Origin: an uncultured Bacteroidales bacterium
GTDB lineage: Bacteria; Bacteroidota; Bacteroidia; Bacteroidales; WCHB1-69
Assembly (NCBI GenBank): GCA_905233745.1
Contig: CAJODA010000025.1
Coordinates: forward strand, 1,537-44,886
Reading direction: 5' to 3'
Length of the DNA: 43,350 bases
Of the stretch, positions 1-43,350 are shown piece after piece. The first letter of the stretch is position 1. Every line of letters begins with the position of its first letter. Made by a program: the position numbers and the translations under genes. Under the pieces are notes generated by a model. The model saw only the letters and a program-made list of their open reading frames with translations, searched no databases and had not been told where the DNA came from.

Positions 1-88
1 GCGCCGGCGCACTTGGCGCGTTGGAATTCGTCCGCCTCCAACGCGGGTATTAGATTGATGAATTTTCTTGCTTTGCAAAGAAATCTAT

Positions 89-116
89 TTGTAAAATTGA
101 AAAGTTATGCTATATT
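89..116 (+). promoter_or_regulatory. sigma70-like promoter of the toxin-antitoxin pair
   Basis: A TTGTAA box (89-94) and a TATATT box (111-116) are separated by 16 bases, ahead of the antitoxin. This is the -35/-10 form of Firmicutes or Proteobacteria, not the TAnnTTTGC form seen elsewhere in the window. A 10-base palindrome, CTTTGCAAAG (71-80), lies just upstream and could be an operator for the antitoxin; that is a guess. Confidence 0.4.
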
Positions 117-140
117 GCAATGAAAACTCAGGAGGTTTTT

Positions 141-413
141 ATGGCAACGACCAATTTGTGCATCAGGATCGACACCGAAACGAAAAAACAGGCGGAGGAG
201 CTGTTCGGCAACCTCGGCATGAACATCTCGACGGCGTTCAGCATCTTCGTGAAGCAGGCGCTCCGCGTACGCGGCATTCCCTTCGCCATTACGGAAAATG
301 TTTCCGCAGCGGACGACTATTCCGCGCTTCAGGAAGCCCGTAAGATCGCACGGAACCCGAAGATCAAAGGCTATACGGACGTCGAAGAGGCGCTCCGAGC
401 GCTCAAATCATGA
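141..413 (+). CDS. RelB/DinJ-family antitoxin
   Basis: This 90-residue protein matches the RelB/DinJ antitoxin family: an N-terminal ribbon-helix-helix with the opening TTNLCIRIDTETKKQAEEL, then GMNISTAFSIFVKQAL and the family phrase IPFAIT. Such antitoxins dimerise, bind their own promoter and neutralise a RelE/YafQ-type ribonuclease. The start at 141 is chosen because AGGAGG (130-135) lies six bases upstream; the upstream ATG at 120 would put that site inside the gene. A strong Shine-Dalgarno site is unusual for Bacteroidota and suggests transfer from another phylum or a foreign piece of assembly. The stop overlaps the start of the toxin gene by four bases (ATGA), the usual arrangement of a co-translated pair. 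Confidence 0.85.
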   Translation: MATTNLCIRIDTETKKQAEELFGNLGMNISTAFSIFVKQALRVRGIPFAITENVSAADDYSALQEARKIARNPKIKGYTDVEEALRALKS

Positions 414-643
414 AATACACGGTCAAATGGACCTCGCGTTTCAAGAAGGAGTACAAGCTCCTGATGAAACGAGGTGAAGACATTCAGGCGCTGGACAATG
501 TCATCCGGCTTCTGGCCGAGGGCGTCAAACTGCCGCCGGAGTGCAGTGACCATGTGCTGTCAGGACGATATGCCGGGCTTCACGAGTGTCATGTCCGCCC
601 CGACCTGCTTCTCGTGTACGATATTGACGAAGGTGTTCTTGTA
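410..643 (+). pseudogene. YafQ-type mRNA interferase toxin, 3' end replaced
   Basis: Residues 1-78 match the YafQ/RelE toxin family: KWTSRFKKEYKLLMKRG, then SDHVLSGRYAGLHECHVRPD and LLLVYDIDEGVLV. Family members are ribosome-associated mRNA endonucleases of about 90 residues and end shortly after this point with a R-x-G-[ST]-H-x-[DE]-L-F type tail. Here the reading frame instead stays open to 1153 through sequence that is antisense to an S8 protease gene, giving a nominal 247-residue product. The normal C-terminus, with its catalytic-loop histidine, is lost or mimicked only by a chance RGTHGD string. The toxin is therefore probably inactive, or the junction is an assembly chimera. The antitoxin upstream looks complete. 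Confidence 0.7.
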
Positions 644-2082
644 CCCCGTGGCACCCACGGCGATAATGCCGGGCAGCATGGCCGGCCAGGTGATGGAATA
701 GCCTTTCTTTGCGAAGCTGTATTGCGGCACGCTGGTGACGTTGAGAAAAGGGCTGTAGGCGATGTCGCTGTACATATAGGAGGGGTTGTTGCTGGTGAGC
801 AGCACCGTGGCGCCGCACAACACCAGATAGGTGATGTTGGGCATGACACCGTGGATGTGGTACACCGTGCCGCGCGGATCCTGGTACGGGCTGACAGTCA
901 CGTCCAAACTCACGTCACCCATGCTTGTGGTGACGGTGAAATGGTTGCCGCTGATGGGGTTGATGCTGTCGGTATGGAAGGCGATGGTGCCCTCAATGCC
1001 ACCTCCAATCAGCTGGATGCCCAAGAAGTCGAACCGTACATACTGGTTGCCCGGCGTCACCAGGTCGAGGTCGATGTACTGCCCGCTGGAGATGCCGTTC
1101 TTGATGCCCGTGCCGGCTTGCAAATCGCCGGCCCCTTTCTCGAAGTAACTTGAGCGGAACCCCTCGTTGCCGGCAGCGGCCACGATGATGCGTCCGGGCC
1201 CCACCAGCAGCCGGAGCGCCTCGCTTTCCAGCACGCGTTGCGTGGTGAGGGTGACGCTTTCGCAACTGCTGAAGTTGATGACACAGGGCTTGCCGTCGGC
1301 TTCGGCCTGGTCGAAAATGTATTTGAATCCTAAAACTGCCGAGTGTTGGCGTCGGGCGCCTCAAACTGGTCGCGGTCGGAGTTGAAGTCAACCACGTACA
1401 GGTCGGCATCAGGAGCCAGGCCTTTCAGTTGGCCGTTTACGGGCGACCCGCCCATGATCCCCATCACGTGCGTGCCGTGTATGTTGTTACGTGTGTGTTG
1501 CGAGTGCTCGTATTGGGCTATCTCCGCGGTACTTAGCAAAGCGTGTCCAAAGGTGCTGTCGGCGTTGGGCCAGTGGAAGTCGTAGTAGTAGCGCACCCGA
1601 AGGTCGCCGTTCTGGTCCTCGAATGCGGGATGGGTGAAGTCGAAGTAGCAGTCGAACACGCCGGCTGCAACCCCCTCGCCCGTGTAGGCCTGCGGAAGCC
1701 CGTCGCCCAAATAGACGCCGGAGGCGTTCACCTGTTGGGGCGTGACGTCCAGCGCCGGCTGCGGCATCCGTTCGGCCTCCATGCGCTCAATGGTGTCGTT
1801 GCAGGAGAGCTCTGCCACCACAGCCAACGGCAGGTCCACAATGTAAATCCGCCCGATGCTGTCGATGAGCCGGATGCCGTGTGACTGGAAAAAAGCGGGG
1901 GCATGGCAGGGCACGGCCAGGGAGACCAATGCCTTGACATTCTTGATTGGCGTGGCCTTGGTGCCAAATTGCTGTGTCAGCGAAGCTAAATATGGTGAAG
2001 TCTTGGCACTATTGCCGGAATATTGGGCCAACCCAAGCAAACAGGTGGCCATGATCAGAAGGGTGAATGCGGTCTTTTTCAT
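620..2082 (-). pseudogene. secreted S8 (subtilisin-like) serine protease, frameshifted and truncated
   Basis: The gene starts at 2082 with a signal peptide (MKKTAFTLLIMATCLLGLAQ). The catalytic Asp lies in GVFDCYFDFTHPAF and the catalytic His in NIHGTHVMGIMGG, as in Bacteroidota S8 peptidases. Frame 1 stops at 1330 after PDANTRQF. The family sequence resumes in another frame as SAVLGFKYIFDQAEADGKP, then IIVAAAGNEGF (oxyanion-hole Asn region) and PGIIAVGATGYKNTFVN. One missing base near 1340-1345 explains the break. The homologous sequence ends at about 620-643, where the YafQ toxin begins on the other strand, so the catalytic-Ser GTS segment and any sorting domain are absent. The product cannot be an active protease as it stands. 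A -7 box for this gene is at 2143-2151. Confidence 0.75.
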
Positions 2083-2142
2083 GATTTTTTTGATAATAAA
2101 AAGGGTCGTTATGATTGTTTGAAAACCCGTCGAAACAGGACC

Positions 2143-2151
2143 GCAAATATA
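2143..2151 (-). promoter_or_regulatory. -7 box of the S8 protease gene
   Basis: On the minus strand this reads TATATTTGC, a match to the Bacteroidota -7 consensus TAnnTTTGC, about 60 bases ahead of the ATG at 2082. I see no well-placed -33 TTG. The rest of 2152-2302 is AT-rich and shows no gene. Confidence 0.45.
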
Positions 2152-2302
2152 ATTTTTTTCTGAGTTTCAACAGGTTGATATCTACATTATTGCCTGTTTT
2201 TGCGAAAAACGAAATTAAAATTAACAAATTATTGTAAAATTTACATATAATAAAATTGATAAGTTAATCATTCTCAGTAATAAAATTATTTTGAAAAAAT
2301 TG

Positions 2303-2334
2303 TTGGCAAATGAAATATTCTGGTGTATCTTTGC
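2303..2334 (+). promoter_or_regulatory. Bacteroidota-type promoter of the PD-(D/E)XK gene
   Basis: TTG (2303-2305), a 20-base spacer and TATCTTTGC (2326-2334) fit the Bacteroidota -33/-7 promoter. The ATG follows 49 bases later at 2384. Confidence 0.65.
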
Positions 2335-2383
2335 GGCGTGAATTATTCATAAAACAACGTATTTCTATTTTAATTTCAATACT

Positions 2384-3079
2384 ATGGAAAACAACCCGTT
2401 TTATTTTGATAAGGCACCTACGGCGGAGCAAGTTTGGGCTGCGGGCATGGCCACGTACAAGCAGATGAGGGAAAATGAACGAATCGCCAAAGAGGAGTTC
2501 AAGGAACTGAGAGCCCTGATGAAAGAGAATGCCGAGCACTTGAAGGAGACTGAACGTGCTCTGTCCGAACGGTTTGAAGAAACAGATCACATGCTTAAGG
2601 AAACTGGCCGTTTGATCAATATGAATGCGGAACGAATTAAAGCCCTGGACACGAAGTTTTTCTCACAGGCCGGTCACATTATCGAAGGGCTGATGGAACC
2701 CTCTGCCATGCGGCTGTTCAAGGAAGCCGGATACGACATTGACCGTTGCACCAAGAATTACAAGCGACATATCAAGGCCACGGGCCGGAAGGCGGAGTAT
2801 GATGTCATTCTGCTCGATGACACCATAGCCATTGTTGTGGAGGTGAAAATCAACTGCACCAAGGCCGATGTGGACCACTTCATCGTACAGATGGGGATGT
2901 TCAGGGAACTGTTCCCCGAAGCGGCCAATAAGGAGGTTATGGGCGCGATAGCAGCGGTGAACTACGACCGCGAGTCTGACATTTACGCGCACGACGAGGG
3001 ACTTTTCGTTATCCGCGTGCACGACGACGACATCTTCACGCTCGACCATTCTGACAAGGCCGAGCTCAGGAGGTTCTGA
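2384..3079 (+). CDS. coiled-coil protein with PD-(D/E)XK nuclease-like domain (DUF3782-like)
   Basis: The 231-residue protein has a charged helical N-terminal half (about 20-95, rich in Glu and Lys, probably coiled coil) and a C-terminal PD-(D/E)XK-like fold. The motif is visible as GRKAEYDVILLDD followed by IAIVVEVKINCTKADVDHF, with D140, E153 and K155 as the candidate metal-binding triad. This layout is found in bacterial DUF3782/PDDEXK-family proteins, which are usually unnamed; a nuclease activity is inferred, not known. There is no signal peptide, so it is cytoplasmic. It has its own promoter and is followed by a palindromic repeat, so it appears monocistronic. Confidence 0.7.
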   Translation: MENNPFYFDKAPTAEQVWAAGMATYKQMRENERIAKEEFKELRALMKENAEHLKETERALSERFEETDHMLKETGRLINMNAERIKALDTKFFSQAGHIIEGLMEPSAMRLFKEAGYDIDRCTKNYKRHIKATGRKAEYDVILLDDTIAIVVEVKINCTKADVDHFIVQMGMFRELFPEAANKEVMGAIAAVNYDRESDIYAHDEGLFVIRVHDDDIFTLDHSDKAELRRF

Positions 3080-3084
3080 CGAAA

Positions 3085-3129
3085 GTAAAAACGCACGGCC
3101 GATTGTAAAGACGCACGGTCGTGCGTCTC
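3085..3129. repeat. degenerate copies of a GTAGAGACGCAC palindromic repeat
   Basis: A half copy (3085-3100) and an almost full copy (3105-3129) of the palindrome that occurs perfectly at 38129-38156. The second copy forms a 9-bp stem (3109-3117 with 3120-3128) and differs from the 38129 copy at two of 25 positions. It lies in the gap between the convergent PD-(D/E)XK and MBOAT genes, where it could act as a bidirectional hairpin terminator. Confidence 0.7.
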
Positions 3130-3132
3130 TTC

Positions 3133-4992
3133 TTAGAACTGGAAATAAATGAACGGTTGCAAATCGGCCGTGATGAACTGGTAGAGCACGAAGACCGCCA
3201 CCACCACGATGAGACCGATGAGCCAGATGGGCAGCAGCGCGAAATTGACCCGGTACCAGCGCTTCCAGCGCTCCGGCAGCCAGTGGATGACCATGCCCAA
3301 TGCGAACAGCGTGAACACAATCCAATAATTGGCCAAGATGTCGGGGATGGCCGCCACATTCCAGTGCCCGCCAATGCTGTTGACCATCGCCTTGGCCGTG
3401 TTCCAGGCGGTTTCGTTGGCCACCGCCGGATCCAGGTTGGAACCCGAACGGAAGAACAACCGCGTGAACGAGATGAACACAAAGGTCATCAGCACGTTCC
3501 AGCTGAAATTCAGCCACTCTATGTCACGATTAGGCCGGATGGCCGAGTAAATGCAGCGGATGAGCGTGCCGCCGAAGAAGACCCCCGACCATACGGTGAA
3601 GATCATCAGCACCGGACTGGGCCATAGCCAATTGCAGGCAAGGAAAATTCCGAAAATGGCTGCCGATACCACGCTCCGGAGCCATTGCTTGAGATGCCGC
3701 CAAATCTTGAATCCCAAGATGCCGAAGCCGTTCAATCCGCCCCAAATCATGAAGTTCCAGGAAGCACCGTGCCACAAACCGCCCAACAGCATGGTGTTCA
3801 TCATGTTGATGTTGGTGCTGATTTTCAATCGCGCCTTCTTGCTGATGAGGGAGATGATGGTGAGGATGACCGCCAACCCGACGATGATGCTCGCAATGAC
3901 GGCGTTTTTGGTCAGCAATATGATGACTGCCCCGATCAGCAATATGCACAGATAGGTGCCCACGGTGGCGTTGCGGTTGCCGCCCAGCGGGATGTACAAA
4001 TAATCTTGCAGCCACTTGGAGAGCGAGATGTGCCACCGTTTCCAGAAGTTGCTCGGGGAGTCGGCCTTGTATGGGGAGTTGAAGTTCTTGGGCAGATAGA
4101 AGCCCATCAGCATGGCCACGCCGATGGCGATATCGGTATAGCCTGAGAAGTCGGCATACACCTGCAGCGAGTAGATGAACAGTGCCGACAGGTTCTCGAA
4201 AGAGGTGAACAGCGAGGGGTTGTTGAATACGCGGTCCACGAAGTTAACAGCCAGGTAGTCGCTCATGATGAGCTTCTTGGCCAAGCCGTTCAGAATCCAG
4301 AACACGGCGATGCCGAATTGGCGGCGGCTGAGGAAGAATTTCTTGTACAACTGCGGCACAAACTGGTCGGCGCGCACGATGGGACCCGCCACCAGCTGCG
4401 GGAAGAAGGTGACATAGAAGCCGAAGTCCAATATGTTGGACACGTGCCGTATCTTGCCCTTATATACGTCCGCCAGATAGCTGATGTTCTGGAAGGTGTA
4501 GAAGGAGATGCCTACGGGCAACAGGATCTTTGAGGCGTCAAAATAGTCGCGTCCGGTAAGGTCGTTAGTCCATTGCGCCAGCCAGTTGATAACCTCGTAT
4601 TGACTGCCCACGATGGTGTTGTACGCATCGGTGAAGAAATATGCGTATTTGAAATAGCAGAGCACCGCTAGGTTGATGACGACACCTACGATAAGATGGA
4701 ATTTTTTCGCGCCCGGTCGCTTCGACCTGTCCATGAAGATGCCTAAGAAATAATCCAAGAACATGTCGAATATCAGGATGAGCACAAAGAGCCCGGAAGT
4801 TTTATAGTAGAAGAAGATACTGGCAAAGAAAAGGAAAGCGTTGCGCAGCAGCCGTTTGCTGTGGAACAGGGAGAAGAAGGCAAATACCAGGGCGAAGAAT
4901 GCCCAGAAGTTGAATTGTGTAAATAGCAACGGGTATTGCTCGTTGAAGGAGAAGATGTTGTTCAGGAAAAGTTTCAGATTGTCTAGATTCAT
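3133..4992 (-). CDS. MBOAT O-acyltransferase (AlgI/PatA-like) with C-terminal FxYxxF motif
   Basis: This 619-residue polytopic membrane protein carries the MBOAT signatures PSNFWKRWHISLSKWLQDY and GLLGGLWHGASWNF-type (LLGGLWHGASWNFMIWG), whose His is the conserved catalytic residue. AlgI/PatA/DltB-type MBOATs move acyl groups across the inner membrane so that a periplasmic SGNH protein can attach them to a polysaccharide. Upstream in the same operon are two SGNH hydrolase genes (gap of 4 bases), fitting that pairing. The length exceeds AlgI (about 470-520) because of extra C-terminal helices. The last six residues are FIYFQF, matching the FxYxxF motif of the small protein DltX; see findings. 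The acyl donor and the acceptor polymer cannot be read from the sequence. Confidence 0.9.
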   Translation of the reverse strand: MNLDNLKLFLNNIFSFNEQYPLLFTQFNFWAFFALVFAFFSLFHSKRLLRNAFLFFASIFFYYKTSGLFVLILIFDMFLDYFLGIFMDRSKRPGAKKFHLIVGVVINLAVLCYFKYAYFFTDAYNTIVGSQYEVINWLAQWTNDLTGRDYFDASKILLPVGISFYTFQNISYLADVYKGKIRHVSNILDFGFYVTFFPQLVAGPIVRADQFVPQLYKKFFLSRRQFGIAVFWILNGLAKKLIMSDYLAVNFVDRVFNNPSLFTSFENLSALFIYSLQVYADFSGYTDIAIGVAMLMGFYLPKNFNSPYKADSPSNFWKRWHISLSKWLQDYLYIPLGGNRNATVGTYLCILLIGAVIILLTKNAVIASIIVGLAVILTIISLISKKARLKISTNINMMNTMLLGGLWHGASWNFMIWGGLNGFGILGFKIWRHLKQWLRSVVSAAIFGIFLACNWLWPSPVLMIFTVWSGVFFGGTLIRCIYSAIRPNRDIEWLNFSWNVLMTFVFISFTRLFFRSGSNLDPAVANETAWNTAKAMVNSIGGHWNVAAIPDILANYWIVFTLFALGMVIHWLPERWKRWYRVNFALLPIWLIGLIVVVAVFVLYQFITADLQPFIYFQF

Positions 4993-4996
4993 CTTC

Positions 4997-6328
4997 TTAT
5001 TTATTTAGTTCACGTATAAATGCGTCCCAGAAAAGGTCGCCGATGAGGTTGTAGCCGGCGGCTGTGAAATGCACGCGGTCTTTTTGTGCGAGGCCCTTTT
5101 TGCGCCAGGAGTCCATGGATTTCAGTCCGCCCATGATGGCAAACTGGTCCCAAACGGCGCCACCGGTAAGGTCGGCAAGCCGGTACATTACCTCTTGCAC
5201 GATCGGGCCGGTCTTGTTCACATGGTAGCGTCCCCGTCGGGCACGCTTCCATGTGTCGTTGTTGGTGATGAAGATAAAGGCGCAGTCGGGGCTGGCCTGG
5301 CGGATTCTATCCACCAGTTTCAGATAGTTGTTCTTGAATGCCACAGAGTCGAAGCTGTCGCCGAAAGCATCGTTCACCCCGATACTGAAGATGACCAGGT
5401 CGGGGCGGAGCAGCTCCATATCGCGAGTGAAATTTGTGCAGCGCAAGTATGAGGAGGTTTGCGCGCCGTTTACCCCAATGGAAGAGAGGGTGATGCCGGG
5501 TCGTCCGTTTTTCAGCAAGATCCCATTCACTACAAAGGTGTCCCCCTTGCTGCACGGAAAATAGAGGGTGAAATCTTTGACGGGATGGTTGAAAAAGAAG
5601 TAATAGCGGTCGTTGTCAAAGTCGATGCTGTCTGGGAAATGATAGATGGTGTCCTCTTTGAGTATGGGATCGATGGGCCAGCCGTAGGCTTTGCCCAGCA
5701 GGATGATGGTGTCAGCCATGAAGTCGTACTCAGGCGCATTCATCCGGATGGATATAGCGTTCATGGCGTCGGCGTTCCACACCGCGATGCCGGAGGCCCC
5801 GAGGGGGAAGTCGTAGCTCTGATAGACGTTTCGTATGAGGTTGAAGGGTTGCTCTTTCCCGGTACGGTAGTCGTAAGGATTGTTGCATACGGGGGCGGCG
5901 GAGTAGGGGAAGATGAGCCCTCGCGCGGCGGGCGGACCACCGTAGGCATCAAGCAGGTGCTTGCGGATGCGGTGGGTCATGGTGCCCGCCTGCACGTGCG
6001 ACCCGCCGATGTGCAGAATGTGCAGGTTCCCTTGCTTGGTTCTCAACAGCTGATCCAGTTTCCCATAAAAACGCACCAGCGACATGCTGTCACGTCCCCA
6101 ATAGAGCGTGTCAATCTCGAATTGTATCTGAGTTTCCTCCGACATTGCGTCGGTTTCGTCAGTTTCCTCAAAATTTGTGACAATCGTATCCACCACCAGC
6201 GTGTCGGTGAAAAGGGGTATCTCCGGCACGGAGTCGGGCGACGTGAGGTCCTCTTGTGCACGCGCTGGCATGGTCCACAAGAGGAGCAACGCGAAAAGGA
6301 AGCAGACTATTTTGCCGATATGCTCCAT
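4997..6328 (-). CDS. exported SGNH/GDSL hydrolase-family protein (acyl transfer partner)
   Basis: A 443-residue protein with a signal peptide (about 1-24, ending in PARAQ). SGNH blocks are visible: block I as HILHIGGSHVQAG with candidate nucleophile S110 (GGS in place of the usual GDS), block III as FSIGVNDAFG, and block V as DRVHFTAAGY with D417 and H420. It is probably periplasmic or lipid-side and transfers or removes acyl groups on a surface glycan together with the MBOAT encoded 4 bases downstream. Its start overlaps the end of the preceding SGNH gene by 22 bases, so the two are translationally coupled. The Asp to Gly change in block I is not necessarily inactivating, because that Asp is not part of the Ser-Asp-His triad. 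Confidence 0.85.
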   Translation of the reverse strand: MEHIGKIVCFLFALLLLWTMPARAQEDLTSPDSVPEIPLFTDTLVVDTIVTNFEETDETDAMSEETQIQFEIDTLYWGRDSMSLVRFYGKLDQLLRTKQGNLHILHIGGSHVQAGTMTHRIRKHLLDAYGGPPAARGLIFPYSAAPVCNNPYDYRTGKEQPFNLIRNVYQSYDFPLGASGIAVWNADAMNAISIRMNAPEYDFMADTIILLGKAYGWPIDPILKEDTIYHFPDSIDFDNDRYYFFFNHPVKDFTLYFPCSKGDTFVVNGILLKNGRPGITLSSIGVNGAQTSSYLRCTNFTRDMELLRPDLVIFSIGVNDAFGDSFDSVAFKNNYLKLVDRIRQASPDCAFIFITNNDTWKRARRGRYHVNKTGPIVQEVMYRLADLTGGAVWDQFAIMGGLKSMDSWRKKGLAQKDRVHFTAAGYNLIGDLFWDAFIRELNK

Positions 6329-7734
6329 AGGGTGTCGAATTGTTGTTTGGGCATATTTTTGCGGGTCCTGTAGAACTCGTACATGGTGGCGAAGCTGTTG
6401 GCGAGGGTTTGTCCCACCTTTTTGGCGCCGGCAGGGGTGAAATGCACGTAGTCAGGACCGGCGAGTCCGTTTTGCGCCCAGGCTACCATGGCCCCCTGGC
6501 CGCCCATCACCTCGTAGATGTCCCAGTAAGCGGCATGGTTGCGCAAGGCGATGGTGCGCAGGCTGTCAATAAGCTGCGGCAGCATGGGGTAAGTGTCGAG
6601 CTTCCCGCCGCGCCGTGTGCTCATGTCAGAAGGACCGATGAACAGGATGGTTGCGCCAGGGCAACTGCTTCTTATCCGCTTGATTTGTCGCTCAATGCCC
6701 ATGCAGTAGTTGTTAAGAGACTTGTCGTTATAGATGACCGGCACGGAGTTGCCGCCGAATTGCATGATAATCATGCCTACGTTGGCCTGTCGGTAGCAGC
6801 TGCTCAGCAGGGTGTCGTTGATGAGGGTGAACTGGTTGCCGGAGGAACCGCGTAGCGGGATGTTGTCCACGGCAACGCCGTAGCCGTCATCGAGCATGAT
6901 GCCGTATATGTCGGCGGAACCTTGCATGGAGATCTGTAACGCGGTGGTGGCTGTGTCCATCAGCCAGTGGCAAGTGTGTACGCCCTGAAGGCCAGGGGCT
7001 TGCGTTTCCTTATATCCGCTCTTTTGGTCTTTGAGGGTGGCGGAGAAGTTGCCGGTTCGATCGTTATAAAGCAGGGTTACGTTGGAGAACCGTTTCACGC
7101 GGGCGTCAGTGTCCCTGTGGCGGGAGGCGTTGGCTCCGAAGGTGGCCCCGCCGCTCAATTTGTAGCACTTGGCCATAAGGCCGTAGTTGCCGTTGGTGCG
7201 TGCCCCGTCGCCATACGAGGAATAGAGTGTGAGGTTCCCGGAAGCGTATTGGCTTACTGCAAATGAGGGAATGGTCTGGATGACGGGAACCATTCCTGGA
7301 CCGCCACCGCCAAAGGTCTTTTGGAAAAAACGCCGGATGTTGTTGGAAATGCGGTCCATCTCGATTTGTGAGTCACCGTAATGGAGAATGCGCAGCACCT
7401 CGTGGTTGGCGCGGGCTTGTTCCGCACGTGCGAAGAAGCGGTCGAAGAAAGCGACATCGTCGTTGGGCAGGTAGAAATGGCCCGGCTGTTCCGTGACCGC
7501 CACCCGGTACTGCTGTAGCGTGTCCTTCAAGTCATTCAGATGTTTCAACTCCACCGAATCAATCTCTTTTATCTTCATTTCCGATTGGGACTGACTCAGT
7601 AGCACGTCATCCAAGGAAGGAAAGTGGAATTCGGTTTCCCCAATCTTCACACCATCCTTCGGAAAGAAGACGCAAACTGTAGCCAATACGCTGATAATGA
7701 TTGCGATAAATAAGAAAATTTTATAGGGTTTCAT
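6307..7734 (-). CDS. membrane-anchored SGNH/GDSL hydrolase-family protein
   Basis: A 475-residue protein with one N-terminal membrane segment (about 6-24) that probably anchors it in the inner membrane with the catalytic domain outside. The SGNH blocks are RILHYGDSQIEMDRI (S122), IIMQFGGNSVPV (block III with GGN) and GPDYVHFTPAGAKK (D428, H431). It is the first gene of a three-gene operon, SGNH-SGNH-MBOAT, preceded by a -7 box at 7764. By analogy with alginate and peptidoglycan O-acetylation systems it should act in the periplasm on an acylated envelope polymer, either as transferase or esterase. Two non-identical SGNH proteins may divide those roles; that is inference. Confidence 0.85.
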   Translation of the reverse strand: MKPYKIFLFIAIIISVLATVCVFFPKDGVKIGETEFHFPSLDDVLLSQSQSEMKIKEIDSVELKHLNDLKDTLQQYRVAVTEQPGHFYLPNDDVAFFDRFFARAEQARANHEVLRILHYGDSQIEMDRISNNIRRFFQKTFGGGGPGMVPVIQTIPSFAVSQYASGNLTLYSSYGDGARTNGNYGLMAKCYKLSGGATFGANASRHRDTDARVKRFSNVTLLYNDRTGNFSATLKDQKSGYKETQAPGLQGVHTCHWLMDTATTALQISMQGSADIYGIMLDDGYGVAVDNIPLRGSSGNQFTLINDTLLSSCYRQANVGMIIMQFGGNSVPVIYNDKSLNNYCMGIERQIKRIRSSCPGATILFIGPSDMSTRRGGKLDTYPMLPQLIDSLRTIALRNHAAYWDIYEVMGGQGAMVAWAQNGLAGPDYVHFTPAGAKKVGQTLANSFATMYEFYRTRKNMPKQQFDTLWSISAK

Positions 7735-7763
7735 TCGTATTGAAGCCTAATTTAAAAAAAGTT

Positions 7764-7772
7764 GCAAAATTA
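7764..7772 (-). promoter_or_regulatory. -7 box of the SGNH-SGNH-MBOAT operon
   Basis: Reads TAATTTTGC on the minus strand, 29 bases ahead of the ATG at 7734. No convincing -33 element was seen. Confidence 0.5.
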
Positions 7773-7864
7773 GTAAAAAATCGACTGTCAAGGCAGCGCA
7801 AACGGTTGTTTCAGGATGTTTTTGTAAAGCTTATGAAAATTCTACTTAAGGAGTTTCTATTCAA

Positions 7865-10477
7865 TTAGTTCTTTGCACTCTCTTTTGGGTCGGACTTGCT
7901 TTTTTTACCAGGGCTCTTCGACGGTTGGGCGGGCATCTCGATATGTCGCACATAGACATCCTGCTGCGGGAATGGGATTTCAATATTGTTGGCGTTCAAG
8001 GTGTTGTAAACCACCTCTTTGATACGGGCCACAATATTGGGTTTCTCCTCCACCAGAACCCAGCATATCACAAACAGGTCCACGCTGCTGTCGCCAAAGT
8101 CGTCGAACACCACTGAAAAGCGCTGCTTGTTGTCCACCAGGTACTTTCCGGATTTGTTTTTGACGATGAGCGGTTCGAGGCCCTTCATAAGCATTTGACG
8201 CACCTTTTCCACATTCACGCCGTAAGCCACGCCCACGGGGATTTTCACGAGCACGTAGCCGTGATTGCGGGTTAGGTTCTTGAAGTTCTTGGTGAACAGG
8301 GTGGCGTTTTGGAAGGCGATGACGCTGCCGTCCAGCGTGACGACTTGTGTGCTTTGGTAGTTGATGCTGTCAACTTTCCCCTGTACCCCGTCGCATTCGA
8401 TAAAATCGCCTACGCGCAGTCTGCCGGAGATAAGCGAAATGCCATATACGAAGTTTTCCAGAAGGTCTTTCATGGCAAAGCCAAGACCGGTGGCCAGGCC
8501 TGCCATCACAATGGAGATGCCTTTGCCGGAAACCTTCAGAATCATCATGGAGGTGACGATATAGAAGCACCATACGAGGATTGCGATGACATTGTTGGCC
8601 AGCGTGGCATTGCTCGGCCCCTGGATGTCTTTTTTGCGGCGTTTGCGCATCATCATGAAGAACGACTTTATGGCATAGTTCAGGTATCGGAAGATGAAGT
8701 ACAATACGACCACCATGCAGATTTTGAACAGGGAGAGTTCAACAACACCGGGTTTGTCAAGAAACACAAAGAAGAATATCTTGCGGCATACAGAGCTCAT
8801 TTCAAAAATGTTGGTTGCCCAATACACACTTGCGGGCACGGAGAGTACGGCCAGAATGGGAAGCAGTGCTTTGAAAAGGAAGTCATAGAACCATGTTTGG
8901 GCAATGTATTCTCCCTTAGCCATTTGAGGCTGTATCCGTTTGAAGTATTTTTGCAGGTCTTCCTCGTTGTTGATGGGGTAGCCTTTCTGTCGGGCGATTT
9001 TGCGGATCAGGCGGTGCGATTCGTACATCTTGGCCAAGTCGTAGAAGCAGGTGATGCTTTGGATGGCGGCCAGCTGTATGGCCCACCAAAGCATGATTTG
9101 GACGGCCAGCAGTACAAACCCGAACCAGGAGGCGAAGCAGGCCACTACCATGGCAATGAAGGATACCAGCGTGTATATCAGGTCGCTGTCGGGCAGCTTC
9201 TCCACTTTCTGTTTCATCACGATAAACTGCCAGATGGTGAACAGCAGCAGGACGGGTGGATAAATCAGATTGACCAGATTGTTGGGTATGAGGATGATGC
9301 GGAATACAATCACGATGAATGCCATCACTATAAACGGAGTGTAGGTGCGCACTCCGGCTCGGATTTGCTTGTCAGAGAGCCTTATCAGCAAGGAAACAAG
9401 GATGACCTCCACCAGCCAGGCAAAGAAAATCATCAGATCAATGGCCATCAGCACGAAGTTTTGTTGTACGAAAAAGCGTGCAATGCTGATGGAGATGGCG
9501 AAGATGGCTACCCCGCATGCGAGGGTGACAAACGGGCGTTTGTGGTTATCTTTGAAATGAACGCGCCACTTTTTGGGCAGCAGCCATTTCATGATGACAT
9601 AGCTGAGCAGGCTGGCCAGCAAGATGTAGAACAGCATGAATATGCTGATGCCGAAAATGACGGGGCCGCGCCACTCGGAGCTTCGGTCAAAGGGTTTGTA
9701 CTTGTCACCTACATCTTTCTTGGCTATGATGTAGTGCATCCGGAAGCGCTTGAGGGTCTGGAAATAATTATCCCCGGCATTTACAAAAATGCTTTTTTGG
9801 ATTTTTTCATATTTTGCCAGGGCGTATGCGTTCAGTTTCTCCACACGTTTGGTGACCCTTTCGTAGTGTTCCTGGTCGCGTTCCACATTTTCCAGCATTT
9901 CCAAGTAGTTGTCGCGGATGGCTGTTGCGTAGGTTACGCAAGCCTCGCGGTCTTCAAGTCCCTGCTTGTCGAGGAAGTATAGGGATTTACGGGTGGTGTC
10001 GAGCACCATTTTGGGGATTTTATTCCGGATGGAGTCGGGCAGCTGCATTAAGTCGCCATTGGGTAGCATTCGGGGTGGCAGCCCTTGCAAGGCACTGATC
10101 AGTTCGTTGTACCGCTCGATTTCGGCGTTGATGCGCTCCTTCATTTTGTTGTAGGGCATGTTGCGTGTCTTCAGTGAACGGTACTGTTCGGTGGCCGCTT
10201 GGCAGGCGTATGCCATGTCGAAGGTGAAATCGCTGCTTTGGGAATAGAGCATCAGGGCAATCTGGTTGCTGTTCTGCATCATGCGGATGAGGTTGGCGTG
10301 TTGTTCCACATTGCGTTTTTCGAAACGCGCCATCATGGCCTGCTGGTCATTGTAGGTTTGAAGCAGCTCGGCACGAAGCACCCCCAGCGTTTGGGCTAGG
10401 TCTTTCTCCTTCAGCACTGCCTGCGCTTGGAAAACAGTCAGCAGAAAGAGCAGGGTGAATGCGAATATTCTTTTCAT
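7865..10477 (-). CDS. MscS-family mechanosensitive ion channel with long N-terminal domain
   Basis: An 870-residue protein. A signal peptide (1-20, ending QAQA) is followed by a helical periplasmic domain (about 21-245), many membrane segments, and the MscS core near 665-830: GKGISIVMAGLATGLGFAMK (TM3 pore helix with Gly/Ala packing), then RVGDFIECDGVQGKVDSI and IAFQNATLF, the standard beta domain. Such large MscS relatives (MscK/YbdG-like layout) open under membrane tension at osmotic downshock. The C-terminus is a charged Lys/Ser tail. The gene is transcribed alone from a -7 box at 10517. Confidence 0.92.
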   Translation of the reverse strand: MKRIFAFTLLFLLTVFQAQAVLKEKDLAQTLGVLRAELLQTYNDQQAMMARFEKRNVEQHANLIRMMQNSNQIALMLYSQSSDFTFDMAYACQAATEQYRSLKTRNMPYNKMKERINAEIERYNELISALQGLPPRMLPNGDLMQLPDSIRNKIPKMVLDTTRKSLYFLDKQGLEDREACVTYATAIRDNYLEMLENVERDQEHYERVTKRVEKLNAYALAKYEKIQKSIFVNAGDNYFQTLKRFRMHYIIAKKDVGDKYKPFDRSSEWRGPVIFGISIFMLFYILLASLLSYVIMKWLLPKKWRVHFKDNHKRPFVTLACGVAIFAISISIARFFVQQNFVLMAIDLMIFFAWLVEVILVSLLIRLSDKQIRAGVRTYTPFIVMAFIVIVFRIILIPNNLVNLIYPPVLLLFTIWQFIVMKQKVEKLPDSDLIYTLVSFIAMVVACFASWFGFVLLAVQIMLWWAIQLAAIQSITCFYDLAKMYESHRLIRKIARQKGYPINNEEDLQKYFKRIQPQMAKGEYIAQTWFYDFLFKALLPILAVLSVPASVYWATNIFEMSSVCRKIFFFVFLDKPGVVELSLFKICMVVVLYFIFRYLNYAIKSFFMMMRKRRKKDIQGPSNATLANNVIAILVWCFYIVTSMMILKVSGKGISIVMAGLATGLGFAMKDLLENFVYGISLISGRLRVGDFIECDGVQGKVDSINYQSTQVVTLDGSVIAFQNATLFTKNFKNLTRNHGYVLVKIPVGVAYGVNVEKVRQMLMKGLEPLIVKNKSGKYLVDNKQRFSVVFDDFGDSSVDLFVICWVLVEEKPNIVARIKEVVYNTLNANNIEIPFPQQDVYVRHIEMPAQPSKSPGKKSKSDPKESAKN

Positions 10478-10516
10478 ATTTCTATTTCTTTGGATTTAAT
10501 TGTCGGACATTGGGCT

Positions 10517-10525
10517 GCAAAGATA
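10517..10525 (-). promoter_or_regulatory. -7 box of the MscS-type gene
   Basis: Reads TATCTTTGC on the minus strand, 39 bases ahead of the ATG at 10477. The remaining part of this 324-base divergent gap (10526-10711) shows no convincing gene or structure. Confidence 0.55.
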
Positions 10526-10711
10526 CAAAAAAGGGAAAAGGGTATAAGGACAAAGTCGGACCCTGCACCGATAACATAATTGCTGCATGATTTCCAGGAC
10601 CAATCCTGTGATACTGTTGATTCCCAGGTGTTTTATCCATATTATCAATATGCCAGTATTTATTGGCCGACGAATGTTTTGCACGGTGAATCCGCATTAA
10701 TGAAAAAAAAT

Positions 10712-10720
10712 TATATTTGC
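10712..10720 (+). promoter_or_regulatory. -7 box of the acyltransferase gene
   Basis: TATATTTGC matches the consensus. It leaves a leader of about 75 bases before the ATG at 10802; the leader shows no clear riboswitch or hairpin. Confidence 0.5.
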
Positions 10721-10801
10721 AACCTCTTTTATGTAATTAATATGTGACATCCATATTGGCTAGATTGTTTTCATAATAGGAATAACATAATTATCATTGG
10801 G

Positions 10802-12166
10802 ATGATTTCATTTGACAACATAGATAAACACGACTGGTTGTATGATTTCTATATGAACTATCTGTGCATCATGCACAATCATGTGTATTACCGTCGTTTC
10901 TACATACTAAACCAGGAGAATATACCGGAGCGCGGCCGTCCCACCATCGTGATTGCCAATCACCAGAACGGATTGATGGATGCGCTGGCGATTCTGCATA
11001 CCATGTATCGCGACCGTCGGCAGCCGGTGTTTATCGCGCGCGGTGATATCTTTAAGAAGGATATCTTCGCCCGAGTCTTGCGTTTCCTCAAGATTATGCC
11101 CACTTTCCGCAGCCGTGACGGAAATGTGAGTGACATGAAGAGTAACCTTACGATATACAATCGCGCCGCCCGTGTGCTGCGCAAGGGCGGTACCATCGTT
11201 ATTTTCCCGGAAGCCACGCACCAGAGCGGTCATTTTATGAATACTTTCAAGAAAGGCTTCTGCCGTATCGCTTTTGCCGCCGAGGAACTTAATGACTTCA
11301 AGCTTGGTCTCCAGGTGCTTCCGCTCAATATCCACTACTCCAACTATTTCAACTTCCGTAGTGACCTGATGGTTACGGTGGGTGAACCCTTTACTTTTGA
11401 GGAACTTTTTGACACCTACAAGGAAAACCACGACAGGGGGTATCTGGCTCTCAATGAGAAGGCGCGCGCCCGTGTCAAAGCAATTACGCCCGATATTGAC
11501 ATTCCCGAATATTATAATGAGATTGAGGCTCTGACACAGATGATGAGCGAACCTCTGCTCAAGTCGAAAGGACTCAACGTCAACAATCTGCCCAACCAGA
11601 AAGATGCCGCCATGACTGTCATTGCCAACATCCGGCAGTATCATACCGACGAACCGGAGCGATTTGAACAACTGATGATCAAAGTGCGGGAATACATGGC
11701 TCTGCTCAAACGGCTGGGCATACAGAATTGGATAGTGAACAGAAAACTCTCCATCCCACGTTTGGTAATACGTATCATTCTCATGTTCCTCACCCTTCCG
11801 CTGTTTGTTTTCGGCTATGTGAATAACTATATCCCGAGGGCGTTCACCAAGCATTTCACCGACAAGATAGAGGATCCCATGCTGCACTCATCGTTCCAGT
11901 ATGTGCTGGGCAGCGTGGTCGCATTCCCCATTTTCTATCTGCTGATCATATCGGTGGTGTGGGCTGTAAGCGGACATTTCTGGATTGCCGCCATCTATAT
12001 ATTGCTGACGTTCATGACGGCCTTTTTCGTGCACTATTATAAGATTGCTTTCCGCAAACTGCTTACTTTCTTCAGGGCGCGGAGATTCCGCAAGACTGAG
12101 GAGTACAGGACTCTTTGCCGGTTGAATGCGGAAATCACGGAAGAGGCTGAAGGTATTATCTTCTAA
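10802..12166 (+). CDS. 1-acyl-glycerol-3-phosphate acyltransferase-like (PlsC superfamily)
   Basis: A 454-residue protein. The N-terminal 250 residues are a glycerolipid acyltransferase domain with the His-Asp block in IVIANHQNGLMDAL and the glycerol-phosphate binding block in VIFPEATHQSGHF. The spacing NHQNGLMD (five residues between His and Asp) is a form I know from Bacteroidota members. After a linker, the C-terminus has about three membrane segments (LVIRIILMFLTLPLFVFGY and two near 380-430). It probably makes phosphatidic acid or another acylated lipid at the inner membrane. Its stop overlaps the convergent EamA transporter gene by 11 bases. Confidence 0.82.
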   Translation: MISFDNIDKHDWLYDFYMNYLCIMHNHVYYRRFYILNQENIPERGRPTIVIANHQNGLMDALAILHTMYRDRRQPVFIARGDIFKKDIFARVLRFLKIMPTFRSRDGNVSDMKSNLTIYNRAARVLRKGGTIVIFPEATHQSGHFMNTFKKGFCRIAFAAEELNDFKLGLQVLPLNIHYSNYFNFRSDLMVTVGEPFTFEELFDTYKENHDRGYLALNEKARARVKAITPDIDIPEYYNEIEALTQMMSEPLLKSKGLNVNNLPNQKDAAMTVIANIRQYHTDEPERFEQLMIKVREYMALLKRLGIQNWIVNRKLSIPRLVIRIILMFLTLPLFVFGYVNNYIPRAFTKHFTDKIEDPMLHSSFQYVLGSVVAFPIFYLLIISVVWAVSGHFWIAAIYILLTFMTAFFVHYYKIAFRKLLTFFRARRFRKTEEYRTLCRLNAEITEEAEGIIF

Positions 12167-13046
12167 AGTTCAGTTGGCTTACGATTACCCCGGACACCAC
12201 AAGCACCACACCCGCACATTTTTGCAGGGTGACGGTTTCCTGTCCGATCAGGGCGGCGCAGGATAGTGTCACGATTGGAATGGCGTTGGCAAATACGGAC
12301 ACTTTGGTGACGGAAATCTGTTTTGCAGCATACGAATAGCACATATAGGCTCCGGCGGAGCAGAAAACCGCCAGGCATACCAGACACAGGATGAGATTTC
12401 CTGTCCATGGAAGTCCGCCCCACAGTCGCAAATCGAAAATGCAGACCAGTGGCAAATAGAACGGGATGGCCAGCAGGTTCTGCAGGGTGGTGACCGTTAC
12501 CGGGCTATAGACTTTCAGCATGCGGCTCAGCATCACCGAGTAGCCGGCAGCGGCAATCACGGCCACCATAAGGATGGCCACCCCTTTGGGGTTGACGTGT
12601 ATGGATTCCCCAAAACCGAAGGTCATGATGAAAACTCCCAGTACGGATACGATAGTGCCGATGAAAAATTCTTTCCGCAATGTTTCCTTCTCCACGAAGT
12701 GCATGGTGAGAGACACAACGATGGGGATCAGGGCAATCATAACGGCGGCAAAACTGGCATCCACGTACATCATTCCGAAATCCTCGCCGATAAAGTAGAG
12801 AAAAGGCTCGAAAAAGGCCAGCAGGAAAAACCATTTCCAGTCCCCTTTGCGGATTTTTTCCAGCTTGTGCTGGATTTTGAAGAGGGTGACAAAGATGGCG
12901 GAAGCAATGGCAAGGCGGAGGAAAACGATTGTGAAAACTGGAAATTCGGCATTGAGCAGTTGCTTGGTCCACACGAAACTCATCCCCCAGAAGAGCATTG
13001 CAAACGTGATGGCCACATAGCCGGTAAGGGTCTGTTTTTTATCCAT
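12156..13046 (-). CDS. EamA/DMT-family transporter
   Basis: A 296-residue protein with about ten membrane helices in two EamA repeats: the first begins TGYVAITFAMLFWGMSFVWT and the second GVAILMVAVIAAAGYSVMLS. Drug/metabolite transporters of this kind export amino acids, nucleotides or other small metabolites; the substrate cannot be read here. The reading frame is open to 13169, but the start at 13046 (MDKKQTLTGY) is preferred: it begins just before helix 1 and lies five bases after the stop of the upstream methyltransferase gene, whereas the longer form would run through that gene. It is probably co-transcribed with the methyltransferase and thioesterase genes. Confidence 0.85.
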   Translation of the reverse strand: MDKKQTLTGYVAITFAMLFWGMSFVWTKQLLNAEFPVFTIVFLRLAIASAIFVTLFKIQHKLEKIRKGDWKWFFLLAFFEPFLYFIGEDFGMMYVDASFAAVMIALIPIVVSLTMHFVEKETLRKEFFIGTIVSVLGVFIMTFGFGESIHVNPKGVAILMVAVIAAAGYSVMLSRMLKVYSPVTVTTLQNLLAIPFYLPLVCIFDLRLWGGLPWTGNLILCLVCLAVFCSAGAYMCYSYAAKQISVTKVSVFANAIPIVTLSCAALIGQETVTLQKCAGVVLVVSGVIVSQLNFRR

Positions 13047-13051
13047 AGGGA

Positions 13052-13804
13052 TCAGAATTTGGCTGCGGCCTGATACAGCAGTATGGCGGTGGCAACCGCA
13101 GCGTTGAGAGATTCGGCGGTGTCCGGTCCGGTATGTACGGAAGGGATGGTGATTTTGCGGGTGACGCATTCTTCCACTTCAGGGGAGATGCCGTGCGACT
13201 CGCTGCCGATTACGATTATGTCAGAGGATTGGAAGCCGAAGCTCCGGATGGATTCCCCGGCCAGGAAGGCGCCCAGCACCCGGCGACGGGAGGACTGTTC
13301 GCGCAAGTACGGAACCAAGGGGCGGTATTGCACGTGTACGTGGGCGAAAGAACCCATGGTGGCCTGGATGGTCTTTGGGCTGTAAAACTCCACGCAATCA
13401 GGGGAACACACGATATGGCGGATGTTGAACCAGTCGGCGGTCCGGGCAATAGTGCCCAGATTGCCGGGGTCGGCGATGCGGTCGAGCACGAGCACGGGTT
13501 CTTCGTCAGGGATGTTGACCCGGCGGGTGGACTGGCGGGCTACCGCCAGCAGTGCGGGGGGTGTGGAGAGCGTGCTGATACGCTCCATCTCAGCATCTGT
13601 GACCAGCGTTACCTGCCGCTTGCCAAGCAGATGCTGGTTCTCTTTGGCGTTGGCCTCCGTGGCATAGATGTCCAGCACCTCGAAATCGGACTGCAGGAGC
13701 GCCTCAACGCATTTTCTGCCCTCTACAATGAAAAGCTGTTCCGCATCGCGGAACTTTTTCTGATGTAGTTTGCGGATATCGGATATTTTATTCTTGCTGA
13801 TCAT
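13052..13804 (-). CDS. SpoU/TrmH-family RNA 2'-O-methyltransferase
   Basis: A 250-residue SPOUT methyltransferase. The N-terminal substrate-binding part (QLFIVEGRKCVEALL) is typical. The three SpoU motifs are LVLDRIADPGNLGTIARTAD (motif 1), DIIVIGSESHGISPEV (motif 2) and ITIPSVHTG followed by SLNAAVATAILLY (motif 3), which make the knotted SAM site. It should methylate a ribose in rRNA or tRNA; the target is not deducible. The start at 13804 (MISKNKISDIRKLH) matches the usual family N-terminus; an upstream ATG at 13828 would overlap the thioesterase gene by 41 bases instead of 17. Confidence 0.88.
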   Translation of the reverse strand: MISKNKISDIRKLHQKKFRDAEQLFIVEGRKCVEALLQSDFEVLDIYATEANAKENQHLLGKRQVTLVTDAEMERISTLSTPPALLAVARQSTRRVNIPDEEPVLVLDRIADPGNLGTIARTADWFNIRHIVCSPDCVEFYSPKTIQATMGSFAHVHVQYRPLVPYLREQSSRRRVLGAFLAGESIRSFGFQSSDIIVIGSESHGISPEVEECVTRKITIPSVHTGPDTAESLNAAVATAILLYQAAAKF

Positions 13805-14225
13805 CGGGAAGATGTTCAAATTGGGCAAACAGTTTCTTGTACTCTTCCCTGATGGGGATGGACTGATGGGTGGTGCGGTCGAATCCGGCGAGGACGCTGT
13901 AGCAGGTTGTCTTCACCACATCCGTTTGGGTGTCGCGCAGCTGCTGCATCATCTTGATGCTCTTCTTGCCTATGGATAGCAGACGGGTCTCGCAGACAAT
14001 GTGGTCTTGGAATTCAATACCCTGCTTGAAATCCATTTCCACATGCACCAGTACCATGTCCATTTCACGCCAATCGATAGGCTTTTGGAAAACATGTTCG
14101 AAATAGGAGCTGCGACCGAAATCAAAGTAATTGCACTGCGCGCCGTTGTTGACATGGACGAACGGGTCCAAGTCACTCATCCGTATTTGGATGGGAACAG
14201 AAAATCGATACTCTTCAGTCTGCAT
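13788..14225 (-). CDS. acyl-CoA thioesterase, 4-hydroxybenzoyl-CoA thioesterase (hotdog) family
   Basis: A 145-residue hotdog-fold protein. The active-site stretch is MSDLDPFVHVNNGAQCNYFD, with the conserved Asp and the HVNN signature of YbgC/FcbC-like acyl-CoA thioesterases. It hydrolyses acyl-CoA thioesters in the cytoplasm; chain preference is unknown. It is the first gene of a likely operon with the SpoU methyltransferase (overlap 17 bases) and the EamA transporter. The rpsT terminator lies just upstream, so it needs its own promoter, which I could not identify. Confidence 0.83.
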   Translation of the reverse strand: MQTEEYRFSVPIQIRMSDLDPFVHVNNGAQCNYFDFGRSSYFEHVFQKPIDWREMDMVLVHVEMDFKQGIEFQDHIVCETRLLSIGKKSIKMMQQLRDTQTDVVKTTCYSVLAGFDRTTHQSIPIREEYKKLFAQFEHLPDDQQE

Positions 14226-14228
14226 ACT

Positions 14229-14252
14229 AAAAAAGGGGAATTATACTTCCCC
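14229..14252 (-). terminator. intrinsic terminator of rpsT
   Basis: On the minus strand GGGGAA (14247-14252) and TTCCCC (14235-14240) form a 6-bp stem with a 6-base loop, followed by six T (14229-14234). It lies 80 bases after the rpsT stop, beyond the repeat tract, and ends three bases before the thioesterase ATG. Confidence 0.75.
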
Positions 14253-14264
14253 AATATTTTTTTG

Positions 14265-14331
14265 TTGATAGCTTATAGCTGTTGGCTGTTGATTATTAGC
14301 TAGCGGCTAATGGCCAATAGCTAATGGCTAA
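14265..14331 (-). repeat. GCTAATGGC-type short repeat tract after rpsT
   Basis: The tract between the rpsT stop and its terminator is made of variants of GCTAATGGC, CAATAGCTA and GCTGTTG. Related words (GGCCGTTGGCCAATGGCTAA) recur once, at 35118-35137. The units drift and are not in a single clean period. It would be transcribed as the 3' untranslated region of rpsT. Confidence 0.6.
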
Positions 14332-14583
14332 TTACATAGCGTTGATTTTCTTCATCAAGCCGGATTTGAGGTTGGCGGCTTTGTTTTTGTGAATCATACC
14401 TCTCTTGGCGAGTTTGTCAATCATAGCGGTCATGTCGGACAGTTTCTGGGTGGCTTGGGCCTTGTCCTCGATGGCGCGAATGTCTCTCAGGGCATTGCGC
14501 ATGGTTCTTGAATAATAACGGTTAGCCAGTCTTTTTCTCTCGTTTGCTCTAATTCTCTTGATAGATGACTTATGATTTGCCAT
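14332..14583 (-). CDS. rpsT: 30S ribosomal protein S20
   Basis: The 83-residue basic protein opens [20 protein letters not shown], the standard S20 start, and ends with [15 protein letters not shown]. It binds 16S rRNA in the 30S subunit body. Length and sequence are ordinary. It is transcribed alone from a well-formed Bacteroidota promoter (14629-14659) and ends at an intrinsic terminator (14229-14252). Confidence 0.98.
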
Positions 14584-14628
14584 TTCTTACTTTGATTTAT
14601 AATTTTTTACGTTTTAAATTTTCGGGCT

Positions 14629-14659
14629 GCAAAAGTACACTTTTTTTGAAAAGATTCAA
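14629..14659 (-). promoter_or_regulatory. Bacteroidota-type promoter of rpsT
   Basis: On the minus strand TTG (14657-14659), a 19-base spacer and TACTTTTGC (14629-14637) match the -33/-7 consensus, 46 bases ahead of the rpsT ATG. Confidence 0.7.
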
Positions 14660-14680
14660 GTGTGTTCAGAATTTATTTTT

Positions 14681-16861
14681 TTACAGGTTCTCCAGAATGT
14701 ATTTGGAGAGTTTATGGTAGAGGTATGTGCGTGTGTTTCCACCCATGATGAAGTGATTTTTGTTGGGGAAGAAGAACTGGTCATACTCCACACCTGCTTC
14801 ATTGAGGGCTTTTACCAGCTCCATGGCGTTTTGGAAGTGCACATTGTCGTCAGCAGTGCCATGGATGAGCAGGTATTTGCCTTTAAGGTCTTTGGCGTAG
14901 GTGGTGGGGGAGTTGAGGTCGTAGCCGTCTGGGTTCTCCTGCGGGGTGCGCATGAAGCGCTCGGTGTAGATGTTGTCGTAGTAGCGCCAGTTGGTGACCG
15001 GAGCCACGGAGATGGCCATCTTGAAGGCGCCGTCGCCACGGAACAAAGACAACGCAGAGAGATAGCCGCCGAAGCTCCATCCCCAAATGCCGATGCGGTC
15101 GCCATCCACGAAAGCTTGCTTCTTCAGCCAGTTGGCCGCGGCAATCTGGTCGATGGCCTCGTATTTACCCATTTGCTGGTAGATGACCTTCTTGAAGGCG
15201 TCGCCACGAGTGGCCGTGCCGCGCCCGTCCACGCACACGCAGATGTAGCCCTTCTGCGCTAACATCTGGTAAAAGGCGAGGTCCTGTGCGCTGCTGTAGG
15301 CGTTCATCACCTGCTGGCTGCCCGGACCGCCGTAGCACGTCATCATCACCGGATATTTCTTGTTTGCATCGAAGTCGGCCGGTTTCATCATCCAGCCGTA
15401 CAATTCGGTGCCATCGTCAGTTGTGAAATGGATGATCTCGCGGTCCACGAAACCGTATTTGTCCATTGTCTCCTTCACGTTCTTGTTGTCGTTGAGCACA
15501 CGCAGTTCCTTGCCCTTGGCTTCATGGATGGTGTATTTGGGCAGGGTGTTCAGATCAGAGTATTGCAGACGGTAATAATTGCCGTTCGGGCTGAACAGCG
15601 TACTTGCCCAACCATCACCTTTGGTCAGGAGCTGTTTCTTCTTGCCGTCGAAATTGATGACGTAGAGGTCACGGTTCAGCACGCCGCTTTCATTGGAAAG
15701 ATAATAGATGAGCTTTTTATCTTCATTCACATATTGGATTTCATTGACCTCCCAATTGCCGGAAGTCAGTTGCTTGACTTCGCCGCCTAGGGTTACCTTA
15801 TATATATGATTGAATCCGTCGCGCTCGGAAGTGACAATCATCGTCTTTCCGTCTTTCAGGAAATAATAGTTGTCGGTCACGTCCAGCCATTTGTCGTTGC
15901 GGTCGGTATAGACGATGTCCTGTTGCTTGGTGATGGTGTTGTAGCGGATGAAATCGAGTTGGTTCTGATGACGGTTCAGTTTCAGAACCACAGCATCCTG
16001 GCTGTTGGGCAGCCAATAGACCCGTGGGAAGTAGCAGTTGGTGTTGTCACCCAGATCGATTTTGGAGAGGGCTTTTGTGGCAATATCATAGATGTAAACG
16101 TCCACCAGGGAGTTGTCCTCGCCGGCTTTCGGGTATTTGTATTTGAAATCGGTAGGGTAGAGCTCGTCGTACAAAGCGAAGTTGTACTCCTTCACGCGAC
16201 GCTGGTCGAAGCGCAGGAAGGCAATCTTGCTACCGTCGGGAGACCAGGAGGCTGCGCTTGACATGTCCAACTCCTCTTCATATACCCAGTCGGCATAGCC
16301 GTTGAAGATGGCATTTTCCTGCCCGTCATGGGTGATCTGCGTGATAACGCCTGTGGCGAGGTTCTGATAGAAGAGGTCGCAATCGCGGGCAAACAGCACT
16401 TTCTGTCCGTCTTCCGACAGAAATGCGAAGTGCAGCTTGGTGTTGGTGTCGGCCACCATGGTGAGCGTCTTGTTCTCGATATCATACACATAATAATAGG
16501 CCAGCGATGAACGGCGCCAGATACTCTCTTCGTCTATGGCAAGCACCACTTTCTTCTCGTCGGAAGAGAATTCATAGCTGCTGAGCTTGCTGATGTTGAC
16601 GAAACCCTTGCTCAGGCGGTCCAGGTCTGCGTTGGAGACAAGCATGTCCAAACGGTCGCCTGTGGCGAAACTGTAGCGCTCAATGCCAGCGCGCTTCACT
16701 ACGGTGTAGTAGTCGCTCTTGGGCATGGCAGTGTAACCGGCCACGCCGCGGGGATAAAAGTAAAAATCGTCCCAGATTCTCTCGATGGTAATTTCTTTGG
16801 ATTGGCCAAAGCAGCTGCAAATAGCAGTGAACAAAAGTGTTACAAGAAGTATTCTTTTCAT
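14681..16861 (-). CDS. dipeptidyl peptidase IV (S9B family), exported
   Basis: The 726-residue protein has a signal peptide (MKRILLVTLLFTAICSCFGQ), an eight-bladed beta-propeller and a C-terminal alpha/beta hydrolase. The catalytic Ser is in GIWGWSFGGYLSALS, the Asp in HGTADDNVHFQ and the His in FFPNKNHFIMGGNTR. The double Glu that binds the substrate N-terminus is in DWVYEEELDMSS. DPP IV removes X-Pro or X-Ala dipeptides from peptide N-termini, typically in the periplasm or on the surface. The start at 16861 is chosen over the open frame to 16960, because that extension overlaps the previous gene and the signal peptide begins at 16861. The gene has its own -7 box at 16885. Confidence 0.95.
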   Translation of the reverse strand: MKRILLVTLLFTAICSCFGQSKEITIERIWDDFYFYPRGVAGYTAMPKSDYYTVVKRAGIERYSFATGDRLDMLVSNADLDRLSKGFVNISKLSSYEFSSDEKKVVLAIDEESIWRRSSLAYYYVYDIENKTLTMVADTNTKLHFAFLSEDGQKVLFARDCDLFYQNLATGVITQITHDGQENAIFNGYADWVYEEELDMSSAASWSPDGSKIAFLRFDQRRVKEYNFALYDELYPTDFKYKYPKAGEDNSLVDVYIYDIATKALSKIDLGDNTNCYFPRVYWLPNSQDAVVLKLNRHQNQLDFIRYNTITKQQDIVYTDRNDKWLDVTDNYYFLKDGKTMIVTSERDGFNHIYKVTLGGEVKQLTSGNWEVNEIQYVNEDKKLIYYLSNESGVLNRDLYVINFDGKKKQLLTKGDGWASTLFSPNGNYYRLQYSDLNTLPKYTIHEAKGKELRVLNDNKNVKETMDKYGFVDREIIHFTTDDGTELYGWMMKPADFDANKKYPVMMTCYGGPGSQQVMNAYSSAQDLAFYQMLAQKGYICVCVDGRGTATRGDAFKKVIYQQMGKYEAIDQIAAANWLKKQAFVDGDRIGIWGWSFGGYLSALSLFRGDGAFKMAISVAPVTNWRYYDNIYTERFMRTPQENPDGYDLNSPTTYAKDLKGKYLLIHGTADDNVHFQNAMELVKALNEAGVEYDQFFFPNKNHFIMGGNTRTYLYHKLSKYILENL

Positions 16862-16884
16862 TGTATGATTTTTTAATTGAGTTT

Positions 16885-16893
16885 GCAAAGATA
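16885..16893 (-). promoter_or_regulatory. -7 box of the DPP IV gene
   Basis: Reads TATCTTTGC on the minus strand, in the 37-base gap just after the stop of the WG-repeat gene. This suggests that the DPP IV gene is transcribed separately from its neighbour. Confidence 0.5.
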
Positions 16894-16898
16894 CAACA

Positions 16899-18311
16899 TT
16901 ATTCTTCTTTCTTTTCTTCTCCCTCTTCTGGCAACAAAAACTCCAGCAATATAGTTCCATTGGTGTCGAAATAGACGTAGTGCTCTTCCAGTTTCTGGGC
17001 CCACTCGCCAGTAAGACCTAGCTTGTGCCAGTTGGCAGTGGAGCATTGGATGCCGGGCGAGTAACCCTCTGCGCAGAATTGACGCACTTTCGTGTAAGAG
17101 TTCTTGTATTCCCACACAACGCCTTTGTAGTTGTACACTACATCAGTGTCGCCGATCAGCGTGTGGTGCGAGGCCCAATAACCCGTGTTGTGCCAACCAA
17201 GTTGGTTATTCACATTGGCAGGGTCTTCCTGACAGTCGGGATAACTGGAAATCTCAGGGTCCGTAAGTTCGTATTTTGAATAAGGACCGTATGGATATTC
17301 CTGATCCTTAACCAGTTCACCAGTGGTGGTGCAGAATTTTGGATGCTCCCATCCGCTATTGCTCACAATGGCAATGGCGGCATCGGAAGGTACATTCTTG
17401 AGGAAAAAGCCGGAAGATTTGTCGTAAGTGGCTTTGACCTGCATCAGCTGATTTACGATGTCCACCTGGTCGGTCTCATCGTTGTGCGCCATGGCTGTAC
17501 TGTTGATGAAACTGGTGACGGCAGCACCAGTGAAGGACTTGTACTTGTCGGGTACTTCGCTTATTTTTTCTCCTAATGTGTTGATTACCCACCATTTGCG
17601 TTCGGTGTTCTGGTAGTCGTAAACCAAGGCGTAACCACTGCTGAAATTACGGGCCTTTTCGTATTTGGGCTCAATGACCACCCGGCCAGTGGCATCCATA
17701 TATCCGAATTTGTTGTTGTCGCCTTTGAAAAGCCGGCGCGTGCCTTCGGTCAACGGGTAGTTCTTGAAATCCAAACCGCTCTTGGCCAGTTTGATATGCG
17801 GATATACCTTCTGTCCTCTGTCGTTGATGTAGAAACGCTCGTTGTACGGACCGGTGCTCGCCACGGCCAGACCATCGTAAAAATTTGTGACCTGGGTGAT
17901 GCTGGGGTCGAGTGCGATGGAATCGCCGTTGCTTTTGAGAATGTACCAGCGATACTTGCATGTATAGGGTTTCCCGGGGTCGCCGCTGTAGGGCTTGCAC
18001 GATCTTACGGCGCACACACCATGGTCAAATCTCGGATCCTGGATGGCGTACCATTCCGAATGTCCGACTTGTGTGGCGTTTTTCACTCTGTAGAAACGGT
18101 AGGTGTTGGAGCGACCGTTCAATTTCACATAAAAGATGCCGTCGTACACGTCACCGATATTATCCCAGCCGAACTCCTCAAAGTCAATCATGACTTTCGG
18201 GTAGTCTGATGGCCATTCCCCGGCTCCAACGCCGTGCTCTTCCTGAGCTTTCGCCTCAAATGAAAACAAACCGATTATTAAACAAAAAATAGCGATAAAT
18301 GATCTTTTCAT
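16899..18311 (-). CDS. exported WG-repeat-like protein
   Basis: A 470-residue protein with a signal peptide (about 1-22, ending EAKAQ). It contains degenerate WG-like beta repeats, clearest as KFGYMDATGRVVIEPKYEKA followed by FSSGYALV; related units are RWYILKSNGDSI, RFYINDRGQKVYP and KWWVINTLGEKI. WG repeats are found in bacterial surface and periplasmic proteins of unknown role. Several cysteines in the first third (CAVRSCKP and others) could form disulfides after export. The C-terminus is a run of acidic and Lys residues with no sorting domain. It lies upstream of the DPP IV gene but apparently has a separate transcript. Confidence 0.65.
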   Translation of the reverse strand: MKRSFIAIFCLIIGLFSFEAKAQEEHGVGAGEWPSDYPKVMIDFEEFGWDNIGDVYDGIFYVKLNGRSNTYRFYRVKNATQVGHSEWYAIQDPRFDHGVCAVRSCKPYSGDPGKPYTCKYRWYILKSNGDSIALDPSITQVTNFYDGLAVASTGPYNERFYINDRGQKVYPHIKLAKSGLDFKNYPLTEGTRRLFKGDNNKFGYMDATGRVVIEPKYEKARNFSSGYALVYDYQNTERKWWVINTLGEKISEVPDKYKSFTGAAVTSFINSTAMAHNDETDQVDIVNQLMQVKATYDKSSGFFLKNVPSDAAIAIVSNSGWEHPKFCTTTGELVKDQEYPYGPYSKYELTDPEISSYPDCQEDPANVNNQLGWHNTGYWASHHTLIGDTDVVYNYKGVVWEYKNSYTKVRQFCAEGYSPGIQCSTANWHKLGLTGEWAQKLEEHYVYFDTNGTILLEFLLPEEGEEKKEE

Positions 18312-18352
18312 AACTATGGTGCTAAATTATAATTCAAAATCCAAAGTTTACC

Positions 18353-18401
18353 CCAACCCCATTCACCCCGTTCACCTTTCACCTCATGCACCTCATGCAC
18401 C
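18353..18401 (-). repeat. nonamer array (RRGGTGMAW) directly after the exporter gene
   Basis: Read on the minus strand this is a run of 9-base units such as AGGGTGCAT, GAGGTGCAT, GAGGTGAAA and GGGGTGAAT. It begins about one base after the stop of the metal-exporter-like gene (18403) and runs in that gene's sense direction. The same units occur at 25447, 35082, 39459, 39541 and 41311. Confidence 0.8.
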
Positions 18402-18402
18402 C

Positions 18403-19296
18403 TTATATTAAAATCGCTCCTACTATCAATCCCAGTGCCAGTGTAATGCTCTTGACGATGAGGAAGTTCTTGCGCGATTGTGCCAGCAGCGGAAGTCCGG
18501 CGTGTCCGTTTTGAGATATCGAATTGGCTAACAGGATGCCGAACGGGATGGAGCCGTTGAGGAACATGACGATAAAGATGAGGTTAGGACCCGATTCGGG
18601 GATGAACCCGATGAGCACGGCCAGCAGCAACATGGCGTATTTGGCCCAACTTCTGGCCTGAAGAAAGCTCTCCACATCTACAAACAGTCCGATAATCATG
18701 AGCAGCAGCAGGATGCCAAACGACCAAAGGAAAACCTTTAGCAGATGCTGTTTCACCACGTGGTGCCAAAAATGATCTATCATGAAATGGAGCATGCGGT
18801 TTTTAAAACCGGTTCCAGGCGTTTCAGGATCGGCGTGCTCATGGCCGTCAACATTCTCATGAATGTCGAAGTTGTGTGTTTCCAGCGTGAATTTCCATTT
18901 TTTGGAGATGAGCATGAATAGCAGGCCGGTACAAATGGCGATGCCGGTCAGTATGGCGGTGAGGATGGCGCCCCATTTGGGATTCTGTACAAAAAGGAAG
19001 AAGGCTTCGTCGCCGAATGTGGCGGTCATGCCGGCAATAAGGGCGCTGAAAGAGAGCAGGTCGTGGGTGAACATGGAGACTAAGGCAAACCCGCCCGCGC
19101 AGCCGGGGATGGCACCCAGCAGTGCGGCGATGAGGATTTGCAGAAAAGGTTTTTTGCGCACTTTGGCCAACAGTTTTCCCGAAGATGATACGTTGATAAG
19201 TTCAATCAGCGTCATCATCAGAATCACCAAGCCTGTGATTTCCAGACTCTCTGTTAAGACATCAAGAAGTTGGTGCAGAATGAAAGACTTGTCCAT
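18403..19296 (-). CDS. putative heavy-metal/manganese exporter (ArsP_2/DUF2899-like membrane protein)
   Basis: A 297-residue protein with about eight to ten membrane helices in two halves, separated by a His/Asp-rich cytoplasmic loop (HNFDIHENVDGHEHADPE, then a HFWHH cluster). The halves carry related motifs, GAIPGCAGGFALVSMF and GFIPESGPNLIFIVMF. This matches the family annotated as putative 10-TM heavy-metal exporter or putative manganese transporter (DUF2899/ArsP_2). Metal export is inferred from the family and the His-rich loop. The start lies one base after the stop of the iron-sulfur protein gene, so it is the last gene of the DRTGG-RsbW-iron-sulfur operon. Confidence 0.75.
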   Translation of the reverse strand: MDKSFILHQLLDVLTESLEITGLVILMMTLIELINVSSSGKLLAKVRKKPFLQILIAALLGAIPGCAGGFALVSMFTHDLLSFSALIAGMTATFGDEAFFLFVQNPKWGAILTAILTGIAICTGLLFMLISKKWKFTLETHNFDIHENVDGHEHADPETPGTGFKNRMLHFMIDHFWHHVVKQHLLKVFLWSFGILLLLMIIGLFVDVESFLQARSWAKYAMLLLAVLIGFIPESGPNLIFIVMFLNGSIPFGILLANSISQNGHAGLPLLAQSRKNFLIVKSITLALGLIVGAILI

Positions 19297-19297
19297 T

Positions 19298-20683
19298 CTA
19301 TAGGTTCAGGTTCTTTGCAATGGCAGGATCATTCTTCTTCAGACCCCAGATTTTGGTGTTGATGCGCTGGGTGTCGAGAATGGTGAGCTTTTCGGAGTGC
19401 TCCAGGGCGCGTTGCACGAAGATGCACTGCTCCACCTCTGCTTTCCCATTGACCACTGCTTCGGAGAGGGCCTTGCATGACTGGTAGCCGCAGATTCGGC
19501 AGTCCACCTGTGGGAGGTTCTGGTTGATTTCGAAAGCTCTGCGCATCTTCTGCATGGCGACGGAGAGATTGTCGTCCATCTTGTCCATGGAGCGCGGTTC
19601 CACCGTTCCGAGCACACGTTTGTGCTCCGTCAGGTAATCGGTGTAGTTGAGCAAGTCGTTGTCTTCAGCGTCCACCTCGTCGGGGGATTTTTGCCTCCGT
19701 TTGCGCTGGCGTTCAGCCATAAGGAAGCGGTTGTTGGCACAAAGAATGCCTCCGGCGCAGCTCTCGTCGCAGGCGCGCAGTTCCAGGAAGTCAATGTCCT
19801 GGATGTCCTCGTCTTCCAGTTTCTCCAAAAACTCCGACACGTTATGGATGCCGTCGATGGCCAGATTCCGACCGTCCTTCAGCAGGCCGATTTCTCCGCC
19901 GGTAAGCGTGAAGCTGACGCTGTCTTTGGAAAGCCGGTGGTAACGCGTCCGGGAATCCTCGCACAGCTGGTATTCACCTTGCTTGATGACACGCATGACC
20001 TTGCTATATAAGAAGTTCATATTGATGACTTCGGACACGGGCGACTGCTCTTCAGTGGCGGGACTCTTGATGGCCGCGATTTTGGCGGCACAAGGGGAGA
20101 CATAGAAGATGCCGATGTCTTCAGCGGGAATGTGGTCCTCTTCGGTCAACAGTTTGCGGATGTATAGGGCTGTGAGGTCCAAAGGCGGCTTGGAAAGATA
20201 GAGGTTTGGAACCAGCACAGGGAATTTCACCTGTATCAGGCGCACCACGGCCGGGCAGAAGGTGGAGATGATGGGCTTGAAGCCGTTGTTGGCAGTCACG
20301 GTCTTCTGCATATCCTGCTTGATGAAGTCCACGCTTTTCTCCACTTCGAACACATGTTTGAAGCCGATGTGGTAAAGGGCGGACAGGATAGTCTTCTCCT
20401 TGATTTTATCTTCGAACTGGGCGATGAAGATGGAGGGCAGGAGCAGTACGGGGTACTTGTAGTCGTAAATGGTCTGGAAGTCATCCTGTTCGATATAGAT
20501 GGCGTTCACAGGGCAGGACTGGTAGCACCTGCCGCAGTCGACGCACCGGTTGGGGTCGAGTTGCGGGTGGCCGTCCTCCACGTGGATGGCGCCCGTGGGG
20601 CACACGCCTGTGCAGTGGGCACACCCGATGCACAGGTCGTACTTGAACTTGAGCGCGTGGTGGAAATCTTGTACGTCAGCCAT
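19298..20683 (-). CDS. [FeFe]-hydrogenase-like iron-sulfur protein, probable sensor (HydS-like)
   Basis: A 461-residue soluble protein. Two [4Fe-4S] ferredoxin motifs open it (Cys18, 21, 24, 28 and Cys47, 50, 53, 57). A hydrogenase large-subunit C-terminal-type domain follows: L1 as STFCPAVV (C143), L2 as VSPCAAKI (C198) and L3 as LRACDESCAGG (C305, C309). These four cysteines correspond to the H-cluster cubane ligands, but the proton-relay Cys that precedes the L1 ligand in active enzymes is Phe142. A further CRICGYQSCKAL iron-sulfur motif lies near the C-terminus. With RsbW-like and DRTGG genes upstream this resembles the sensory-type hydrogenase loci known from clostridia and other anaerobes. 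A redox- or H2-sensing role is inference; catalytic H2 turnover looks unlikely. Confidence 0.82.
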   Translation of the reverse strand: MADVQDFHHALKFKYDLCIGCAHCTGVCPTGAIHVEDGHPQLDPNRCVDCGRCYQSCPVNAIYIEQDDFQTIYDYKYPVLLLPSIFIAQFEDKIKEKTILSALYHIGFKHVFEVEKSVDFIKQDMQKTVTANNGFKPIISTFCPAVVRLIQVKFPVLVPNLYLSKPPLDLTALYIRKLLTEEDHIPAEDIGIFYVSPCAAKIAAIKSPATEEQSPVSEVINMNFLYSKVMRVIKQGEYQLCEDSRTRYHRLSKDSVSFTLTGGEIGLLKDGRNLAIDGIHNVSEFLEKLEDEDIQDIDFLELRACDESCAGGILCANNRFLMAERQRKRRQKSPDEVDAEDNDLLNYTDYLTEHKRVLGTVEPRSMDKMDDNLSVAMQKMRRAFEINQNLPQVDCRICGYQSCKALSEAVVNGKAEVEQCIFVQRALEHSEKLTILDTQRINTKIWGLKKNDPAIAKNLNL

Positions 20684-20695
20684 GGCGGGGTTGTT

Positions 20696-21112
20696 TTATT
20701 TGTTGAAATAGTTTACGAGCTCGATGGTGGTGCCTTTGCCCACCTCGGACTGTATGTTGAGCTCGTCGGAATTGTTTTTGATGTTGGGAAGGCCCATGCC
20801 TGCTCCGAAGCCCATCTCGCGCACTTTGGGGGATGCGGTGGAGTTGCCCTTCTGCATGGCCCACTCAATGTTGGGGATGCCGGGACCCTCGTCGGCGAGC
20901 ACGATGCGTACCTTGTCGTTCTCCAGGTCCACACTGATGTCACCCCGATAGGCGTGCGCCACAATGTTGACCTCTGCCTCGTACAGTGCCACCACCGTCT
21001 TCTTGACGATGTCGGGGCTGACACCGAGTTTCTTGAGCATTCGCTTCACCTCGCTGGAGGTGGAGCCGGCGTTGGTGAAGTCGCCTCCTTCTACATGGTA
21101 AGTGAAATCCAT
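20696..21112 (-). CDS. RsbW-like ATP-binding protein (anti-sigma-type GHKL ATPase)
   Basis: A 138-residue single-domain GHKL ATPase: N-box ALYEAEVNIVAHAY, G1 box DEGPGIPN and G2-like FGAGMGLPNIKNNSDEL, ending GKGTTIELV. It resembles serine kinase/anti-sigma factors such as RsbW and SpoIIAB. Bacteroidota lack SigB-type sigma factors, so a direct anti-sigma role is doubtful. In other anaerobes the same gene sits beside DRTGG and hydrogenase-like iron-sulfur genes, as here (12 bases before the iron-sulfur gene, 18 after the DRTGG gene). It may transmit a redox signal by ATP-dependent binding or phosphorylation. Confidence 0.8.
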   Translation of the reverse strand: MDFTYHVEGGDFTNAGSTSSEVKRMLKKLGVSPDIVKKTVVALYEAEVNIVAHAYRGDISVDLENDKVRIVLADEGPGIPNIEWAMQKGNSTASPKVREMGFGAGMGLPNIKNNSDELNIQSEVGKGTTIELVNYFNK

Positions 21113-21130
21113 AAGCGGTTAATAGTTTGG

Positions 21131-21478
21131 TTAGTAAACGGGCGGAATACCGGTTCCATAAAGGATGCCGGCAGTCTTGTACAAGGAGAAGTCCGTCCTG
21201 ACTACAATCATCTCGTTCTCCTCCGCCAACTCCAGCATCTCCGGAGTGACAACTTTGCCGCGGACCACCAGCAGCATCTGGATGTCAGCCATTTCACAGG
21301 TTCGGATGGACTGCATGTTGCAGAGGCCTGTCACCAGCATCAGATTGTCGTAATCCTTGAGCGTCAGCACGTCACTCATCAGATCGGAGGCGAAGATTTT
21401 TTCAACTTGGCGGTCTTTATACTCTTCACCACCAATTATCTCTCCTTGTACCAATGTAGCAATTTCTTCAACTGTCAT
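21131..21478 (-). CDS. DRTGG-domain protein
   Basis: A 115-residue protein consisting of one DRTGG domain (named after a motif first seen beside HPr kinase and CBS domains). The pattern ASDLMSDVLTLKDYDNLML, then LLVVRGKVVTPEMLELAEEN and TDFSLYKTAGILYG, is typical of stand-alone DRTGG proteins encoded next to hydrogenase-like iron-sulfur proteins. It may bind a nucleotide or small ligand; its function is unknown. It is the first gene of the four-gene operon that ends at 18403, with a -7 box at 21530. Confidence 0.8.
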   Translation of the reverse strand: MTVEEIATLVQGEIIGGEEYKDRQVEKIFASDLMSDVLTLKDYDNLMLVTGLCNMQSIRTCEMADIQMLLVVRGKVVTPEMLELAEENEMIVVRTDFSLYKTAGILYGTGIPPVY

Positions 21479-21529
21479 TTTAAAAAATTTACAAAAATGA
21501 TTTTTGTTCTAACTATTTTTTGAATGGGT

Positions 21530-21538
21530 GCAAATATA
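21530..21538 (-). promoter_or_regulatory. -7 box of the DRTGG operon
   Basis: Reads TATATTTGC on the minus strand, 51 bases ahead of the ATG at 21478. It lies back-to-back with the OmpA-gene promoter at 21596 in a divergent gap. Confidence 0.5.
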
Positions 21539-21595
21539 CAATTTTCATTTCAAATCTTTGTAAAAATACTTTTTTAAAACTAAATAAAAAAAATG

Positions 21596-21604
21596 TATAT
21601 TTGC
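21596..21604 (+). promoter_or_regulatory. -7 box of the TonB_C/OmpA gene
   Basis: TATATTTGC, 30 bases ahead of the ATG at 21635. No good -33 element was found. Confidence 0.5.
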
Positions 21605-21634
21605 AGCCTGAAATAAATTTAACACAATTATATT

Positions 21635-22735
21635 ATGAAAAGAACGAGTACGTTATTCAGTCTTTTTGGCGTTTTGGTTTTATCTCTTTGTGCAACAATG
21701 GGATACGCCCAATGCGTTGGCAGTAATTCCAGCTATGTTTACATGCCAGGCAAGGAAAAAAGCGCTTGCAAAACCGGCTTTGCTTTGGTAATCGCCGATA
21801 AGAATGGTCAGCATGTGACGCCCACCTCTGCCATGACACTTCCTCATTTCAAGGGTGGCAACAAGGCAATGTGCCGCTTTATCAACAAGAACAAAGTTTA
21901 TCCCGCCAATCTCAAAAACCAGAGAATTTCCGGTACCACAACCGTGCAGGCTACCGTGAAAGCCGACAGCACCCTGACGGATATCGAGGTGTTGAAGAGT
22001 TCCGGCTATCAGGAGTTTGATGACGAGGCACTCCGTCTTGTGAAATCTTTCCCCAAGATGGTCCCCTGTACCCAAAGCTGCGAAGCACAGGATCTTAAGG
22101 TGCAAATCCCTATCAACTTCAGCATTGAAGAAGAGGATGAACGCGACCATAGGATTTCTGAGAAAGCTGAAATCAAGGCCCTTCAGGAAGAGATTGATCA
22201 GATTACTCCGATTACCCTTTACTTCGACAATGACCAACCCAACCCTCGCTCTACAGTTGAGACAACCGACAAACAGTACATGGAGCTCTACGAGTCCTAT
22301 AAGACCAAAAAAGACGAGTATAGCCGCAAATCTAATGGCACAGAAGCCAAATCCGCTATCGACAACTTCTTCGACAGTGAAGTCTATGGTGGCAAAGACA
22401 GACTTGAAAAGGTGACCAAATCCATCGTCAAGGCTCTGAAGAAAGGCAGAAATGTCTCCATCACCATCAGTGGCTATGCTAGCCCGCTGAGCAACAGCAA
22501 GTACAATCAACATCTCTCTGCCCGCCGTATCGAAAGCGTGCTCAACTACATGAAACAGGCTGAGGGTGGATTCCTTGCTCCCTACATCACAGGCGAAAAG
22601 AGCGGTTTATCGATTTACAAGAACCCCTCCGGCGAAGTTAAAGACGCCTCCGACAAGGATGCCACACAAGGCGTTTACGGCCTTGCCGCTGCTAAGGCCA
22701 GAAAGATTGTTGTCGAGCATATCGTGGTGCGTTAA
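21635..22735 (+). CDS. exported protein with TonB C-terminal-like domain and OmpA-like domain
   Basis: The 366-residue protein has a signal peptide (about 1-25). Residues near 75-170 look like a TonB C-terminal domain (GTTTVQATVKADSTLTDIEV, then YQEFDDEALRLVKSFPKMVP). The C-terminal half looks like an OmpA/peptidoglycan-binding domain, starting at ITLYFDNDQPNP and containing ITISGYASPLSNSKYNQHLS and ARRIESVLNYM, the usual OmpA helix. Several Cys occur in the first half. The TonB-like part is exported and has no inner-membrane anchor, so it is not a normal energy transducer; it may be a structural domain in a periplasmic or outer-membrane protein. It is transcribed alone, with a promoter at 21596 and a terminator at 22776. 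Confidence 0.72.
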   Translation: MKRTSTLFSLFGVLVLSLCATMGYAQCVGSNSSYVYMPGKEKSACKTGFALVIADKNGQHVTPTSAMTLPHFKGGNKAMCRFINKNKVYPANLKNQRISGTTTVQATVKADSTLTDIEVLKSSGYQEFDDEALRLVKSFPKMVPCTQSCEAQDLKVQIPINFSIEEEDERDHRISEKAEIKALQEEIDQITPITLYFDNDQPNPRSTVETTDKQYMELYESYKTKKDEYSRKSNGTEAKSAIDNFFDSEVYGGKDRLEKVTKSIVKALKKGRNVSITISGYASPLSNSKYNQHLSARRIESVLNYMKQAEGGFLAPYITGEKSGLSIYKNPSGEVKDASDKDATQGVYGLAAAKARKIVVEHIVVR

Positions 22736-22775
22736 TTTTAATGCGATTATTCAATTAATCAATTAATTTTTTTAG

Positions 22776-22802
22776 AGACGGGATTTATCCCGTCTTTTTT
22801 TA
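22776..22802 (+). terminator. intrinsic terminator of the TonB_C/OmpA gene
   Basis: AGACGGGAT (22776-22784) and ATCCCGTCT (22787-22795) form a perfect 9-bp stem followed by a long T run, 40 bases after the stop codon. Confidence 0.88.
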
Positions 22803-22912
22803 TTCCCATATCAAATTGCCCCATTCCCATAATTTCAATTATCCGTTCCCCATTGTCTATGTTTGTCTCCATGCCAATTGCCTGATGTCTGCATGATTTT
22901 TTATTGCTCCTG

Positions 22913-22943
22913 TTTGAAATTCGGGTATTTTGTGTACTTTTGC
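22913..22943 (+). promoter_or_regulatory. Bacteroidota-type promoter of the TPR-dedA-aroE cluster
   Basis: TTTG (22913-22916), an 18-base spacer and TACTTTTGC (22935-22943) match the -33/-7 consensus. The TPR gene starts 19 bases later. Confidence 0.7.
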
Positions 22944-22962
22944 GCCCCTAAAGTAAGAGCAG

Positions 22963-24390
22963 ATGGAGCCGTTTGAGGATAGTGAATATCAGGAGATTAT
23001 GGAACTTGCCAGAAAGTTCCAGGATGCTGTGGACAATGGCCGGAGTGTCTATTTCGACAGTTCGGATATGCAAGATATTATTACGTTCTTTCTTGAGGAC
23101 AATGATATGTATTATTGTGAGAAGGCCCTGCAGTATGCGACGAAGTCTTTCCCCGAAGATCCGTACATCCGACTGCTCCGATCCAAGTACTTTACCATCC
23201 AGAACAAGTTTGCCGAGGCGGAAAAAGAATTGGATTATGTGGAGGCCAACTTTGCCCCTATCCCCGAACTTTATATTGAAAAGGTTATCCTTGCCCATAT
23301 CTGCAACAAGAAGATTAATGCCATCGAACTGCTCAATAAGTCGCTGTCGCTGGATAATGATATTCCTGAAACATACTTGTTACTTACGCATGAATATCTT
23401 ATGGACGAGAACATGGACTTGGCGGTCAGCCATGCTATCCGTGCTATCCAACTCGACAAGTATGCCGCCGACGATATCAAGAGTATCTTCATCGATTTTT
23501 CTGATAAGAAAGAGCCGAAAGGCCAGTTTCTGGTGGGATTTTTCAAGAAACTCACAGAGGAGATGCCACTCTTCGGGAGTCTGTGGAGCGGTCTTGGCTT
23601 AGCCTATATCAATGTGAATGACTATGCGCATGCTATTGAAGCCTTCCAACTCCAACTCTCCATTGATGATCAGGATATGGCAGCGTACGTGAATATTGCC
23701 GAGTCCTATTTTGGTATGGAAGAGTATAGCAAGGCAATAGAGTATTTCACCATTGCCAATGAAAATAGTGGAATTCCTTTCTATACGGAAATGGGACGTT
23801 GCTACTTTAAGCTGGGAGATTATGAAAATGCCATGCACTATTTTTTGCGGGCATACGAAGAGGATAGAGCTTTCAACACCTACATGAATCCAGACATTAT
23901 CAGGGTGTTCAAGATACAGGGCCGTTTTGATGAAGCGCGTGCTTTCCTGCGTGCCCACCTCCAGCATTTTCCGCAGGATTTCGTTGCTATAGAGTGTCTT
24001 CTTGACCTGCTTAATCCAGAGTCGGATGCGGAGGAGGTCAAGGAACTATGCTATACAGCTATCAATATGATGGATAGTGATTTATATCAGTTTTTCAGCT
24101 TTATTGTCCAATACTGTTATATCAATAATTGTCCAGACTTGGGTGTTGAGTTGTGTGAGAATTATATCGATGATCCATCTTTGTCAGATTCTATCCACTA
24201 TTTTCTGGCGTTGCTTTTCATTAAGAAGAACCAGATAGAACTTGGTTGTGAACATTTGGAGCAAGCCATGATGATTGATGCACAATGGTTGTCTGCCGAT
24301 TTTCTCAACATTGCCCCTGAGTTGCAGGACATTCCTGCCGTGTCCTATATCATCAACCGATATTCACCTGATTCGCTTACAGTTAACTAA
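22963..24390 (+). CDS. tetratricopeptide-repeat protein
   Basis: A 475-residue cytoplasmic protein with no signal peptide, made of helical TPR units. Clear examples are LWSGLGLAYINVNDYAHAIE and AAYVNIAESYFGMEEYSKAI, with a further unit at GRCYFKLGDYENAMHYFLRA. TPR proteins scaffold protein contacts; no partner can be named. It is the first gene of a likely operon with dedA (gap of 10 bases) and aroE (ATGA overlap). The protein is acidic. Confidence 0.8.
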   Translation: MEPFEDSEYQEIMELARKFQDAVDNGRSVYFDSSDMQDIITFFLEDNDMYYCEKALQYATKSFPEDPYIRLLRSKYFTIQNKFAEAEKELDYVEANFAPIPELYIEKVILAHICNKKINAIELLNKSLSLDNDIPETYLLLTHEYLMDENMDLAVSHAIRAIQLDKYAADDIKSIFIDFSDKKEPKGQFLVGFFKKLTEEMPLFGSLWSGLGLAYINVNDYAHAIEAFQLQLSIDDQDMAAYVNIAESYFGMEEYSKAIEYFTIANENSGIPFYTEMGRCYFKLGDYENAMHYFLRAYEEDRAFNTYMNPDIIRVFKIQGRFDEARAFLRAHLQHFPQDFVAIECLLDLLNPESDAEEVKELCYTAINMMDSDLYQFFSFIVQYCYINNCPDLGVELCENYIDDPSLSDSIHYFLALLFIKKNQIELGCEHLEQAMMIDAQWLSADFLNIAPELQDIPAVSYIINRYSPDSLTVN

Positions 24391-24400
24391 ACTTCCCTAT

Positions 24401-25183
24401 ATGAGAAGACTATTATTTGCAATCATTTTCGCCTTGGCCTGTATCAGCACTTTTGGACAGCCTGTGGCACCGGCCAAATCCGAACCGAAATCCGACACTT
24501 CCATCACCGACAAGGTGATTTATTGGTATAATGACCATTTGAACTATGGAACTGTGACTTTGCTTATGGCCATTGAGAGTTCGTTCATTCCGTTCCCTTC
24601 TGAAGTCATTGTGCCTCCTGCGGCGTACCAGGCTTGTAATGCAGACAATGAGTCTTTGTATAAGACAGACTCCAAATTTCTGAATGTCTTGTTGGTCATT
24701 CTGTTCGCCTCCTTGGGGGCCATGATTGGTGCTTTGGTCAACTATTTTCTTGCTTTGATATTGGGCCGTCCTGTCATTTATTGGTTTGCCGATAGCAAAG
24801 TGGGGCATTTGCTGATGCTGAACAGCCAGAAAATCCGCAAGGCGGAGGATTATTTCATTGAGCATGGCAAGAGCTCTACGCTCATCGGCCGTCTGATTCC
24901 GGCAGTTCGTCAGCTGATATCCATTCCAGCCGGTCTGGCCAAGATGAAATTGGGTGTCTTTGCTCTATATACTGCTATTGGCGCTACGCTTTGGAATTCA
25001 ATCCTGGCCTTTCTAGGATACCTTGCCCATGGTCAGCAGGATATGATTGAGAAATACAACAGCGAGCTGAAGATTGCGTTATGGGGCGTCGGAATTCTGT
25101 TTGTACTATACCTTATATATAAAGGTGTGAAATCATCACGTGCCCCTAAAGCGGAAGCTCCCGATGAAAATACCCGGTCATGA
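24401..25183 (+). CDS. DedA-family membrane protein
   Basis: A 260-residue membrane protein of the DedA/SNARE-associated (VTT domain) family. The family blocks are ESSFIPFPSEVIVPPAAYQA and STLIGRLIPAVRQLISIPAG, the latter with the conserved G-R-x-x-P-x-x-R. Recent work on DedA proteins points to transport or scrambling of polyprenyl phosphate and phospholipids; which applies here is unknown. It has an N-terminal hydrophobic, signal-like segment followed by a short linker. The start at 24401 (MRRLLFAI) is preferred; a longer open frame to 24275 lies inside the TPR gene. The stop overlaps the aroE start (ATGA). Confidence 0.88.
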   Translation: MRRLLFAIIFALACISTFGQPVAPAKSEPKSDTSITDKVIYWYNDHLNYGTVTLLMAIESSFIPFPSEVIVPPAAYQACNADNESLYKTDSKFLNVLLVILFASLGAMIGALVNYFLALILGRPVIYWFADSKVGHLLMLNSQKIRKAEDYFIEHGKSSTLIGRLIPAVRQLISIPAGLAKMKLGVFALYTAIGATLWNSILAFLGYLAHGQQDMIEKYNSELKIALWGVGILFVLYLIYKGVKSSRAPKAEAPDENTRS

Positions 25184-26007
25184 GACAGTACGGATTGATC
25201 GGCAAATCCTTATCGCACAGTTTTTCAAAGGCATATTTTGAAGAAAAATTCCGACAGAAAGGCTTGGGTGGCCACGTCTATGACCTGTTTGAGCTCCCTG
25301 ACATAGGAATGCTTCCTGATTTCATTGTCTCTAAGCCGGAGTTGTGCGGGTTCAATGTGACCATTCCCTTTAAAAGAAGTATTATTCCGTTTCTGGACGA
25401 ACTCTCACCGGAGGCAGCCGCTATTGGTGCGGTGAATGTGGTGGAGAGGGTGCATGGGGTGCATGAGGTGAAAGGGGTAAATGAGGTAAAAGGGGTGAAA
25501 GGGGTAAATGAGGTGAATGGGGTACAAAGGGTGAAAGGGGAGAATGGAGTTTGGTTGAAGGGGTATAATACGGATGTTGAAGGGTTTGCGATGTCATTGG
25601 AGGGTGTTGAACTGCCGGGAAGGGCACTTGTGTTGGGTACGGGCGGTGCCGCTTCGGCGGTCGGTTTCGTGCTCCGGCAGCGCGGAATCCCCTTTTTGCA
25701 GGTGTCGAGAGCCCCGGGGCAGGGCGATCTCACGTATGCGGAAGTGACTGGGCAGATATTGCGCGATTACCCGTTAGTGGTCAACTGCACGCCCGTGGGC
25801 ACGCTGGGTGAGCCGCAGCGATTGCTGCCGTTGCCATACGAGGCTTTGACCTCAGAGCATTATCTGTACGATTTGGTGTACAACCCTGACATTACACCAT
25901 TCTTGCGGGAAGGGTTGCAGCGTGGGGCGCGTGTGCAAAACGGATTGAAAATGCTGCACCTTCAGGCTGAAGCCGCCTGGCGGATTTGGAACAGCTTAGA
26001 AGAATAA
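25180..26007 (+). CDS. aroE: shikimate dehydrogenase with in-frame repeat insertion
   Basis: The 275-residue enzyme reduces 3-dehydroshikimate to shikimate with NADPH in aromatic amino-acid synthesis. Family blocks are GLIGKSLSHSFSKAYFEEKF (substrate Ser pair), FNVTIPFKRSI (catalytic Lys), KGYNTDVEGF (catalytic Asp), VLGTGGAASAVGFVL (NADP binding) and the closing NGLKMLHLQAEAAWRIW. Between GAVNVVE and VWLKGYNTD, where homologues have only a short hairpin, lie about 33 residues of the pattern [G/E/R]-V-[H/K/N/Q], encoded by eleven 9-base units (25447-25545). All core motifs remain in frame on both sides, so the enzyme may be functional with a flexible, basic loop. It overlaps dedA by ATGA and the convergent dciA-like gene by 12 bases. 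Confidence 0.92.
   Translation: MRQYGLIGKSLSHSFSKAYFEEKFRQKGLGGHVYDLFELPDIGMLPDFIVSKPELCGFNVTIPFKRSIIPFLDELSPEAAAIGAVNVVERVHGVHEVKGVNEVKGVKGVNEVNGVQRVKGENGVWLKGYNTDVEGFAMSLEGVELPGRALVLGTGGAASAVGFVLRQRGIPFLQVSRAPGQGDLTYAEVTGQILRDYPLVVNCTPVGTLGEPQRLLPLPYEALTSEHYLYDLVYNPDITPFLREGLQRGARVQNGLKMLHLQAEAAWRIWNSLEE
25447..25545 (+). repeat. eleven-unit nonamer array inside aroE
   Basis: Eleven units of 9 bases fit RRGGTRMAW, with slight drift in the last (GGGGAGAAT). Examples are AGGGTGCAT (25447), GAGGTGAAA (25465), GGGGTAAAT (25474 and 25501) and GGGGTACAA (25519). Unit edges coincide exactly with aroE codons, so each unit encodes one tripeptide: RVH, GVH, EVK, GVN, EVK, GVK, GVN, EVN, GVQ, RVK and GEN in order. 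The same unit family forms intergenic arrays at five other places in the window. Confidence 0.95.
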
Positions 26008-26286
26008 GATATCCTGGACTATCGGTGTGGTGTAGTCAGCGTTAATTTTTTCAATAATCATAGTTTTACGTCCCGTCAGTTCGAAGCGCAGTGCGGCGTT
26101 AGGGACTTTCACCTTCAGCACTCCGCTATGAATGGATATGCATTGGGTTTGTCTGGCGCACAGTTCCCCGATGTATTCGGGCCATTTTTCCAGCAGGGTG
26201 CGTTCGGCATACAGCCTCTGTTTGCCCGACTGGTTGATAAACTGCAGGGCAAGTTCCCGGATGGAGTGTTCGTTGCTGTTTTTCAT
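25996..26286 (-). CDS. DciA-like (DUF721) protein
   Basis: A 96-residue protein of the DUF721/DciA family: RTLLEKWPEYIGELCARQTQ, followed by the KH-like stretch SGVLKVKVPNAALRFELTGR. DciA loads the replicative helicase DnaB in bacteria that lack DnaC/DnaI, and short DUF721 proteins are usual in Bacteroidota. The role here is inferred from the family. It has a -7 box directly upstream (26307) and ends inside the 3' end of aroE with a 12-base convergent overlap. Confidence 0.78.
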   Translation of the reverse strand: MKNSNEHSIRELALQFINQSGKQRLYAERTLLEKWPEYIGELCARQTQCISIHSGVLKVKVPNAALRFELTGRKTMIIEKINADYTTPIVQDILFF

Positions 26287-26306
26287 TGTGCGTTTTGTTT
26301 ACGGCT

Positions 26307-26315
26307 GCAAAGATA
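26307..26315 (-). promoter_or_regulatory. -7 box of the dciA-like gene
   Basis: Reads TATCTTTGC on the minus strand, 20 bases ahead of the ATG at 26286. Its first bases merge with the T run of the gdhA terminator. Confidence 0.55.
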
Positions 26316-26318
26316 AAA

Positions 26319-26344
26319 AAAGGCCGCTTATAAAAGCGACCTTT
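26319..26344 (-). terminator. intrinsic terminator of gdhA
   Basis: On the minus strand AAAGGTCGCTT and AAGCGGCCTTT form an 11-bp stem with one G-T pair and a 4-base loop, followed by a T run (26315-26321). It lies 23 bases after the gdhA stop. Confidence 0.88.
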
Positions 26345-26367
26345 TCTCGTTGAAAAACTCTCGAAGA

Positions 26368-27711
26368 TTAGATGATACCTTGAGCTAACATGGCATTTGC
26401 AACGCGCATGAAACCGGCGATGTTGGCACCCTTCACATAGTTGATGGTACCGTCAGCCTGACGACCGTGCTCAACGCACATGTCGTAAATGTCGTTCATG
26501 ATCTTGTGCAGTTTGGCGTCAACCTCAGGAGCCGTCCAGTTGATGTGGCCGGCGTTCTGGCAGATCTCGAGACCAGAGGTAGCAACACCACCGGCGTTGA
26601 CAGCCTTACCAGGTCCGAACGGGATCTTGGCAGCCTGGAAAGCAGCGATAGCACCAGGTTGGCAACCCATGTTGGAAACTTCAGCCACGTACTTCACGCC
26701 ATTGGCGATGAGTTCCTTGGCATCTTCTTCAGCAAGCTCGTTCTGGAAAGCGCAAGGACAAGCGATGTCGCACTTCACCATCCAAGCCTTCTTACCAGGA
26801 GTGAAGATGGCCTTGCCTGGGAACTTGGTGGCCATATCCTCAACTTTGTTGCGGTTGGAAGCACGCATTTCGAGCATATAGTCGATCATTTCCTTGGTGA
26901 TACCTTCAGGAAGTTCGCACACACCGTCAGGACCGGAGAGAGCGACAACCTTGGCGCCGAGTTCGGTAGCCTTGATGGCAGCACCCCAAGCCACGTTGCC
27001 GAAGCCGGAGAGAGCGATTCTCTTACCTTCCATCGTGTCGTTCTGTTGTTTCACCATGCGCTCCACATAGTAGATAGCGCCGAAACCGGTAGCTTCCGGA
27101 CGGATGAGGGAACCACCCCAGCCGTAGCTCTTGCCGGTGAGGGCACCGGTGGAATGCTCGCGGGCGAGTTTCTTGTAAGCACCGTAGAGGTAGCCGATCT
27201 CACGACCGCCAACACCCACGTCGCCTGCAGGGCTGTCCTGATCAGGACCGATGTTGCGCCACAATTCATACATGAAGGCTTGGCAGAAACGCATGATTTC
27301 AGCGTCGCTCTTGCCAACGGGATCGAAATCAGAACCACCCTTGCCACCGCCGAGAGGCAGATTGGTCAGAGAGTTTTTGAAGATCTGCTCAAAACCTAAG
27401 AACTTCAGCATGGAGACGTTAACAGCCTTGTGGAAACGGAGACCGCCCTTGTATGCACCGAGAGCAGCGTTGAATTGGACGCGGTAACCGAGGTTTGTGC
27501 AAACCTCACCTTTGTCGTTAACCCAGGTCACGCGGAATGTGAAAATACGGTCGGGCTCTACAATGCGCTCAACAATCTTGGCAGCCTCGAATTCGGGATG
27601 CTTGTTGTATTCTTCCTCAATCGTTTCCAGGACTTCGCGAACGGCCTGCAAATACTCATTCTCACCAGGATGTTTGGCCTCCAGGTTAGCCATGATTTCA
27701 TTAACTTTCAT
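26368..27711 (-). CDS. gdhA: glutamate dehydrogenase (hexameric, probably NADP-dependent)
   Basis: A full-length 447-residue enzyme. It aminates 2-oxoglutarate to glutamate. Visible blocks are RVTWVNDKGEVCTNLGYRVQ, PLGGGKGGSDFDPVGKSD (substrate Lys), SPAGDVGVGGREIGYLYGAY and the nucleotide-binding IALSGFGNVAWGAAIKA. The length and the N-terminus (MANLEAKHPGENEYLQAVRE) match the small hexameric class typical of NADP-dependent enzymes in Bacteroidota. It is transcribed alone, with a strong promoter (27764-27794) and terminator (26319-26344). Codon choice is markedly biased to preferred codons, as expected for a highly expressed gene. Confidence 0.97.
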   Translation of the reverse strand: MKVNEIMANLEAKHPGENEYLQAVREVLETIEEEYNKHPEFEAAKIVERIVEPDRIFTFRVTWVNDKGEVCTNLGYRVQFNAALGAYKGGLRFHKAVNVSMLKFLGFEQIFKNSLTNLPLGGGKGGSDFDPVGKSDAEIMRFCQAFMYELWRNIGPDQDSPAGDVGVGGREIGYLYGAYKKLAREHSTGALTGKSYGWGGSLIRPEATGFGAIYYVERMVKQQNDTMEGKRIALSGFGNVAWGAAIKATELGAKVVALSGPDGVCELPEGITKEMIDYMLEMRASNRNKVEDMATKFPGKAIFTPGKKAWMVKCDIACPCAFQNELAEEDAKELIANGVKYVAEVSNMGCQPGAIAAFQAAKIPFGPGKAVNAGGVATSGLEICQNAGHINWTAPEVDAKLHKIMNDIYDMCVEHGRQADGTINYVKGANIAGFMRVANAMLAQGII

Positions 27712-27763
27712 ATTACTTATTTTTAATTGGGTTAGTAAACTCTTCGTGCTCTTGAAAGAGCGT

Positions 27764-27794
27764 GCAAAGGTATAAAATTTATTTATATAAGCAA
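27764..27794 (-). promoter_or_regulatory. Bacteroidota-type promoter of gdhA
   Basis: On the minus strand TTG (27792-27794), a 19-base spacer and TACCTTTGC (27764-27772) match the -33/-7 consensus, 52 bases ahead of the ATG. Confidence 0.7.
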
Positions 27795-27836
27795 GTCAAG
27801 TAAACAATTGTTTTTGCTTAAAAAATAAATAAATTA

Positions 27837-29123
27837 TTAAGATTGATGAATTGTTTCAAGTAGTTCGCCGACTACAAAGCAGCTTCCGCCCACGAAAACG
27901 ATGTCTTCGGGGGATGCGTCGGATTGGGCGCTTCGAAATGCTTCATCTATAGATGGATATACGCGTGTCTGGAATCCATGGTTTGCCATGTGGTTGGACA
28001 AATCCTTGCCGTCTAACGCCCGTTCGATACGTGCCTGACTCACATAGTAGATTGCGTTGTCGGGCAGTAACGGCAAAATGTGTTCCACATCCTTGTCTGC
28101 CACCATCCCAAACACCACGCGGAGTTGGCGGCAGGACATGGCCTTAAGCTGGTTCATGGTCTGTGACAGACCGCCTGCATTGTGTCCTACGTCGCAAATG
28201 GTCATTGGCTCGCGCCGGAGTACCTGCCAGCGGCCCATCAGCCCGGTGTTCTTCACTACATTGCGGATGGCCGCCACCGTCACATCCTTCTCCGTGGGCA
28301 TTAGTTGGTCCAAGAGGTCCGCCACCTGCAAGAATGTGCACAAGTTTTTGCGCTGGTATTCACCTTGCATCGGCAGTTCGACATGCTCGTACAAGGTTTT
28401 CCCGGTCACGTCCAATATGGTGCAGTCGGACAAGTCGCCAGTGATGGTGTAATTGTCCTCCGCCAAAAACAGCGGGGCGTTGTTTTTCTCCGCAATGTCG
28501 GTGAAAACTGGAAAACTTTCAGGGTGGAACTCCCCAATGACAACGGGAGTGTCCTTTTTGATAATGCCGGCCTTTTCAAAGGCGATTTTGGCGATGGTGT
28601 CCCCAAGCAGTTGCGTGTGCTCCAAAGAAATATTGGTAATGGTGGAGATCAATGGCCGCAGCACATTTGTGGCATCCAGCCGCCCGCCGAGTCCTGTCTC
28701 CACTACGGCGATGTCCACTTTTTGTTCGGCAAAGAACCAAAAAGCCAGTGCGGTTGTCATTTCAAAGAAGGATGGTTCCAGCTTGTCAAATTCTGGTTTG
28801 AACCGCTGGAAAAACGCCAGCACCTGTTCTTCGGAAATCATAATACCATCGATACGGATGCGCTCGCGGAAATCCACCAGATGTGGGGAGGTGAACAGGC
28901 CCGTTTTCAATCCGCGTTCCTGACAGTAGGATGCCGTGAGATGGGCCACGGAGCCTTTGCCGTTGGTGCCGGCAATGTGGATGGCTTTGAGCTTCTTTTC
29001 GGGGTTGCCCACAATATCAAGCAGGGACTCGATATTTTCGAGGCCTTCCTTGTAGGCTGCCGTCCCGATTTTGTGGTACATCGGGTAGGCGTGGAATATT
29101 TCTTCGAGCAGGGTATTGTACAT
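27837..29123 (-). CDS. folC: bifunctional folylpolyglutamate synthase/dihydrofolate synthase
   Basis: A 428-residue Mur-ligase-family enzyme. It adds glutamate to dihydropteroate and to reduced folates using ATP. Diagnostic blocks are AIHIAGTNGKGSVAHLTASY (P-loop), FTSPHLVDFRERIRIDG (folate site), VVETGLGGRLDATNVL and MTICDVGHNAGGLSQTM. Length and order are normal. It starts at the edge of a 107-base divergent gap opposite the GxxExxY gene; I found no clear -7 box for it. Confidence 0.95.
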   Translation of the reverse strand: MYNTLLEEIFHAYPMYHKIGTAAYKEGLENIESLLDIVGNPEKKLKAIHIAGTNGKGSVAHLTASYCQERGLKTGLFTSPHLVDFRERIRIDGIMISEEQVLAFFQRFKPEFDKLEPSFFEMTTALAFWFFAEQKVDIAVVETGLGGRLDATNVLRPLISTITNISLEHTQLLGDTIAKIAFEKAGIIKKDTPVVIGEFHPESFPVFTDIAEKNNAPLFLAEDNYTITGDLSDCTILDVTGKTLYEHVELPMQGEYQRKNLCTFLQVADLLDQLMPTEKDVTVAAIRNVVKNTGLMGRWQVLRREPMTICDVGHNAGGLSQTMNQLKAMSCRQLRVVFGMVADKDVEHILPLLPDNAIYYVSQARIERALDGKDLSNHMANHGFQTRVYPSIDEAFRSAQSDASPEDIVFVGGSCFVVGELLETIHQS

Positions 29124-29193
29124 AGTTAACGCAGATGGCGCGAAGGTTTATTAAATAATTATTTATTATAACTTAATTAATATTGTTTTTTTG

Positions 29194-29202
29194 TATCTTT
29201 GC
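29194..29202 (+). promoter_or_regulatory. -7 box of the GxxExxY gene
   Basis: TATCTTTGC, 28 bases ahead of the ATG at 29231. The upstream sequence is AT-rich and no clean -33 box at the usual spacing was seen. Confidence 0.6.
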
Positions 29203-29230
29203 AAATCATTTAACAAAATATAGTTAGGTT

Positions 29231-29614
29231 ATGAATGAAAACGAAATTGCTCGCATTGTGGTTGACGCTGCGATTAGGGTTCACAAATTCTTAGGACCTG
29301 GATTGTTGGAAAAAACATATCAAGAATGCTTGTTTTACGAGCTGTACAGTCGAGGCTTACGGGTTGAGAAAGAGAAGTACTTACCCATTATTTATTATGA
29401 TATGCGAATCGAGCACGCATTCAGGATGGATTTGGTGGTAGAGCAAAAGGTCGTGGTAGAAACCAAAAGTGTTGCAACCTTGTTGGGAATACATTTAGCA
29501 CAAACATTGACATATCTTCGATTGGGAAACTATAAACTTGGATTGCTGCTGAATTTCAATGTTGAACGAATGAAGGATGGTGGAATAAGAAGGGTTATTT
29601 GTGGGAATCTCTAG
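29231..29614 (+). CDS. GxxExxY-family protein (PD-(D/E)XK fold)
   Basis: A 127-residue protein of the GxxExxY family, named for the motif seen here as GLLEKTY (residues 24-30) in HKFLGPGLLEKTYQECLFYE. The later FRMDLVVEQKVVVETKSV carries the Asp and the Glu-x-Lys of a PD-(D/E)XK nuclease-like core. These proteins are often present in many copies in Bacteroidota and other environmental genomes, and their function is unknown. Base composition is more AT-rich than the neighbours, consistent with recent acquisition. It is followed six bases after its stop by a 9-base tandem array. Confidence 0.85.
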   Translation: MNENEIARIVVDAAIRVHKFLGPGLLEKTYQECLFYELYSRGLRVEKEKYLPIIYYDMRIEHAFRMDLVVEQKVVVETKSVATLLGIHLAQTLTYLRLGNYKLGLLLNFNVERMKDGGIRRVICGNL

Positions 29615-29620
29615 TACCTC

Positions 29621-29718
29621 CTTTGTGCCCTTTGCGATCTTTGTGGTCTTTGTGGTCTTTGTGGTCTTTGTGCCCTTTGTGTAAAAAAAAACACCAAGAA
29701 CGCTAAGAACACAAAGGG
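29621..29718 (+). repeat. CTTTGTGGT nonamer array with hairpin end
   Basis: Seven exact 9-base units run from 29621 to 29683: CTTTGTGCC, CTTTGCGAT, three copies of CTTTGTGGT, CTTTGTGCC and CTTTGTGTA. An A run follows, then a non-repeat stretch, and ACACAAAGGG (29709-29718), the exact complement of CCCTTTGTGT (29673-29682), so the end can fold into a 10-bp hairpin. It lies between the convergent GxxExxY and tonB genes. Confidence 0.9.
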
Positions 29719-29723
29719 AATTA

Positions 29724-30411
29724 TCAATGGAACACGATTATTCTCAATTCCTCTTTACCCGGTTTGTACTTAGCCCGTTTCGCCTCTTGCTTGCCGATTT
29801 GTTATGGTAGTCTTATGATTGCCACTATTGATGACACGGGCTTCGCTGACGGTACCATCGGCCATCACATGGACCTCGACGCAAACCTGGCCTTGCTCGC
29901 TTACAGATGTGTTTATCGGGTGTACCAGTCCGCGAGAGCCGGTGCCGTAGCCGATGCCGCCGCCTGAACCGGAGCCTTCACCGGGGCCAAGGCCGGAACC
30001 TGTGCCTGTGCCGATGCCGGAGCCTTTTCCACCACCGCTTCCGGAGCCGCCTTTGCCGCCCTTGAAGATGGCACCTTGGTCAACTTTGGGAGTGGCGGGC
30101 TCAGGGGTGGCGCTTGTCTTTTCGGAGTGTGCCACCGACGGAGCTTGCTGTGCATTCTGTGTGGCGTAGTTAGGTGCTGCCGTGCTTTTGACCTTGTTCG
30201 GGGTCGGGGCATCCATGCCGCCGCCACCGCCGCCGCCAACGTCAGCGTCCAGCTCCACATAGAAGGTCTTTTTGGGAGGGGGTGGGGGTATCTGCGACTT
30301 CAGCCCGAACGCCAGCAATAGCACGATGATAAGCACCATCGACAGAAATGAGGACAGCCCGGACCATAGACGGTCAGTTTTCTCTTTTTTATTTTCGTTT
30401 GTCATGCTCAT
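29724..30411 (-). CDS. tonB: TonB-type energy transducer, frameshifted near the C-terminus
   Basis: An N-terminal membrane helix (SSFLSMVLIIVLLLAFGL) is followed by PPPPP, a Gly-rich linker and the start of a TonB C-terminal domain (GQVCVEVHVMADGTVSEARV). In the annotated frame the protein stops at 29770 after 213 residues. Read one base over from about 29780-29797, the minus strand continues KQEAKRAKYKPGKEELRIIV and stops at 29724, which is the normal TonB ending. A single-base indel is therefore likely. TonB spans the periplasm and passes energy from ExbB-ExbD to outer-membrane receptors. It overlaps exbD by ATGA and is the last gene of exbB-exbD-tonB. The Gly/Ser linker is unusually long. 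Confidence 0.75.
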
Positions 30412-30848
30412 TTTCCTTCGGTGGCTAACACCATTTTATAACGCCCCTCTTCAGGGAGTGATTCGTTCAACTGGTTCAACACATCCATTAGGGCGACCAC
30501 GTTCTCGACCGGCACGGACTTGTCGGCGCGGAGTATGATGGATTGCATGCCGGAGTCATCCTGTTCCACAGCGCTCTGGAGGGCAGGCAGAAGGTCTTCG
30601 TATGCAATCGGTTGGGCGTTAGAACCTTCAGGATTCACAAAGTACATCAAGTCTTCGTTGATGTAAACCTCCACATTCTTGGAAACCAGCTGCTTGTCCG
30701 ATTCGCTTTTAGGCAGCACCAGGTTTATGGCGTTGGGTGACACCATGGTGGAAGTCAGCATAAAGAAAATCAACAACAAGAACACCAAGTCGGACATGGA
30801 CGTGGCGCTGAATGTCGTATCAATCTTATTTTGCATTTTAATTGCCAT
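30408..30848 (-). CDS. exbD: ExbD/TolR-family biopolymer transport protein
   Basis: A 146-residue protein with a short cytoplasmic N-terminus and one membrane helix (MSDLVFLLLIFFMLTSTMV), in which the Asp at the start of the helix is the conserved proton-channel residue. The periplasmic part ends with a TolR-like domain (IILRADKSVPVENVVALMD). With ExbB it forms the proton-driven motor for TonB. It sits 12 bases after exbB and overlaps tonB by four bases. ExbD versus TolR is decided mainly by the tonB gene that follows. Confidence 0.9.
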   Translation of the reverse strand: MAIKMQNKIDTTFSATSMSDLVFLLLIFFMLTSTMVSPNAINLVLPKSESDKQLVSKNVEVYINEDLMYFVNPEGSNAQPIAYEDLLPALQSAVEQDDSGMQSIILRADKSVPVENVVALMDVLNQLNESLPEEGRYKMVLATEGK

Positions 30849-30860
30849 AGTGCGGAGCTT

Positions 30861-31562
30861 TTAGACGTTTTCGTGAAGAAGGTCCATGAATTCGGTGGTG
30901 CGCACCTCAAGCTGATAGACCACATTGGAGATTTTGGATACGATGATGTTGTGGAACACCAGGGCGATGACACCCACGATAAGACCGGCCACAGTGGTAA
31001 TCATGGCTGTATAGATGCCGGATGAGAGAGTGCCGATGTTGAAGTTGTTGGGGTCAGCAGCCATATTGTGGAAGGCGGAGACCATACCGACCACTGTGCC
31101 TAAGAAACCCAGCATCGGGGAGATTGCGGCGATGGTGGCCAGTGCGGATACACCCTTCTCAAGGCGGCCTACCTCAATGTTGCCCTCGTTCTCAACTGCC
31201 GTGCGGATATCGTCCAACGGACGTCCGATGCGGGAGAGGCCCTTGTCAATCAAGCGGGCGGAGGGATTGTCGTTGCTCTTGCAGAGCTGCTTGGCGGAAT
31301 CCAACTTCCCATCGTGAATGAAGTCGCGGATGTTGTTCATGAAGTTGTACTCCTCTTTGGATGCGCGGTTGAGCACCAATAATTTTTTCACAAACAGATA
31401 TATGGCAAATCCCAGCATCAGAAATAGCGGAATCATAATCCACAAACTGTTGGTGGCGAAAACTAGTTTGAAATAGGAGGTCTCTTGTACTTGTGGCGCC
31501 TGTTCGGCCGCTGCCTGAATAACTTGGGCATTCACTGCCTGCAATAACAATAAATGATTCAT
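30861..31562 (-). CDS. exbB: ExbB/TolQ/MotA-family proton channel protein
   Basis: A 233-residue protein with three membrane segments: LWIMIPLFLMLGFAIYLFV, ALATIAAISPMLGFLGTVVG and TAMITTVAGLIVGVIALVF. The last two carry the MotA/TolQ/ExbB signature. Residues 60-140 form the cytoplasmic domain. The N-terminus is rich in Ala and Gln and may be a cleaved leader, as in some ExbB proteins. It is the first gene of exbB-exbD-tonB, with a -7 box at 31579. Confidence 0.92.
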   Translation of the reverse strand: MNHLLLLQAVNAQVIQAAAEQAPQVQETSYFKLVFATNSLWIMIPLFLMLGFAIYLFVKKLLVLNRASKEEYNFMNNIRDFIHDGKLDSAKQLCKSNDNPSARLIDKGLSRIGRPLDDIRTAVENEGNIEVGRLEKGVSALATIAAISPMLGFLGTVVGMVSAFHNMAADPNNFNIGTLSSGIYTAMITTVAGLIVGVIALVFHNIIVSKISNVVYQLEVRTTEFMDLLHENV

Positions 31563-31578
31563 ATTCGAAAAAATTTCA

Positions 31579-31587
31579 GCAAAAATA
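31579..31587 (-). promoter_or_regulatory. -7 box of the exbB-exbD-tonB operon
   Basis: Reads TATTTTTGC on the minus strand, 16 bases ahead of the exbB ATG. No good -33 match was found. Confidence 0.45.
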
Positions 31588-31602
31588 CTATCTATAAGAG
31601 AA

Positions 31603-31629
31603 AAACAGCCTTGTTGCTGTTTGTTTTTT
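31603..31629 (+). other. hairpin in the exbB-ftsK divergent gap
   Basis: AAACAGC (31603-31609) and GCTGTTT (31616-31622) form a 7-bp stem with a 6-base loop followed by a T run. It looks like an intrinsic terminator on the plus strand, but no plus-strand gene lies upstream. It may shield ftsK from antisense transcription, or be chance. Confidence 0.35.
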
Positions 31630-31688
31630 CTAACATAGCGATGTTCATATTCTTTTTGGTTAACGAAAAAGTGCCTGTGAAATTATAT

Positions 31689-31696
31689 TACTTTTG
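31689..31696 (+). promoter_or_regulatory. -7 box of ftsK
   Basis: TACTTTTG, 42 bases ahead of the ATG at 31739. The usual final C is replaced by T. Confidence 0.45.
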
Positions 31697-31738
31697 TCGT
31701 TCAATCCCATAATAACGGTTATTTAATTGAATTTCAGA

Positions 31739-34366
31739 ATGAAGATTGTCAACCACGTTGCAAAAAAATCAGCTCAACCGAAGTCCAGGACCACCACCAT
31801 ATCCCGACATGCAAAGGCGGTAAGCAAACCCGCACGCAAGGCTCCGAAAAAAAAGGATGCCAGGACGCACAAAAGTGGCGGATTTTCCGCCTTCTTTGCC
31901 AGCAAAGGCATGATACAGGTGTATGGTGTCCTGATCCTCGCCCTTTCCCTGCTGGTTTTCATTTCAATAACATCGTTTTACTTCCATGCCCATAACAATC
32001 TCTCCTATGTGGAGAGTGTGGGCAAGGACATGCCTGCCCACAATGTTGCGCGTAGCGTGGGTGCCTATCTGTCCTATTTCTTTGTGCAATGCACTTTTGG
32101 GGTTGTCTCCATAGGCTTCCCATTTCTGTTTTTCTTATACGGATTCCGCATCGTGAGTGGCAAAAGCCTGCTTCCGCTCGGTAAAACTACAATCACCACC
32201 TTGCTCACTATGGCTTGGTTCTCCGTAGCTTTGGGACTCTTCTTCTCCAATAGTGACTACTCCTTTGTGTCGGGCAGCGGCAAGGCCTTCATCTGTGGAC
32301 ATTTCGGTGATTGGGCAGGTAGTGCACTGCTGTCGCTGGGCAAGGTTGTGGCCGTAGCCATCGTCCTTTTCCTCTTTGTCGTTATCCTGATTCTTTGTTA
32401 TGATCTGTCACTGCAAACGGTAACCGATCGCATCCAGACTGCCTATGCCAATCGCCCGCAAAAGGAACCCCGTAAGGAGCGTCGGCAGCGCAAAAAGGAC
32501 ATAGAGGAAAATGAAACTCCCACGAATAGATATGAGGATCTCGATGATTTGTATATTACCGATCATGGATGCCTGAGCAAAGAATACAACACCCCCACCA
32601 CCTCTTGGGAGATAGAACCCACACCTGAGCAGCAGGCCGCCCAAAAAAGCAGGCAAGAGCAGATGGATAAGTTGCCGCAGCAATCCGGAGAGATGGAGGA
32701 AGTGCCGTTTGAATTAGTGAACAATCAGGCAACATTGTCGGACGAGGGTCAGGGTGAAGACTTGGATTTTGAAGAGGAGGAAAGCGAACATCCGAAACTC
32801 ACAGCTGAGGAGGTGCGTAATTTGGAACCGTACGATCCGCGCAAGGAGCTCTCCAACTACGAATTTCCTTCTGTCGATCTGCTTAATGAATATCCGGCCA
32901 AGGAGGCCAACGAGGAGTTGATGAAACGTGAATTGTTGGAAAACAAGAAACGTATTGAATCCACATTGAACAGCTTCGGTATCCCAATTCGGAAAATCAG
33001 TGCCACTGTGGGGCCTACTGTCACACTGTATGAGATTGTTCCGGCTGAAGGTGTGCGCATCAGCAAAATCAAGAATCTGGAGGATGACATTGCCTTAAGC
33101 CTCGCTGCTCTGGGCATCCGTATCATTGCGCCAATACCAGGTCGCGGCACTATCGGCATTGAGGTTCCCAACAAGAACGCCAACATCGTCTCCATGAAGG
33201 AGATTATCGCATCCGATAAATTCCAAAACAACAGCTATGCCCTGCCCATCGGCCTAGGGCGCACCATCAGCAACGAGCCGTTTGTTGTCGACTTGGCCAA
33301 GATGCCGCACCTGCTGGTAGCCGGCGCCACCGGACAAGGAAAATCCGTCGGCCTGAACGCCATCATCACATCCCTGCTATACACGAAGCATCCATGTGAG
33401 ATGAAGCTGGTTCTGATAGACCCGAAAAAAGTGGAGTTTACGCTCTATTCGGCTATTGAAAACTACTACTTGGCCAAACTGCCAGAAAACGGAGAAGAGG
33501 TCATCATCACAGACACCAAGAAGGTGGTGCGTACGCTGAACTCTCTCTGTGTGGAGATGGACCAGCGCTACGATCTTCTAAAGCTGGCCAAAATGCGCAA
33601 TATCAAGGAGTACAACGCCAAGTTCTGCGCACGTGAACTCTCGCCAGCCATGGGGCACCGTTATCTGCCCTACATTGTGCTCGTTATTGACGAGTTCGGA
33701 GACCTTATCATGACTGCCGGACGTGAGGTGGAACAGCCGCTTGCCCGCCTGGCCCAGCTGGCCCGCGCTATCGGCATTCATCTGGTCATTGCCACCCAGC
33801 GTCCTTCTGTGAATATCATTACCGGCAGTATCAAGGCGAACTTCCCAGCGCGTATCGCCTTCCGTGTGCAGTCGAGTGTGGACTCGCGCACCATTTTGGA
33901 TTCTACAGGCGCCAACCAACTCATTGGCAAAGGCGATATGCTCATCTCCACCGGTAGCGATCTCGTGCGCCTGCAGTGCGCTTTTGTGGACACACCCGAG
34001 GTGGAGAAGATCGCAGAATACATCGAAAGCAAAGCTGAACTCAGTCCGCTGATGCAACCTTACGAGCTGCCTGACGTGCCCGAATCCGGTGGCGGCGATG
34101 ACAGCAATCATGACGATGAACCTGACTCTGGTGAAATCGACCCATTGTTTGTGGACGCCGCCGTGTTGGTAGTGCAGTCGCAGCAAGGCTCCACATCCTA
34201 CATCCAGCGCCGCATGAAACTGGGCTACAACCGCGCCGGGCGCATTATGGACCAGCTGGAGGATTTCAACATAGTGGGAGCCGCTAATGGCAGCAAACCT
34301 CGAGATGTGCTCGTGAAAAGCGATGCACAACTCCGCGAACTGCTGGCAAGCAAAGGAATGTTGTAA
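31739..34366 (+). CDS. ftsK: DNA translocase FtsK/SpoIIIE
   Basis: An 875-residue protein. A basic N-terminus (1-50) is followed by four membrane segments (about 60-225), an acidic linker (about 235-380) and the motor. Walker A is GATGQGKSVGLNA, Walker B is YIVLVIDEFGDLIM, and ATQRPSVNIITGSIKANFPA is the FtsK signature. A C-terminal gamma winged-helix follows (QQGSTSYIQRRMKLGYNRAG), which recognises oriented chromosome sequences. FtsK pumps chromosome ends through the division septum and activates XerCD. The ATG at 31739 is preferred over a TTG at 31727. LolA follows after 53 bases, an order I know from many Bacteroidota. Confidence 0.97.
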   Translation: MKIVNHVAKKSAQPKSRTTTISRHAKAVSKPARKAPKKKDARTHKSGGFSAFFASKGMIQVYGVLILALSLLVFISITSFYFHAHNNLSYVESVGKDMPAHNVARSVGAYLSYFFVQCTFGVVSIGFPFLFFLYGFRIVSGKSLLPLGKTTITTLLTMAWFSVALGLFFSNSDYSFVSGSGKAFICGHFGDWAGSALLSLGKVVAVAIVLFLFVVILILCYDLSLQTVTDRIQTAYANRPQKEPRKERRQRKKDIEENETPTNRYEDLDDLYITDHGCLSKEYNTPTTSWEIEPTPEQQAAQKSRQEQMDKLPQQSGEMEEVPFELVNNQATLSDEGQGEDLDFEEEESEHPKLTAEEVRNLEPYDPRKELSNYEFPSVDLLNEYPAKEANEELMKRELLENKKRIESTLNSFGIPIRKISATVGPTVTLYEIVPAEGVRISKIKNLEDDIALSLAALGIRIIAPIPGRGTIGIEVPNKNANIVSMKEIIASDKFQNNSYALPIGLGRTISNEPFVVDLAKMPHLLVAGATGQGKSVGLNAIITSLLYTKHPCEMKLVLIDPKKVEFTLYSAIENYYLAKLPENGEEVIITDTKKVVRTLNSLCVEMDQRYDLLKLAKMRNIKEYNAKFCARELSPAMGHRYLPYIVLVIDEFGDLIMTAGREVEQPLARLAQLARAIGIHLVIATQRPSVNIITGSIKANFPARIAFRVQSSVDSRTILDSTGANQLIGKGDMLISTGSDLVRLQCAFVDTPEVEKIAEYIESKAELSPLMQPYELPDVPESGGGDDSNHDDEPDSGEIDPLFVDAAVLVVQSQQGSTSYIQRRMKLGYNRAGRIMDQLEDFNIVGAANGSKPRDVLVKSDAQLRELLASKGML

Positions 34367-34419
34367 TTAAACATTGCAGACAATTTAATATCTATCCAAT
34401 CGTTTCAAAAATTTCTACA

Positions 34420-35070
34420 ATGAACATACGCAAAATCGTCTCTTTTATCATTATAACGGGCCTCATATCCATGGCATTCGCCCAGAATACGGACGGCGGG
34501 GCCAGCGAACTGCTGAAGAAAGTGTCTGCCAAATACCAAACATACACTTCAATGCAATTCCATTATACCCTTAAAACCACGAAGGAGAACAAGACGCTGA
34601 GCACCAGCCAGGGCGATTTTGCACTGAAAGGTGACAAATACCGCACCACCTTCGGAGGTCAGACATTCTTTTGTGATGGAAAAAATATCTGGAATTACCA
34701 GAAATCCACCAACGAGGTTTCCATTTACGAATACGATGCGGAAGACGATGAAAACATGATGAACCCGCAGAAGATTTTGAAAAACTGGGACAAACAATTC
34801 AGAGCCAAATACATACGTGACGAGTTCAATAACAATGTCTCCACTGTACTTGTTGACCTTACCCCTAAAACCTCACAGTCGTATTATCGCATCCGCCTGT
34901 TTATCAACAAGGCAACAAACCAGATTATGCGCATTGCCCTGTACGATAAGGACAATACTATATATACATACTATATAGAACAGTTCAAGCCCAACGTGAC
35001 GCTTGCCGACAGCTACTTTGTTTTTGACAAGAGCAAATATCCTGGCGTGGAGGTGAATGATATGCGATAA
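34420..35070 (+). CDS. lolA: LolA-like outer-membrane lipoprotein carrier protein
   Basis: A 216-residue protein with a signal peptide (about 1-22, ending MAFAQ). The mature part has the LolA fold pattern: SELLKKVSAKYQTYTSMQFH, then GDFALKGDKYRTTFGGQTFF and CDGKNIWNYQKSTNEVSIYE. LolA carries lipoproteins through the periplasm from LolCDE to the outer membrane. It follows ftsK closely and is probably co-transcribed. The C-terminus contains the codon-aligned word GAGGTGAAT (35050-35058), which is identical to one unit of the nonamer arrays; with one copy this may be chance. A true array begins 12 bases after the stop. Confidence 0.88.
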   Translation: MNIRKIVSFIIITGLISMAFAQNTDGGASELLKKVSAKYQTYTSMQFHYTLKTTKENKTLSTSQGDFALKGDKYRTTFGGQTFFCDGKNIWNYQKSTNEVSIYEYDAEDDENMMNPQKILKNWDKQFRAKYIRDEFNNNVSTVLVDLTPKTSQSYYRIRLFINKATNQIMRIALYDKDNTIYTYYIEQFKPNVTLADSYFVFDKSKYPGVEVNDMR

Positions 35071-35081
35071 CGTTGGCACAT

Positions 35082-35117
35082 GGGGTGCATGAGGTGAAAA
35101 GAGTAAAAGAGATAAAT
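35082..35117 (+). repeat. nonamer array after lolA
   Basis: Four 9-base units in register: GGGGTGCAT, GAGGTGAAA, AGAGTAAAA and GAGATAAAT. They begin 12 bases after the lolA stop and run in its sense direction. GGCCGTTGGCCAATGGCTAA (35118-35137), a word of the rpsT-type tract, follows directly and overlaps the end of the microprotein gene on the other strand. Confidence 0.8.
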
Positions 35118-35133
35118 GGCCGTTGGCCAATGG

Positions 35134-35253
35134 CTAAAACTCCGTGTACAGGCACGATATGTCTCCGTCTTGTCGGATGAGCAGCATGTACAATACTAAA
35201 GCGGCAATGAGGATGGCCGCCAATATCCTAACGATTCTCCTTCTCCAAAACAT
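35134..35253 (-). CDS. DltX-like 39-residue membrane microprotein
   Basis: Hand translation gives a 39-residue protein: basic start MFWRRRIVRI, one membrane helix (LAAILIAALVLYMLLI) and a short outward tail ending DISCLYTEF. Size, single helix and an aromatic motif at the very C-terminus match DltX of the teichoic-acid D-alanylation system, whose C-terminal FxYxxF motif is needed for acyl transfer; here the first Phe is Cys, and the Tyr and last Phe are kept. The start overlaps the DltD-like gene by 26 bases, and the order MBOAT-DltD-like-microprotein places the gene in one operon. I infer that it works with the MBOAT encoded at 36337. It is too short for most gene callers. Confidence 0.7.
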   Translation of the reverse strand: MFWRRRIVRILAAILIAALVLYMLLIRQDGDISCLYTEF

Positions 35254-36337
35254 AGTCTTTGATTTTCAGATAAATTTGATAAGCACCGAATGATGAGTGG
35301 TGCTGATAGTCATTGAATGCGCCCAATTGGGTTGAAAGATCCGTGGCATCTATGTAGGGGATCCCTTCCTGTTGACATATTTGCTTAATATTCCGGCACA
35401 CTCCCTCTATTTTCCTGATCTCGCCGGGACAGGTCTGCTCAAGCACAATCCGGTTGTACGGTCCCACAATGAACGTGATGTCCACGTGGTGCTCTTTGCA
35501 TAGTGCAATCATTGTGCGTAGCTCGTCGTAGCGGTAAGTGATGGAGGTGTCCACATCTAAAGTTCCCAGGTGCTTTTCTGTCGGTAAAGCCACATTATAG
35601 ATGAAATCGTATTTTGTGCTGTCAAGCCGACCGAAGTTCTGGTAATCATCAAGATTATTCGTTTCATTAAAATACTGAAGACTATTCTGGAATTTTGCGG
35701 GATTCAGGTCGAAAACAAGGTCCTGATAGTATTTTCTGCGCATTTTATCAATAAGATAATTGCCCCATTCCCCTAATTGGGATGTCCGGTGCATGTAATG
35801 CAGGTTTGCTTTGAGGACACGATTGACCTGCTCATTTTTCGGATGGTTCACCAACTTGTACTCGGCTACGGAAACATAGCGGTCAAAATACTCCTTGTTG
35901 CTGTTGGCAAGTCTGTCGCTCCAATATCGGGGATTGATAAAGAAGAGGATTTTCACGCCCTCAATATTGTCATTGCTTTGAATCAGAGGAAAATAGGTGC
36001 AAGGAGTACGACCTGCGCCCGCCACAACGGAGAACTTGCAGGGCAGAGTCGTGTCGGCGTTCAGGAAATGGTAGTAGTTGGCGCTGTTCAATGAATTGCT
36101 CTCGGAAGTGCCCAGCACCAGATAACCGTTATTCCGTTTGATGCTCTTCAGGAACAGATCGGTGTAGAGCGGATTGTTGTCGCGAAGATCCTGATGACGG
36201 ATGGTATAAAGTTGCCTTTCCGCTTCCGGTGCCTTGAAAGTGGGGATAAGCCATGAAATAAGCAGGAACATCAGTACTGAAACCAGCACCACGGAACCTA
36301 TCCAGGCGAGAACCTTTGTTTGATACAACTTTTTCAT
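35228..36337 (-). CDS. DltD-like membrane-anchored SGNH-type protein
   Basis: A 369-residue protein with an N-terminal membrane anchor (about 9-30) and an outside domain. LVLGTSESNSLNSANYYHF resembles the GSSE active-Ser block of DltD, and NDYQHHSSFGAYQIYLKI near the C-terminus carries the D-x-x-H pair. DltD moves D-alanine to teichoic acid in Gram-positive bacteria; in a Bacteroidota the acceptor must be another envelope polymer, and no DltA or DltC gene is present in the window, so the acyl donor is unknown. It is coupled to the MBOAT gene (TGATG, one shared base) and overlaps the microprotein gene by 26 bases. Confidence 0.78.
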   Translation of the reverse strand: MKKLYQTKVLAWIGSVVLVSVLMFLLISWLIPTFKAPEAERQLYTIRHQDLRDNNPLYTDLFLKSIKRNNGYLVLGTSESNSLNSANYYHFLNADTTLPCKFSVVAGAGRTPCTYFPLIQSNDNIEGVKILFFINPRYWSDRLANSNKEYFDRYVSVAEYKLVNHPKNEQVNRVLKANLHYMHRTSQLGEWGNYLIDKMRRKYYQDLVFDLNPAKFQNSLQYFNETNNLDDYQNFGRLDSTKYDFIYNVALPTEKHLGTLDVDTSITYRYDELRTMIALCKEHHVDITFIVGPYNRIVLEQTCPGEIRKIEGVCRNIKQICQQEGIPYIDATDLSTQLGAFNDYQHHSSFGAYQIYLKIKDYVLEKENR

Positions 36338-37530
36338 CAGAACAGCAGATTAATCATTGCCAACAACTCTTTTTCAGGATAGTTGAAGAATATCCATCCA
36401 ATCGTAACAAAAACAAACGTGACCACTATCCCGATTATGCGGTTTGTCCGAGTGGGTTTTACAGGATGGTGGAAGGTGAAAATCTTGTAAACCGACAATC
36501 CCAGTCCATGCCACAGACCCCAAAGCACGAAGTTGAGTGTGCTGCCGTGCCAGAGACCGCACACCAGAAATGTCAACAGGTAGGCAATGACAGAGACCGT
36601 CATGCGGAACTTACGGATGGGAAAGCGGTTCAGCAGGGATATAATTGGCTTAAACACATATATTTTCAGGAAGGTGGAGAAGGTGATGTGCCACCGTTTC
36701 CAGAACTCCGCGATGTTGGCGGAGAGATATGGGTTGTTGAAGTTCTCAGGCGTGCGTATGCCCATCATGTAGGCCATGCCGATGGCCAGGTCGCAGTAGC
36801 CGGAGAAGTCGATGTAGATGTAGAACGAATAAAGCACGGCGGCGCAATTCAACGCGCCCCAGGGACTCATGTGCGGGAGCAGCGTGTGGTAGTCGGTGGC
36901 GTAGGGCAGCATGAGCGGCACGAGGAGCAGGGTTTTCACCGCGCCCATGAAGATACGGCCCACGCCGGCCAGCAGCATCCGCACATTGTAGCGCACGCGG
37001 GTGTTTTGCACCCAGTAGTGAAAATTGTTGAACGTGTCTATAGGCCCCGCCATGAAAGTGGGGAAGAAGAACAGATAATTGATGTAGGAGAGGAAGTTTT
37101 GGCTTCGAACTGTTCTCTTGTGGCACTCCACCAGCCAGTGGATGAGGCGGAAGAGGATATAGGAGAGCCCGAGTTTCTGGACGGAGAAGAAGGGCTTCTT
37201 CATGGAGTGGGTCCAAAACTCGCCGAACCAGCGCCACACGAGCGGGTACTGGCGTATGGCGAAGAGGACGATGAGCAAGATGAGCACCAGTGCCAGCAAC
37301 CACCCACGGGGCTTGCGGTACAGGAGAAGGCCTGCCCCGTAGCACACCAGGGCCACCACCATCAAGATGAGTAGTGAGTTCGGGCGCACCAAACAAGTCA
37401 GAATCAGTGCGTTACCTAACAATATGACTACATTGTTCAACCATCCTTTCTGGAATATCCAGCGGCATCCCACAAACAGGAGGATGAACACAAGGATGCT
37501 GAAAAATAACTGGCCGCTATGAAAGAGCAT
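36337..37530 (-). CDS. DltB-like MBOAT O-acyltransferase
   Basis: A 397-residue polytopic membrane protein, close to the length of DltB. MBOAT blocks are NIAEFWKRWHITFSTFLKIY and FLVCGLWHGSTLNFVLWGL, with the catalytic His in GLWHG. Unlike the MBOAT at 3133-4992 it ends PEKELLAMINLLF with no C-terminal aromatic motif; in this operon that motif is on the separate microprotein (35134-35253). It should pass an acyl group across the membrane to the DltD-like protein. A -7 box lies at 37593. Confidence 0.9.
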   Translation of the reverse strand: MLFHSGQLFFSILVFILLFVGCRWIFQKGWLNNVVILLGNALILTCLVRPNSLLILMVVALVCYGAGLLLYRKPRGWLLALVLILLIVLFAIRQYPLVWRWFGEFWTHSMKKPFFSVQKLGLSYILFRLIHWLVECHKRTVRSQNFLSYINYLFFFPTFMAGPIDTFNNFHYWVQNTRVRYNVRMLLAGVGRIFMGAVKTLLLVPLMLPYATDYHTLLPHMSPWGALNCAAVLYSFYIYIDFSGYCDLAIGMAYMMGIRTPENFNNPYLSANIAEFWKRWHITFSTFLKIYVFKPIISLLNRFPIRKFRMTVSVIAYLLTFLVCGLWHGSTLNFVLWGLWHGLGLSVYKIFTFHHPVKPTRTNRIIGIVVTFVFVTIGWIFFNYPEKELLAMINLLF

Positions 37531-37592
37531 AATGGGTTAGGTGAAATGGGTGGATGAAAAATTCAACATGCAAAAGCCGAAAAAACAATGCC

Positions 37593-37601
37593 GCAAATAT
37601 A
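37593..37601 (-). promoter_or_regulatory. -7 box of the DltB-DltD-DltX-like operon
   Basis: Reads TATATTTGC on the minus strand, 62 bases ahead of the MBOAT ATG. Confidence 0.5.
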
Positions 37602-37648
37602 CATTTTATTTGTCTCACTGGATGGTGAATCATGATGTTCTATTGCCA

Positions 37649-37692
37649 AGGGTTAATATTTTTGATGGGGAAAAGATAGGGAAAAAGGGGTG
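37649..37692 (-). repeat. degenerate duplicate of the T9SS gene promoter region
   Basis: This 44-base stretch matches 39421-39464 with one indel and about two substitutions, starting AGGGTTAATATTTTT and ending GATAGGGAAAAAGGG. In the intact copy the -7 box TATCTTTGC belongs to the T9SS cargo gene; here it reads TATCTTTTC and no gene follows. It is probably a remnant of a second secreted-protein gene. Confidence 0.65.
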
Positions 37693-37758
37693 AAGGAGGG
37701 GCGTTGAACTGACAAACGGGACATCCATCCCCGAAAAACCGTTACCGCTGGTAAACCA

Positions 37759-37836
37759 TTAGGTGGGCATGTCCTGTGCATACATTGAAACACTTGCATA
37801 AAGCAGAATTGATGCGAATAAAGCAATCTTTCTCAT
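37759..37836 (-). pseudogene. orphan signal-peptide fragment
   Basis: A 25-residue frame reads MRKIALFASILLYASVSMYA and then QDMPT and stop. It is a clear Bacteroidota-style signal peptide followed at once by a stop codon, with no recognisable mature protein in any frame downstream. It looks like the 5' remnant of a secreted-protein gene in the 488-base gap 37531-38018. The rest of that gap holds a degenerate promoter copy, a hairpin and nothing else I recognise. Confidence 0.45.
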
Positions 37837-37986
37837 AATTATTGTTGTTTATATATATAGTGAATAAAAAGGGTTTTTAACATTTAGTAATGCTCGAAAA
37901 TTGAAAGGACGAATGACAAAGGGCCTTTGGCTTTTGGACGGCTACCGGCGGCAGCTGAACCGGACACCGCCTCTGCAACCACCACC

Positions 37987-38009
37987 ATTCCGCCGCAAAG
38001 CGGCGGAAT
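37987..38009 (-). terminator. strong hairpin after the T9SS cargo gene
   Basis: ATTCCGCCGC (37987-37996) and GCGGCGGAAT (38000-38009) form a perfect 10-bp stem with a 3-base loop, 9 bases after the stop at 38019. There is no T run, so it may protect the RNA end or terminate weakly. Confidence 0.5.
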
Positions 38010-38018
38010 CCCCAACGT

Positions 38019-39405
38019 TCACCGTTTCACCACCTTCACGGTCCTTACCGCGCCATCGCGCAGGGTGACGCGCAGAACGTACAGGCCGGTGGGGATGTCG
38101 GAGGTGGTGACCGTGGTTGTCGGGGACGGTAGAGACGCACGGCCGTGCGTCTCTACGGGAATCACCCGCCCGAACATGTCGGACATTTCAATCTGGGCGA
38201 TTCCACCGTCCGTCATTGTGACGTGCAGGGTTTCACCCACAGGGTTGGGATAAAGCATAATCCTAGGGGACAAATGTTGTTCGCTTATGCCAGTCGGGAA
38301 TCCGCCATCAGCATGAAGAAGATGAGGAAGCGGATTAAAATGGCCGTGGCACACCATCCAGAATGTCGAGTCTCCTACAGATTGCACGTCTGTAATGCTA
38401 TTCCAAAAATAATTGTCCTCCAAACGGCTCCAATGCTGTCCGGAATCCCGTGTCAGCAATATGCAGTTGTATGTACACAATATATCCTGCATGTCATTCC
38501 CGCTGGCTATGCATTCCCCCAGACAGGAAGGACACTCGCATACGGTCATACGACAATGCCCAGGAGCAGGGCCTGTTTTGAATCGCCCATGGCTCCTGCC
38601 ACGGGAGCACCGTGGTGTCCACCGTGGCAAAACCGTCGGTCGTGGTGTACATCCTGCGACCTATGACACGACCCGAATGCTTGTTGTCCATGGACAGACA
38701 CCGTTCCGGCCCTATCCCGTAGAATGATGCACGATCTTCTCCTTTCTCATAGGGCGTTTCATGATAGATCGGGAAGGTGTTTGCCGCAATCCATGTTTCT
38801 GCCGAATCGTCCGAATAATACATGTTCATGGTTGAGGAGTCTTCGTATATCACATATATCCTGCCTTCGGCTATACAGAAATCACGCACAGTCATGGACG
38901 GGTCTGGCTTCGGAAGGTAGTCCCATGTTTCCCCTCCGTCAAGGCTTCTTAACAAACCGCCTGATGTCCGGGCAATCAAGGTGTCCAGATTAAGCCATTG
39001 TATGTCATGGAAATCATGCAGGCTATCTACCAGAATCCATGTGTTGCCGCCATCCGTGGTCTTGAACAACGCCGTCATCAGGTCGTCAGGCTGATTCAAA
39101 ACCTCGGGAAATCGGTTCCCTGAAACAACAAATCCCTCATTGTCATCATAAAAACGGGTCAGAACAAGACTGTACCGGTTGGAGTCCGGGGTGTCCAACC
39201 CCACATTATACCAGCTCTGACCACCGTCGGTTGACTTGTACACTTTACCTCCTATGCCGCATGAGTAGAATATGTCCTGTGACGGGCATGAGATGCTGAC
39301 CGGGGAAAAGCCGTCAATATACACGGGTGAAAACTGCCCTCTCGCCACCCCACCGCACAACAGCAGCAGGGAGAGAAGTGCTGTGGTGAAAGTTACCTTT
39401 TTCAT
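38019..39405 (-). CDS. T9SS-secreted Asp-box beta-propeller protein, frameshifted
   Basis: A signal peptide (MKKVTFTTALLSLLLLCGG) is followed by Asp-box (BNR-like) propeller repeats such as YKSTDGGQSWYNVGL, FKTTDGGNTWILVD, LLRSLDGGETWDYL and LLTRDSGQHWSRL. The C-terminus is a type A type IX secretion sorting domain: IMLYPNPVGETLHVTM, then IPTGLYVLRVTLRDG and VKVVKR. The first frame stops at 38494; the second carries the rest. The two join at a run of five G on the coding strand (38516-38520), where four G would restore SFLSGECIASGND. This may be a sequencing error, decay or slippage-based phase variation. The protein is presumably surface-exposed; its ligand is unknown. Confidence 0.75.
38129..38156. 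repeat. perfect 28-bp palindrome GTAGAGACGCACGG/complement inside a gene
   Basis: GTAGAGACGCACGG (38129-38142) is followed directly by its exact reverse complement (38143-38156). It lies in frame in the sorting-domain region of the T9SS gene and encodes VETHGRASL in a variable loop. Degenerate copies are at 3085-3129. Confidence 0.92.
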
Positions 39406-39442
39406 AACGGAATATTTTTAAGGGTTAATATTTTTTGTTGGG

Positions 39443-39451
39443 GCAAAGATA
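39443..39451 (-). promoter_or_regulatory. -7 box of the T9SS cargo gene
   Basis: Reads TATCTTTGC on the minus strand, 37 bases ahead of the ATG at 39405. A nonamer array starts eight bases upstream of it. Confidence 0.5.
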
Positions 39452-39458
39452 GGGAAAA

Positions 39459-39510
39459 AGGGTGGGTGAATGGGGTACATGGGGTGAAAGGGGTGAAGTT
39501 GGTGCATGGG
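39459..39510 (+). repeat. nonamer array between T9SS gene and lipoprotein gene
   Basis: Units GGGGTACAT (39472), GGGGTGAAA (39481), GGGGTGAAG (39490) and TTGGTGCAT (39499) are in register, with irregular flanks. This is the only array here that is not downstream of a stop on its own strand. It forms an inverted pair with the array at 39541-39586. Confidence 0.75.
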
Positions 39511-39540
39511 GATTAAATTAAAGACTAAAGACTGGAGACT

Positions 39541-39586
39541 GTACCCCATTCACCTCTTGCACCTCTTGTACCACATGTACCCCATT
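39541..39586 (-). repeat. nonamer array after the lipoprotein gene
   Basis: On the minus strand: GGGGTACAT, GTGGTACAA, GAGGTGCAA, GAGGTGAAT and GGGGTAC, beginning about four bases after the stop of the lipoprotein gene (39591) in its sense direction. Confidence 0.8.
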
Positions 39587-39590
39587 TTTT

Positions 39591-40088
39591 CTAAAAGTTA
39601 TTGTACTCCGGCTTGTTGGTATAGAACAGTCCGGTGAAGATGAACTGGAGGGTGGCGGTGTCGCGCTCGACCAGCTGCGCAGGGATGTTGAGGTACGCAT
39701 TGTTGCCGCTCTCACCCGTGCTCAAAGACCGCGCCGGCATGTTGAAGAAATCCTCGCTGGTCAGCCCGAACGTGTCCGTGGTCGTGGCCGTGATGGCTGT
39801 ACCTACCTGCTGGAGGGTTACAGAGGCTCCTTGACTGCAGTCATGACCAATACCCTGACAAGGCACATGGGTACTTTGACCGTTAATTACGACACAACTG
39901 TTCTTACAGACACTCGCATTATGTCCGGCACTTACAAATATCGTGTACGCGCCTCCTGTCTTATCGGACGATTGTTGGGCAACTAAAATGTTTTTTTCGG
40001 ATGACAGGTCGTCAACGCATGACCCAAATGCGACGGACAGACATAATGCCATCAAAATAATCCCGGTTTGATTTTTGTAGTTTTTCAT
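39591..40088 (-). CDS. small putative lipoprotein, function unknown
   Basis: A 165-residue protein with a signal segment (GIILMALCLSVAFGSC) and a probable lipidation Cys followed by VDDLSSEKN, an acidic start often seen on Bacteroidota surface lipoproteins. The mature part contains five further Cys (SVCKNSCVVINGQSTHVPCQ and HDCSQ) and a Thr-rich strand region. No domain is recognised. The start at 40088 (MKNYKNQTG) is chosen over 40142 because it gives a normal signal peptide. It is divergent from the LytTR regulator gene, with an inverted repeat in the shared gap, so the regulator may control it. Confidence 0.62.
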   Translation of the reverse strand: MKNYKNQTGIILMALCLSVAFGSCVDDLSSEKNILVAQQSSDKTGGAYTIFVSAGHNASVCKNSCVVINGQSTHVPCQGIGHDCSQGASVTLQQVGTAITATTTDTFGLTSEDFFNMPARSLSTGESGNNAYLNIPAQLVERDTATLQFIFTGLFYTNKPEYNNF

Positions 40089-40153
40089 CATAGCTTTTAT
40101 GAGTTTAGTTTCGCCGTAAAAATACATGTGTTTTTTCTGCATTGAGAAAAATG

Positions 40154-40172
40154 TGACGAAATTTTTTCGTCA
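40154..40172. promoter_or_regulatory. inverted-repeat operator candidate in the lipoprotein-LytTR gap
   Basis: TGACGAAA (40154-40161), TTT, and TTTCGTCA (40165-40172) form a perfect 8-bp inverted repeat. It lies where the -33 element of the LytTR gene promoter would be, which suggests an operator for autoregulation or for the divergent lipoprotein gene. Confidence 0.5.
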
Positions 40173-40178
40173 TTTGAC

Positions 40179-40187
40179 TATTTTTGC
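40179..40187 (+). promoter_or_regulatory. -7 box of the LytTR regulator gene
   Basis: TATTTTTGC, 13 bases ahead of the ATG at 40201, just downstream of the inverted repeat. Confidence 0.5.
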
Positions 40188-40200
40188 AAAAAAAAAGGAT

Positions 40201-41325
40201 ATGAAAAAACAGTTGCTACTTGCCGGATATATCTTCGAGACCCTTTTTTGGGTTTTCACAATCTACATGTTTCTAAACAACGCGTTTCTACGTCCCATGC
40301 AAAACCGGACGGTAGAATGCGCCATCGTTGGTATAATCGCTCTTGTCGTCTATGCGGAAAAGTATTTATTCACTCCTTATATTTTGTTGAAAAACAGGCC
40401 ATTGTGGTATGTCTTGACGCTCGTGGCTGCTGTTGCCGCCGCCTCTGCCGTGGAATTTGTCCTTGTGAAGCCTAGCATCATTTCCCTATATGCCGCTTAC
40501 ACCTCGGATATTGTTTTAAATGACTATCTGTCAAGTGTTTTAACAAATGTTTTCCTGCGCAATTCCGCTTTCATCTGCTTTTTTGTTCTTCTGCATACCA
40601 GTTATATCCTAATGAATACGTTGAGGGGGGAGCGGAAAATGCTTTCTGAAAAGGAAAACAAAATCGTCATCATGCTAAACCACAACAGGTTGACCACTAT
40701 TGACACCGACAAAATCCGTTATGCGCAGTGTGACGGAAACTCCACCACGATATATCTTAAAAACGGGCAGTCATACAAACAATACGTCTCCCTGTCAGCC
40801 GTTGAGGACAGCCTTTCGGAAGACAAATGCTTGAGAATCAACAGAAACACACTTGTCTTGTTTGACAGCATTGACTGCTACACTGTAAACGGCGTTTTCC
40901 TGCAAGGAATGGAAAATCCTCTGCCCTACTACCAAAAGGAATCCGAAAAAGTGCTGTCCAGACTCCTGATCTGGAACCACTGGAAATTCTCGAAGCAATC
41001 CGACCCCGAAATCGTGCGAAAAAATCATGATTTGGCGGGATTGGAGGATGTTCCGGGTGACGAAATTCGGAAAAATGGCGGGATTGGAGCGAAGTTTTTG
41101 GAAGAAAAATCGGATAAAAGTCCGGATTGCGAACAGTTGGAGAAAGTGGTGCAATTCATCCGTCTGAATCCGGGATGCAAGATTTCCGACATTTCGACGG
41201 GAACCGGATTGAAGTTCAGAACCGTGGAAAGACTGGTCCATGTCCTGAAAACGGACGAACGCATCTGCCACAAGGGTTCCAAGCGCTACGGCGGCTACGA
41301 GGTGGTGGAAGGGGGAATGGGGTGA
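40201..41325 (+). CDS. membrane-bound LytTR-family regulator with C-terminal winged helix
   Basis: A 374-residue protein. Four membrane segments (about 5-150) are followed by a LytTR DNA-binding domain (TTIDTDKIRYAQCDGNSTTI, then YKQYVSLSAVEDSL, CLRINRNTLVLFDSID and NGVFLQGM). The C-terminus (about 310-370) looks like a winged-helix unit: EKVVQFIRLNPGCKISDIST, GLKFRTVERLVHVLKTDERI and GSKRYGGYEVV. Membrane LytTR regulators without a kinase are common in Bacteroidota; the additional wHTH is less usual. The start at 40201 is preferred because the longer frame (40126) crosses the promoter. Its last codons (EGGMG and stop) run into a nonamer array that supplies the stop codon. Confidence 0.75.
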   Translation: MKKQLLLAGYIFETLFWVFTIYMFLNNAFLRPMQNRTVECAIVGIIALVVYAEKYLFTPYILLKNRPLWYVLTLVAAVAAASAVEFVLVKPSIISLYAAYTSDIVLNDYLSSVLTNVFLRNSAFICFFVLLHTSYILMNTLRGERKMLSEKENKIVIMLNHNRLTTIDTDKIRYAQCDGNSTTIYLKNGQSYKQYVSLSAVEDSLSEDKCLRINRNTLVLFDSIDCYTVNGVFLQGMENPLPYYQKESEKVLSRLLIWNHWKFSKQSDPEIVRKNHDLAGLEDVPGDEIRKNGGIGAKFLEEKSDKSPDCEQLEKVVQFIRLNPGCKISDISTGTGLKFRTVERLVHVLKTDERICHKGSKRYGGYEVVEGGMG

Positions 41326-41350
41326 AAAGGGTACACGAGGTGCATGAGGG
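41311..41350 (+). repeat. nonamer array overlapping the 3' end of the LytTR gene
   Basis: Units GGGGTGAAA (41319), AGGGTACAC (41328) and GAGGTGCAT (41337) are in register. The TGA in the first unit is the stop codon of the LytTR gene. A word close to TAAAGACTGGAGAC follows, also present near 39525, between the two arrays there. Confidence 0.75.
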
Positions 41351-41392
41351 ATTAAAATAAAGACTGGAGACCAAAGCCCCGTCTCTAATCTC

Positions 41393-42421
41393 TCATCTTC
41401 CCTTCACCAATTGCCCGCAGGCGGCTGCAATGTCCTGACCACGGCTCTGGCGCACATTCACCACCATATTGCAACTCTTGAGATAGTCTATAAACTCCTC
41501 GCGTTGATTGGGATAGGAGCGGTGATAGATGCCGTCTTTGGTTTCGTTGTACTCTATAATGTTGATTTTGACAGGGAATGGTCGGCAATAACGAGCCAAT
41601 TTTTCCGCATCCTGACGAGTGTCATTCACTTTGGAAAGCAGCAGGTATTCAAACGTGATGCGTTCGCCGGTTTTCTGGTGGTAATAGACCAGGGCAGCCT
41701 GCAAATCATGAAGAGTGTTATGTTCCGTCACGGACATGATATGGCTCCGAATCAGGGGGTCGGCACTATGGAGTGATACAGCCAGTCCGCACGGAAAATT
41801 GCGGTCAGCCAGAGCCTTGACACCCTTCACGATGCCGGCGGTGGAAAGCGTGATGCGCGTGGGCGACAGCCCCCAGCCATCCTTGGCGGTAAGCTTGTCT
41901 ATTGCCGTCATCACATTGTCGAAGTTCAGAAGCGGTTCTCCCATGCCCATGAACACGATGTTGGTGATTCCGTTGCCATACAGTTCACGGGCGCGGGTGT
42001 CCATCAAAACATACTCGTCCACAATTTCACTATAGTGCAAATTGCGGATATAGCCCATGCTGCCGGTGGCACAGAACGAGCATTTGAGCGGACATCCCAC
42101 CTGTGAGGATATGCAGGCCGTCACGCGGTCACCGGACGGGATGAGCACCCCCTCCACCAGCGCATTGTCATAATAGCGGAATGCAAACTTGGCCGTTTTG
42201 TCCCTGCTTTGCGCCTCTTGGGCAATCACCGCCCGTCTGAAAGAGAAGTGCGCAGCCAACTGCCCGCGCAACGCAGCGGAAATGTTGGTCATTTCGCCAA
42301 AACTGCCAACTCCTTTTTGCCAGAGCCACGACCAGATTTGCTTGGCGCGGAACTTCTTTTCCCCGATAGACACGAGAAAATCCTCTAACTGTTCGATGGA
42401 AATGTTGCGAATATCTTCCAT
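41393..42421 (-). CDS. rlmN: dual-specificity RNA methyltransferase RlmN
   Basis: A 342-residue radical SAM enzyme that methylates C2 of A2503 in 23S rRNA and of A37 in some tRNAs. The radical SAM cluster motif is CPLKCSFCATGSMGYIRNL, the SAM-binding GMGEPLLNFDNV follows, and the C-terminus holds the mechanistic Cys in DIAAACGQLVKG. The N-terminus (SIEQLEDFLVSIGEKKFRAK and QIWSWLWQKG) is typical. Length and motifs are normal. It starts just after the ackA terminator. Confidence 0.97.
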   Translation of the reverse strand: MEDIRNISIEQLEDFLVSIGEKKFRAKQIWSWLWQKGVGSFGEMTNISAALRGQLAAHFSFRRAVIAQEAQSRDKTAKFAFRYYDNALVEGVLIPSGDRVTACISSQVGCPLKCSFCATGSMGYIRNLHYSEIVDEYVLMDTRARELYGNGITNIVFMGMGEPLLNFDNVMTAIDKLTAKDGWGLSPTRITLSTAGIVKGVKALADRNFPCGLAVSLHSADPLIRSHIMSVTEHNTLHDLQAALVYYHQKTGERITFEYLLLSKVNDTRQDAEKLARYCRPFPVKINIIEYNETKDGIYHRSYPNQREEFIDYLKSCNMVVNVRQSRGQDIAAACGQLVKGR

Positions 42422-42426
42422 AATTG

Positions 42427-42457
42427 AAAAAAAAGGCTGCCGCGGGGCAGCCTTTTT
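42427..42457 (-). terminator. intrinsic terminator of ackA
   Basis: On the minus strand GGCTGCC and GGCAGCC form a 7-bp stem (42435-42441 with 42446-42452), extended by A-T pairs and followed by a T run, 20 bases after the ackA stop. The A/T runs on both sides could let it act in both directions. Confidence 0.88.
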
Positions 42458-42477
42458 GGTTTTGTTGTTAAAATGTG

Positions 42478-43350
42478 TTATTTTACCAAATTATATGTAT
42501 CCATTGCCATTACCAGTTCTTCATTGGTGGTAACAGACACCAGCTTCACCTTGGAATCAGGCGTAGAGATAATGCCGTCTTCACCGGCAAATTTCTGGTT
42601 GGCTTCTTTGTCGAGTTTGGTGCCGAGGAATTCAAGGCCTTCGCAGATGGCTTCGCGTTGGAACCAAGCATTCTCGCCAATACCGCCCGTGAACAGAATC
42701 ACATCCACACCACCCATAGCGGCGGCGTATGCACCGATATACTTCTTCACACGGTAGGCAAACATATTGAAAGCGTAGGTGGAACGTTCGTCACCAGCAT
42801 CGCGGCCGGCACGGATGTCGCGCATGTCAACACTCTTGCCGGAAATACCGAGAAGACCGCACTTCTTGTTGATGAAGGTGTTGAGCTGCTTGGTATCCTT
42901 TTTCTCTGAATCCATGATGTAGAGCAGCGCGCCGGCGTCAATGTCGCCGCAGCGGGTGCCCATCATCAAGCCCTCCACTGGTGTGAAACCCATGGAGTTG
43001 TCAACGGACTTGCCGTTTTTGATTGCCGTAATGGAGGCGCCGTTGCCCAAGTGGCAGCTCACGATTTTGCAGTTGTTATAGTCCAGACCGACCATTTCGG
43101 CAGCCTTGGGACCCACAAATTTATGGCTGGTGCCGTGGAAGCCGTAGCGACGGATTTTCTTTTCAGAATAATATTCATAAGGCAGGGCATAGAGGAATGC
43201 CTCAGGCGGCATGGTCTGATGGAAAGAGGTGTCGAAGATGCCCACATGTTTCACATTGGGGAGCAATTTCTTCATCACATCAATGCCAAGCAGGGATGCA
43301 GGATTATGCAGCGGTGCCAGCTCGCAAAGCTTGGCAATCTCCTCGCGCTC
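42478..43350 (-). CDS. ackA: acetate kinase, 5' part outside the window
   Basis: The window holds the C-terminal 290 residues of an enzyme that is usually about 400 long; the frame is open to base 43350 (LAPLHNPASLLGIDVM just inside the edge). Visible blocks are VGIFDTSFHQTMPPEAFLY, IRRYGFHGTSHKFVG, SCHLGNGASITAIKNGKSVD, TPVEGLMMGTRCGDIDAG and DVILFTGGIGENAWFQRE, all of the ASKHA acetokinase family. AckA interconverts acetyl phosphate and acetate, forming ATP; in anaerobes it ends the Pta-AckA route. Internal start codons at 43275-43278 are not real starts. The terminator is at 42427-42457. Confidence 0.96.
   Translation of the reverse strand, partial: EREEIAKLCELAPLHNPASLLGIDVMKKLLPNVKHVGIFDTSFHQTMPPEAFLYALPYEYYSEKKIRRYGFHGTSHKFVGPKAAEMVGLDYNNCKIVSCHLGNGASITAIKNGKSVDNSMGFTPVEGLMMGTRCGDIDAGALLYIMDSEKKDTKQLNTFINKKCGLLGISGKSVDMRDIRAGRDAGDERSTYAFNMFAYRVKKYIGAYAAAMGGVDVILFTGGIGENAWFQREAICEGLEFLGTKLDKEANQKFAGEDGIISTPDSKVKLVSVTTNEELVMAMDTYNLVK

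Follow-up and report, generated by a model that had tools for sequence, protein, structure and literature searches.

A dispersed G-rich nonamer repeat in frame within a Bacteroidales shikimate dehydrogenase gene

Introduction

The window (our name for the whole 43,350-nucleotide stretch of DNA analyzed here, from the genome of an uncultured Bacteroidales bacterium that we call G000) contains an aroE gene, encoding shikimate dehydrogenase, that carries a tandem array of the degenerate nine-nucleotide word RRGGTRMAW. Elsewhere in the same genome this word lies mostly outside genes. How did it come to lie in frame within a conserved enzyme, and what has happened to it since? A preliminary description, made from the sequence alone, had proposed that an apparently mobile or expanding noncoding repeat had entered the gene without breaking it.

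Results

An in-frame nonamer array at a hairpin turn of AroE

The identity of the host gene (Table 1) was established by a match to the Shikimate_dh_N domain (Pfam PF08501, E 2.4e-19), which was the only PF08501 match in the whole G000 genome, and was backed by PDB AroE chains and by Foldseek on the AlphaFold model, which returned the AroE fold. The array begins at codon 90 of the 275-amino-acid ORF, is aligned to codons, and keeps the frame throughout with no stops. Its 99 bases read AGGGTGCAT GGGGTGCAT GAGGTGAAA GGGGTAAAT GAGGTAAAA GGGGTGAAA in the first half, continuing with GGGGTAAAT GAGGTGAAT GGGGTACAA AGGGTGAAA GGGGAGAAT. The preliminary description of 11 codon-aligned nonamers was therefore accurate, except that it had all of them fitting RRGGTRMAW; 10 of the 11 do so, and in the 11th A replaces T at position 5. 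TRF reported a period of 9 with 13 copies (score 87, 25431–25547) and a period of 27 (score 109, 25431–25531). Directly upstream of the array, the codons GCGGTGAAT GTGGTGGAG are unit-like and share its phase, and might have provided the seed or the homology from which the array arose. When folded as RNA together with these two preceding units, the array gave a predicted energy of -7.3 kcal/mol (z -1.92, with 8 of 200 shuffles equally good), and the predicted stem was limited to its 5′ end.

Table 1. Positions in the window of aroE, its nonamer array, and the other nonamer arrays.
Feature	Position	Strand	Basis
aroE, shikimate dehydrogenase, 275 aa, array carrier	25180..26007	+	ORF, Pfam, PDB, structure model
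Nonamer array, 11 units, AroE residues 90–122	25447..25545	+	sequence, TRF
Native AVN-VVE codons resembling the nonamer unit, in phase with the array	25429..25446	+	sequence
Intergenic array, 3 units	18377..18403	-	pattern detector
Intergenic array, 5 units, partly degenerate	35073..35117	+	pattern detector
Array, 6 units, left arm of inverted pair	39463..39516	+	pattern detector
Array, 5 units, right arm of inverted pair	39539..39583	-	pattern detector
Degenerate array, 5 units	41302..41345	+	pattern detector

The array sits where it had been placed, between GAVN and GYNTD, at the turn of the hairpin that these two anchors bound. We read 61 AroE loci, in which both anchors were present in 49 and absent in 12. 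The turn was 14 residues long in 37 of the 49, and rarer lengths were 10 and 25 (three loci each) and 11, 15, and 17 (one each); the array-bearing turns measured 41 residues in G000 and 35 in G016 (apparently the same genome as UBA3868, with the same protein, and so present as two rows, L010 and L039). Because turn length ranges so widely among the 49 loci, the loop is length-tolerant in nature. The three 25-residue turns (L054, L057, and L063), which are 11 residues longer than the commonest one, lack the nonamer word. Relative to the 14-residue turn, G000 has gained a net 27 residues or nine units, fewer than the ~33 residues originally estimated, and G016 a net 21 residues or seven units.

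Most PDB AroE chains aligned in two blocks, the first reaching ~residue 93 and the second running from ~114–127 onward. The AlphaFold model of the G000 protein (built from 23 sequences, mean pLDDT 85.9) placed strands at residues 87–91 and 125–129, with pLDDT below 50 at 95–118 and 273–275. The model thus predicts with confidence an AroE fold in which the array falls in a low-confidence and probably disordered loop, in keeping with the loop that had been anticipated. In the alignment of 23 AroE sequences, K65, N86, N130, T131, and D132 are invariant. In E. coli AroE we take K65, N86, and D102 to be active-site residues; the G000 protein, with its Shikimate_dh_N domain and AroE fold, conserves K65, N86, and the D102 equivalent. 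Outside the array, G000 and G016 aroE differ with a dN of 0.193 and a dS of 1.156 (233 codons), and by this sequence measure the gene is under purifying selection. With the frame also intact, the earlier view that the conserved enzyme was left unbroken appears sound.

A nonamer family concentrated at gene boundaries

The exact three-unit pattern exceeded chance: it had 92 overlapping matches in the 2.39-Mb G000 genome and matched four of the 40 genomes scanned from the genus (G000, G016, G008, and G045), with the pattern read backward, used as the control, giving 0 in both scans. Across the order, a slightly stricter three-unit pattern was found in 2 of 393 genomes, G000 and G045, both of this genus, and was absent from all 389 genomes sampled outside it; here the backward control gave 4 matches in one genome (G194) that had no forward match. 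A reversed-sequence control returned 69 'arrays'; it could not be used, since an array still looks like the nonamer word after reversal. A degenerate 7-nt word pattern occurred in 22 of the 40 genus genomes, most strongly in G045 (53 and 61); the backward control matched in 13 of the 40. Degenerate 7-nt arrays (such as AACTCTA and TTTAAAC) lie 3′ of nonamer arrays at L079 after 7407, L086 after 7340, and L096 after 5882.

Our survey covered the window and 78 fetched stretches (0.92 Mb in all), a sample picked for holding the pattern rather than a whole-genome census, and detected 128 arrays of 3 to 44 units. By a crude longest-ORF method, 95 of them lie outside ORFs and 33 inside, many of the 33 at spurious N-terminal extensions. 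Further copies are present elsewhere in the window, as had been noticed (Table 1). The three-unit array among them has a counterpart in G016 (L106, 7009–7070) at a similar junction, as paired by eye from the flanks. The region 39400–41302 recurs on another G000 contig (L098, G000:C80, 4982–6890) over ~1.9 kb at 82% identity with array pairs on both, and is a diverged duplicate. A different 9-bp tandem array, CTTTGTGGT (6.8 copies, TRF score 80), occupies 29621–29681 of the window, just after a PDDEXK_3 gene (29231–29614).

Placement was assessed for 93 arrays; we excluded the other 35 of the 128 because they lay within an ORF or at an edge or were too degenerate. The 5′ end of the G-rich strand was nearer its ORF than the 3′ end in 71 of the 93 (median distance 8 versus 45 nt; Wilcoxon p 1e-6), and the flanking genes were both same-sense in 29 cases and both antisense in 43; 15 pairs were convergent and only 6 divergent. 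Non-random placement of this kind, in a G-rich word whose positions 3, 4, 5, and 8 are stable, would suit functional nucleic-acid elements, such as quadruplexes or protein-binding sites at gene ends, with the aroE copy either a by-product or in the same role. We nevertheless judge this reading rather unlikely. The G-tracts were not significantly clustered (18 of 103 four-unit windows were all-G, compared to 13.0 ± 4.1 expected), on which basis we rejected selection for clustered G-tracts, and the number of units varies widely. With loci picked by the three-unit pattern, 9 arrays had four units compared to 17, 18, and 17 with five, six, and seven.

The dispersal of arrays in both orientations, between genes as well as in frame in conserved proteins, and their occasional arrangement as inverted pairs would also be expected of a mobile element, comparable to Rickettsia palindromic elements or MITEs, that had inserted into aroE and other genes with the nonamers as its body. 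The arrays vary in length and have no fixed ends, however, and we found no inverted repeat in 25400–25600 around the aroE array. On these features the mobility suggested by the preliminary description found no support, and we consider an element of this kind improbable.

Open frames and the rewriting of units

Of the arrays containing a run of four or more good units (104 in all), 96, 0, and 36 were open in the first, second, and third G-strand frames, which contradicts the earlier statement that period nine keeps any frame open, and 103, 98, and 95 were open in the three C-strand frames. The coding arrays in aroE, a Wzy_C tail, and an HU-type linker (the latter two described below) all use the first G-strand frame, the one that is reliably open.

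Variation within the word is concentrated at sites 2, 6, 7, and 9, each of which has mainly two letters (G/A, G/A, A/C, and T/A, respectively). Diversity-generating retroelements leave a signature of A-to-any-base variation, which these two-letter sites do not match. Among 532 canonical units the four sites showed almost no dependence on one another (0.003 bits of mutual information or less for every pair but sites 6 and 7, at 0.064). Neighboring units were identical in 34 of 329 pairs (0.103), which was indistinguishable from within-array shuffles (0.111 ± 0.017) and above across-array shuffles (0.063 ± 0.013); two units apart, the value was 0.156. That adjacent units are no more alike than in within-array shuffles argues against recent one-unit slippage as the main process: the order of units within arrays is near-random, a pattern that simple one-unit slippage does not predict. 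In the same 329 canonical pairs, T at position 9 never precedes A at position 1 of the next unit. Polar decay of arrays was rejected, with canonical units in the first and last thirds at 0.39 versus 0.43 (n = 97, p = 0.45).

Comparing ten pairs of orthologous arrays (73 aligned units), we found mismatches at 84 of 292 positions for sites 2, 6, 7, and 9 versus 13 of 292 for sites 3, 4, 5, and 8, a difference to be read with the alignment scoring in mind, which favors matches at the constant sites. Steps larger than one unit are nevertheless seen. One G000 array differs from its G008 counterpart by a clean 18-bp gap (9 versus 7 units, with one mismatch in the 60-bp flanks shown); its contig matches G008 with 95% identity across 2.7 kb and 85% across 2.0 kb, and may therefore have been transferred or misbinned. 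Parts of L091 (G000:C55) and L099 (G000:C102) are likewise 95–97% identical to G008 over kilobases, and may reflect recent transfer or misbinned contigs; the Wzy_C gene, unlike these parts, is only 80% identical in DNA between the two genomes. The Wzy_C tail of G045 contains a repeated multi-unit block.

Other proteins that carry the word

In-frame arrays that are absent in relatives were found in three conserved genes: aroE, the C-terminal tail of a Wzy_C protein (O-antigen ligase family), and the linker of a CHU_C protein. The Wzy_C tail carries 5 units in G000, 5 in G008, 12 in G016, and 16 in G045 by the detector, and the tails of G023, G018, and G041 lack the array. The CHU_C linker array, in G000, G008, and G045 (with Pfam run on the G000 and G045 proteins), is read from the opposite strand as an SPHAPHSPLVP-like peptide, and is absent in G016, G023, G018, and G041. 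A linker of the HU-CCDC81 type also carries an array in G000 and G045; of these two proteins, only the G045 one had a SPOR domain call. Less certain as a coding array is the tail of the G045 trigger factor: in the eight other relatives read the tail is K/E-rich, and the word is convincing only in G045. The ORFs across arrays in L091 (7010–7705), L095, L134, L144, L152, and L153 had no Pfam hit and were set aside as spurious, as was that in L160, where the only match was a sub-cutoff collagen hit to the repeat itself. In L157, L111 (6975–10139), and L091 (5610–6452), domains are present, but the array is placed in a possibly untranslated N-terminal extension.

We then compared codon usage in nine sense-strand coding arrays, which are not independent (they include the Wzy_C arrays of all four species, which are orthologous, and the trigger-factor tail, itself uncertain), with that in the rest of the same genes. 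Among synonymous codons, the arrays used GGG in 26 of 30 cases (29 of 200 in the rest), AGG in 5 of 5 (13 of 173), GAG in 57 of 63 (162 of 305), AAT in 20 of 20 (54 of 148), GTG or GTA in 62 of 65 (152 of 264), and CAT in 12 of 12 (29 of 61). No difference between array and rest was seen for AAA (16 of 31 versus 117 of 241) or for GTG alone (40 of 65 versus 131 of 264). Because codon choice in the arrays equals the DNA word, the sense-strand inserts look derived from DNA and not from peptide evolution. This result bears on the idea that the AroE loop is ordinary low-complexity protein evolution, resembling the intergenic word by composition only. The turn does vary in length anyway, reaching 25 residues in the three loci mentioned above, and E/K/V-rich tails are common, as in trigger factor, but ordinary protein evolution would have to arrive at the codons of a noncoding word that is intergenic in the same genomes and opposite-strand in the CHU_C linker, which makes this account very improbable.

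History of the aroE array

The array is known at aroE in two species only, G000 and G016, both draft assemblies, and in G016 it is in frame at the same place. The unit number had been expected to vary between relatives, and it does: the turns of 41 and 35 residues differ by two units. Close relatives all sharing the same insertion, with ordinary substitutions and no change in unit number, which the preliminary description had named as evidence against its proposal, are thus not what is seen. G045 has an ordinary 14-residue turn, GALNVVRVDRTGKQVVLKGYNTD, with the nonamer present elsewhere in its genome; G023 has an 11-residue turn, GAVNVVRVGQGSHLVGYNTD, and no three-unit match in its genome; and in G008, which carries nonamer arrays, no aroE was found in the 59% complete genome. 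An artefact of assembly or a decaying aroE might be suspected in a draft genome of 130 contigs, but is highly improbable given the in-frame array in the independent G016 genome, the lack of stops, and the purifying selection apparent outside the array.

A Wzy+TF protein tree of nine genomes placed the four nonamer carriers in a clade (0.993) apart from G023 and four other relatives; among G000, G016, and G045+G008 it put G000 first, at a support of only 0.657. In an AroE tree with gap columns removed, G000 joined G016 (0.918). As judged from these sequences, the aroE array is older than the G000/G016 split. With G000 and G016 not grouped together in the Wzy+TF tree, the array may have been lost in G045, or aroE may have been transferred.

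Discussion

The account that we favor, and consider likely, is that the aroE array is a copy of a lineage-specific G-rich repeat that entered a turn, was tolerated there, and later underwent unit gain or loss and rewriting. The RRGGTRMAW family is a G-rich, large-unit simple sequence repeat that resides, in four related species belonging to a single Bacteroidales genus, chiefly at the boundaries of genes. Its word would have reached the AroE β-hairpin turn within the carrier clade, before G000 and G016 separated, either by growth from the unit-like native codons GCGGTGAAT-GTGGTG or by copying through recombination at that short homology; we infer such seeding or copying from the shared phase and likeness of these codons. 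The array would have persisted because nine-nucleotide units preserve the frame, because the frame GRG-GTR-MAW is stop-free, and because the turn tolerates changes in length, with a presumably near-neutral effect on the enzyme. After entry, whole units would have been gained or lost, and the changes at the four two-way positions would be explained most simply by recombination among dispersed copies, which we take to be the probable rewriting process.

A broader reading can be offered tentatively. The two-way letters are almost independent, the units follow one another in near-random order, and orthologues change both letters and unit number while the constant letters stay. The family might then be a combinatorial DNA text, shaped by an unknown rewriting process, whether recombination among copies or something more specific, or by an unknown reader selecting for the letters that do not vary. 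As the nine-letter word is open in one G-strand frame and nearly always in all three C-strand frames, the same process would generate loops, linkers, and tails in conserved proteins, all in frame and tunable.

A single word, mostly noncoding, can be traced from dozens of sites at gene boundaries into several conserved proteins that are unrelated to one another. Together with the opposite-strand coding case (CHU_C), relatives without the array, and relatives with other lengths, this offers a small, naturally occurring system in which to ask how the intergenic repeats of bacteria originate, disperse, and are homogenized, and how noncoding DNA turns into protein. AroE is suited to direct assay, with activity compared for no added units, seven, or nine.

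Intergenic repeats of this general kind are already known; what is new here is that the word has entered coding sequence and that its two-way units follow a near-random pattern. In the open-access literature that we searched, there was no report of the RRGGTRMAW nonamer or of a repeat array in aroE. Among described repeats, one comes from Porphyromonas gingivalis, itself a member of the Bacteroidales. This is the minisatellite-MITE BrickBuilt, described in the accessible part of its report as having a 23-nt unit, together with leader and tail subunits, and as lying only in intergenic DNA (PMC4596501); the nonamer is likewise a dispersed tandem array, but has a unit of 9 rather than 23 nt and is partly coding. 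The Rickettsia palindromic elements, according to the available portion of a review, are stem-loops of 105–146 bp with terminal inverted repeats that lie in protein genes, and one tested host enzyme (the gmk product) stays active (PMC2229807). Like them, the nonamer occurs both between genes and in frame inside conserved proteins; unlike them, it forms tandem arrays of variable length, and no terminal inverted repeats were found around the aroE copy (25400–25600).

The TAACTGA heptamers of Beggiatoaceae, Cyanobacteria, and some Bacteroidetes (MacGregor, 2015; PMC4679880) are presented, in the sections available, as patchily distributed and mostly intergenic direct repeats, usually located 5′ of start codons, although some copies are coding and these fall chiefly toward the ends of proteins; close variants are rare, all forward frames contain stops, and no transfer mechanism was evident there. 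The nonamer shares the patchy, mostly intergenic distribution with some coding copies and the lack of an evident transfer mechanism, but is degenerate and has an open forward frame (compare PMC4679880). Finally, the G-rich heptamers GGGAATC and GGGGA(C/T)T of Xanthomonas and Nostoc (Rehm et al., 2015; PMC4692102), as far as the accessible text describes them, form dispersed arrays, single or as inverted pairs, that lie nearer the ORF on the 5′ side in either orientation, are under-represented between divergent gene pairs, and occupy conserved places in related species with differing lengths. The nonamer departs from these GGGNATC repeats in its 9-nt unit with two-way degenerate sites, and in having neither a four-unit peak nor significant G-tract clustering. 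It resembles them in being short, G-rich, and dispersed in mostly non-coding tandem arrays, found as singles or inverted pairs; in abutting the 5′-side ORF (71 of 93 arrays, with only 6 of 93 divergent); and in holding the same places in related species at different lengths (PMC4692102).
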